Shown here one piece after another: positions 1 to 64,000 of a DNA stretch of 64,000 nucleotides; position 1 is the first letter of the stretch, and each line of letters starts with the position of its first letter. The stretch is taken from assembly GCA_034670405.1 (NCBI GenBank), contig JAXDDX010000002.1, positions 5,919,501-5,983,500 of the forward strand, written 5' to 3'. The stretch comes from Hoplostethus atlanticus. Its lineage: Eukaryota; Chordata; Actinopteri; Trachichthyiformes; Trachichthyidae. The position numbers and the translations under genes are program-made. Below the pieces are notes generated by a model. It was not told the DNA's origin. It was given only the letters and a program-made list of their open reading frames with translations, and ran no database searches.

Positions 1-295
1 TGACACAGGGTTGTAGTCTATGACGGGCAGTGCCCCTCCAGACTGGGCCACGTTGCCAGTCATGACGCCCCTGGTGAATGTGGCAGCAGGAGGGTCCACC
101 GCCTGGCTGAGCAGGGGAACCTGCTTGGGGTTCAGGTGGATCAACACATCATAGGCATCCAGTGGAGGACGCATGGCCACCTAAACACACACAAACACAT
201 TTGAATCATAATGGTGAAGCAATAAATGCAATATCTAATGATCATTTCTCCAAATAGTGTGAGTCATGAGCAGAGTGGAGGGGTGAGTAATTGAG

Positions 296-345
<50 letters not shown>

Positions 346-3300
346 TGTGTGTTTGAGAGAGTGTGTGTTTTACGGACCCTGACATCTTGTATCTGGTCGC
401 CGTCCATCAGCTGAGGTTCCAGAACCTTGAGGCTCTCTGCAGCCACAACCACCACGCGCTGCAGCATCTGAAACACACACAAACTCCACTGTTAAGACAA
501 AGACACACACACTTTAACATTTGATGGTTAAAGAATTGATGTCCACTTTTCTTTTCTTAAATACTCTTCTAACAATAACAGCAGCATCCAAGTAATTATG
601 ACAGGCTGAATCCAAACGGACAATTTCAATAACATTTCCTAAATGCATGCTTGTAGTATTGTATGCTTTATTTGATAGCTCACAGTGAACAGAGACCAGA
701 AGGGTGGGAGAGAGACGGGGGGGATTGAGATGTTGAGATTACATGATATGTGCCTCAACCAACTAAGCCACCAGGATGCCCGATACCACCAATACCACCA
801 TCAACTGTTGAAAGAATCTTTTTCTTGTGGATGTTTTTTTTTTGACAGAGGTATGTTGAAATCTGTTTATTTGCTTCAAGCCGGCTGATGGAGAGGCTCT
901 GTTCGTGGACTGTGTTCTGCAGTAGACCCATTACTATGGCAACTGTCCATTGCGTCTTCTCTAGGTTATTTTGTGCTATTTGTCCATTTGAATGACCTTG
1001 AATACAGACTATTTGAAAATTCTGATTCACTGCATTAAATAATGTGTGCACCTTTTAAATGAATCATCTTTTGATAGCTGTACTATGATAATAGAATGAT
1101 ACTTTGAATGATGCTGAAGTGTTTGGTTCCCTTGCCCTTTTGTCAGTTCAAGGCTTCTACTCGACAGCTGAGCTAGAAAATAGCCTGTAGACTAGATGTC
1201 TGTACACATCGGGATAACAAACTTTCATTCACAACGCTACCCAAGCAACCAGATGAGGTAAAAGGAAAACCATCATGATGACCTTCGCCTGTGATGACGC
1301 CTCCGTCAGGACGTCACAAAGTACTGAGTTCCAGCCCTCCATGATCATTATAAAGGGAGATGCTGGGTCAAGAGAGAGGCTCAGTTTTGGCATTGGCTTC
1401 CAGGGGGACTGAGGTGGGAGAGCACGGGACAGGAAGCTTATCTGGGTCAGCTAAGCACCATGGGAAGCTGGCGTGTCTACGTTTTCCATACACTACTGTG
1501 TGCCGCTGGACTCTTTTACAGTTATGGTCTCCTCCAAACAGAGGATTTCAACACAAGATATTTAACTCATTTTACTTCAACCAAGGGCAGCAATGAAAAG
1601 CAACTGGTGAGCAATAGTTCATTCAAAGTTTGGTCTACAAAAACCTCAATCATAACTGATGTAAATATTCTAGTCAGATTTAAAACATTTCTCTACAGGA
1701 TGTAGCAATTATAGAATCAATGGTTAGCTGACTATTTTCTTTTTTCTGGTGGTGATTTTATGATTGCTGTATTCTGTGATAAATTATAAATGACATGTAA
1801 TATGATACTTATAATCTCATATTCTGGATTATTTAGATAATACAGAGCATTTAATATTTCCAGATCAGTGATTTACATGTGGTTTTAGAGAGACTGAAGA
1901 ACAACAGGTTTCCATCCCTTGGGAAAAAGCACAGTTGCCTGCCTGTGGTAGGTGATGCAACAACCCAGTCAATCTCTCATTTATGTTCATCAACTAACAT
2001 ATAGCCAGTTAATCTGACTGGGTTAACAATATCTCTCAAGAGAGACATGGCAGCTTGTGTTTACTCTAACAACGACAGTAAACTATTTGCTGTAAAAGTG
2101 CATGTCTAAGGCTAGATCATCATTCATTCATCATTCACCAATAACAGACTGTAATATGGTTACATATCCCTGCAGTGTTACCCAGGGGACCAGTGTGCAC
2201 TGAGGAAAGGCTCCAGGATTGGGAAACTGTGTGACTGCTCGCTGCCAAGAACATGCAACTCTTTTCTACACCGTTGTTTGTGATGCTCGATCTCTCCCTC
2301 TCCCTCTCCCTCTCTCCCTCTCCCTACTCTGTTTACATAGTCATGTCTGACAAATTACAAAGGTGTAATGCAGTGAAAACAACTTTGATAAAGGCTTGTG
2401 AACTACTTTGTTTCTTATGGACGTTTTCATTTTGTCTTCTTTTTTTGTCCATCTTTCCTGTTTCATGTTCAACTGTAATAATCACAAATCACACATTTTT
2501 GAAATCTAGTGCTAGGTGCTACACAATCATATAAATGCTGTGTGTGTGTGTGTGTGTGTGTCCTCCGACCTGTACGCTAGGTGCTCGCTTGGTCCACAGA
2601 GATAGCTTCTTGTCTTTGGGCGTGGCTATAAACATGACAGGCAGAGACTCCCTGGAGGCCATGAAGTCATTCTTGATCTCTGTGTAGTCGGCAGCTACAT
2701 GTGACAGGGAGGAAGGGGGTAACAACAATTCAACTTGCCATTGAAACCGCCATATATAGGAGCAGGATGTCAAAGAATTTCAGGATTGTATAGAGAAAAG
2801 GGGTCTACGTTTGTTTGTGTGTCACAACAGAAAGAAGTGCGTGTGTGTGTGTGTACTTGCCTGTGAGCTGGTTGTTGAGGTTGACTACCAGGGGGTTGTT
2901 CCTCCAGTCAAAGGACGAGAGCAGATGGAGGAAGCGAAGGAAGCCCACCTGAGGAGAACTGAGAAAGACAGAAAGAGAGCACTGATAAGACGTCATTCAC
3001 ATGACCTACTGAAAGAACAGAGGGAGGTGATGAAGAAATGAAAATCAACCAATGAAACAGATGGGTGGATATAGATTACTAGAAAGTAGGACTAATAGGT
3101 CCGACTTACCCAGGAGAAGTGAAGGGTGCAGGCTGCAGGAAGAGCGACGCCACCAGCAGGTCGGCTGCGTCCTCTGTAATGTCTTGGCTAAAGAGCTGGG
3201 CCCCCAGCCAACGTTTGGCCAGGCGACACACTGACCCAAAACATGGGTGCTGCTGCTGGAGCCTACCACACACAACACGGAGAAGAAACATAGGAAGGAA

Positions 3301-4180
3301 GAAGCAAAAAGTGTGAGGAAGGGAACGATGCAGGAGAAGTGGCAAGTAAAATAAAGAAGATGGGAGGAAGCAAAAAAAAAAAATAGGTGGACGAAAACAA
3401 AAAATCCTTATAACAGGGCCAGAGGGGCTTATGGGTGGGAAAACTATAGGCCTGGAAAACTCAACACAGTATCAAAGAGTTAGGCACTATTATAGGAACC
3501 TTAAACACCTTAAAGATGATTTCACCGGTCGTCTTTTTCCATGTATTCAACTAACAAAAACTGTCTAAAAGTGTGATCATTGTTCTTAACAGCATTTGAC
3601 TGTTTACTGCCTTTAAATCATTGATAAAATTAAAATAACAGCAGTCTATCAAATTGAGCAGAAAACAGACACCAGGCTTCCCATCGTGACCCTGATGTAA
3701 AATTCCAGGACTTTCCACAACTAAGTCGGAGGACGTCCATGACCTAAAAATGGAATTCATTTCTGGTTTGTTGGTTTTGTTTTTCAGCTCAGAAATGGGC
3801 TGAACAACATAAAAACCACCATGCAATGCAATAAATGTGTCAAACAAACTGGAAAAACATTCTATCTATAGCTGTAAAGTCACCCTTTGTAGAATACATT
3901 GATATTCCCTGGAGAATTGTTTTCAAAATCCCTGGCTTTCCCTGTCTGGTCTTTGCCTACACCAGGATATTCAAGAAATTCCATGAACAATGGGAACCTT
4001 GTGGCACTCACGCTTGTTCTCTCACTCACTCACTCACTCACACACTCACACACACACACACACACACACACACCATTTAGCAGACGCTTTTATATAAAGC
4101 GACTTACAAAGGTGATAGTTTACACTATGTGGGGATCAAACCCACAACCCTGAGACTCTCACGCTCTACCGACTGAGCTG

Positions 4181-4224
<44 letters not shown>

Positions 4225-7200
4225 TAGTGTTACTGTGTTAATCTTACCCATGCAACGTGCTGGTCAGTAGGGGCTTGTGTATGGTCTCTATTTCCAGAGC
4301 CTGAGCCTCCTCGCTGTCCCTGACCACCAGCAATCCCTCGGCATTCACACTCTCCCTCAGCACCTGGGGCTCACGATGGTACGCTACCTGGATACGGAAT
4401 GCCAAGCCATCCTGGATACACACACAAGGGAAAACAAAACATGTGAATAAATGTGAATACATATCGACATCAATGAAAAAAATAATGGCATGCAGCTAAC
4501 TTGTGTTGACATGTTACAAACTTATATTGAGAAGCCTTTCACATTATCATCATTACAATCAGGGACACGAACACACACACACAGACACACACACATGGAC
4601 ACACACACACGGACACACACACCTTCCAGACGTCCAGGTGTGTGGGGCAGGGCCTGCAGGTGTAGTGGTGGTGCTTATTCAGCAACTCTCCCAGGCTGAT
4701 GTGGAAGGCAGCTCTGATGTGGCGGATGGCGAGGCGGTCGTGAGGCCACTTTCCACTGCCCTCCATGTGACAGATCACTACAACAGGAGGGTTACTAGTA
4801 TCTTAGTATGCAGTCTGAGAGTTTGTAAGGATAAATGTCTGCTTTGCCCAGGTGAGCTCCATTTTAGACTGGCTGTGATTCAAATCCCATCTGTTATGCT
4901 TACACTAGCCAGAGGTTACCAGAGAATAAGACAAACTTATAGAGAAATTGTTTGCACAACTGGCCACACCCATCCGTGGGTTGCTTTTAATATATATATT
5001 TTGATGATAAACTGAAGGAGAGAAAAAAAGTAAGGTAAATTAATAAGATTTCAATTCTTAGGGTTTTAATTCTATTTTTTGAAAGATTCTTCATGCATGT
5101 TACATTTAATCTGACAGATTTTCTACCATTTTTACAGCAGAATATTATGTAGATATGCCAGTTGCAGTTAAAAGCCTAGCTGCTGCATTCAAATCTACTT
5201 TGAGATAAGAAAGAAATGTATGGTTGAGGCAAGAATACGTTGCAAGAGTCAATATTAGACAAAATAAAAGGTAATTTTCATTATTTTTCAACCGGTAAAA
5301 ACTTTTGAATGAATTAACTATATTCTATAAAGGATAGCAAACACACAAGCACAGATTAAACATGTTGCCGTAGGACGGAAGGATGAAGCACTTACCCATG
5401 ATAGGGGTAATGTAGGCAGGGCAGGGTTTGCTTTCCTTAGGCACCAGTGATCGGGAAATCTTATCCCTGTCAAAGAATAAGTAATCCAGCTTCAGCGGTA
5501 CAGGGGGAAAGACCTACAAAGGGCAAAGTTGAAATGTCAGAAAACAGATAGACAGACACTCACATGTGTACCTACGGGCAATTTAGAGTCTCCAATACAC
5601 CTGACTTGAATGTCTTTTGAATGTTTGAGCCCGGGTCCATCTTACTGTGAGGAGACAGTGTTAACCACTGAACTGTGCAGCCAACAATAATAATAAATAG
5701 AAATGCAGCCTGATGAGAACACACCTGTGTGTATCTGAGTGCTGGGTGGGCTCCTTGCACTGAGGTGATGGAGAGAGGTAGACCCTCCAGCTTCCACAGC
5801 TTCCTACTCAGGTCATCGTAAGACTGAACCACCTTCAAACTCTCCTCCTCTCCAGTACTAGGCACCTGAAGGACATATACATACACTTTCTTTGCACATG
5901 TGTAAAATCCATTTTTATACGGAAATGAAACGGGACACTGACACCCTCTTTCGGTCAACAACCGCAAATAACAAATATTTGACATTACCTCATGTCCCAT
6001 TTTGATGACGTCGTCAACCGTCGCCCCGACGTATCTCACACAAGACTCGGGAATATCTGCATGTCTTTTAGAAAACAATGAAATAACGTTATAATTTCAC
6101 CGAAATACAGATTTAATTTGCTTACGTTTTCTGTCTGGGCATGGCACGGTGAAACAAGTTACAACTAGGATTTTATTGGTTTATTTACCTGCTTCCCCTG
6201 CTCAGCGATAGCTAGCTTGCTAAAGTTAAAAACATTACTTGGCCTAACTCAGAAACCAGACCCAGCACAAAAAACATGAAGCGCGGGAGGAAACGCAGCT
6301 CTGTATGGGATTGTTTTGAACAGATGGGGGACGTTGTCCGTTGCAGGAAATGTGACGTTAGGCTGAAATACTGCGGGGGTGCCACCACCACAATGATGTA
6401 CCACATGGGCAAATACCATGCGTCGAAGACACCGCCGGAGGATGAGAAACCGCCGGAGTCTGAAGCCCAGTGTACCCAGGAGGAAAGTGTCGCTCAGACG
6501 GAAGCACCGGAGAGCTTACAGGTAGCTTCCTCCACCACGGAGCCTGGCTCTGACTCGGGGGAGAAGAAGCGCCCGAGGCGGAGCTCTGCGTGGGACGTTT
6601 TCGTCAAAGTGGACAACGAGGTTCACTGCACAATATGTGACACTAAGTTGAAGTACATGAGCAGCACCACCAACATGATATACCACATCAAAAACAAGCA
6701 TCTAAACGCCACGCCGGATGACGAAAAACCACAAGTTGATGAGATAACACATTCAGAGGTGACTGGGCTTATTTGTAGAATGATAGAGAAGGATATGCTT
6801 CCCATCAGCATGGTTGATGGTGATGGCTTCCGTGAACTACTAAGTTACATCGTGCGTAATTATAAAACGCCGTCAGCGGGCGATATTACACGGCGTATTG
6901 AAGCCCACTTTCAAGACAAGGTAGACGAGCTTAGAGCGCAGCTGGGTACAGTTGAGATGGTGGCTATCACTACTGACTGTTGGGAAGCGCTCCCCCCTGA
7001 GAGATACCTGACAATTACAAGTCACTACATAACTGAGGACTGGCAAGCGAGGTCGGCTGTACTGCAGACACATAGGCTATCCGTTGGTCACACTACTACA
7101 GACAGTTTCACAGAGAGACTTCTTGACACGGCGGAGACCTGGGGAGTCGCTGGGAGAGTGACTGCATGCGTTCAGAATGACACACAGAGCACCCTGCCAG

Positions 7201-10200
7201 TCCACTCATGTGCCCGGGCCACCTGGGACTCTGTCATGTGCTTTCCCAGCACCTTGCAGTTGGCTGTCAATGATGGGCTAAGTGATGATATGCTCAGCGT
7301 TGTTGTTGCTGCTGGGAAACTAGTCAAGCACTTCAACCACAACTCACTGGCGAGTAAGGCCCTGGAGCTCGAGCAAGCTCAAATGCGACTGCCACAGCAC
7401 AAACTGATCCAGTCAAGCAAAGCCAGATGGGTCACTATCTGTGACATGTTTGAACGGCTAGTCGAACAACGGTGGGCCATTAAAGCTGTACTGTCTGACC
7501 GCATGGTCACCAACCGACAAGAAGCCCAGACCCTTGAGATCGGATATGATTATTGGCAAATAATTGAAAACTCCACACCTGTACTGGCAACTCTGAAATG
7601 GGCAACAACAGTCATGTCTGCTGAAACAGGACTGTCCATCTCAAACATCTACCCCATCACATTCAGCCTCCTTCAGACTCACCTTGCAGCAAGAGAGCAT
7701 GACGTCGAACAAGTCTCTGAGTTCAAGTTCAAAGTCCAGAAATCATTGCGGAAACGCTTGGAGGTAGGCATAAACATACGCTGACTTTCAATTTGAGCTC
7801 TGATTGAAATATAATTGGCTGATATTAGCAGAATACCTGTCCCATTAAAACAAGTGGAAATTCATGCTAATAAATGTATACACACTCAGTTCTTTCATTT
7901 ACTGTTCACAGATTGACTCTAACGATCTCGCCTCCAAACCAGCTCTGATTGCCTCTATGCTGGACCCTCGTCACAAACATCTCAGCTTCCTGACACCAAC
8001 GGGGAGACTAGCTGCAAAAGTGAAACTGCATGAAATGGTTTCAAAAATAGATGTGGTGATACCTACTGTTGTGGGCACTAAGGTTGAAAACCAGGAGACA
8101 CTAGTGACGCCTCCTAATAGCCAGGTGGCTATGTCACAGCAAAAGGGAGGTGACACCAAAAATACCATGATGTTACTCCTAGGGGACAACTACAGTTCAT
8201 CCTATGCCACTGACTCTGAGGCTCAGGTAGATTACTATTTAAGAGAAATTTCTCCCTCACTGGACATAAACCCTCTTGACTGGTGGAGGGTCAATGGCCC
8301 AAGATTTCCCACCCTGGCAACTTTGGCAAGACGCTACCTATGCATACCTGGGGTATCGGTACCTTCTCTATCCTCAGAGGCTGGACAAACATTTGCAAGA
8401 ATGCGTACACGACTGAGCCCAGAGCATGTTGATATGATGATCTTTCTGAACCAAAATGTAAAGCTTGCATAGCCACACATGAGGAAGATATACATAGGCC
8501 TACCATGAAGTAGAAAATGTTGTTTGTTGCCAGGCTGTAGCGTTGACCAATACACAGGATCTGATGTAACCATCCTTTGCACCATTAAGGGTGAGCAGCT
8601 TAGCTAGTTTTTGGTCGTTTGATGTAACTCAAGAAGAAACATGGAGTGGCATTACTGGAAAAAGCTGTTTATATTTATTGTTTTTTACCTGTTTTACTTT
8701 TTTTTAATGTGTGAAGCACAATGAACTTCCCTGCGTATGAAATGTGCTATATAAATAAAATATGACTTTACTAACCAGTTACAATTGCAGTAAAGTGATG
8801 GATTAGCCTACACAACACAAAGGAAACCATTAAATGTTTCACTTTGTCATGGTTCTATATGCACGTTGCCCAAATGTAATAAACACAAAGGAGTAAACTG
8901 TTGTAACCTATCTTGGATTAATTGCAATCTATATATGTATATACACATGTATATTCCATACTTTGGAGCCCAAAGTATGATGTCCTTTCTTTTCAGTTCA
9001 AGTTGCTGGCTGCCATGAATCTCTCTGAGAAAAGAAGTGGTTCATGTGGCTACATGGCATCCAACGTACACCGGGCATATCCTGGCTTTCCAGCCGTACT
9101 GTTCTGTCGGCTGCTAACACAGTATCTAAGCTGCTTTCTTTCATAAGCCTCATCTACCTCATCAGATAAGAGTGCACTCTCTGGTATTATGATTTCAATA
9201 CAATGGCTACTATGACGACCCCCTTCACCTGGGCACTAGATGTCCCTGTTTCTTGTTTTGCAGGTGTTGAATGGAGGGTTGTCAGCTGCATGAGCTACAC
9301 CTGGGCCCGGTGTGCTCTGCCCTATAAACACCTCCCTTTTGCAGTTTCTCTCTCTCGAGGGAGGTCCCCTCTCCCCGGCAGGCAGCATGTGGTTTTCTTT
9401 TGTTCTGTTCTCCAGATACCCGGCCACACACCCATACATGCTTTACATTACTGATGCACTGATTCCTACACATTGTATGGTTTTACTTATGTTTTTGTAA
9501 AATAAATTACTTTTCTTAGCCGCAGCTCGTGTTGTCTCTACCTTTTGCAGCTTTTGAGCCGGGCTGTGACACTACTAACATAAAAAACGAGAAAGATCAC
9601 TGCCTTGTTACCATATGGGTATTATTATCAACTTGGCTAGAATCAACTGACCAATCAGATTGCTTGGCCAAAACTAACCATTATAACATAACATTATGCC
9701 TGTTTCCTCTCTCAATATAGTATGTCCAGATGCAATACATACAGCTGTAGGAGGTGAGTAACGATCTGTCTGGGTACTAGTTGTTTCTGGTAGGCGCTCT
9801 CTCCGTTCCACAGGACAGCCTCAGTGATGGCCCCATCCTGGAAGCGACGCAGCTCAGGAGCGAGAGCCCCACAGCTGGCGAAATTCAGCTGCCTAGCAGA
9901 AGACAACAGTGCTATTAATGCCACACTGCTCGACACATGGTAATGCATAAACGATAAATAGTAGAAAGTACAAGTAGAAACCAGTTAAAGAACAAGCACA
10001 GATTCTGTAGTCCTATTGCACATTTGTGATTTTACAAGCAACAGCTAGGTAACTTAAAAAAAAAAATAAATCAAAACACATTGTAAAAGTGCAAATACCA
10101 GCCATGTCAGACAGCGTTGTAAATTGTGACCAAAAAACCCTACCTTTTGGTAGATGTGTTTCCAATAGGATTACATCCAGAAAAGAATATTTTTGCTCAT

Positions 10201-13200
10201 GTCTTTAAATGAGTAGCCACAAATAGAGAACATGGAGCGGTTCTTTCTGAATATTAGAAAAGGACTGTGAGAGTTGTGTGAAAATTCACAACTAAGGTGC
10301 GAAGATTCACAGGTTAAAGTTTTCACAGTAAAAAAAAACTCACACTTCCTTTTAAGTAGACACTGCTCAATAAATGCTGTAAACTGTGATTAAGAACTAC
10401 ACTTCTAAAATTGATGAGTTTGATAGGGCACTGGTGTAGTGCAGTGAAGTGTCTTGACACCTGGCTGAGCCTGGCAGGCACCATATGAAAAGGAAAAAAG
10501 ACACAGACAGACAGAGATGCAGGCAGGCAGGCAGGCAGGCAGGTAGGTAGGTAGGTGATGGTACCTTGGGGCTGTCTGCAGGTGGGCCTCTCTCCAGGAC
10601 AGAGGCTGCCAGCTCTGGCATTAAGATTAGACCGAAGGAGAGAGGAGGCTGGGCTTTGTGCTTTGGGGCTTCACTCTCCACTGACCACTGTGACGACACA
10701 AAAAATGAAGTTCACCAAAGTATTATTAAAGTATTTGTAGGGATTATAATTAATATCAATATGAGGTGCTTAGGCTGGCTAAATCTATCATCTTTAAAAA
10801 CACTTCTTAGAATTTCTTGTGCCATTGATTTTATGTTTTCTTTTGTTTTAATTGGAAACATAGAAATCTATTAATTATGAATTGAAGCGATCAAAAAGCA
10901 GTGTACACTTACTGCTAGTTAAACGTTGGACACGGGTCAGAGTAATCCCTGAAAGTTACTCACCTCAGGGTCAGGAGAGAGGGAGTGGGTGAGCAGGCGG
11001 ATCCTTTGGCCCAGTCCTCGCTGAAGCAGTGACAGAATAAAAGGGAGTGCGGTGTGGACATAGTTTCCACTGTGGTCCATCAGCTCACTGAGGAGGTTGA
11101 GCTTCTTACAGCTGGATTGAAGCTTCACCAGCTCACATAACCTGAGTGAGAGATGACAAGTGCAAAACAGAAGGAATGAAGATGGGAAAGTGAAGTGAGA
11201 CCGTGAAAGTGTTCTGCTCTGAAAGGAAAACTGTCTTATGTCAAGCGGCAGCAGCAACATTTACAAATTCCTTCTTCATCAACTGACAAGGAAGGAGTGT
11301 GACTGATGTGTATGAGAAGGTGTCTTGAATGGAACTGGTCGTATCTTTGGCCTGGTTGCAGCAAAGTGAAGTCAACTCTGTCATGGGCCGAGGAGGAGTG
11401 TGACACACCCCTGACCCCTGCGTAGTAGGGTAATGAACAATGATTGCAAATTGGGATGGTGGTCAAATGAGTGCAAAGCAGGCATGGCTTGTACATGTTG
11501 AATGGGTTTGATTGGGTAATTGGGAAGAGTCAATGTAGCTTCTCTGGCAAATGGGAGAGGAGACATGGGGATGGGCTTCACAGTGGCATGCAGGTTCAAA
11601 TGAGCTGTGATACGCTGTGTAGGTCAGCGGTTAGACATAATCAAACAGAGCCGTACTGGAAGACGTGGTCGCTTGTCCTTATCATGGGTTTGGGGGTCAT
11701 GAGGAGAGCGTGGAACCCATCCACTGTCGGGTCATCCCAGAACTGCATCGACAGAGACGCCTCATGCTGCACCTAAGAACCAATTTGGACATTGGACACC
11801 AATCAGAAAACCTGTTGCTGAAACACGGCCAATAAAAAAAATGTATCTTGTCTGAACACAGTTTTACAGCGTGTACCTGTCTGTAGGTACAAGCGGTCAT
11901 ATCAGCACACATGTTGAGGTGTCCAGAGGGGTCAACAAACACGACCTGGAAAGCGCTCTGCAGCTCGGCAAGAGATGGCTACAGGGGACAGGAAAATAAG
12001 ACAATGAGGGACAATAACAATGCATTTGTTTCTAGGAGGGAAAATGAGGTGGACCCATTGTTTTAGACCTGGCCTAGACTACTCACAGCTGTGGAGTCAG
12101 GATCTTTGGCGAGGGTAATTCCATTCACTGTCATGTCCGTGGAAGCTGAGGTTTAGAGCGAGGGATGGATAAGTTGCAAAGAACACAACACCGTTATAAT
12201 GAGTGTGAGCCAATGAGCTAAGTACAACCTTTGTGAAATGACTCTGCTTATGTCGATTGACTCACCCAGGAAGTGCAGGCTGTTTCGAAGCAACTGATAG
12301 GCTGTCATGGTGTTACTGACTCTGTGAGTGGTCAGGAGATAGGCCAACAGCATTGAACCCAGGAAGCCATTAAAACAACCGGTGCCCTATAGGAAAATTG
12401 AAAGAGGGATACAGACGTTAGGTAAATAATTCAGAAAAAGGTGTCAAAGGACAGCTGAATACATACACTGTAAATCCCACAAAGCGTATGCCAATAATAT
12501 GTAACAGGCTTGGCACTATATGTATGCTTCCTACCTGGTCAAGCTCTCTTTGTCGGAGCCAGACTTTGAGCAGGGCCACTCCGTCAGCAAAGGCTGAGCA
12601 CTGGGAGCTGACAGCAGATAGGAACTGAAGATGAGCCCTGGGCAGTAGGTCACCCAGAACAGAGCTGTTGTAATGAGGAGTGGGAGGTTCACTGCTCTCT
12701 ACACAGACAGACAGACGGACATAAATCAGTCTGGTTAGAGATCAACTCCCTTGCAAAATAAATATTTAATAAAAGGGACAATCATAGGTTTCATTTCAAC
12801 TGCTGACAAGAAACCAACAATGTAGCCTTCTGCAAACAACCATCTTCTGAGAAAAAGTAAAGGTGAACCTATTGGTGACTGTTTGCAAATGCTAAAATAA
12901 TCGCTATTGCTAAATAAGATAATACCTTAGTAGAACCAGCCAGACTCAAACTATGCCAAATTAAGGCTCTTACCAGCTTGAGACGTTTGCAAGCCAGTGT
13001 ACCACTCTGTCCGGATGTTGTTCCTCTGGGGGTGGAAGCGGCTAGGCTTGAAGAATCCAGGAGGGAGACAGGCATGAACACGTACGGTAAAGCTGGATGA
13101 GTCTTTACCTGAAGGAGAGGATATGCCAATACATCTTGTCAACCACGCAAAATGCTAATGCTATTTGACAAAGACACAAAATAAAATACAAATACAACGA

Positions 13201-14923
13201 AAACCAGCTACCCTGATTTTGAAGCCTTCTAAAATGTTTTGTACAATATGCCGTAAAGTAAAAGACAAATTACCTGGAGGGGTCAGCAGCAGAAGGGGTC
13301 GGAGGCGGTTCCCATGAAGACAGGAATAACGCATGTTTCCAATTTCAGAGGAAGAGGTGAGATGCTGAGCCAGGCCTGCCAGGTAGACAGCCCGTTTCCT
13401 GGGATACCTCTGGTTAAGAACATCCTTAGGGTGGAGGACATCCTAAAGGGGAAAGATAAGCAGACGGAGATTATCAGTGTCTCATGAACTAATCTCTGTA
13501 TGAATGACATATAACACGTTTCTGTCCATGCTTGAAGGTCTGTTTACGTTACATTGGATGACTTACAGCAGGGATTGTGACAGCCAGGTCCACCGTGATG
13601 CGTGGTTTGGTGCAGGTGCCCAGAGGGTAGCTGCCTATCAGATTAACAGAAGTGGGAGGAGCCATGTGGAATTTGCCCTTGGATGCCTTGGGTACCAGGA
13701 GGAAAGGAACCTTCACTGCACCGGATAGCCAGGACAGGTCACTTAGCTGGACACATGGAGAAATTAATGAATAACATCATAGTTAAGGCAAAATGGATAG
13801 TCTAGTTCATTAATCCATGCCCAATTATGGAGCATTTCTGACACTCAAAGTATTGCGTACCTCAACTTCTGGTGAATGCGGCACAGTCTGGAGCAGCTTG
13901 GTGACTGTCTGGATGAAGGAATCTATTTGCTGTTTCTTACGTTCACTCAGGGCAACCTCTTTGAGCAACTCTTCCATCTGTTAATGGAGATAGATTTGGG
14001 GTAGATTTAGTATTAGTGCAAGCCAATATTTTTCAGAAATGTTTGAGGGAATTCTTCTGTAACTATTGTTTATATGTCACTGTGACTATGAGACCACAGG
14101 CTTGTTTATTGGTAAGGGCTGTAGATTCATAACATCACCCCATTCCTTTACCTTTCCAGTTCAGAAGGCAAACAGAGAGAATACCAAAATATATTTTTAT
14201 ATAATGCTCATGCTAGTAAATTAGATGTCTCACCTGCATTTTGAGCAGGCTGCAGTGAAATAGGCTCTCAGCCTCTTTCAGCTGGTTTAGCTCCTCTGCT
14301 GTAGGGGGTCTGTACAGGTCATTCCGGGACAGCTTTACGGGCCGAACGACCACCTCATCCCCTCCGGCCTCATCCGGTTTGCTTCGCTTGACTTTAACAG
14401 GAGCATTTCCCTCTTCCTCGTCGTGGGATGAGTCTGACGGAATCATCTGTGCAACGACAGCAGCACCACGGGTAAAAAGTGGTGGCAACAACAGCTTAGT
14501 TTGATTTAACGTTCACACTAAGTGGTGCCCATAAGGCATTATAAACACACTGCACATACATGATAATAATTTGAATCAGAGCATGATATAATAAACGCAA
14601 TGTCCCAAAAAATAGGGAGAAGCAGACTTTATGGGGCAACTGGCATGATATTAGACTGAATGTTTTCTGATGTTTGTAATACAAGTTTATCTAAGTTTCT
14701 GATGGTCTTATAATAGTCTTCTAGCAATCACAATACACTTCAAGTGTTAGAGATTTAATTTGTGGGCAACGGAAGTAACCAGTCTCCTGGACATTTGGTC
14801 ATTCGGAGTAAAAACTGCTCAGTGAGTTAAGCAGCTAGCTAGCTACCAAACAGTTAATGTGACTTGTGTTAATGTGTGTGTTGCCACCCTTACCTCCTCT
14901 GCGTCCTGCGTTTCCTTTTTCAT
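1..14923 (-). CDS. nol6: nol6, nucleolar protein 6 (Nrap/Utp22 family), 24 coding exons, 3' end off the left edge
   Basis: NOL6 is a nucleolar SSU-processome (UtpC) protein with nucleotidyltransferase-like folds, needed for pre-18S rRNA processing. Coding exons on minus: 14894-14923, 14234-14446, 13861-13977, 13567-13746, 13274-13442, 12974-13108, 12535-12698, 12266-12386, 12087-12145, 11877-11978, 11657-11772, 10964-11141, 10565-10687, 9743-9888, 5989-6064, 5725-5865, 5396-5513, 4623-4777, 4248-4411, 3110-3262, 2861-2958, 2570-2694, 378-467 and 1-180. All phases join, giving 1051 codons here; human NOL6 is about 1146 residues. Diagnostic stretches are VKLSRNDLYRPPTAEELNQL, LRRFQDGAITEAVLW, HADIPESCVRYVG, LEGLPLSITSVQGAHPALRY and VGFLRFLHLLSSFDWRNNPL. 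The start MKKETQDAEE is the first in-frame ATG of exon 1, with a good GAG|gtaagg donor. One intron (2695-2860) uses a GC donor. Exon 4 needs the upstream acceptor at 13746, because the nearer AG would put a stop in frame. Two genes are nested in its introns on plus. Confidence 0.96.
297..339. repeat. (TG)n microsatellite
   Basis: About 21 TG units in the last nol6 intron, just 3' (in gene sense) of the donor of the 378-467 exon. Confidence 0.95.
721..783 (-). repeat. tRNA-like SINE fragment
   Basis: On minus it reads GGCATCCTGGTGGCTTAGTT and continues with a GGTTGAGGC segment, an A-box-like tRNA head followed by unrelated sequence. It resembles the head of a teleost SINE. No B box or tail is preserved, so this is a weak call. 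Confidence 0.4.
1310..1317 (+). promoter_or_regulatory. CRE-like element upstream of CART
   Basis: GACGTCAC (core ACGTCA at 1311-1316) lies ~35 bp upstream of the TATA box. A second degenerate copy, TGATGACG, lies at 1292-1299. A cAMP response element next to the TATA box is a known feature of mammalian CART promoters, so its presence here supports both the gene call and cAMP/CREB control. Function is inferred. Confidence 0.45.
1349..1355 (+). promoter_or_regulatory. TATA box of the nested CART gene
   Basis: TATAAAG lies about 105 bp upstream of the CART start codon, inside a nol6 intron. It fits a short 5' UTR of roughly 75-80 nt. Mammalian CART genes are known to have a TATA-containing proximal promoter. 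Confidence 0.6.
1460..2283 (+). CDS. cart: CART prepropeptide (cocaine- and amphetamine-regulated transcript family), nested in a nol6 intron
   Basis: Secreted neuropeptide precursor of the CART family (appetite, stress and reward signalling). Three exons, 1460-1606, 1864-1947 and 2176-2283, are joined in phase 0 at GT-AG sites and give 112 residues (human 116). Residues 1-24 are hydrophobic and look like a signal peptide. Exon 3 carries the family core: ALRKGSRIGKLCDC followed by TCNSFLHRCL to the stop. The six canonical cysteines are C78, C84, C96, C98, C104 and C111. Exon borders match the mammalian gene. Differences: the usual KR processing site reads N63-R64, leaving only K70-K71, and an extra cysteine (C74) precedes the core. 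Cleavage after K71 would release a 41-residue peptide, the length of human CART(49-89). The gene lies wholly inside the nol6 intron between 467 and 2570, on the opposite strand. Fish have several CART paralogues; I cannot say which one this is. Confidence 0.93.
3263..4247. other. nol6 intron with a SINE and CA repeats
   Basis: 985 bp intron. It contains CTCA/CA tracts (4021-4073 and 4182-4222) that bracket the SINE at 4074-4183. The rest shows no recognisable feature. Confidence 0.8.
4074..4183 (-). repeat. tRNA-derived SINE
   Basis: On minus it begins with a tRNA-like head (GCCAGCTCAGTCGGTAGAGC, A box; GGGTTTGATCCC, B box). It ends in the tail GTAAGTCGCTTTATATAAAA then GCGTCTGCTAAATGG. The same tail, less mutated, ends the element at 33.53-33.82 kb. 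CA microsatellites flank it on both sides. It is a pol III retroposon, not a working tRNA gene, because no cloverleaf 3' half follows. Confidence 0.75.
4778..5395. other. nol6 intron, AT-rich, with a repeat fragment
   Basis: 618 bp intron. Positions ~5160-5265 resemble the repeat at 23040-23690 (shared phrases AGTTAAAAGCCTAGCTGCTG here versus AGTTAAAAGTCTAGCAGCTG there). Nothing else recognised. Confidence 0.55.
5570..5686 (-). repeat. tRNA-derived SINE, internally deleted
   Basis: On minus the head reads GGCTGCACAGTTCAGTGGTT, then AACACTGTCTCCTCACAG and GGACCCGGGCTCAAAC (B-box-like). At the other end is GGGCAATTTAGAGTCTCCAA on plus. These are the two ends of a high-copy teleost tRNA-like repeat; the middle is missing. 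It spans the 3' part of the exon 16-17 intron of nol6. Confidence 0.6.
6276..8472 (+). CDS. ZBED/hAT transposase-derived gene, two exons, nested in a nol6 intron
   Basis: Exons 6276-7763 and 7912-8472 (GAG|gtaggc ... ttcacag) give a 682-residue open frame. Two N-terminal BED zinc fingers use C23-C26-H43-H48 and C118-C121-H137-H142. The RNase H-like hAT core follows, starting at D234 (TTDCWE). The C-terminal hAT dimerisation region (NPLDWWRV ... SLSSEAGQTF) is complete. At the second catalytic position the family's DN pair reads N301-D302, and the CxxH motif reads C322-F-P-S325, so the transposase is probably inactive while the frame is intact. That suggests a domesticated DNA-binding gene of the ZBED type, although a recently dead hAT copy is not excluded. 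I saw no terminal inverted repeats or 8 bp target duplication by eye. A poly(A) signal AATAAA lies at 8754-8759. It sits opposite in strand to the host gene, in the 3.7 kb intron 6065-9742. Confidence 0.85.
8754..8759 (+). terminator. poly(A) signal of the ZBED gene
   Basis: AATAAA ~280 bp after the stop codon, in the phrase GTGCTATATAAATAAAA, a common end for fish transcripts and repeats. Confidence 0.55.
9213..9571 (+). mobile_element. Solo LTR of a retrotransposon with target-site duplication
   Basis: The 359 bp element starts TGACGACCCCC and ends GGCTGTGACA (TG...CA). The six bases CTACTA occur directly on both sides (9207-9212 and 9572-9577) as a target-site duplication. Inside, in promoter-like order, are TATAAA (9323-9328) and AATAAA (9501-9506). 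No internal gag/pol or second LTR is present, so it is a solo LTR left by recombination. The form resembles teleost Ty3/gypsy LTRs; the family is not determined. It lies downstream of the ZBED gene in the same nol6 intron. Confidence 0.75.
9889..10564. other. nol6 intron with AGGC/AGGT tandem repeat
   Basis: 676 bp intron holding a short tetranucleotide array, (AGGC)n then (AGGT)n, at ~10521-10556 right beside the donor of exon 13. Nothing else recognised. Confidence 0.7.
11142..11656. other. nol6 intron, no feature seen
   Basis: 515 bp of unique-looking sequence between exons 11 and 12. Short open frames here have no recognisable similarity and no support. Confidence 0.7.
14447..14893. other. 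nol6 intron 1
   Basis: 447 bp, AT-rich. An ETS-like CGGAAGT (14769-14775) lies in the half nearer exon 1 and may belong to the promoter region. No other feature seen. Confidence 0.5.
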
Positions 14924-15972
14924 ATTTGATCTGCTAGTTAGGTGATTTGTTCCGATATTTTGTGACTTTGATCAGTACTGCTTCCCGACCATTGCGTTCT
15001 CACATGTGCAAAGGGTCAACCAAACCCCTGTGCAAAACATTTCTCTGATTGGTGTAGACGCAGCACCGATGAACGATGATTGGCTCTCTTCTCCGTAAAC
15101 TTCCTGTCCACCCTATCAAGGTAGGTTGCACGAGCAGTCTTCCGGTTGTGCCTGATTCGTTGGCTACTTTTACTATATACTGTGCCTTTACTGCGTTCAA
15201 CACGGACAAACCTGCAGTAAAGTACTACTACTTATAAAGCAGATGTTTACAGCAGCTGCAACTAAAAGAAGCGGCTTGTTGAACCCGTCTCGGCTATAAT
15301 TGTAGGCCTATTTTAGGGTGGATTTAGCAGGACTTGTGACACCAAAGTAAAGGCCTCCTTATTCCCTCTGTGTGGCAAGGTTTCGAATACGGAGGAAGCC
15401 TTGAAAATACAGACAGCAAAGGAAATTGGAAGTGACTGTTCAAGAGCAATCAAAAACCTACACTGAAAGTTGATTTTCTTAAATAAATGAAAAAGGATGG
15501 ACATGATCTCTCTGTCCTGTTTACTTGCTTCACAGTGTTGTAGTTTATTTATGAAGGACTTTATCTGTCACTACCTTGCTAAGTTGTATGGGAGGCACTG
15601 ATGAAACACACATTCCCTTTCTGCATTAGTACTGGGTAGTAATGAAATAGCACTGACATCAAAGAAACAACAATGTATTGTTTAATAGTTTGTTATGAAC
15701 TTAATTTTATTTCAGAAATGTACAGTGTAACTTCACATTGTATTTCAAATGTATAGACTGACAAATTAACAGAAAATGAAAATCTTTGAAACTGCATGAT
15801 AAATTATGTATGGTCATCTTTCACAACTTACAATGTACAATGTACACATGCCACCTCATGAAGCCTAACCTAGTTGTTTTCATCAGTTTATTTCACATTC
15901 TGTTTTGAATACAGCTATGCAATGTATTTATCACACTATTGTGGTCACACATCAGTGGTCACAGTTCTAGGG
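14924..15972. other. nol6 promoter/5' UTR and c2orf81 3' region
   Basis: Immediately right of the nol6 start codon. An ETS-like CCGGAAG (minus, near 15140) fits a housekeeping promoter without an obvious TATA box. From ~15500 to 15972 the AT-rich sequence is the likely 3' UTR and flank of the minus-strand c2orf81 homologue. Candidate poly(A) signals AATAAA on minus include 15887-15892. No gene seen in between. Confidence 0.5.
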
Positions 15973-18190
15973 TCAGTACAGTGGGGTGACCTGAGGTGAT
16001 GTACCTGTAGTAAGCTGTTCCGCAGAGAACAGTGGCACAACTGGATTGCTTTGCATCGGCCTCAGCCTGGTAGACTGGGCCGCAGGGCACATTTTGAGTG
16101 GGCTAAGTTGGAAACCCTGGGAATCCTTGAGAGAAACACCCTCGACCAAATCCATTGTGTCAAGCCTCACAGTCCCAGAGAAGGGGATAATCCCTTCCCT
16201 TTTACGTCCAGTGGGACTGGACTTCTTCCTGAGGGACAGCCAGACATCAGCCCCATTTCTCCCCTGAAGCTTAGCTGGGTGATCCAGGTAGTTGGTTAAT
16301 GGCTTCAGTGAGTTTACCATCCATTCAGTTTGTTGTTTCTCAGATCTCCGTTCTGCTATGGATAGTCCACTGGGTTTCTTGTTGTGGGATGTTGTGAGGT
16401 TGGTGTCCAAGATCTCATACTGAGGTGTGACATAGTGCTGAGGCAGGCAGACATGACTGAGCCTAGGTATGGGTTGGTAGTCCTCATGTTTATGTAATGA
16501 TTCAAATCTGTGACTACTAATTAAATGTACCCTATTTTCCCCCTGTTTCTCCTTGTCATTTTTTTCTATTGAACCAGACGGGGACCACAGTAATTTGTCT
16601 TCATCGGTGTTGGGAAGTGAGTGAATCTGCCTTCTTTTCTTTCGATCACTTCTTAGTGGTGGGCGAGGGGTAAGTATTCTGTAGTTCCCGCAATCTGCAG
16701 GCTTGCTGGGACTTCTGTCCTTTTCAGATTGCTTTGGTGAGCCACTTTGGGCCGTCACATGGCATTGCTGGCTGGCACTTGGCTCTGTTTCTCCAGCTAT
16801 CTGCCCAATTGCATCCTCCTATTAGAAACAAAGTAGAGCAAAATGATTTTTCATTAGCTCAAGAAAGCTACTCTTTGTGGTTGCTATCATGCCACCTGTA
16901 GACCACTTTCAAAGACTGGCTAATGAAGACATTTTCGATAAGACTAATTTTCTAGTGCTTTTCAAGAGGAATGTTTTCTCTGTCCAGTCGGAAATACAGT
17001 ATACTACTCAGGGAGTAGGGCACTACTGGAATTTCTGAGATTTTGATTAAAAGCATGACACTGTAATTTAATTTAGCCAACATCAATTTGCACTACTACA
17101 AAAAACACAAGTGAAATTCATATACACACATACAGTTTATGGTGCTAGTCTTTATTACAGTCCTAATGGGAGCACAAATGTGCAAAGACACACTGCTTGC
17201 TTGGAAGGCCTATTCCATCATTGTGAAAATGAAACAATGGTGAATCTATCATTATCTATCATTATTATTTGTTTGCTTCTGTTTGTTGCCTTAAGTCTTG
17301 TTCTAAAGCAATATTTGTTCATCCTCTGCCTATTTTTGCAATGATAGATTTGAACTCCCTAGCAAGTGGCATGTCTCTGGAAGTTGTTTTTCATGCTGTT
17401 TATGATGGGAGCCAAAAGCTAAATTACACCACTATTTGCCTTAACTCCAGTCTACTCTATGACAAAGACATTTCCATTATCATCACTTTATAGTATTTGC
17501 TGCATGTTGCAGAAGAGACATAATAAAAGTACCTGTTGAGAAGTGGGGTGAGGTGGAAGTGTAGTGTTTATAACAGGCACACATCCTTGAGCCCAGGAGT
17601 CTGCAGATGTTGGCAGAGGCTCTAAGTCCTCTGTCCTGGAGGCCTCCTCTGGCCCTTCTCCTTCATCTCGGTAGAGGAATTGCCACTCCACAACCTGAAC
17701 CAGGTAGTCATGGGCCCAGGATGTGGAGAAATGCCCCAGCTAGAGGACAGATGGGCAACGTGGAGGTCATTAACATGCCATGTGGTAGAATTGGATTTCA
17801 CCTTTAGTGAAAATGATGCAATCTAAATGATTATTATGTTCTCTCCATGTGCCCTGCAACTGATTGTAATGCACATTATGTGTCAAACAATTATGTGGTG
17901 TCCACTGTGAAAAAAATAAATAAAATAACTGTTTTCCTTCTCAGTTTCACCTGTCTCTGAATGTACCCCTTGAACCAGCTCTCTGTGACCTGGCTCAATA
18001 CTTCCTCCATGATCTCTCCCACTATCTCCTCTCCATCCTCCTGCCTCAACAGGTCCATCCACTGGGCCTGAGTGAGGCGACCTGGGACAATTTCCTCCAC
18101 ATCAGGGTCCTGAGTTTGAGGAGTGTTCGCTTGAACAGAGGATCTGTGTCCACCTTTGTCAGCACGGGACTTGGCAGCAGAGCGGGACAT
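15973..18190 (-). CDS. c2orf81: C2orf81 homologue (DUF4639-type protein), three coding exons
   Basis: Exons 17951-18190, 17533-17739 and 15973-16818 join in phase 0 (CAG|gtgaaa and CAG|gtactt donors) and give 430 residues; human C2orf81 is ~615. Two blocks match the human protein. The first is [19 protein letters not shown] near residues 29-47, followed by acidic [14 protein letters not shown]. The second is [14 protein letters not shown] then [10 protein letters not shown] in exon 2. The long last exon is basic, Ser/Pro-rich, low in predicted order and poorly conserved, with motifs such as RILTPRPPL. The molecular function is not known; I infer none beyond likely cilia/testis expression from the X-box promoter. 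It is head-to-head with wdr54, as I recall for human. The introns (16819-17532, 17740-17950) hold nothing recognised. Confidence 0.88.
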
Positions 18191-18818
18191 CTTGGTTCAG
18201 AGGCTGGTGGTGAAATATGAAGCAAAACTGGAAGAAAAGACATGAATAACAGAAACAAACTGGATGCTAATCATAATGTACAATTTTGACATGTTCACTG
18301 AGCTCCACTGGAAGAATTTAACTATTGAGCTTTCTGGAGGTGTCATGGGCCTAATTGAATGAAACAATTGTGATGCGAAACTTAAAGCATAATTCTACAT
18401 GACTAACTTTAGCTAAGGCAGCAATAAATATATCAGCGTTACTGACCTATCATGGCTTTCGTCATTTACTAGGTAACATTAATAGGTTGTTGTCACGTAA
18501 CGGTAGTCTTCAAGTCAGGAAAAAAACGTAAAACGCCTACGTTAACGATACCAGACTAGGGTTTGGGCGGGGCAATTATTTATTATTTTGCAAAACGTCC
18601 AACCACGAGGTTACGTATATTATAGTATGAAAACAACTTTTATACAACGTTTATAACTTACCTTATACCAATACGAACTGAAAAAGGTGCACTAGACAAT
18701 ATTTACCACACTTCTCTGCACCCTCTTTTCTGTAGAGGGGTTGCTAAGCAACTGAATACGCCAACCTTTAGGGTACGTAAGAATCCATGACGTAATACGC
18801 AGAGGTGGAGCTGTCTCT
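18191..18818. promoter_or_regulatory. Shared divergent promoter of c2orf81 and wdr54
   Basis: 628 bp separate the two divergent start codons; noncoding 5' exons may lie inside. It contains scattered CpG, a perfect X-box (18740-18752) and a CRE-like TGACGTAA (18788-18795) that lies 24-31 bp from the wdr54 ATG. There is no clear TATA box. It is likely a bidirectional promoter. Confidence 0.6.
18740..18752. promoter_or_regulatory. RFX X-box
   Basis: GTTGCTAAGCAAC is a perfect inverted repeat (GTTGCT / AGCAAC around one A), the form bound by RFX-family factors that drive ciliary genes. It lies ~67 bp upstream of the wdr54 ATG and ~550 bp from the c2orf81 ATG. Confidence 0.6.
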
Positions 18819-20732
18819 ATGGCTGCAGAGGACGCGGAGGTAATCGTCTTGCTAAAGATAGCTAGAAAAGTAGTAAGTTAATGTTAACGCTATCTGTGTT
18901 GATTTATGGCGATAGCGCTATTTTAATTAATCGTCACATAGTGATTTGTTGTGTAATCTGAAGAAAGATTATGTAAAATGTGTTGAACAATACCTGTCGC
19001 TGTCTTTTATGCAGCGTTGTTTAAGTTAGCTTAGCGCTAACGTAAATGATTGCCACCAGTTGCTGCCAAATATGTCTTTGACTTGGGTTTTTAATGAAAA
19101 CTTACTGACGCCATAAATAGTGACACTGACTCAATGTCCTTATCCTCACCAGACTGACATCAGGTGACCCATTATCCTCCTCAACAAACTTACGTGCTAA
19201 GAGAGGATTGCACGATGTATCACAAAGAAAAGAGCATACAGATCAAAAACAGCGCGTCTGCACTCTACAACAACCTCAGCGTGCTGCGCATCTCCCCACG
19301 AAGCCTCACCTACTTCACGGTGGTCCATGCTAATATGGTCAACATGGTCAGCGCGTCCTGGGACGGCCTCAACTACTCCCACCGTCAGCTGCAGTCCAAG
19401 GAGCCTAACGTCGCCACTAGCACCTCACTCATCATGCAGGTGAGACCCCAATGCAACTTTAGTCTAGGTATAATATGTTTGTGTGTGTCCCAAACCAGCT
19501 ATTTTGCCCAGTGACACACGGGTGGCTGAGAGCAGGATTGGATTATTAGAGATGTGTTTCTCAAAGTGTGGGGGATTCCCTCCAGCCAAGGGATCTCCAG
19601 CTAAATGAAAAACAGTGTAATTTTATTTATTCAATCCTTAGAAGTTAACACAATGAGAAACTCTATAATAGTAACTGTTCCCACTATTATGTTCCCACCT
19701 ACAGCATAGATAGTCATTCAATTCTGTACCAAGTCATGTCTAACGACAAAACTCTTCTCATATGTAGTTCCTTAGAACAGATTTTCAATACCTTCCCCTC
19801 TGACAGAAAGGGTGAAGTCTTGCTTGTTTCAAGATGATCATCGTGTCGACATAAGCAATTGGCTTAATCGTAAGAATGAAGAAATCCTTTGGTTTCTTGT
19901 AACAGGCAGCCTGGTGTGTTCTGCCCTCTCGTGATCTCCTAGTGCTGACCTCTCAGAACGGCATCCAGGTAAGTTTGTGTGCGTGCCTGTGTGTGTGTGT
20001 GTGTGTGTGTGTATGCGCATGTATTACTGCAGCCTCTTTTCTTCATTTAACTCTCTTGTTTCAGATGTATGAGTCTGACGGCTCTATCATGGTGTACTGG
20101 CATGCACTGGATACCCCGGACACCCCTACAGGTAAACACTTAAGCTTGAACTTGTCAACCCCCCCACAAATCCTATGTAAACTGTTTGCAGCACACTTAA
20201 TCACTGGAAGACTGACTTGTTTCACTTATTTATCATTGGAAAGAATGATGTGTTTTGCAATGCTGCTTCATGTGAACGTCCCCTTTGGCCATCCCCTAAC
20301 AGTGCCTGTTGTTTGTGTATATGTTCAGAGTTTGTCTACTGTACTGACAGAGCCTATGTGTATCCCAGCTCAGGCCGTGTTTGCCCGAGGGATAGCAGCA
20401 GTGCAGGAGAAATACATATGTGTGGGTGAGTACCATGAAATATTGTTCCTGTGGCTGCTTGGTTCAATACATTTACAAAAACTTAGCAAACAAATACTCT
20501 TGTCGGTCTGTGTCTCTCTCTTTAGGCGTGTCATCTGGTGCGATACTAGTCTTTGACATTCCCAGTAAAGGCAGTAATATCACCCTGTCTGAGGTCCTGG
20601 AGGAGCACAAGGAGTCCATCACTGACATGGCCTCAGAATGCTCTGGAAGCCTGGTATAGGAGTTCGTAGAATTAAAAAGGACATGTTACAGGATAGCCTT
20701 CACTCTTGTATGAATTACAACCCTTCTTGCCC

Positions 20733-20817
<85 letters not shown>

Positions 20818-21489
20818 AGGAGTGCATAGCTGACCTGGTCAGTGCAGATGATGCTGGCAATCTGTGTGTGTGGAAGTCTGGAGAGGAATTTCAGCTGCTC
20901 AACAAGATCCCTGGCTTTGAGTAAGTCTGTTTCACTGTATCATTGTGGAGTCTAGTCTAGAATTTAATACTGACTTAGAAAGTTTGAAAAAGCTTAACTG
21001 GTATAATGGCGACCCCCTCTCATTTCTTCAATCCTCCTTTCTTTTAATTTTCTCTCCATCTTTCCCCCACCTTTACTCTATACATCCTTGTCTCCTCTCC
21101 TCCATGCTCCTCCTTTTCCCTCCCCATCCCTTCTCTTGTTATAACTGTTTCCTTTATTTCCCCTCCCCGCTCTAATCCTCTGTCCATTCTCCTCCTTTTG
21201 CTCTTCTTCATCCCCTCATAATAATAACCCGCTGTCTTCCTCGCCCCTCTCAGTATGAGCTGTTCGTCTGTCAAGTTGTGGAAAGGTACGGCAGTGGCAG
21301 GTTACGGCACAGGCCAGATCCGTCTTTATGAGGCTGTGACGGGGATTCTGCACGCCGAGGTCAACGCCCACGCTCGCTGGATCTACTCCCTGGACATTGC
21401 CCCTTTTTCTGGACTGGTGAGCTTCACAGGCAGAAGGGAGAAGAACGATTTACAATATACATATATATATATATACTCTATACTCTATA

Positions 21490-21539
<50 letters not shown>

Positions 21540-22045
21540 TCTCTATACAACACTAAACACAGAGGGTTTCTCATATCTGTCTATTTATCTTTGTGTGACC
21601 CTCTCCTCATGTTCTTTAGCTTCTGTCTGCTGCTGAGGACTCTCTAGTGAGAGTGTGGCACCTGACCATGACCCCAGAGACCAACAGTGTGGAGGTAACC
21701 AATCGGCTTTCAACAGAATGCAAAGTCAGATAAAATGAATGTATTCTGGTTTCACTAGCAAGGAAGTCCAAAACTAAAGCATAATCTTTGTCAGTCTCCA
21801 GTAGATTCAATATATTGTATTAGGGTTAAACTGGCTTTAAGTGATTAAAAAGGCTGTTTTTTCTCTAGCTCGTAAAGAGTCCCTGACTGTGTGTTTTGCT
21901 CACTTTGTCCTAGATTGCCCATATGTACAATGAGTGCATGACAGACACTCAGATCTGTGGGGCCAAGTTCTGCGACGCGGATGGCTATGCCTTTGCAGTG
22001 ACTGGCTACGACCTGAGTGAGATTATCCGCTACACACAAACATAG
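18819..22045 (+). CDS. wdr54: wdr54, WD repeat-containing protein 54, ten coding exons
   Basis: Exons 18819-18839, 19164-19439, 19906-19968, 20065-20131, 20369-20425, 20526-20653, 20820-20920, 21254-21416, 21620-21694 and 21914-22045 join in frame to 360 residues. It is a beta-propeller WD40 protein. Matches to human WDR54 run its whole length: ALYNNLSVL, LLVLTSQNGIQMYESDG, MVYWHALD, QAVFARGIAA, ILVFDIPSKG, AGYGTGQIRLYEA and CDADGYAFAVTGYDLSEI at the C-terminus. The start is uncertain. The human protein (334 residues) begins at the position of M at 19215 (MYHKEKSI), which would give 336 residues. The upstream ATG in exon 1 (MAAEDAE) is in frame through a plausible GAG|gtaatc donor. The exon 7 acceptor is preceded by an ~88 bp C/CT tract (20730-20817). 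The introns otherwise hold CA, CT and AT microsatellites. Confidence 0.94.
20730..20817. repeat. C-run and (CT)n microsatellite forming a splice polypyrimidine tract
   Basis: About 14 C followed by ~37 CT units, with two CG interruptions, ending directly in CAG at the acceptor of wdr54 exon 7. Confidence 0.95.
21456..21540. repeat. (AT)n/(CT)n composite microsatellite in a wdr54 intron
   Basis: ATAT tract, TACTC repeats, a CT block and a second long TA tract in succession. It is self-complementary and length-prone. Confidence 0.9.
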
Positions 22046-23039
22046 GACATCGCTTGGTCAGGTGAAGGTCCTGCTGAGAGTCTACAAGGACAGGGGTCTG
22101 TATGAATATAACCTTTTTGGGAGACTTGCTGTTTCATAGCATTTCTACAGCTTCTACAAAGGTTAGAAGCAGATGATGCGATTCTTTGTTGGTCAGTAGC
22201 ATATGCTGGTATAGAAACAGTTTATCATTGAATTCTATTTTGTTCCATATCTTCATCATGTTGTCAAAATTTTGCTGCAGTATGAAGATAGCCGATGTTG
22301 CGTGGCATGAATACTCATCTCTATATTTTGAGCTCTCTGATTTGGACAAAATAATTTTATAGTTGGCACATTGCTTCTGTGTTAACTAGAAATGAATGTG
22401 CTAATAGTGGGCCAGTGGCAGACAATTACACAATGTGTAGTGTATTAAAAGTATAATATACTGTTTATTATAGAACAATGTATAAAGTTTAAATGTTTAC
22501 ATATATGTGAATGCAGTTTTAAAAAGTAATAAAACATTCCATTATTCAGCCTTGGATATTGTTTTCAAACTATCAAACAATTGTAAACAAAAGTAAACTT
22601 ACTTTATTTATTAAAAAATACGGTCTTTCCAGGGGATGTCTGCTTCTGATTTTTACATTTCACAGATTCACCAGTAGATGGAGCTCTGGGATAGTTATTT
22701 TGAGAACGGCAATGACAGCGAGCTATAAACAGAGTTCACTAGAGGACAGGGTGGAACTGCCTAAAAAGGTTATGGGCTGAAGACAGACTATTGCAGATGC
22801 TCCACATTGTGATTGGATGATGGGCACCGTGGGCATGGGCACAGATGTAGGAGCAGGCCACTGGCGTCAGCCAATAAACATGGGCATGAGGAATTCACAG
22901 TGGGAGGTGATAAACCATCTCTTTTCATTGTACTGGTCAGTTTATTAGCTGACCTCTCATGCACCTGTCCTCTTCCTGCCCTATGCTAACATGTGAGAGT
23001 CCTCAGTGATAAGGTTTGTTTTTTTACAATCATGATAAA
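22046..23039. other. wdr54 3' UTR and flank
   Basis: AATAAA at 22528-22533, ~485 bp after the stop, is the likely poly(A) signal. The remainder to ~23,039 is unique-looking, with no gene. Confidence 0.6.
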
Positions 23040-23690
23040 AATAATAATATAATAAACTATTAGTTACAAAGTGCTTAACAGGAAATAATAAAAGTAAAGA
23101 CTAAAAGGTGAAGCAATAAAATCTTAGGAATAAATAGGGCACAGTAATAACACACACAAAAAAGGAAAGATTACATTAAAGTTTAAGACAATACAAAATA
23201 AAATCTGAGGTAAAAGATGCATGTGACAACAATAAAACAAGAAAATGAGAATAAAAAGAAGACCCATATTACAAAACGTTTTGAGTAAAGATTTAAAGGT
23301 TGATACCGATTTTGCTGACTTGAGATTTTCAGCTAGGGCGTTCCAAAGAGTGGGAACCCTGATGGAAAAAGCCCGATCACCTTTGGTCTTTAGTCTGGAC
23401 TTAGGGATGGATGGTCAAAAGTGCCCTGTCTGAAGATCTCAGCTTACACTCCGACTCATGGGGGGTTAGAAGGTCATTGATCTAACTGGGGGCCAGACTA
23501 TGTAGAGCCTTAAAAGTAAAAAGTAGATTAAATCAATTCTAAAACTAACTGAGCCAATGAAGGGAGGCTAAGACAGATGGTCTCTTTTCTTTCAGTTAGT
23601 TAAAAGTCTAGCAGCTGTGTTCTGCACTAATTGCAAACAGGTCATATCCAAAACAACATTTGACAGTGATGATCCACGTGTATGATGTAT
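23040..23690. repeat. Unclassified high-copy teleost interspersed repeat
   Basis: It contains the phrases ACAAAGTGCTTAACAG, GGGCGTTCCAAAGAGTGGG, GGTCTTTAGTCTGGACTTAG, AACTGGGGGCCAGACTATGT, GAGCCAATGAAGGGAGGCT and TTAAAAGTCTAGCAGCTGTG in the order I recall from a very common fish repeat. A piece of it also lies at ~5160-5265. The short open frame inside is not a gene. Confidence 0.6.
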
Positions 23691-24399
23691 TAGTTATCCT
23701 TGCTTTATGGTTAGACCTCATTTTTTATAGTTAACAAGCATTTCATTTTGGTAAAGAGAACGCTGACAGAATGTCCTGCTGTTTTCATGAAGAACGTGAA
23801 GAACTAGACAGGCCTTTATTCAAAACAAACAAACACAACCGACTCAGCTCTGCCATTAACCTATCATTTAGGGTTAAGTCTACTTTTTTGTCATTTTTTT
23901 GTGGTACTAAGCATTTGAATTAGGTACAAAGCAACATAATCAAAAGGTTAAAACATTTGATTATGCAACACTATTTCCTGCTTTCTAGGAGCTGTAAAGT
24001 AGTTTTTTTAGTATTTAGTTTTTTAGTATTTTGTATTTTCTATCTATCTATCTATCTATCTATCTAAAGAAGAACTGAAAATGCCACATGAGATTTTCAG
24101 TTCACCTCAGATGTCACCACAAACCCACCCACCTTATCGTGACAAGATAAGCCGAATCAGGTCACGGAGGAATAGCATGTTGTTCTGTTTATCTAGGGCT
24201 CCAAGCATATGTAATCCCAGAGTTTTAGTCTTTTCTGGTTTGTTGTCAACACTGGTCACATAACATCAGCTGACAAGGTTGTTATGAACCCACACATTAC
24301 AACTAGGTTATGTAACTTAACTTTGGTAGGTAACTGACGCCACATGTTATTGCTGATGACCGGGTCAAATGATAAGCGTAAACATACATTCACAAAGAT

Positions 24400-24444
<45 letters not shown>

Positions 24445-26706
24445 CTTAGTGGAATCAATAATTGTCACTATTTGTCACACTGCCCACCTGCCTGGGGGGC
24501 TAACTACACCAGCCAGTGGAAGACTAAGCTGTCAATATGAGGCCCCAAATAACACAGACACTGGGATTATGCAACTAACTAGAGCAGTAGGCAGAGAGAA
24601 AAGGTTGTAAAAAAAAGTGATAAATGAAGTAAACAAAGGATTGAGGGAGCAAAGAGCTTCTAAAAGAGAGGGCTGAGAGTAGAACTGGGGGATATGACAT
24701 CACTATTCTGAAAAAATGGGGAGACAAATAACAGCAGTCATTTATTCCTTGTTGAATCAGTCAATAGTGCTCTGCGATGTTCCAGGCCCGGACACAGCCC
24801 CGGGGCCACTCACGCTGTGTACTGCTGCAGTACTTGTCAATAGTCGGCTCTTAGGTGTTACACACAGCTGAGCACACAATGTTGAGGAAATCAGACCTCA
24901 ACAGGGACTGTTTTCAGTTATGGATATGAATTTAGGTGGACTGTGTGTGTGTGTGCGTGTGTGTGCGCGCGTGTGTGTGTAAGGTAATAATCGAATATTG
25001 CAGCATTCCCTTATTCACATTCCCCTGTAGACATACTGCCATCTTTTATTAATGAGAGTGACGAGACAAAAATAGATTCTGCAAGACCTTGAATGAAAGT
25101 CCTCCGATGTTCCAATGTGTCACTTAAATAAAAATCAGTGAGAGAAAAATATTGACCATATTATGAAGGAGATTTATTCCCTCGTATCAGAGCCACCATC
25201 TTGATTAATGATTGAGGCAACACACTTTCATAAGACTTTGTGACACTGTCCAAAGTCATGTGTCAAAGTCTCACCTTCCTAGGTAGATAACTGACAAGAC
25301 AAGTTTGTTCAGTGTACGTTGTGTGTTTTTCATGAGTATCGACCAAGCCCAGCGTGACAAAAACTCATCAACAATACCACAATACAGGATCAACCATGGG
25401 CAGTTACGATGTGTGTGTGTGTGTGTCTGTGTTTCTCCATTGTTCAGGTGGCGGCAGAGCAATTTATCCTATGCCCATTGCCCATCCAGCCCTGTGGCAG
25501 CTGCCTGTGCCTGTGTTGCTAAGCCTGCTGGGATAGAGCCTCGCCAGGGGGATGAAGAGCCTAATGCTCCTCCAGCCTGCCGCCGCCGACAGACCAGCAC
25601 TCTGACGAAGCAAGCAGGAAACCAGCTCCTGCAGAAGTGCTGTATAAATAGATCCTCCATTTGAAACACACTGAGACGAGGGGTGAGGCGGGGAGGGTGA
25701 AGAGGGTGGGGGAGTATGCAAACTGACAGACCAAAGAAAGACAGCCACAGCAGACTGACAGACAGACAGATATGGTACTACGTCAGACACACAGACATAA
25801 AAACCAGAACAAGGCCAAATAACATTTGCAAATGATTCTGGCATTTGTTTTACCTCATTTCCATTTATCTTTATAGATGCTTAACAGTTTGGGACAGTGA
25901 TGGTGGGGTTGCAGGGTGAACTGCTATGTAGTGAGATGAGAGTAACGATGGGACAACTTCTTTACAAGTACTGTTTCATCCAGGTCTGATATCAACAGGA
26001 GGGTTCAGTAGGAGATGACAATGGTGTAGAAATCTCTGTGACTTCATCATTGTATGTATTTCCCAAGGATAAACATGGGCGGAGGTTGTAGTGGTGTAGT
26101 TCAGTCTAATTGCCACCCCACCCATCTCTGCAGTCACATTTTCTCTGCATCATGCGGCTGTACCATGGAAAGCCAGCCTCCCTGACCCAGCCCCCCCCAG
26201 ATTTGGAGGAATGTCTGAACCCACAGTACTGACTGACTCACTACATCCCAAAACCTCTCTGGAAAGTAGAGAGCATGAAGACGAAAGGCCCCACAGATGG
26301 AGAACAGACAAGGGTGCATCCATCACATTGTCAGACTTTGTAAGGCTGAAATGAATCTGAATGGATTGGGGAGTGATTTTATTTCACCACCTTTTCTTAT
26401 GTCCTGATTTCTCACGATGAGGATCGAGACTCAAAATGGATCACAGAAAAAGTCCACAAATGAAAAAAAACAGCAGAATAGTTTCATGAGCCTTGATCCC
26501 AGGGCAGCATACTCATTCATTTAGTTCCTGGGTTAAGGTAGATTAGACGCGCTTGTCTTACATCACTGTCACTTTCACAGGGTCCGTGTCATGTGTCTGC
26601 ATGGACGCTACACATTTGGATGGGGCAACACAATTTTCCTCCTGATCTATTCTCACCGTTGAGGTCACAACATTAGTCCACCAATGAAACCACCCCCCAC
26701 CCCTCT

Positions 26707-26743
<37 letters not shown>

Positions 26744-27609
26744 TGCCCCCCTGTAACATCACTTAGAAGGCATGGGTAAGCAATGGGACTTAAGTGCATT
26801 AGATTAGAGTAAAATAAACAAGATCAGACCTTGCCATCTGCACTGGGATAGCATGGTTGCCTAGCACTGGGCACTGTTTGGTTGAACTGACGTCGATGTG
26901 CTGATGATAATATGTGTGTGTGTGTGTGTGTGTGTGTGTTGTGTTTGCCTGTGTGCGTTTGTGTGCCCATGTGTGCAGATGGCACCATTCACATGATGGA
27001 TTCATTTTCCAGACAAAGTCTCCAGAGTGGAGTTAATTCTCATCTGTGTGTCTGTGTGTGTGTGTGTGTGTGTGTATACACCATTTGATGTGTATGTTTT
27101 GTATTTGTTTGATTTGATGTGTATTGCATTACATATATTTCTATATAGATAATTGTTAAAATGTCACTCTATTCACTTTGTAAGGGAGACTTTATTATTA
27201 TCAAACATTATGAGATGTTATTGATTGTTTTTTTCAGTAGAATAGAATAGAATCAAATGCATCTCTCTCCAAGCTGATCATGTCCCGATCAAAGGGTTGA
27301 GAATTGGAGATCACTCTTAATTGACAGCCACTCCTTTCCTCAGACATACCCACCCCTCTCATTAGCTCTAGTGTGTAGAGTGTGGGTGAGAGTTATTGAG
27401 TCTCAAAATAGAGTCACAGCAATAACAACAACAATATCCTGGCAACCCATGTCATTGTGCTCCATCAATGAGGCTGCTAATAGGGTTAAAATGAAAGAGA
27501 TGAATGGGCGTCTTCAGGGCACGACCTGAAATCAAAATACATGAACACCTCCATCAAACATGGGGGAGTGTGTGTGTTTCTCTGCATGTGCGTGTATGTG
27601 TGTGTGTGT

Positions 27610-27640
<31 letters not shown>

Positions 27641-28370
27641 CAAGCTTCATGAGTTGACTAAATTGGCATTCACCTCAGCACACACACCATTCAGATTTGG
27701 CAGCCTTGGACATCGCCCAGGCAAATTAACAAAGTGGAGACGTCATAAATGGGGTTAGATGCGGCACAAACGGAAAGCTGATAGTCAGTTTAATCATCTC
27801 TGTGTCACGAGGGACCATGTTTGGAAGGAGAGAAACAAAAGATGTTTGCTGTTCAGATAGTGTGTGCATTTAGCAGTTGTTAAAACAACTGTTGAAAACA
27901 ATCTACAGCATCTACATGATGAACAGTGTTACTGTTTTTTTTTCATCTAGTTTAGGAAAAAGTTTCTAAATTGATTTTTTAATGTTACCCAAACAGTACC
28001 AACACATAGAGGGCAGTTTCATACAGCACCTGCTCAGTTTCAACAGAGGGTCTTCAGTTCAGTTCAGATGTATGCATGTGTGTGTGTGTGTGTGTTGGTA
28101 GTGGTGGGGGTCATAGAGGTTGGGTTCAAGAGTTCATTAATCAAGGCAGGGTTTGTTCTGACACGGTAAGCAAAGCTCACAATTTCTGAAAGTACAGTAT
28201 AGAATGGGCTGTACTGGTGAAACAACATTGACGTGTTCTGCCGTGACAGCTTGGCCACCACGTATCTGGTCAAAAGAGTAAAATTCACGACTACAGAATA
28301 AAACTGATGTTTCTCCATCATTGAGCAGGGAAGCTAGTGATTATACTTTTGGTTCATTGTGGTTCATATA
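23691..28370. other. Intergenic, microsatellite-rich, no gene
   Basis: It holds (TCTA)n at 24041-24066, (CA)n at 24402-24438 and 26710-26739, (TG)n at 24944-24980, 26911-26940, 27048-27074 and 28077-28095, and TG plus AG tracts at 27594-27641. Unique, balanced-composition stretches at about 25440-25680, 27290-27510 and 27650-27830 look more like conserved noncoding DNA than decayed repeats (inference). No coding sequence recognised. Confidence 0.6.
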
Positions 28371-28680
28371 AACTTTATTTAGCCGGGGAAAGTTGAGTGA
28401 GCATGGTTGCTCTTTTCCAGCAATGCCCTGTGACACATTCACACTTCCCAGGAAGCTTCCCAGTACAACCACAGTCTTCTGCTGTTGGCCACTGAGCAGC
28501 TCCTCTGTCACAGGAGGTTAATTGTGTTGTTCAAGGGCACATTGAAGGTAGTGATTCAGGGAAGGGAGAGCATTACTCATTCACTTTCCCCACATACATC
28601 TTCCCAGCTGGTCTGAGGATTCAAACTGGCAACCTTCCAGCCACAAGGCTGCTTCTCTAACCTCTGGGCTACCAACACCC
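28371..28680 (-). repeat. tRNA-derived SINE-like repeat
   Basis: On minus the head reads GGTAGCCCAGAGGTTAGAG (A box) and later GGTTGCCAGTTTGAATCC (B box), followed by ~230 bp of body ending at the AACTTTATTTAGCC end. It matches the layout of a common fish SINE. Confidence 0.6.
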
Positions 28681-29349
28681 ATTTCATACTATAATTTTCT
28701 AGAGCTTCCCTCACCCATGGCCAGTCGCTTACACACTCAAGCCCTCCATGGCTGAGCTACAACTGCCTCTGCTCTCATACATGGCATAATGCATGTACGT
28801 GAGAGAGCAAGGCAGAAAAAAGAGTCAAAGAGAGAGAGAAAGAGAGAGAGAGTCAGAGAGTGTAAAACCTCCCTTTGGTTCAGACTGTTGTGTTGAACCT
28901 TCCACTGCTTCATCAGTTTGTAAGAGTTAAGCGGCCTGGCTGGAGCTACAAACTGCAAAATGTAGTTATTTGATTATGATGACAATGCCGAGGCAGGAGA
29001 ACAGGAAGACGAAGAGGAAGGAAGGAAGGAAGAAAGGGTTAGGTCACCACTATTTTGATATAAGCTGGCCTAACATGAACTCCAAAAGCAGTTTCCCACA
29101 ACCTCTTTTGGAGAGTAGAAACCTTGAAGGCCACAAACTGGGCAGAGGGTGCAACTGCCCAGTATCTATTGTCTCTTATCTTTGTTCTGCTACTACCTGT
29201 GTGCCCTCCACCCATCCCCTTCCTCTCTGCCTGCCTGCCCGCCTGCCAGGACGCAGTAAACGATAGGTGATTAAACACAAAGTGGTAAATGGAGCAGAAA
29301 TACAAACACTGCAATCTGCTCATTTGTCCTGGGAAAGCTGTCCGACCTC

Positions 29350-30185
29350 CATGAAAACCCAGTGAGAGTGGGAGTAGAAAAGAGAGAGAGAGACCAATCC
29401 GCTCCACTGACGACGCCATCTCCATGACACTCCACACCGCCCTCTCCCACCTGGACAAAAGGAATATGTCAGAATGCTGTTTGTCGATTACAGCTCAGCT
29501 GTCAACACTATTGTTCCTGGGAAGCTCATCATCAAGCTCAAGGACCTAAGACTGAGCCCCTCACTCTGCAACTGGGTCCTAGACTTCTTGACAGGCAGCC
29601 CCCCCAGGTAGTGAGAGTAGGCAACCTCACTTCCTCCACACTCTTTCTGAACACTGGCGCCCCCCAGGGCTGCGTCCTCAGCCCCCTCCTGTACTCCCTG
29701 TTCACGCATGACTCCATCGCCACATTCAGCTCCAACGCCATCAGGACCGCAGGGCCCTACAAAAATCATCAAAGACCCCAGCCACCCAGCTAACACACTT
29801 TGCACCCTGCTAGCGTCTGGTAGACGGTACAGGAGCACACAGTCACACACTTCCAGACTGAAGGACAGCGTCTATTTACAGGCCATCAGGCTACTTAACT
29901 GTTGACCCACAACCTCATACCCACGTCACTTTACGTCCAATGCACATGCACTTTATACCTGTACATCTGTATATATATATATAACTGTTGTCAATCCTGC
30001 TGCTTTTTTTATTCCTATTTCTATTTTAGTTTATCCGCCCTTAATTGTTGTTTTGTTTGTGTCTTATAAATAGATGTGTGATTTAATGTATACCTACCCA
30101 GTTGAAACGTGCCTCATCCCAAACATTTCATTGTCCAGTATGACTGTAAGTGATACTGTACGTATGACAATAAAAGAGACTTGAA
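29350..30185 (+). mobile_element. Decayed L2/CR1-like LINE, 3' part of reverse transcriptase and 3' UTR
   Basis: Reverse-transcriptase domain A ([11 protein letters not shown]) and the following KLIIKLKDL ... [11 protein letters not shown] lie at ~29473-29610. A frameshift in a C run at ~29605 is followed by RVGNLTSSTLFLNTGAPQGC and VLSPLLYSLFTHD in the next frame. The (F/Y)ADD catalytic block is absent: the sequence jumps to the C-terminal end (SGRRYRSTQSHTSRLKDS). A 3' UTR follows, with GACAATAAAAGAGACTTGAA at the end (~30168-30187). It is a dead copy with an internal deletion. Confidence 0.8.
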
Positions 30186-30189
30186 CTAG

Positions 30190-32420
30190 ACGTTGGTGAT
30201 GAGTGAAAATGACAGGAGAAGAGAGACATAACAGTCCCTGTGTACTTGAAAGATATAAAGAAACTCCTACTTTGGCTGCTCACAGACCAGTAAGAAAACC
30301 ACTCACACACACAGACACACATTATGAGAAGGCATACCATGCATTCTCAGGTGAGACCCTTATGTTTCATCGGAGCAACGCAGGATGACATTGAGTTTCA
30401 CAACTCATGAATATAAACAGATAAAACCCCGTGGATAGAATCTCAAATCTCCAGTTCCCTTCTGAGCGTCATAAATCCTAATCTCACTTGTGTAAAAGAA
30501 GATGGTGCGTGTGTGTGACAGACAGAGAAACAGAGGGAGAGAGAGAGAGAGAAAGAGAGCAAGGGGGGAGAGAGAAAGGAAGGAAGGAAGGAAGGAAGAG
30601 AAATAGACAGAAAGAGATCATCTCTCTGTTTGTCTAGAAAATACAACCAATGGATAACAGGGCAGAGTTAGCTGTGCTCGTCCCTGTTTCCATGGCGACC
30701 CCAATGTGCTGTCGGTGTAGTGACGCCGGTCTGGAGCGCTGCGCCACGCCGCCATGAGCCACACGTGCCAGGGCCCCACTGACGCCACAGAGCAGAGCCC
30801 AATGCCTATTCATAGCATCTCAGTGACGCCCAGCAGAGACACTGAGAGCCAGGTCTGTGGGCACTGGGAGGCCTGGAGCCCGGAATCGGGTGCGTACTGG
30901 GCAAGGAGTGGACAGCACCCCTCACCGAGGAGGAGGGCAGGTGGATGCATGGAGGGATGGAGGGATGGAGGGATGGATGCAGGGCAGGGGTCATGTCCTC
31001 CTCCCTCTGATCTTGGTCCAGAGTGACAGAGGGACACCTGGCCCCTCAGCGGACACAGAGCAACACACAAGCACTCGCAGGAGAGTGTGCATGTACACAC
31101 TAATGTACACACATGCATATGTGCGCGTACGACATACCACGGTACCTTACACTTAATAAATCCTGATGGATCCTTCAAACTAAATGTTTTTTTTTTGCAG
31201 GTTTAGGACAATTACACCACATATATAGAGTTTACTTGAGACACATAACATTTAAAACATGTAACACATATTGGAATCACAAAAACTGAAACGTGCTCTG
31301 TTTGTTGAGATCCCCTGGAATCAAACTTGTCTTTTCCATATGCACAAATACTTTAACTTATTGAACTTTTATGGCACGAAATTGCCCCATATTAACTCCT
31401 TAACTCCTACATTAAACAACTCTCATTATTTGCTAACATCGATCTCATCTCCTGCACGGTTTAAGTCCTGACCCTGTGGCCCACCAGTTGGAGTTCTCAT
31501 GAGATCATCCTGCTCAACTCAATAACTCTGCCACACCGACAAGTCACGATGATCTTATTGAGATTGGTGGTATAAAACCTATGCCACGCTAACCTAACGC
31601 GGCGCTGCCCCCACGTAGCACAGTTGGCAAGGGGGGTTGGAAACACCCAGTCAGTGCCTCCCTTTGTGAGCGATTGTTCAAGCTCAATTTCTGTAAAATT
31701 GCTTTGTCTGAGGGATCAGCAAGAAGAATGGCGGAGGCTTTGAGGCAAAGAGAGGCCTATTGTGGTCATTTAGCGCCCACTATTAGAAGTCATTGTGGTC
31801 AGTCGATGGCTGGTGTCAAAGGCCGCTGACCAGCCACTGTGGAGGCACACAGAGTTGCTGAGTGAAATCGATCTAGGTGGGATTAAGATCACCTTTCGTT
31901 TGTGTGTGTGTGTGAGTTTGTGTTTTTTTTGGAGTGTTTGTTAATATGTGAGTGTGCATGTGTATGTGTGTGTGGAGGGAAATGCACAGGCCACCCATGT
32001 TTTGTTTGTAGCAAATCAGCCGACGCAGGCCTTTCACACCCCTGGGATCAGCAGTTTGCCCCCTCAGGAGAGAGAGACAGACAGTTGGGTGAACTGTGTG
32101 GAGATCGGCATTGTGCCCCTATTGTGCCCATGTGGCCACATCAATAGTACTATAGCAGAGGCCATTGGCAATGGAAAAGTGCTGTACAAGACACTTTGCG
32201 ATAAAGGTCCAGTACACCTGTGTGCACCATGAAAGAGAGAGGCAACAAAGAGTCTGATGAGAGTGAGTAAATGGACAGACTGAACCCAGACAGTATAGTA
32301 TAGTACAGTATACTATAGTATACCAAAAGTATATACTATAGTCATATGACCTATAGTAAACACCACTGTGGATACACTTTATAAGATGAGATGGTAGCAC
32401 GTAATAGTAATGTATGTGTA

Positions 32421-32461
<41 letters not shown>

Positions 32462-33529
32462 TTGTCCTATGCCTGCTGGCCAAAGCCTCACGGGGGTTGC
32501 CTAGGACTCATGATGCAGAGCAACTATGATGTGAGCAAGCCTGGGCAGGTTGCTGCACTCACTTCACAAGCTTGAGTGTTCAGGAGTCTGAGAGGTGGTG
32601 GGCTGCATGCTCATTTTGCATAATGCCATCCTGTCCCTTTGTTAATATGACAGCTCATGTTGAAATCACACCACTTAAACAGTATTTTGATGAGATCACT
32701 TCAACTGAGTGCAACAAAACCTTGAAAGAAACAGACGAAAGAGACGTCAGGCTGGCGTCAGTGGGGGGAAGAACCAAGACAGATGTCCTGGGCCCTCTGC
32801 CAAAAGGACCTGAAGAAACCCATACAAAATGATCAATTATGTTGCTGGTATGTGTTTGTACTTGTTATACAAATCATAACTGTGAATTGAGATGTCAAGT
32901 TTGGTCCTAGCCCCTGGAGATGCAGTCTTCCTTGGGTTTATAAAAGGTTTAAAAATATATACTAACACTGACAAGATTTAACACACATAGGACTGGGCAG
33001 CTTAATTGTCTCAATAATAATAATATAGCAGACCGTGTGGAATGCAGTGGCTAATGCTGTCTACCTAGATTTACCTGTACCTGTGGCAGCACCCTCGCCC
33101 AACAATACTTCACAATAAAGATAACAACAAAGGTAGATAAACAGTGTCGCAAGTGTAATGGCACACTGCCAGACCGCCAGACAGGCAGGTAGATGCTGAT
33201 GCGGGCAGCAGGGTAGAGGGGAGGCCTTTCCACTGGACGACCCACATTCAAGCCCTTGTGTTGCTGAAGTGTCTGTGAGCAAAACAGTAAATCCCTACCA
33301 ACTCCAGGAGTCTGCTCTGACCTCTGCGGAGGCCAGGCGTGTGTATGTGTGTGTGTATTGGGGGTGGGGGGCAATTGAAAAGGGAATTCCCTATGGGCAT
33401 CATAAAAGTATCTTGTTGCACTATGATGAACAATTAAACGCTTTGCCAAGCCAATGCAATTTACCTTTTTTTTTCATTTTCACAATGTTGGACATTAGGA
33501 TATTGGTCTATAGGGTATTGGTCTATGAT
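30190..33529. other. Intergenic, no gene
   Basis: It contains GA and GGAA tracts (30530-30600), a GGATGGAG array (30948-30978) and (TG)n at 32421-32460. A CpG-containing unique block at ~30660-30900 has an RFX-like site, and a unique stretch at ~31650-31890 carries two ATTGTGG boxes. TA-rich palindromic sequence with CTATAGT motifs lies at 32290-32360. No coding sequence recognised. Confidence 0.55.
30686..30699. promoter_or_regulatory. RFX X-box-like site
   Basis: GTTTCCATGGCGAC fits the RFX consensus (GTTnCCATGGnnAC) in a CpG-containing, non-repetitive stretch. Function is unknown. Confidence 0.35.
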
Positions 33530-33823
33530 AATTATGTGTCTGAGCTCTTGTTTATTGGCTCTTGTTCATTTGATACACTTATTTGTCTTAGCTCTTGTTT
33601 ATTTGATTCTCTTATTTGTCTCATTTGTTTAAGATAAAGTAGGTTGCTAACTTACCTTAACACTAGTTATGCTCTTAGTTGCTTGTTTAGGAAGGAAATG
33701 CACTTACGATTTCTGGTGACTAGTAGTTTTCTTGCCTACCTATGTTGAATGCACTTATTGTAAGTCGCTTTGGATAAAAGCGTCTGCTAAATGACTGTAA
33801 TGTAATGTAATGTAATGTAATAT
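33530..33823 (+). repeat. LINE/SINE 3' end with TGTAA tail
   Basis: It ends TTGTAAGTCGCTTTGGATAA, AAGCGTCTGCTAAATGACTG and then (TGTAA)n at 33796-33823. This is the 3' tail shared by many fish LINEs and their partner SINEs, and it is the same tail as the SINE at 4074-4183. The body from ~33530 has ordered short repeats (CTCTTGTTTATTGGCTC / CTCTTGTTTATTTGATTC). The family is not determined. Confidence 0.6.
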
Positions 33824-33929
33824 GAATATAGCATTGGGCACAGGGAGCAAATGTCACCACGTTTTATAAGCACATGCAAGTGTAAGTGTACAGCCATCTG
33901 AGAAAAAGCAAGTAAGATTTCACCCTGAC

Positions 33930-34130
33930 GATAACTGTAGTATTCCTATAGTAAACTTGTAGTATTCCTATAGTAAACTTTAGAAGGGTAATATACAAAT
34001 GTCACATGCAGCAAAACTATACGTTCAAGATTATTATGGGAACATTATAGCGATACCATAGGAGGTGAAAATACCATTAAGTACGATAAGAACACTATAA
34101 ACACTATAAATCCCTACAGGAATATTATGG
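33930..34130. repeat. CTATAGTA/TATTATGG-rich short repeat block
   Basis: A 22 bp unit TGTAGTATTCCTATAGTAAA... is present twice in tandem (33936-33980). AACATTATAGCGATACC and GGAATATTATGGGGAC follow. Similar phrases recur at 36010-36160 and 52330-52460. Confidence 0.4.
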
Positions 34131-34139
34131 GGACGTGAA

Positions 34140-35339
34140 ACATCCCAGTCCCGTGTCCGCACTGTCCGCACTGTCCGGCCTGGAGGCTGGCACTCTCCCT
34201 ACTTTATGAATGGATGGGTGTGGCGCTGCTGACTCGCAATGAAGCTGTCGTCACTGCGCTCGGTGATAGGCGCTGGCGTGCTGTCTGTGAAGGCTGGTCT
34301 GGAGTGGAGCATAACCGGGCTCTGCCACCGCATGCGAGAGACAACGGGAGAGGAGAGAGAGAGACCGAGACAGCAGCGTCCCCCTCTCTCCAGCGAGGAC
34401 TAAACTTCTGGCGACAATTTGGTGAGATAGCGCCCGTTACGCACCAGACGCGTCCAAGGAGTTGGATAGGAATAAGGGCGCGGTGGAACAAAAGACAAAA
34501 GGAATTGTAATTAATAAAAAAAAAAAAGAAACTAAAGAAAGAAAACTGACAAAGGAAATACATAGAAATAAATAGGATGAGATGAACAGATTGTCAGCCA
34601 AATTTGATGAGCACAAAATTTACACGAGGTGATAAAAATCGTGTGGCAAAATGCTTTATGCAATCTGTATGATGGAAAGTCAATATCGCATCATTATAAT
34701 TGCAAAGACTCGCAAAGCCACGACAAGCTGTCATGCTATATAGAGACGAACAGACAGACAAAAGAAAGTCGAGGCAAGGGTCTCCTCTTGCGAAAGCTCC
34801 CTCCTTGTAGGTGTGACACAAATAACAAAGGGACGTGGAAAAAACTCGCATCAGCACCAGAGGCGAACAACAGCCCAGACTGATCCCAAGCACAATAGCT
34901 GGGGCCTGCAAACAAGACCACGTCTGCAGGTTTTGCAATATGCAGCAGTCTTCATGTAATTACATTCCTCCTGGCGTCTCTCGGCTACAGTCGGGAATGT
35001 TTTTCTGTCAGTTCGCGCAGATCATAACCAGAAACGCGCTTTTAGGAACCAGAAACGCGCTTTTAGAAACGACGATCATTTGAGGACATTCAAGTCTTGG
35101 GAGAAAAAAAAAAAAAAAACGCCACAACTGTTAAAACCAGTGACTTCGGATTAGATGTTGTCATTCAGGGGGACGCTCTGAAATGATCGCATGTGTTTGT
35201 GCCTTGCAGTTCAATGGGGAGAAGCAAGAGACGAGCGCTGCCCAGAATAAACTGAAAGGAAAAGAAGAGGTGTGAACTGAAAGTGGACAACGAGAGAAAA
35301 GAAACCTCAACAGATTCCAGAGGTGAATGTCTTTCAAAG
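34140..35339 (+). promoter_or_regulatory. CpG-richer block: candidate promoter and noncoding first exon(s)
   Basis: CpG frequency rises well above the flanks at 34140-34500 and again near 34980-35080. Two good donors occur on plus: TTTG|gtgaga at 34421/34422 and CAAAG|gtaagc at 35339/35340. No convincing open frame is present. The next plus-strand coding exon is rhobtb2 at 59319, so this could be a distant 5' UTR exon of that gene, or of an unseen noncoding RNA. Inference. Confidence 0.35.
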
Positions 35340-36903
35340 GTAAGCCACGGAAACTATAAAAAAACATTATTTGTGAATTGTTGCGCTCTTCATTAGGCGT
35401 GTTGACAACAAAACAGTCTATGAGGCAGACTACACGTGGAGAGGGGTTGCATAACGGTTCAGTAAGTTTTGGTTGTTGTTCACAACATTTATCAGAGATT
35501 TAAAATAGGTCTGAGGTTGGGTGCTGGGGGTAATGCATCCCAGATCCTGGAGTAGAGGCTGACAACTGAAAAACTGAAGAGTAAAGTGGTTTTTGAAGAC
35601 CAAACCAGCAAAAAAATAACAGTAAAAAAGTAGAGAAAATTACAAATGTCTCAGACTATGGCTTATCAATGTGGGTGTGTCACCTCAAGTCAGCTGGGGT
35701 GAAAATCTGCACAACACTGATAAAGTCCACTGCCTGCTGTGTGTGATAGGGATCATTTCTCTCATAAATACTTTACAGTCCAAGTCAACTTTTACTACCA
35801 ATAGGCGAGTTATTGCTTTTTTCCCTAAATTGTTAAACTATTTACTTCAAATAAGCATACTACACAAAAGATACCACACCTACACTGACGGAAAACAACT
35901 ACAGTAACTGTATAATACATTTTACACAATACAAATGTCACAAAAGATTCTCACTGAAATGCTCACCCTGGACTGCAACATCAAATCCTGTGTTAAATTC
36001 CATGTGTAATATTATATAAAACATTATAGTGATCCCCATGGAAATTATAGGAATATTATAGTGACACCAGAGGGGATAGAAATGCCATAAAAATGGTCAC
36101 TATAAACTCACTATTGAGTCCACAGTTGCCCATGTAGGATTGTTTTTTTTTTTTAGAATATTACAGTGATCATTTTGTTGGGATGGGAATGGCCTTTGCA
36201 CATAGGGATATGTGCAAGCCAATGCTACTTTCCTATAAGATTTATTTCTCATTGATGACCCAGTAATTGACCAGTATGTCAGTCGGTGCTCAGCAAAAGC
36301 CTAGTTTGTGCGTCCACGTTGAAGGCATAGCTGAGGTATTACATCACTTCAGTGACCACAGAGCTTTCTTTTCCCTACTCTAAACAATGTCCACTGTAGG
36401 GACGCGCTAAACAATGCAAAGGACATAGCATGGAAGGAACCCTCGTATCTCTGACAACTGCCCAAACCCCATCCAGTAAATATTCAACTTCACCAGCAAT
36501 CCCCACAAATGCTGAATCTCTCCTGTTTTTTTTGGCTCCCTTTCCTTTATTGTTCCTACTCTGTGAGCTGAGAACAGATGGTGGGTGTGTGTGTGTGTGT
36601 GGGGGGGGGGTGGTCTGATAGAGTTGACATCAGTTCCTCCGCTCTGTCCCACTCCACTGTGTTTATCTATCAACTGTGGAATTTGAACCATTCTTCCTTG
36701 GGGTGAGGCCCGTCCCTCCGTCTGCCCCTGCTCCGTGGAATAGGTCGTCTCCAGAGGAGGCTGGGAGTGTGTTGGTAACTGGGGCTTTCCAGTGGGGTTA
36801 CGCACCAAACATTCCTGGCTGCTGGATGGCGGGCTAGTGGGCCAACTCTGCACAGCTGGGAGCCATATAAGATGCTGTGTCTTTGTGTAATGAGAAAAAT
36901 CTC

Positions 36904-36904
36904 A

Positions 36905-36953
<49 letters not shown>
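36904..36953. repeat. (CA)n microsatellite
   Basis: About 25 CA units. Confidence 0.95.
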
Positions 36954-36954
<1 letters not shown>

Positions 36955-37279
36955 GAGTCTGTTTCCAGCCCACACCTCCGCTCAACTGGGCCCCAAATGA
37001 CTGGGGGCTGGTGGATGTGTGGGGAGGATTGTGTGTGTGTGTGTGTGTGTGTATGCATTTCTGTGTTTATAAAGTGTCATACTAAAGTGATGCAAGAGGA
37101 GGCATAGATACGCACACACACACATGCACATGCACACACATACCCTTGGGCACCCACACAGGCATTTACTCATAAAAAAGCAACAACTAACAAACGGAGA
37201 CTCACAGAGTCACCAAACAACAGTGTCTTCTTCTCCTTGCTGCACCACATGATGTTTGTCCACTTTAAATAAGTTTTGG

Positions 37280-37280
<1 letters not shown>

Positions 37281-37337
<57 letters not shown>
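37281..37337. repeat. (GA)n microsatellite
   Basis: About 28 GA units; the open frames reading RERERE across it are artefacts. Confidence 0.95.
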
Positions 37338-37338
<1 letters not shown>

Positions 37339-38102
37339 CAAGTGATTGTGCGGGTGATGGCAATCGTACAGTTTGTCTTTCTCTCTTTTTTTCTCTCTCT
37401 TATTGGCTGCCTCTATGGTTGTTTTTTAAACAGGGTGTCCGTGTGCAAAGAATGTGTTTGCAGGAGCAGAAAGCCGAGTGAGAGAAGGGTAAGTTAAGGA
37501 CGGGAAAGCTGGCCTCCCGAGTAAGGAGCAGAGATGAGAAGATTCAAAGAGGTGAAATGACAAGAAAAGAGAAGAGCACAGAAAGAAGGGGAGAGAGGGG
37601 AGTAGTAGAGAGAGAAAAGAGAAGGTTTGAAAGTGAATAAGAGGAGAAGAGAGGCGTGGAGAGTGGAGAAGAGGGAGGGAAGGAGGCGTGCAGATCCTGA
37701 GGAAGAGGGACACGAAGGGGTTCTGGCTGAGGGGAAACAAGAGCAGCACAGGCTGAGAGAGCTGGTGAGAGAGAAAGAGAGGGAAAGAGAGAGAAAGAGA
37801 GAGAAAGAGAGAGAAAGAGAGAGGAAGTGTCAGGCGTTAGATCGCTTACGATATGATATATCACAAGACAAAACATGTTGCTTTAACCCTCTTTCACCAC
37901 AGATGATGTCCATATTTCCTCTTCTAAGTTTGAACAGATGGAACATGGAAATGAAAATAGGAACAGCTAGTAAACACTCCCCTGCTCTTCCTGGAGCATA
38001 CCTGCTCAACATCCTCAGCTCTTCCCGAAGTGATTCCTCATGTACGGATCCTTTGAACATCTGTCCGAACTTCCTCTAATGTGGTAGCCACTGCTGTGTG
38101 AC

Positions 38103-38103
38103 A

Positions 38104-38154
<51 letters not shown>
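38103..38154. repeat. (TC)n microsatellite
   Basis: About 25 TC units. Confidence 0.95.
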
Positions 38155-38157
<3 letters not shown>

Positions 38158-38961
38158 ACTACTATGAAGTCAAACACACACACACTTATGCATAGCCAGA
38201 CAGTTCATGTGTGGGGCAACGTGCTGCGTGTGTGTGTGATGAGAGACATGTGGATAAGGAGGTGTTGTGCAGCCAGTGGGGACAAGACAGGGCAGGGCCA
38301 GAGAGGGGAGGAGGGGGAGAAGAGTTAGGAGAGCTTGTTGATCTCAGGCCAGGGTCCTCTGTCCCTGGACGCTCAGGCAGCTCCAGGCAGGGCCGAGGTC
38401 AGGGCCTGACAGGGTGTCCTGTACAGAGATCCAGGGTGACCGTACAGATAGGACGGCTTATTACACAACTTCACTGTTGACAGAGTATGGGGAAAGAGTT
38501 CTGATCTTTCAACAGAGGTTTCAACAGAGCTAAAATACTCTTTTTTTTTGGTCTTGCCAAGATTTCAGTCCTGCCCCGTCCTGATGTAGATTTTAATAAA
38601 TCTTCAGCCAAGGCTTCCAAGGCCAGTGTAGACAGTTATAAACTATCTAAATGTAGCCCTTCTGTGGCCTGGATATGAAATGAAGGCAACATTTACCTAT
38701 TAAGATAACTTTCACATCTTCAATTTTCATCTTATATCTCTCAAAGCGCATACACTCCCTTGTCCTGTGTGTCCCCCACCCTGCCCGGGGCACATTTTCT
38801 CCATTGCATGGCAGTGTATGGGAAACAAAAACCTCAAAATTTATCCAAAAGAAAAGAAAATGGTGGATTGATAACAAACAGCATTGGACTGATTCGTCCT
38901 GCGAGGGGTTCTGAGGCTTTAGGTTAGGAAAAACAGTTTAAGTCCACATTAAACAAGTCTG

Positions 38962-39003
<42 letters not shown>

Positions 39004-40429
39004 ACTTTTAATCTATAACATAACGGGATTGGTGGTATTGTTTTCCACTCTTTGACACATAAGCACTTGAATATTTGCTTCTGCGGCCCTGACATGAGTT
39101 TGATATGCCCAAATATATATCACTCACTGAGTTCATAATTGTGGGTGCTTGCATGTGTGTGCATGTGTTTGTGTTTGCTGTTTGGCACTGGTTAGCGCTT
39201 CATGCCACAGACACTGAAAGGAGCTGCTCGGGAGGCTTGACTGTACACTCCTCTATTTATGTGCATGTGTGTGTGTGCTTATGTGTTGTATAATGGCGGT
39301 GTGGATGTATCTTTCTAATAAATATATCTTCCTGTGTGTGTGTGTGTGATTACGGGTGCATATTTTTGTATCTGTGCAACTCTGTGTATGTGATTTGATC
39401 CCTGGGTGCCTCTTTCTTTAGCGTCTGCTCCTCTCATTTGTGGCAGAAAGCCGATCCCTCTGGGTGAGATGGCTCCACAGTCATATGACTGAGGATATGC
39501 CAACAGTGAACGCGCGAGTGTGTGTGCTTGTGCTGGAATCGCAGATTGCATCTCACACCATAGGAAGGTGTCTGAGTGTTCTATTTTGGCGTGCGTGCGT
39601 GTGGGTATATATATATGTGTGTGTGTGCACATGGTGGGGTGGAGGGGTGTAGGCGTCTAGTTATAAGAAGCTTCAGCTGCAGGACGTACGCTGGGTGGTT
39701 GACCAAGACACCACACCCTAGCGACTGTCTGTATGGGACCACACACTCCCATATGTCTGGTTTCTGTGCTGTTCACACGCCTCACTAATCTCTGGTCTCT
39801 CTCTCTTTTTTGTTTTTCTTTGGTTGTCTTTCTCTTTACCTTCCTGCTTGCTGCTTTGTTGTCTGCCTGCCTTCCCGTAGTCACAACAACTCGCATCCCA
39901 TCATACACCTCCAGTGGCTGCGGCTTTCATTAAATCAGAATTAAGAAACCCCTCTGTCGCCAGCGGTGGTTGTCTGTGAGGGGGGGAGACAGAGAGACAG
40001 ACAGGAGCGAGAGAGAGTGTGTGTGTTTTATTTTTTGTTTGTCAAAGAGAGAGTGTGACAAAGATAAATTCTGGGTAGAGTCACTGTGCCTCGCCTCACT
40101 TACTCTCATCCAGACGGTCTCATTTCTGTGTTCCAGCGTAGGAGAAGCTGACTGCTGATGTTAATGGGGCACTTCCAAATGAAATGGGGAACCATAGTTT
40201 GGTGTTTTCTTCACTCTTACAGCAAAGCTTTCACTACTCGATGTTAAACCTCATCTTTTATCCCTCTGACATAGATGTCTGTTTTAGTGGGCAGTTGCTG
40301 GCATTGTACCCAGAGGGCGTCTCTACTCTCTGATTGCTCTCGTCATACACTTTCCTCTTTCCCTGCCCGTTCCCAGCAAATTCTGCATGGGAAAATCTAA
40401 GAAGAGATCTTATATTTATAACTTTTATG

Positions 40430-40910
40430 TCTCTTAGACACAAATGCTGTGTCTAAAAAAAACACTTGTAACACTAAGATGAGAGCAACGGCATTTTCTC
40501 CTATTTCTCAAATTCAACTCAGGAGAAACAACCTCATAACAGCTCATGTTAATCTCACTCTGATCAAAACAAGTGATCTCTAAATGATCTGAGATCAGTG
40601 TCATTTAACTCTCCTGAATATGTAACCATGAGATTAGAGACAGATCTCAAAGAAAACTCAATACTGTGGCATTTTCCTATTGAAGCCATGGGGCCAATAG
40701 CCATATAGTAGGAGCTTATTATCATTATACAGTATATGTCACATGTTAGCATCTTCACATTGATCTCATAAAGTCACAAGAATCTCTCTCTGTTGTCTCC
40801 TCATTGCTCCTGAGGGGGTTTCAGGAGAAACATTTCAGATGAAGGTGATCACATGATGAGACAAACTTGAGATCTCCCCTATTTCTCAGGAGATGGAGAA
40901 AAGACAAGTC
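40430..40910. repeat. GAGATC/GATCTC-rich segment, possible MITE
   Basis: Many GAGATC/GATCTC palindrome halves occur in ~480 bp, for example TGATCTC...GAGATCA at 40573-40598. The two similar phrases TCTCCTATTTCTCAAATTC and TCTCCCCTATTTCTCAGGAG sit near the two ends, and a perfect 9 bp hairpin (TTAGACACA / TGTGTCTAA) lies at 40434-40456. The composition differs from its neighbours. The element type is not established. Confidence 0.3.
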
Positions 40911-41504
40911 TGAGCAAAAAGGTTTTCCTCTGGGTCATTATCATCAGAGGTATGATGCACCGCAGACTCTCACAAACACAAACCCATCAACAGACACACA
41001 CACACACACACACTCGCAAAGACACAGACAGAAACACGTATGAACCCCTGAACCCACAGACACTGGCAGACACACGTAACCATAGACCATAAAACATATA
41101 TACACATACCTATACTCTCTCTCTCTCTCTCTGTCTGTGTGTCTGTGTATTTGTCTCTCTCTCTCTACTCGCAAGATCTGGAGGCTTAAAACTAATCTGT
41201 AGTGAGAGAAACACCTAAGGGTGCCATTCCTGCTAATCAGGGTCAGACCAGTTTCATTGTTGGCCAAGCCACCCATTAAACCACCAGATTTTTAATGTGT
41301 GATTGTGTTTGTGTATGTGTGTGTGTGTGTGTGTGCATGCATGCAAGTGTGACTGTATATGCCTGTCAGTGTCGTTGTTAAGGTGTTTCCCCTCATATCT
41401 ATTTTTATATTCAAAGTATTGCCTTTGTCCTCGTAATCACCCACATTCCTTGTGAAAGAGGGCGGCCGCTTTTTACAGTTTCAGGAGGCTGATGCAACCT
41501 GACT

Positions 41505-41541
<37 letters not shown>

Positions 41542-42043
41542 TGAATCAGACAGGTTAACCCTGCAAGTTGTGGATGAGAGCTCTGTCATCATCATCACAG
41601 GCAGTGTTTGTCTGACTCTGACTGGTTTCTGTGGTCTGCTCCCACGCGAATTCAGCTTTCATCTATTTTCAGTTTTTGTAAAGTACAGGAACTTACTCTT
41701 TGTTCAAACAAATCGAAGACAACTTCTGGATAAACTCTATAGTTTCATTGTATCTTTCTTCAATAAATGACCATATTATACGAATGGAATTCAGGCTAAC
41801 CTTCACTGATACCAATATCATCTTCCCAAAATCCGATACTTCGATATTTGATACAATAGGAAACAACGCCATGTGTTGTCACAAAGAATACCATTATGTC
41901 ATACAATCTGAGTTGGAATGTTTGGGTCATCACAGTTCAAGGGTATCACATTGAAAAGTGGGAAAATATGTGAGTTATACCTTGTCTCTGTTTATGCCGT
42001 GTTCATCTGAGGACAGACAATTCTTAATTGTCCATACAGTCTG

Positions 42044-42077
<34 letters not shown>

Positions 42078-44759
42078 CCTCTGTATCTCACCAGGTTACA
42101 TCACTCTTATTTCAACATAAATATTTAATCATTATCATCAATATCATTACTATTTAATGTCATGTACTTGAGGCTACTTAAGTCCAATGCATTTCTAAAC
42201 AGATGTAATGTTATGCAGACATATTGACTATTGAGTGTTGAGTAAAATATTAAATATTGAGTGTTTTTATGCTCCATTATGGCTATTATGGCTTTCTATT
42301 TGATTTTTTCTTTCCTTGCCATTTAATGCTTAATAATACAACAGTACCTCATAACATCCAAACTAACTGTACAGTAATTGTGCAGGATGTTTTGAAGTGT
42401 GTATCATCTGAACATTTCTCTGCTTTGAATGACCTCTGTTCACAATTGGTTTGGATTAGCTGGGTTGTTCAGTAATGCACCATCCAAAAGAGCCCCCTGC
42501 TCTTTGCCCTTATTTGAACGATTAAAGCCTATGCGGCCGCATTGCAGCTTGGCAGGTGAATGTCATGTGGTCACAGTGTGCGGTCACCATTGTATCCCAT
42601 TGAGAGCACCATGCCATTGCGCAACAGTGCGGAAATAACTGGACACCAGTATAGATTTTTCCATCCCACTATTTTAGGATGCCTACTGACTGTGCATAGT
42701 GTATCAGACTTGGATAGAATGAATTGGGTGGAGCTCTGTATGTGTGTGTGTGTGCATGTATGCGTGTGTGTGTGTCTGTGTGCACACGTGCGTGCGCGAG
42801 TGTGCGTGCATGCTTGTGTTGGACTTGTGCGTTGAACTCTCTTTTGATTTCAATGGATCCAAGCAGTGTGTATGCTGTTGCATTTGAAGGTATATTTGTG
42901 TTTACATGAGTGCAATACAATATAAGGAACTTTAACGAACAGAGCAGCACAAATGAACAAACAACATGCAGGCTATTTGGAGTAAACACAACAAAGGCCT
43001 TTCCTGTTATGCGGTGGGAGAATGGCTCACTGTAAGGTCGTCTGTTTGCCTCTCTGTATTTCAGTCTGTCTGTCTGTTTCTCTTACACACTTCCATTCTA
43101 GCCCTTGTTCACCCTCCCCTCCCTTTCCTCCTCTCTATTCCAGTATCGGAGCACTCCAGTCTGTTTTAAAGGCCTATAGTGTACTGTGCAGAGTGTACTG
43201 GGTCTGTGTACTGACTGTGTGCAGTGTGATCTCGGCAGGACTACAGCTCTGCTTCTCTGTGCCAGACTGAAGTCCAGAGGTGTTTGGCTTGGCCTGACTC
43301 TCTGTTTGATCAGGCTGTTTCTGGATTACTGACTGACCTATGTTAAGGCCAAATCACATCTCTCTCTCTCTCCTCTACTGTACTCTACCATTTTCCCATT
43401 ACCCCTACCCATCCACCGGGTTACAGTCACACTAGTCATAATTTTGTTCCATTTCAACCTTCAATCCATTTCAATCAGGTTTTTTCTTTTTTTATAAATC
43501 TAGCTATATGATTGCTTTTACTGTTCTCTTATTTTCCCTTTTTCCGTTTCATACAAGCGTGTTCATGTATTAAAAGATGGGCAATATAGCAACTTAGACC
43601 AGATCTTTCTGTCTTGTGTCATATTGCACCAAAGGGGAATGACAGCTCCATTTACCCTCTCTCTCTCCCCCCTTTCCTCTTTGTTCATCTCAACACCAGC
43701 CCCAGGTTTATTCTGATACATCCTCACCAGAGTGTGAGAGCGTCTGAGGTTCAGAAAGGTTACCAACATACCCAACATCACCACACGTAGCAATGGGGTG
43801 TTAATGCTCAGTAACCTGGTGCATGTATGCAGGAAAGACCATTTGACAGATTACAGACTACATCCGCGTCGACCACCCCGGTACTGACCTGTCGGGGTCA
43901 ATAATGGGTTGGTTGCTGAGGTTATAAATAGGATAATCTCTTACAGTACTGTATACAGTGCTGCGTGGGATGATGTTGCCAATGTTGATAAACTGTCTGA
44001 AGTTTTGGCATGATTAAGCCATCTCTGCAGGGTTAGTTGAGTCTTACTTAAGAGCGTGGATGCAGTCAGCTAGCTTAGCAAGCAGAGCCGTCCTTCTCTT
44101 ACACGGACTAATAAAAGTAAAAACCTCATTTCCAATCCATGTCACTTTTCCTTGATCTCTCAAGTAACAGTGTATCAGGGAGATCCTGGAAAAAATACCT
44201 AAATCTGAATGTAGCCCATGATAAGCTCCTCCCTGATCCCTGCTGATGGATTTACTAAAGGACATATCAAAAGAGGTTAATAGGGAGTATGTCTGATGGA
44301 TTAAATCAATTTAAAACTGGCATTGAATCCATAGAGGGTCTGGGGTGTTAAGTGTTGTGAACCTAATCAAAGGTGAAATAGAGAACATGTTCAGTGGATT
44401 ACACTTGTTAAACTTGTTCAAGGCATGACATGGCAGAGACGTTTGACATTGTTATGCCCTCTACAGTGGTAGCACGTTCTGCCATCATGCATCTATCCTG
44501 CAGCCATCCTCCATTAATAGTGTTTCGGTGCCTGTTGCAGTTGAATCCTCTGGGTGTCAGATCATTCCTTGCACCTTCTGAGTGCTAAAAACAGAATTCA
44601 ATTTGATTAATTCACTGTAAAAGTGGGTACCTGCAGATAGAGAAAATACTGAGTTTTGTGCTCCTTACATCTGGCTGACCTAGTTTCCATACATACACTT
44701 CATACCACACTGATTATTATTTGTCTCACCTGACTGAGTTAGTTAGGTTCCCACTGTAT

Positions 44760-45160
44760 GGCATGCCCCAGGCCTCAGCTCTCTCGCCGTAGCTCTCTAG
44801 CCTCAGTCCCGATGCTATTCCTGGTTCTAGTCCTGAGTCCAAGCCCCAAACTCTAGCCCAACCCTGGTCCCAGCCCCAGGCCTCTCCTTTAGCACTAGTC
44901 CCAGCCCTTAGCCCTTAGCCTAAGACCCAGCGCCTGCCTTTGCTGCTGGCGTTGGTCCCCCTCCCTATCCTAACTCCTGTCCTCAGCTTTTCAGTCTTAC
45001 TTCTGCTCCAACTCTGGTCGCGTGTTCATCTCCATGGCACTGACTCCCCATTTCCACAACTGTTTCCGTCTCAACACCAACCCCGACCCCATTTCCAGCC
45101 AGAGCCCTGGCCTAAGCTCCTACCCCATCTCCATCCCTCATGCTGTCCTCAGCCTTCCAT
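44760..45160. repeat. Degenerate C-rich minisatellite-like tract
   Basis: Irregular iteration of short units such as AGTCCCAGCCC, TCTAGCCC and AGCCCTTAG over ~400 bp, strongly C-rich on plus. Open frames within it follow from the composition. Confidence 0.45.
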
Positions 45161-47543
45161 ACTAACTAGTAACTCCACCAAGCCTCTTAACTGGCTCAGT
45201 ACACACTTCACAAAGTAATTAAGGTGATGTTTCACTTTCCATTAGCAGCACTATTTAGCACACTCGCCTCCTTATGGGTCAACCATGAAGAGTGATCCAC
45301 AGAATAGCCATCCCAGGAACCATATTTGTCAAGCCAATTTCCGTTTATTTCAGTCTTCACTCATTGTTTGAGAACCTACTGTAGTCCAAGCCCATACATC
45401 TCATGCATATACAAACTGAAGTGGAACAGGCCCCGCCCCACAAATTCTGTTAAGTTCTAAGAGGTTTGGGTTTAAATATGGCTGATTTTCCCGCAAAGTG
45501 AAATCTCACTTTAAGGGTTTGGACCAGCAGCTGAAGAGAGCCTTAATAAGATTAGCACTGCCACTTGACAGCCACAGCTTAAGAGGCACCTCTGCTGACC
45601 TGTGTGTCCCTGTCCAGCAGAGAAAGGATGTGCATGTGTGTGTGTGTGTGTGTGTGTGTTTGTGTGTGTGTGTAAAAGAGTGAAATATTGTGAGATTGTG
45701 TTTGGCCTGTTAATTTGTACATGCATACCTATCTATACGTATGAGCAGATGCAAAAGATAAAAGTAGCTCTCTGTGTGTGTGTATGTGTGTATGTGCGTG
45801 CGTGGGTATGGGTGTGTGTGTGTACGTGATCTTGTGCATGTGGCTCTCTATAATAAGACATGCCTGTACAACCTCAGTCCCCTCCAGTCAGAACACAGAC
45901 AGGAGAGCAGATTTGTGCCACTCAAGAATTTAGAGCAACCACTAACCCTAACCTGCATGCCTCTCCAGGCACTCTCCTGTCTTAGGCTGTGATTTGGAAA
46001 ACACGGGCTTGTTATTACAGGAAAGGATTTCGAACAACACAACAAGATAACAAGTTACTGAGCAAAATGTCCATGGAATCACTGGAATCTCTCACCAAAG
46101 TGTTCCCTACTTAGCACTGAGAGGTGTTTTAGCTGGCATTTGAGGCCAAGCCAGACCCAGGCTCTTGAGGACTGCATGGCCACAGGGTAGCTGGGCATGG
46201 GCTTGGATGGTGGCAGAGGTGCTGGTGGTAGTAAGGCAGTGCCAGATGCCACATCATGACTCTAAATGGGCAGCTCTGGCAGTCTGAGGGCATCGAGTTA
46301 AGGAGGGGGAAGGATGGGCAGCGCTGTGTGCTTATTCATCCCAGGCACTGCGTGGCAAATGCCAAGCGCCACTCTGAGAAACATTAAAGTTGGCATTAAT
46401 ATCATAATCCGATGTCTGGTTTTGCTCAGGCAGACAGGAGGCAGTTAAACACAGAGAACTCCATCTACTAACCCCCCACCTTCCCTCTGCACCACCGAAT
46501 AACCCCCGTCCTTCCCTCCGATTCTACCGCAACCATTCCCACCTCCATCCAGCCAGCACCCCATGACCCCAAACCACTCCATCCCCCAAGCCCCTCCATC
46601 CCCTCGGCCACTTTACATTCCCCACATACTCCACCGTGACAGCCCATCATCACCAGCGCTGACTTGACCTGATCATTCATCAGTATTATAGTCACTGAAC
46701 TGGGCTTTTATCTGCAGCCAGAGAGTAAAAGATTGAAAGTCATTCCGCACGCTATGGTAACAGGGGGAAAGGATGTTCATCTGTCAAACGCAAAGTTCCT
46801 TTAATAATCTATTCTCATTGGAAATAATCTACCCCTGCCCAAAAAAATAGCACAAAACCTTAAGAAATTGTAGGTCCGTAAGTCATTTACTCCATAGCAC
46901 AGTGTTTCTCTTTCTGTCGTGGATGATGCGGAGTGATGTGTCTTCATTAGGATATAATGAGCTAGCAACAGCTGGCCACACACACACAGCTGTCCAACTG
47001 ACTGTAGATAAGACAGCCTACTGATAATGTAGCAAGTAAACAATATTTCTGGCCTCTGGCTCTTTCTCTCAGGCCTTATCTAGCGTTGAATGTTTTTCCA
47101 CTTAAACTCACACTCTGCTAACATGCCGAATAGACCGGCTGCAACAAAAACACACTCCAGTTCCATGCCAGGGTGCCAGCTCTGCCACACATCTCAACCA
47201 CTTCTCTGTGTCAAACTGTGTGTGTGTGTGTGTGTGTGTGAGTGAGCTAGAGATCGAGAGAGAGTAGAGATCAGAGAGAGTATGTGTGTTTGTGTGTCAG
47301 TGCATTTCTTTGTCTCGAATTTCACTTCTTCTACTACTGTTCATTTAGGCATACCAGCGCAAGTCTTTCCCACGTCACTTCACCTTGCCCTCCAGTCATT
47401 CCATTGTCACCCTTGACCTTTGACCTCTGAATTTCTTTCCCAGGGGAATAATATGACATTTTTCTCCTCTGCAAACTAAAACATGTCCCAAAATCGTCAT
47501 CCCAAACAAACTAACAAACTATCTTATGCTGTAGATGTACATA

Positions 47544-47584
<41 letters not shown>

Positions 47585-50500
47585 CAGGGTTGAAGTGAAA
47601 ATCAAATCTCTGATACTGTTATCGGTACCATGGTGCTGAAAGACTGTTTTGAAGACCCACTGCAGCTCTGACCTACTTGTGTCAGTGTACAAGGCTGCAT
47701 GTAGACTGTTTCACATTGTGTGTGTGTGTTGCATTTGCGTGTGCATGTGTGTGTTGTGTGTGTTAGACAGCACTTGGGATGGTGTGTGTTTTAGGCAAAC
47801 TCTCTGTGGAAGCGGGGAGTGTGAGAAGCTGGGTGTTTTGACAGCTTTAGAACAGTTCCAGTACAGTGTTGGGGTAGGGGGTGCGCGGGGGCTGTGGGAT
47901 ATTTGGGTGAACTGGAGGGGTGAGAATAGGGTCAGTGGATGAGTGGACGGGGGGCACTGAGCTGAGTGGAAGGGTTTCATTCCAAAATGCTAGAAATCCA
48001 TTTTAAGAAAATAAAAAAAGACACCTGATATTCACTGCTCAATATTTTAAAAACACAACTGGTGATGTCATCTAAAATCATACTATGTGAGGCCAAAGGT
48101 TTTTAGTTACCTCGAAACATCAATAATAATCTGTAGATCATTTTGTAAGAGTAGGTGTCCCATTTTTTTTATTCATTTCAATTTAACCCTTCCCAAATTG
48201 AAGAGAGAGATGAAGGCAAGATGGAAGTACTGAGAACGGGAGAAAACAGGGTATAAAGATAGAAGAAGAAGTGTGGATGGAAGTTTTGGGGGGTGGAGGG
48301 TAGATAAGATGTAGTGACAAGCACATCCATGTATATGTGTGTTTAAATGTGCGTGTGTTTATTGATATATTGAGACAAAATAGACATTTTACCATTTGGA
48401 AGAATAATATTCTCAGCCATGTCACTCATGGATATGAAGGTTGTTTCCCGTGGTTATGTGTCCTCCTGAGGCTGACGTCAGTGAGAGCCTGGTTCAGGTC
48501 CTGTGCCCTCGTGTAGCTAAAGGATGGATGAACACATTTATTATTCTGCCCTCGCAATTGGGTGTCTAAGCAAGGCTAGACAGATAGCTAACAAAACTCC
48601 AATAAACTTCCAAGAGCATGGGTTTACTGAAAGTGTATCTGTAAAACTGAAAAGGAAAACAAACAAAGGTACAGCATTATTGTCTCATATAGAATATATT
48701 TTCTACATGGAATGTGTCACAAACACAACAAGTAGCAACCCAGAAAATTATAATGGCAAAATATACAGGTAAGTACAGTAAATAGTGTAGCTTTAGCTTA
48801 GACTTGACATAGCTTGGATAGGCTAAGCCATGAGCTAGTTACGGTAGCTAGCAACATCAAGCTATTAACAACAAATTCAATTTCTTTCAACACATTTTCC
48901 TTATATCATTCATTAACAGGCCTTTGTACTTAGAGACATATCTACTCCAAGGTTTGGACGTAATGAAAAGCAACAATAGCTGCATGCACACTGCTGCCTG
49001 ACCCCTGCTTGAGTCTGAGAACATGAAGAACGCACAAAACAAGCTTAACTGTCTGAGCAGTACCTAGAAACACCAGCAGGAGTCACTGTTCAAACAACTG
49101 GCTAGGATCAGAACATTTATAATTTATCAAAACCAACCATTTGATTTCTCTCTGAGGAGAATGGGGCAGAGAAGTTCACCTCATGATTTGTAATCAGTCA
49201 TAGCCTGAGACTAAACAAAACTTATGAATTCATTTCTGTTCACAGATAGATTGATAGAGCATTGGATAGAAATGGAGATTTATTGAGCTTCAGCAAGATG
49301 TTTTTAATGAAATGAATGAATTTGATCTTGCCAATCCTTCCTAAAAACTTGAGGAGCATTGTACGTTGCTGAATATGGCTGACTAAACTGAATTCTTGTC
49401 CAAAGGCCAGTACACTCCTTGTCACTGTGGTCATGTCAGCCAAAGAGTGATCTCAGCTCATTCTCCCAACTTTAATCTCACCAACGTGTAAAGGCTAGGG
49501 GGAGTATAATTCCCACACAGTTAATAAAAGAGCGATAAAGCTTAGAAACAAAGCCAAATAGTCCCTTTCGTACTACAGTTGCTGAAAAGGCCAGACATCA
49601 CCTCAGCCTATGCTCTCACAAATACACCTCACTGACAAAGGGGCTGTCTCTCCAGATTTCAAAGCCCTCTCAGTGGCAGTGCCGTCGAACCCCTGCTTTC
49701 TCCAGCAGCATTCCAACCCATCATTCATGCTGGTTCATTCTGGCCATGCCAGTCGGGTCAGGGGGCATGGTTTTCTCAGGGCTTCAAGACTACACTGGTC
49801 AAATATAAAATCGTCATCTCCGCTTCTTTCACTGCCCAATTAGTGTGTATTTGTGGTGTTCCGTGCCATGCATGTACAGTATGTTTACAGGGCTACAGTG
49901 AATGCCACCAAAGGTCAAATATTTTTTCCTACATATGCTTGTCTACCCATGGTCTGGTATAACATGATCATGGCTTCATTCGCCTCTTTCACTCTTGGCA
50001 TGTAGTCTACCTCAGCCATTGGCATAATGTAGCTGTGGGAACAGAGGTTTAAGTCATATCAACAGCTAACCATCACCCAGCCTCCTTTGTGTCAGAGCAA
50101 CCAGTACCACATTCTACCAGTAGATGTCTGTCTTCAGTCTTTGTGGTCCATACTTTTAAGGGGATTCCACGTGCCCAAACACTGCAAAATGCCCTAATGG
50201 AATGGAAAGATAAAGTGTTATCTAAAAAAGCTCCACCTTCATATCTTATCTCAAATTATGGGAATGAATACAATGAGAGGCTGAAACTGGAATCAAAAGA
50301 ATGTTCCTGTCCAAAAACATGATTGGGCAAAGCTCCAGCATACCAGCATGTTATTTACACAGGTATTTAAGTTTCATTTAAACATTATTTCGATGTTGTC
50401 AGAATAGTTAAATGTTTTTCTTTCTTGGCAGCATGGTGACATTTTTCCCCCTGTGGCCCAGTTTAACATTCCAGGATTGAATTCCCAGACATTGAGGTCT

Positions 50501-51000
50501 TGGAAAACTATGAGGGCAAAAGCCTGGGTATTTTCCACAACAATCCAAAATCTGCCTTATTTCTTGGCTCCTGTATTCTCTTTTGTAGCAACACACAACT
50601 GTTGCTATGTGGAAGCTAGTTGCTATGCCTATAAACCCAGAATAACCATAGGGGGGGGGGGGGGGAGATCATCTTGGTTTCCCATGCATAATGGTTAGTA
50701 TTGCAACACTGATTTGGATTTTATTTTTTTGATAGTGGATGTTATTTCAATATGGTGCATAAAAATCAGTTTTGTGAGTGGATCATTGCAAACCATGGCC
50801 TTTTTGTGTGGGAAGGGTGTGTGTGCCAGTGACAGCCCAGAGAGGAAACCCACCTTTTTATTTGTGGAATATAGTTTACCCACCTATTTAGACTGACATA
50901 CACCTTTATGATGCAAATATATATTATACACTATAGTCAGTAGTATGAAACTGGTCTACGTTATACTGTATAAAGTAATAAATTAATGTTATAAAATAAT

Positions 51001-52300
51001 TGATTTTTGTTTATATGGTGGTTGTCTGTCTTACTGTGATCACCGACTGGAGCTCATAGTTTATCGGATTTGTATTTACCACTACAACACTGTCTATGAG
51101 CAGTTGATGACAGAGAGGGTCACCAGAGTGTCTGGTGAGTGACAGGACAGCGGTGGGCGTGGGTGCTCCTACAGGAAAAGGCAGCACGCCTGCGGGATGT
51201 TTTGAGTTAACAGGGCGGGGAGAACACGGTTTCGGGGCGGGGATACTATTAGCTCCCTTCCATATGATTGGCTCATGTCGTTCCAACTCTGATGCTGCCT
51301 TCAAGTGCTCCTCGTAAGCTCCTCCTTCCGAGGTCGGAAGTCTTAAATACAACTTGTCGGTGCATTCAAGCATTTTTGGTGGGTAATAAAAACAAAATGG
51401 ACCTAGAAGAAAAAGTAGTTTTTTCAGTGGTTGTTGCCACAGAGAATCTTTACGGCAACAGAATGGAGAGGAAACACTGTACATCATTTCTTGGAATTGA
51501 TGTTTTAATGAATGTGTCAGGTAAAAGCTGTTGTATAATACATCACTTTTTACCGTGATGTTTTGACACGGCTTCCATGCTCTCCGCCCCCTAAATGCCA
51601 CGCCTATGCAATTCGGGTATCATAAAGTCTCGCCTTTCCCGCTCTCATTTTTCTCCATTGTCGTGGCGTCCAAGTGTGGTGGTGAAGCCTGAATGACAAA
51701 GTTTTTGATAGTAAGTGAATGCAGCACAAGGCGAGCCACCCGGAGTTGTCCAAGTCGAGTCGTGACGCTCGGCCGTGGAGGCGTGCCGCTGAGGAAATCA
51801 GCTGGATAAACAACAACACAAAAGGGGGTGGTTCAGATTAGAAAACCTCCAGGCCAGTTATTTTTCGATTACACTCAGGAAAGCGTAAATTTTCTTAAAC
51901 AACAGTAGAAAATAGATTTTGCGGTAGTAGACAGGAGTAGAGAAACGCCTGTGTTTGAGACGCGTGAGACGCCGGATCGAGGCAGAAGGAATAATAAGAG
52001 CATGTTGCCACTAGTGACAGGGTAGAGGTCTCGTGCAGCGTCCGCAGCTTTATACGCCCTTTGACAAACAACTGGACCGCCGCGACTACCTCTTAATTCA
52101 ACGTGCGTCTTTGTCCGGTTTCAGTGACCGGCCGAACCACCCGCACAGTGGCATGTGGGTCAGTTCCGGAACCGTCGGAAGGTAGGGACCACTCCTGCAG
52201 GAACAGTGGGTCACATGCTCCTAACACAGTTCTTATTGTGCACAAAGCAATCAACATACCATTCATAGTTTCCGTGACTGCAAATGGTTAATCGACAGGG
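51001..52300. promoter_or_regulatory. CpG-richer block: second candidate promoter/5' exon region
   Basis: CpG density is raised at 51130-51360 and 51600-52190. Candidate donors on plus include CAG|gtaaaa (after ~51520) and GGAAG|gtaggg at 52181/52182. A short open frame from 51397 (MDLEEKVVFSVVVATENLYG, then more) reaches the first donor but matches no family I can name. An alternative first exon of rhobtb2 is the simplest reading, and an unrelated short gene is possible. Inference. Confidence 0.35.
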
Positions 52301-53835
52301 CTGCTGCTGCAACATGCAACATCCTATCCAAACAACCTCTTATATTCCTATAATATTCGTATAGGGTCTTATAGTGTGTTTGTGCTACTCAATAGTAGGT
52401 TTATCTTACTTTGTGGTATTTTTATCTCCTGTTATATCACTAGAATATTCCCACTCAGACTTATATTTGTATGATTTGCTTCAAAAATGTATTAAAGGAT
52501 TACTATAGTTCTGTTTCGTAAAGAATGTGTCACAATCTTATGGATTTGTGTGTTGGTTTTTATCCCACACGTGTGCTGCCTCGCTGGCACACGAGGGGCA
52601 GTTTGCTTTTCGATTCATGGTTGTAGTGCAGTGGATGGGCTTGGCTCGTTACGCAAGACTTATCAATGCATCTTCGTCCGGGTGTAGGCTGCTAGCCACC
52701 TTCCTTTATTTTTTTCCCACATCATCGCTATGTGAAAGAAATCCGCCGCTGCTGATTGTGGTGCACGCCGTTCATCTCGCTATGGGCTTGGTAACAATGC
52801 ATCGATTGCCTGGTTTCTCGCTGAATCGGTTTCCAAAAATATGAATGAGCCAGGTGGTTATGAATGACTGCGGACAGACAACGCACGAGGCTCCGTTCAT
52901 TGATGCACTATACACTGCAGTAGCCTGTGGATCGTCATTGAAGGCTAGAGACAGATATGATGATTATGTGATGACAGATAACATGCACAATCTCAGTTTG
53001 TAGGAACACACACGCGCGCGCACACCCACTGTAATGCAGATCCCGGCGATTATGAGGTCATTAGAGAGATTGTGTTACACAGATAGGTAGCTCTGTAACT
53101 GGTTTAGAACTCTTGCTCTCCAACCGAGAAATAATATTCACGGAAGGAATATGCTATGTGAGGAATTTCTGTCTGACCAGCTTAATCACATACCCAATTT
53201 CAGTCATCAGCAGCTAATAATAACTGTAGGATTTAGTGTGTATAAGCCTTTTGGCAAGGGTTTCTTCCAAAATGAGCAATCTCTTTCCTCGGTAAAGATG
53301 TTTTTAAAGCTATTCATTAATGGTCAACCTGTGAGTGTGGCTTGTCTTTAGCTAAACACCAGCAGTTCTAAATTACATTTTTTACCTGGTCTGAAGTCTT
53401 GACCCAATTCATTACATATTCCTCTATCTATTTGTTTCTTTCTCCACAATGTGGTCAGAATATCTTGAGATCACTTTTCTGCACAAATTATCTGACTATT
53501 CCAGCCAACCATGTGGTTTAGCCCTTGAGACAGTTTTATTTTGAGCCAGCTACATACTGAAACATCTAGGCCTGCTGCTGCCACTAGTACTGCTCTTAAT
53601 GGATCAATGATCAGCACTATATCATACGTGTATGGATAGGGAACAAAGCTACTTATTGTCCTTATGAGGCAGCGTGCCCTACTCTTTGACTGTGTCAACA
53701 GCTTTGAGATAACAGAGTGCAGCACCAACAAACCCACATGGAAGAGTCAGCCAGTATTATATGGCTGGCTTGAATGTTTTGACCTAGGTAGCTCACTGTA
53801 GCGGAAGGTGACCAGAGGTAAATGGAGCTTGCAAT

Positions 53836-53837
<2 letters not shown>

Positions 53838-53929
<92 letters not shown>

Positions 53930-53945
53930 TGTGTGTCTGTGTGTG
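53838..53945. repeat. Long (TG)n microsatellite
   Basis: About 45 near-perfect TG units followed by TCTGTG interruptions. It is among the longest dinucleotide arrays in the window. Confidence 0.97.
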
Positions 53946-54872
53946 TCCATGCCAGGCATAGAGACAAGAATGAGCATGTTTGCAGGGGGGTGGGTAGGGC
54001 AGGTGAGGCTGAGGAAAAAGTATTATAGGTAGTATAGTCAACTATATAGTGTATAATTCTTTGATAATCAATGTCCAGCCTATGTTTGAGCCCATTTTTC
54101 ATATATAGTACATTACGTAAAGTCCCCTGTTACGGTCCCAGAGATGCGTGGCCTGAAATATCATCTTCCAGACAAACTTAATCCACCTCCCCATGGATAG
54201 GATTGCAATTATATTTGGGTTACTGACTGAGGCCTTTGTCTGATTATTAATGGTCAGCTTTGTGAAGCACTTGGCTGCTCATCTGATCATTTTAACAGAA
54301 GAGCGGAGATAGATGAAAGCATGAATCGGGGAGCAACACAATGTGTCAGAGAGAGGGAGAGTTAATGGAAGAAAAGTGAATGAAAGAGGCGAGAGATATA
54401 TAAAAAGATGATATGTGGGATGAACAGTGAGACCAACTTCTGGAATGTAAGGCATCGAAATAGAAACGAGAGATAGAGAGAAAATAATTGAGAGAGCCAG
54501 AGAGAGAGAGAGAGAGAAGGAGGAAAATATGGACAGGGGAGGAGGAAGGGAGATGGGGAGGGATGTAGGAAATGAGGGCATCGGGAGAAGCCTGTCTGTG
54601 TTTACAAAGCATTATTGCAGCAGAGAGGAGAGGAGTGAGGCTTTCTCAGACACTCCGCCATGCTGCCCCCAAAGACACTTTCATTCATTACTACTGCTGT
54701 TAGGGTAAATGCATGCATAGTTCGCTGTCTCTGCCAACAACAACATCAACATCAATATAGGATAACATAGCCAGCTAACAAACTGCTCCTCCCATCCTGT
54801 TTACCATCACAGTCATGGCTACAGACAGAAATACAACCCTCTTGTCTCTGTGTGTGTATATGGATAACCCAC

Positions 54873-54926
<54 letters not shown>

Positions 54927-55611
54927 ATGTAAGTCTCAGGTCTACTGTCAGCCACACAGGAAGCTAGTCAGCCACACAGGAAGCTAAGCAGAGGCTACAG
55001 ACCAGGTTATGTAACCAGTCTGTGCCAGCTGCGCCTGTGGCAGTCACCGTCTCACACACACACACATACATGAGCATGTACACCTGAAAACATACACTAA
55101 CTTGCACATACAAACGGGTGGACATTTTCTATCTATCACGTTTTTTTGAGAAAAAAAGATGACGAAACATCTTTGGTAAACAGTTGCATACATGATTGCA
55201 CATTGGATGTACCCAACGTGTCTTCCTGCATGCACTAATGATTACACATGGACACTTTGACTATGCAATCAAGCCTGTGATAGTGCAGACCGTGGCTCGG
55301 TGTGCGAGTGAGTGTGTGTGAGTGTCCCATGTATGAAGCAGCCGGTTATTGGGGTAATTTCTTGCAGGGCGGGGCGAGTTGAGGGGGTGGAGGGGGCGGA
55401 GAGCTGGGCAGCTGCGTCGTGGCGTAGGGGTGAACTCTAGACCCAAGGAAGAGGACAAAGAGATGGATGGAGGTTATGGAGAGTTTTTGGAGGAGCGCTT
55501 GCCACCAGTGGATCGCTAAAGGTATTACATAACAGAGAGAGAGAGAAGCAAGTAGGGTGTGGGAGGGGTGTCTGCTTCAAGCTGCTCCTTGATTGGCATC
55601 CACAAAAGTCC

Positions 55612-55684
<73 letters not shown>
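55612..55684. repeat. (TAGA)n microsatellite
   Basis: About 18 perfect TAGA units. Confidence 0.97.
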
Positions 55685-56217
55685 GATAGATGGATAGATG
55701 ACCTAGAAGAGAACTGAGTGGATGTAACACTGAATGTCTGAGAGAGAGAAGAGGTAGAGAGGAAAAAGAGCAGGGGTGCCGGGACCGGCAGGGGCGAGGT
55801 TACTAAAGGACAAAGAGTGAAGCGAAGGATGGAATAACTGTGTATTGGAGCAGACAATGAGAGAACGAATAAGGAAGGAAAGAGACAGAAGGAGAGAGTT
55901 AGTCAGCGGGTTAGGAGACGTGGGTGATCGAGCACAGCTGGGAACAAACCAGACGGACCAAGACAGAAGGATAAACGAAAGGATTGGGAAAGGAAGCGAG
56001 GGGAGGGTAAAAAAAAATAAAAAAATTAAAGGAGGTAAAGAGACCAGGAACTGTGGAATGAAGAAAGAGGGAGGGAAAAGGGAGGGAGAGGGGGAGAGGG
56101 GGAGAGAGCTCTAAGCCTTCTCCTTATGAAAGCCCCCTCTGGCCTAAGCAAAGCCATACTGAGACACACACTACCCAAATTATGCATGAGTTTCTTTGTC
56201 TGCCTGGCCCTCCTGCA

Positions 56218-56281
<64 letters not shown>

Positions 56282-56427
56282 ACTCAATCCCTGGCGGTGC
56301 AGAGTGAAGCAGAAGGTTGAAGTTTGTGTGTAGAGTGGGCGTTTGAGCTCCTGTCACAGTGTTCCTATCACTGAGGTCTTGCCTACGCCCATCAATATGT
56401 CACTGCAAGATTCAGAAATATATGCGA

Positions 56428-56480
<53 letters not shown>

Positions 56481-56749
56481 TACACACACACACATGAACA
56501 GAAAATTAGACAGAATCTTTCTCTCTTTTACACTCACACACACACACACAGGATGTATTGTCACATTCCATCACATCTTTGTCCCTGCAGCTTCACTGCT
56601 GGGAAAATTACACCGGCAAGCAGATGATGTCTAGACGTCTGTGTACAGTTCAGTATCAGTCACCAGCTGCAAATGAAACCTGAGCTTTGCTGCTTCCCTC
56701 TCCAGTCCTCTGACTCGCCCTGCTCTCAGACAGGTCACAGGAAAGATTT

Positions 56750-56753
<4 letters not shown>

Positions 56754-56838
<85 letters not shown>
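56754..56838. repeat. Long (TG)n microsatellite
   Basis: About 42 uninterrupted TG units. Confidence 0.97.
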
Positions 56839-56840
<2 letters not shown>

Positions 56841-56984
56841 TGTGTGCTGCAGATGGACGATGATACCTGGGGGTCCGGTGCCCTTGATCCCCATGAGAAA
56901 CTGTCCACACCACCAACACCGCCTCCCAGTTACATCACTGCTCCCATCGTTCACAGACTGGCTCTAAGCTCACTAACACACACG

Positions 56985-57043
<59 letters not shown>

Positions 57044-58845
57044 TTACATGGGTCAGTGATGGAGGATCTTAAAGACTCACCACTGCACATGCTTTCTCTG
57101 CCTCTCTCTCTCTCTGACTGTGTCTATCTCCCACCCCCCCTCTCTCCCTCTCTCTCTGTCTCTGTCCCCATCTCCCTCTCTCTCTCTATCTCTGCCCCCC
57201 CCCCTCTCTCTCCGTCCCTCTCTGTCCCGCTCTCTGAGAACCACACTGCTGACTACAGAGAGAAGCATCAGCAGGAAAAACAAAGTGATTTGTTCCCCTG
57301 AGCACTCTCAGTTATTGTTGGTCTTGATCCCAGCGGCATGACTGAGTGATTCCAATGCAGGGATGACAGTCCCTCTCTTTCTCTCTAAGACTCTAATAAT
57401 CCCCTCCCCCCCTTGTCTCTCTCCAAATCTCTTTTGCTTATCTTCTGTTGTATTGAAAATGCAGGGAGTGAACCTCGCTACGCATCCTCTCCCCTTCCGT
57501 CTGGCTCTCTGTGTCGATGTTCTCTGTCCAGGCTGCCCACCCGGCCCGTCATCCCTATTTCTGTAACACAGCATCTGGAGGACGACTGCTTTGGCAGCTG
57601 CCGCGGCCGTAGCTGTTAGACAAAAGCTGGGTTGTAGTAACTTTTACTGCCCCTTCTATCGCTCTCCTATATCTAACGTGCGGAGACGTACATGCCTCTG
57701 GGGGTGTGGCGGACAGACGGGTATTTATAAGTCGGAAAGGCACAGGTCTCTCAGTTCTACACTGACCGCACAGAAAACAACCTCTTTGACAGACTCATGG
57801 ATGAAGGTAGGCTGGCTGTGCTGCACTTCCTGCTCTAGACTAGTTGACCCCAAATGGAGCTCCTTCTGACAGGAAGATGCAGATGGAATATTGATGACGA
57901 GGTTTTTTTGTTCTAGTTCACATGGGAAATCATTGTCTCTGGTCTCTGGGGACGATATTAGCTCAGTACCCACAGAGAAACAGTGACGTGCCATTATTAA
58001 ACAGAGCAAGATGAGTAGCGGGGGAACAGAATGGGAGGCCTGGAGGTGTGTGTGGATATGGAGAGCAGGTCATGGCTGAATAGCAACCTGCGCAACATGG
58101 CTCGTGTGTCTGATGAATAGATGCCATTCTTAGCTGCTGCTGCCTGTCAGTGCTGAGCAGAAGTGTTGCACCGGCATCCACGTCAATGGAATAACAAGCG
58201 ATGGCCTTTATGAATGTTTCAGAGGCTCTATTTATGGGGCCTTGGGGTGGGTCTCAGAATTAATTGCAAGGGCTGATGGACTGATTGGCTGACTACAGGT
58301 CTGCAGTATCGGTATCACCTTGACAAAAGCGCCCTTGCCCAAACGCTCTATGCATGGGTTGGTTACGCAAGGGACCAGATTTTTCCCGAGGAATGTTTTA
58401 GAAAAGGGTAATGACGTGTGTTTTGACATGTTTGTAAGCAGTTTATAGAACGGAGATTTTTGGTAAGCTTTTCACAGGGTTGTGTGGTTTTAAAAGAGGA
58501 AGTCAGTAGAGTCAGTTATGAACACCTCTGTCCTGAGCTAAGCCTAAGACTGGAGTCGATTGGTTGTCAGTAAGCTGGCAGTAAATGTGTCTGACCCCAC
58601 AAATGATGCAGTGCTCCCTTTAGGCACAGCGAATGACCTAAAAAATGCAAACCCTAAAAAGAAAATTCCATTATCTTGAGTTTTTTCTCTTCTGTCTTTC
58701 GTGCTGCCGAGGTAGATGCTGTGTCACTCTCTCATTCTGTTTTTTCCTGTAGAGAAGATGCTATCTTGGCATCTAAATAAGAGCTGAGAGGGGGAGGAAC
58801 TGAGGGTGGGGGAATTGGGTGGAAAAGAGAAGAGTGAGCTCAGGG

Positions 58846-58850
<5 letters not shown>

Positions 58851-58924
<74 letters not shown>
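58851..58924. repeat. (CT)n microsatellite
   Basis: About 37 perfect CT units. Confidence 0.97.
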
Positions 58925-58930
<6 letters not shown>

Positions 58931-59169
58931 CTCTCTGCTGTTACTAAAATAGCTCTGCGGTCCCTCTATTCCTCAGCCTGCAAACTGTGTGTTCTGTTGA
59001 GGAGTTTGGCAGGAGCCTGGGCACGCTGGTCAGTACAGCGATGGGTTTAGAGTCTTGACAAAGCTTCCCTAGACTGGACTGGACTGGACTGGACTTGGCG
59101 AGAGTTCGGAGCTACTGTGCCCTATGCCAGTAACCTTCACTGTTGAAAGGCATTGTGATTACTTGGTGA

Positions 59170-60003
<834 letters not shown>

Positions 60004-60024
60004 TGAGTAGTCACCGACACACAC

Positions 60025-60294
60025 GGTAAATGGTAATGGACTGCATTTATATAGCGCTTTTATCCAAAGCGCTTTACAATGTATGCCTCTCATTCACCCA
60101 TTCACACACACACACTCACACACCGATGGCAGTGAGCTACCATGCAAGGTGCTGGCCTGACCATCGGGAGCAATTTGGGGTTCAGTGTCTTGCCCAAGGA
60201 CACTTCGATATGTGGACTGGAGGAGCCGGGGATCGAACCTCTGATCTTCTGATTAGAGGACAACCCGCTCTACCTCCTGAGCCACAGCCGCCCC
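60025..60294 (-). repeat. tRNA-derived SINE in a rhobtb2 intron
   Basis: On minus it starts GGGGCGGCTGTGGCTCAGGA, then GGTAGAGCGGGTTG (A box) and GGTTCGATCCCCGG (B box). The body is a familiar teleost one, ending AAAGCGCTTTGGATAAAAGC then GCTATATAAATGCAGTCC. Nearly full length. Confidence 0.8.
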
Positions 60295-61763
60295 ATCTTG
60301 CAACACTTGCTACTATGGAGAACATGCCACCACAGGTCACAGTTACTTTGGTGCAAGAGGCAAGAGATTGTATTGTCTTGGCTGTGGAAATGGTAAAAGA
60401 TTGACACAATTTCCTCTAGCTCATATCTGCCCAAATCCAGCGGAGGCTTGTTCAGGAGAATGTAACATAGCACTAATCTGAAACGCACACAAACACACCC
60501 ATCCAACATTTACTGAACCAAAAGTTGTGTTGTTCTTCTGTTCTGGTCTAATCATCAACTGCCACGCTTTTCACTTGATCTCTGCCCTCTGGCTGTTCTA
60601 TCTTTCCTCCACCAGACATGATTGGATCATCGTTGTATCCCTCTTGCTCTCCCTCTGTCTGTTTATCCCTCTACCTCTCTATCCTTCTATCCCTCGCTTT
60701 ATCCATCTTACCCAGACCTTCCATCTTTTAATGAGCCTCTTACATAGTCCTGACCCACAGCCAGGCAGCGGGTCTTGGACACCAAAAAAAAAAAACCCCA
60801 CAAAGACATACGCACACCAAACTGTACGAGCTGTCAGTTCTCTCAAGGGGGTTGGTTGCACTTTGTTGGTGTAACAGGTCACCTTGTCACTTTGTGTAAG
60901 TGTATCTATGTGACAGACTGCATGTGTGCGTTTGTAGGTTGCATGTACTTCAGTCTGTGACTCAGAGCTCCTCCCCTCCATCTTGTTCTCTCTTGCTCTC
61001 TTTTGTACAGTATGTCTTTTTCTTTTTGTGTGTGTGTGTGTGTGTGTGTGTCGGCATGTCCTGCATGCTCGGTCAGCCTGCAGTCAGCTGATGAAGACAC
61101 AGTGCCAGCTCAGCTGTTCTCTGTCTGCCTGCCTCCCTGGCGTCTGCAGCTCCAGGCATCAACATCCCTTCCTCACCTCCCATCTGCCCTCAGAGCTAAC
61201 TTACCCCCACACTCCACCCACCCACAACCCGGACACCCCCACCTCCTCACACACACTTGCTCAACCATGATCCCTCACCACCACCATACTCAACTCCCAT
61301 CATTAGCCTCCCCAACACTTTCCACACCTCCTTTCCACCCCATGGCTTATTGTTGATATCAAAACTCAAAACATCAGATGCTCAGAAATGCCCAGACTGT
61401 CACATGCTTTTTTATAGGTGGAACTTTCTGGTTGGCCACACAGTTTCAGCCTGAACCTGAGCCACCCCCAACCTGACTTCATCTATGCAGTCCCCAAAAT
61501 GCCTAAATATACAACATCTTTTTTTACATTGATCTGTCTGTGGTATTGGACATATGTTAGGGTCAGATGTTTGACTATGCTGATATTAGATCTATGACTT
61601 ATTTATTTCTAGAAGATCAGAACACTATGCTAGTAATCAAGTTTTAGTTATATATTATTGACTGTTGTGACAGATGAGCGGTGTTATGCTAGGCAACAGC
61701 AGAGTGTCTTAGGTGCCTGTACGGAAAGTCTGACTCAGTATTTGGGAGATCTTTACTGTGTGT

Positions 61764-61803
<40 letters not shown>

Positions 61804-62814
61804 AGACACACCCAGACAAAACACTATAAAACAGTCACTGGCACAGACATTTATTAAACGTTAATGCAGGTGGTGAATTATTGTCAGAGAACACAGTGGT
61901 CTGTGAAACCCACCAATGTGGATCAGTTTGTCTGGCTTATTATTTGACTCACATCTGCTGTGTCACACAGATGCATCACACTCATACCTGCATTATGAAG
62001 CTCAAAGATAAGCTTGACATGCAGGAAAACACGTATCTGCACACATTGGCTTACATAATTCCATTGTAAATAGATAGATAAACATGGGAGTTCACACGTA
62101 CTATACACACAGTGACTAAGGCAGACCCAGCCTTAACCACGAGAGCAAAGGCACGTCCACTCCATGGTAGCCTTTGACAAAGTGCTAATGTGTGTGTGTG
62201 TGTGTGCTGTGATGTGATGTAATAGCTTTGTAGTACATACAGTATTATGTCTGACTGAGGGAGTGGATTGTTCTGCGAGGCCACCTTAGTTGAAGTAAAG
62301 ATAGACTTTTCACAAGTCATTTAATTTAGTATTAATAACTGAGTTGCATTTTCTTAAAACAAGTGAGAACATCTGCCAGTGGAGATGACCACATGTTTCC
62401 AATGCAAGTGAACCTAGTGATGTGTCTTATTTCAAGAAACAAAACAGGTGAAATGATCTCATCCTGCAGGCAGATTTGATTACTTCCTTTAAGAAAAGTA
62501 TGAAGTTAAGGCTAAATACTAGATTAAATGGCTAGTTCAGACATGTGTTTTTACAGTGTAGCTCTTTGTCTGCTCAGTAAATTGGCCCTGTCTGCTGCTG
62601 GAGCAGAGATATATATTCCCCCTCGGGAAATCTGACAAGTATTTAAGTGGTGTGTAATGCAGTTGGCAAGCTCTCCAGCCCAGGAGCTCTCTCAGGACCT
62701 CACATCTTCTGGTTTGACCAATGATCAGTTTGGTAGCAGAGAGTAATGCCTTACACGCCAATCATTTTGTAAAGCTTCTCTGATTTACCACTTGTTTTGA
62801 ATACACACGACTAC
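60295..62814. other. rhobtb2 intron, no further exon seen
   Basis: It contains (TG)n at 61028-61052, a C-rich block at ~61180-61350, (CA)n at 61769-61802 and (TG)n at 62189-62206. No coding exon recognised; the rest of the G domain is not here. Confidence 0.65.
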
Positions 62815-62933
62815 AGAGATGTCAAGTCAGGTTTATTTGTATAGGCTTGAATCACTGTTACAGTCTCAAACAGCCTCACCCCCATACCTTAGACTCTCAA
62901 CGAGAACAAGGAAAAACCTGGGATGTGCCTCAC
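62815..62933. repeat. Teleost interspersed repeat fragment
   Basis: TCAAGTCAGGTTTATTTGTA, then CCTTAGACTCTCAACGAGAA and CAAGGAAAAACC, is the order seen in a common fish repeat. It abuts the LINE tail at 62934. Confidence 0.5.
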
Positions 62934-64000
62934 AGATTAGATTAGATTAGATTAGATTAGATGGCTCTTTATTGTCCCCGAGGGGAAATTGCAGTTATGC
63001 AGCAGTACAAAACAAGAGAGAGGCACACATCACGATACAATAAAGAAATTGAAGGGCAACAGGCTATATATAAAAGATCCTAAAAATATACAAAAAAGAG
63101 AAATATACAAAAGGGGGGTGGGGGGGGGGTCGAGAAGAAAGCAGTAGGCTCAGGGGTTAATGTTGTAGCGTTGTACAGTCGGATGGCTGTTGGCACAAAA
63201 GAGTGCTGGAAGCGCACTTAGGTTGGATGAGACGGTGGCTGAAGGAGCTTCTCAGCCCGTTCATCTCATCATAGAGGGGGAGGATGGGTTCTCCAAGATG
63301 GATCTGATTTTAGACCTCATCCTCTCCTCAGCCACCTCCTCCAGTTCTTAATCCTGTTGGCATCCTTTGCCTTGATGCCACCTCCCCAACATACCACAGC
63401 AAAGAAGAGTACACTGGCCACCACAGTCTGGTAGAACATGCGGAGCAGCCTGTTGCACACATTGAATGATCTGAGCCTCCTCAGGAAGTACAGTCTGCTC
63501 TGACCCTTTCCTGTAGAGGGCGTCAGTGTTGTCTGACCAGTCCAGTTTATTGTTGAGGTGCAGGTGGTTGTTGTCGCACCATCCGACGAACCTCTCCACC
63601 AGACTCCTGTACTCATCCTCATTGTCCTCTTCGATGCAACCCACAATGGATGAATCATCAGAGAACTTCTGGAGATGAGTAGACCCAGAGTTGAATCTGA
63701 GTCTGAGGTGTAGAGGGTGAACAAGAATGGCGACAGTACCGTTCCCTGGGGTACACCCGTGTTGCTCACCAGCGACAGGCTACTCTGTAGACAAACAAAC
63801 TGCGACCTGCTGGTGAGGTAGTCCGTAATCCAATGTGCCATGGCGTGGTCTACCTGCATGGCTGCAAGCTTCTCTGCAAGCAGGAGTAGCTGGATGGTGT
63901 TAAATGCACTGGAGAAGTAAAAAAAACATGATTCTCACAGTGCTCCCAGGCCTCTCCAGGTGAGAGTACGCCTTAGGCAGCATGTAGGTGATGGCATCGT
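62934..64000 (-). mobile_element. Decayed L2-like LINE, 5' part off the right edge
   Basis: Read on minus from the right edge: domain A remnant (SSAFNTIQ), AHWITDYLTSRSQFVCLQ, GVPQGTVLSPFLFTLYTSD (domain B), then in another frame FSDDSSIVGCIEEDNEDEY (catalytic DD), LVERFVGWCDNNHLHLN and NKLDWSDNTDALYRKG. A third frame block follows (SRLYFLRRLRSFNVCNRLL, MFYQTVVAS). At least two frameshifts and a deletion of the segment normally between NNHLHLN and NKLDW show it is dead. The 3' end is AATAAAG plus a pentanucleotide tail (ATCTA)n at 62934-62961, typical of L2-type retroposition. Confidence 0.85.

Follow-up and report, generated by a model that had tools for sequence, protein, structure and literature searches.

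A CART gene nested antisense in nol6

The window, that is, the whole stretch of DNA analysed here, comprises 64,000 nucleotides of the Hoplostethus atlanticus genome. Exons of nol6, a housekeeping gene of ribosome assembly, were found on its reverse strand, and a complete gene for the appetite neuropeptide CART was found on the forward strand within one of the nol6 introns (Table 1). The peptides of the nol6 exons matched human NOL6 over 359 residues (E = 6.6e-126), and the alignment was gapless at the host-intron junction. A genome search with 361 residues of nol6 gave eight matches, all within the window, indicating a single occurrence; no second copy was found for the residues searched. A nol6-like peptide was also recognized by eye ~800–1070 bases before the start of the window.

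The CART unit from TATA box to stop codon (1349–2283) lies wholly within the host intron, the ends of its transcript being predicted ones, and its stop codon is 286 bases from the upstream nol6 exon. The two genes are convergent-antisense across the whole CART unit. The preliminary description had proposed a CART gene fully nested in antisense orientation in one 2.1 kb nol6 intron, which was borne out by the intron borders and the NOL6 alignment. It had also placed this intron between the last two nol6 exons of the window, but both the exon at 378–467 and that at 1–180 were found downstream of the intron.

Splicing of the three CART coding exons gave a reading frame of 112 amino acids followed by a stop codon. 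The introns of 257 and 228 nt are both in phase 0 with GT..AG borders, and exon 3 opens with cysteine I. The same layout, three exons with cysteine I at the start of the third, has been described for the CART family (PMC13364575). The junctions (1606/1864 and 1947/2176) and coordinates proposed earlier were reproduced exactly in the recomputed gene model, and the claim of a complete three-exon gene of 112 residues is upheld by the spliced reading frame together with the Pfam CART and PDB 1hy9 matches given below. No unusual structure was found in the RNA 3' of the CART stop codon (z of –0.06).

Several other features were observed in the window. A BED-finger/hAT-dimerisation gene at 6216–8469 (+), with open pieces at 6216–7781 and 7849–8469, lies inside another large nol6 intron, the borders of which are approximate (~6070–9777). 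The Rfam scan gave none near CART and one match in the window, at 33746, where a UnaL2 LINE 3' element (33746–33800, +) is located. A reverse-transcriptase fragment was seen at 63320–63934 (–). The amino-acid composition of the open reading frames was of no use for picking coding ones.

Table 1. Positions of the nol6 and CART features in the window and of further CART loci in the genome
Feature	Position	Strand	Basis or remark
nol6 exon, next after the downstream exon	1..180	–	continues past window edge
nol6 exon downstream of host intron	378..467	–	alternative end at 374 possible
nol6 host intron	468..2569	–	2102 bases; GT..AG borders and NOL6 alignment
CRE half-sites	1295–1299 and 1304–1308		pattern scan
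CRE-like site GGACGTCA, one mismatch to TGACGTCA	1309..1316	+	pattern scan; putative function
TATA box (TATAAA) of CART	1349..1354	+	sequence; 111 bases before ATG
CART coding exon 1	1460..1606	+	residues 1–49; signal-peptide region judged by eye
CART coding exon 2	1864..1947	+	residues 50–77; holds KK70–71 processing site and extra Cys74
CART coding exon 3	2176..2283	+	residues 78–112 and stop; all six canonical cysteines
Weaker variant poly(A) word GATAAA	2387		sequence scan
Candidate variant poly(A) signal TATAAA	2530..2535	+	followed by TG run; just before nol6 exon; putative use
nol6 exon upstream of host intron	2570..2694	–	NOL6 match, splice sites
Further CART exon-3 loci	contig C14 at 215.9 and 247.6 kb; C45; C4; C147 at 128.6 and 133.9 kb		above Pfam cut-off

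Family identity and phylogenetic placement

The spliced product scored 108.1 bits with the Pfam CART family (PF06373), for which the cut-off is 27 (E = 2.5e-31). The only solved structure matching at E ≤ 0.001 was that of CART (PDB 1hy9, E = 3.5e-12), in which 24 of 38 aligned residues were identical. A protein search with the product returned 53 homologues, every one of them with a CART domain. The closest was from Diretmus argenteus (88% identity), followed by such sequences as those of Myripristis (82%) and Thunnus (76%), Solea CART4 (68%) and medaka CART ch9 (67%). The elopomorphs Conger, Albula and Synaphobranchus were at 52–56% and the bichir Erpetoichthys at 51%; over the whole length, most spiny-rayed relatives shared 62–88% with the window CART. 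Judged by this one protein, the fish would probably be close to Diretmus and Myripristis. Chance is excluded by the Pfam and PDB scores and by that of the NOL6 match, and for CART by the 53 homologues as well. The expectation that the nearest relatives would be CART peptides thus held. It had also been supposed that automatic annotation easily misses such a gene; in fact, many of the 53 relatives, from spiny-rayed fish, cods, eels and bichir, are named CART in NCBI/UniProt, and annotations of CART1 already exist for many fish.

A profile search at a threshold of E ≤ 1e-6 retrieved 940 proteins, the best 120 of which were listed. A tree was built from 38 of 128 fetched proteins and three typed ones, with a midpoint root only. 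The window CART grouped with eight acanthomorph rows, including medaka ch9, at 100/100. This clade was joined next by three elopomorphs (96/92) and then by bowfin and one gar sequence (95/92). The tree did not resolve the joint of the window clade to mammalian CARTPT. The end branch of the window CART was short (0.055), and a long branch of 0.65 changes per column was found between acanthomorph and eel CART1.

Six further CART exon-3 loci of this genome exceeded the Pfam cut-off, and complete gene models were obtained for C4 and for the C14 locus at 215.9 kb. In the tree, the C4 gene fell in a separate group (100/100) and the C14 gene in another (100/96), by which assignment of the window gene to either type was rejected. 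One locus, C147:133874–133993, is a divergent exon 3 that carries serine in place of the last canonical cysteine and lies ~5 kb downstream of an exon of CART5-like type. It is perhaps a CART6 remnant; CART6 is thought to be lost in tilapia (PMC4436185).

By its position in the tree, the window gene is classed as CART1 type, kin to the one CART gene that mammals have; the name is taken from medaka CART ch9. The latter (AB568295) is listed as CART1 in Table 1 of a synteny study (Cai 2015), in the group of mammalian CARTPT (PMC4436185). Naming within the family has been described as muddled, and the clade nearest to mammalian CART is called cart4 by Cabillon 2026 (PMC13364575). The same source reports brain expression of cart4, and changes of it with feeding state, for tilapia and seabream; these genes would be the orthologues of the window CART.

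Cysteines and processing of the peptide

The preliminary description had listed six canonical cysteines. All six are present with the canonical spacing kept (residues 78, 84, 96, 98, 104 and 111), but the mature part contains seven in total, Cys74 being additional. The codons of Cys74 and of another unusual residue, Tyr79, are at 1936–1938 and 2179–2181, respectively. Among the 128 fetched relatives, 125 had a readable core for comparison. Cys74 was absent from all 125, which have Q (71), Y (33), H, F, M, W, K or R at this position, and in none of them did the 14 residues before cysteine I include a cysteine. Tyr79 was found in one of the 125, a Conger paralogue. Both residues are odd for a working CART. 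The unpaired Cys74 could permit a dimer, or mark relaxed constraint, or reflect a base error.

These residues might be the first signs that the CART1 copy is starting to decay, that is, that it remains in frame although selection on it has relaxed in this species, the other CART paralogues doing the work. The six further exon-3 loci would provide such paralogues. Nevertheless, the frame, the splice sites, the KK site and the six canonical cysteines are all intact and the end branch is short, and we consider decay to be unlikely.

The dibasic site KK70–71 is kept in the window CART, which lacks the upstream KR-type site. Likewise, the first dibasic site of mammalian CART was missing in 49 of the 50 readable rows of the set P0001–P0052, Erpetoichthys being the only exception, and it was present in 68 of the 75 rows outside this set. 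A dibasic site near the place of KK70–71 was kept in 46 of the 50 rows. It follows, probably, from the absence of the first site in 49 rows, 12 of the 50 having been placed in the tree, that teleost CART1 may make the short peptide form only.

Promoter and transcript end

A TATA box of its own had been claimed for the CART gene, and TATAAA was confirmed at 1349. The CRE-like site is 33 bases upstream of it. CREB sites are said to be important for the activity of the mammalian CART promoter (PMC4942143), and by analogy they could be relevant to this fish promoter as well. At the six other CART loci, CRE-like words were absent within 6 kb upstream of C4 and occurred at least once at the others, at varied distances. 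Because of this patchiness, the CRE-like words upstream of CART are weak evidence.

From the CART stop codon to the nol6 exon, no canonical AATAAA or ATTAAA was found, the first AATAAA being at 3350. If the variant signal at 2530 is used, the CART and nol6 mRNAs would not overlap; if it is not used, the CART mRNA would extend antisense over nol6 exons. An alternative reading is that the two genes depend on each other: the CART mRNA would run past 2569 across the nol6 exons, or transcription of each gene would hinder that of the other, and the nest would act as a regulatory switch. The missing canonical signal and the convergent-antisense arrangement over the entire CART unit are compatible with this. 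However, TATAAA at 2530 with its TG run could end the transcript within the intron, and nested pairs are common (767 in zebrafish, PMC2151771). Such dependence was judged very unlikely.

CART1 is instead most likely an independent transcription unit inside the nol6 intron. In this model, the TATA promoter with its CRE-like sites would give a three-exon CART1 mRNA, probably polyadenylated in the same intron, and the two mature mRNAs would have no exon in common. The precursor would be cut after KK70–71, releasing a 41-residue peptide equivalent to CART(62–102), which would function in energy balance as a neuropeptide of the brain.

Origin of the nest

A retrocopy origin of CART1 in nol6 was rejected. 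Since CART kept both introns and its promoter, retroposition is unlikely, and entry by a DNA-level rearrangement that included introns and promoter is the most likely route. A repeat within the host intron (657–781), situated to the left of the CART promoter, was found at no fewer than 10 other places in the genome with 71–93% identity; by eye, it resembles an old tRNA-type SINE.

MRPS27, which we take to be a neighbour of CARTPT in human, was found on the same 18-Mb contig as the window CART, 7.15 Mb distant. BDP1 is presumably another CARTPT neighbour, and NFX1 is presumed to lie near human NOL6. A BDP1-type domain was found on a contig other than that of CART1, and NFX1-type fingers were likewise found on another contig than the window; both results argue against a simple conserved block. 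A search for the MAP1B repeat gave no match anywhere in the genome and was uninformative on the position of MAP1B. To the right of nol6, DUF4639 (–) is followed by WDR54 (+) at 17894–21644; we assume that the DUF4639 gene is C2orf81-like, and that C2orf81-like and WDR54 are neighbours on human 2p13. The neighbour pattern fits rearrangement within one ancestral chromosome.

It is conceivable that CART1 entered nol6 once in early acanthomorph history, coincident with the 0.65 branch, and that in most spiny-rayed fish this satiety neuropeptide gene and nol6 have since been transcribed in opposition, interfering with each other in feeding-state neurons; we give this scenario a small chance. That an assembly artefact placed CART in nol6 is barely credible: a single assembly is the only basis, but there is no N in 94 kb examined around CART, and matching nol6 exons and splice sites flank the 2.1-kb intron on an 18-Mb contig.

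Discussion

Taken as a whole, a complete CART1 gene lying antisense in a nol6 intron, acting as an independent unit and having entered at the DNA level, is a reading in which we have good confidence. The gene structure, the homology, the nesting, the single copy of the nol6 part searched and the location of MRPS27 on the same contig were observed directly. We infer from the sequence that the gene would be transcribed, processed and functional as described, independently of nol6, and that it would have come by the route proposed.

Were the pair shared by many fish, it would offer a natural setting in which to ask how a neuropeptide promoter under tight control works when its host is a constantly transcribed housekeeping gene, and it would serve as a landmark for CART1 orthology. 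If the nest is confined to this lineage, it would be a minor rearrangement. A literature search joining nol6 with CART found no paper, and one for nested genes and neuropeptides found RNA-seq of a rat pain model only.

The window CART resembles known CART1/CARTPT genes (medaka ch9, Solea CART4) in having three coding exons, the third of which begins with cysteine I, and in the six canonical cysteines and the KK site. It differs from them in Cys74 and Tyr79 and in its location in a nol6 intron, a location that is not stated for CARTs in the available portions of PMC4436185 and PMC13364575. Nested genes have been counted in old Ensembl builds (972 in human, 767 in zebrafish and 174 in fugu), and many gene overlaps are unconserved between lineages (PMC2151771). 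The nol6/CART1 pair is a further example of this common arrangement. A known case is that of the LRRTM genes nested in alpha-catenin introns (PMC3933685). Unlike these, CART has introns of its own, and its host intron is 2.1 kb long in comparison with tens to hundreds of kb; like them, it is a neuronal gene on the opposite strand from a widely used host gene, one intron of which contains it entirely.
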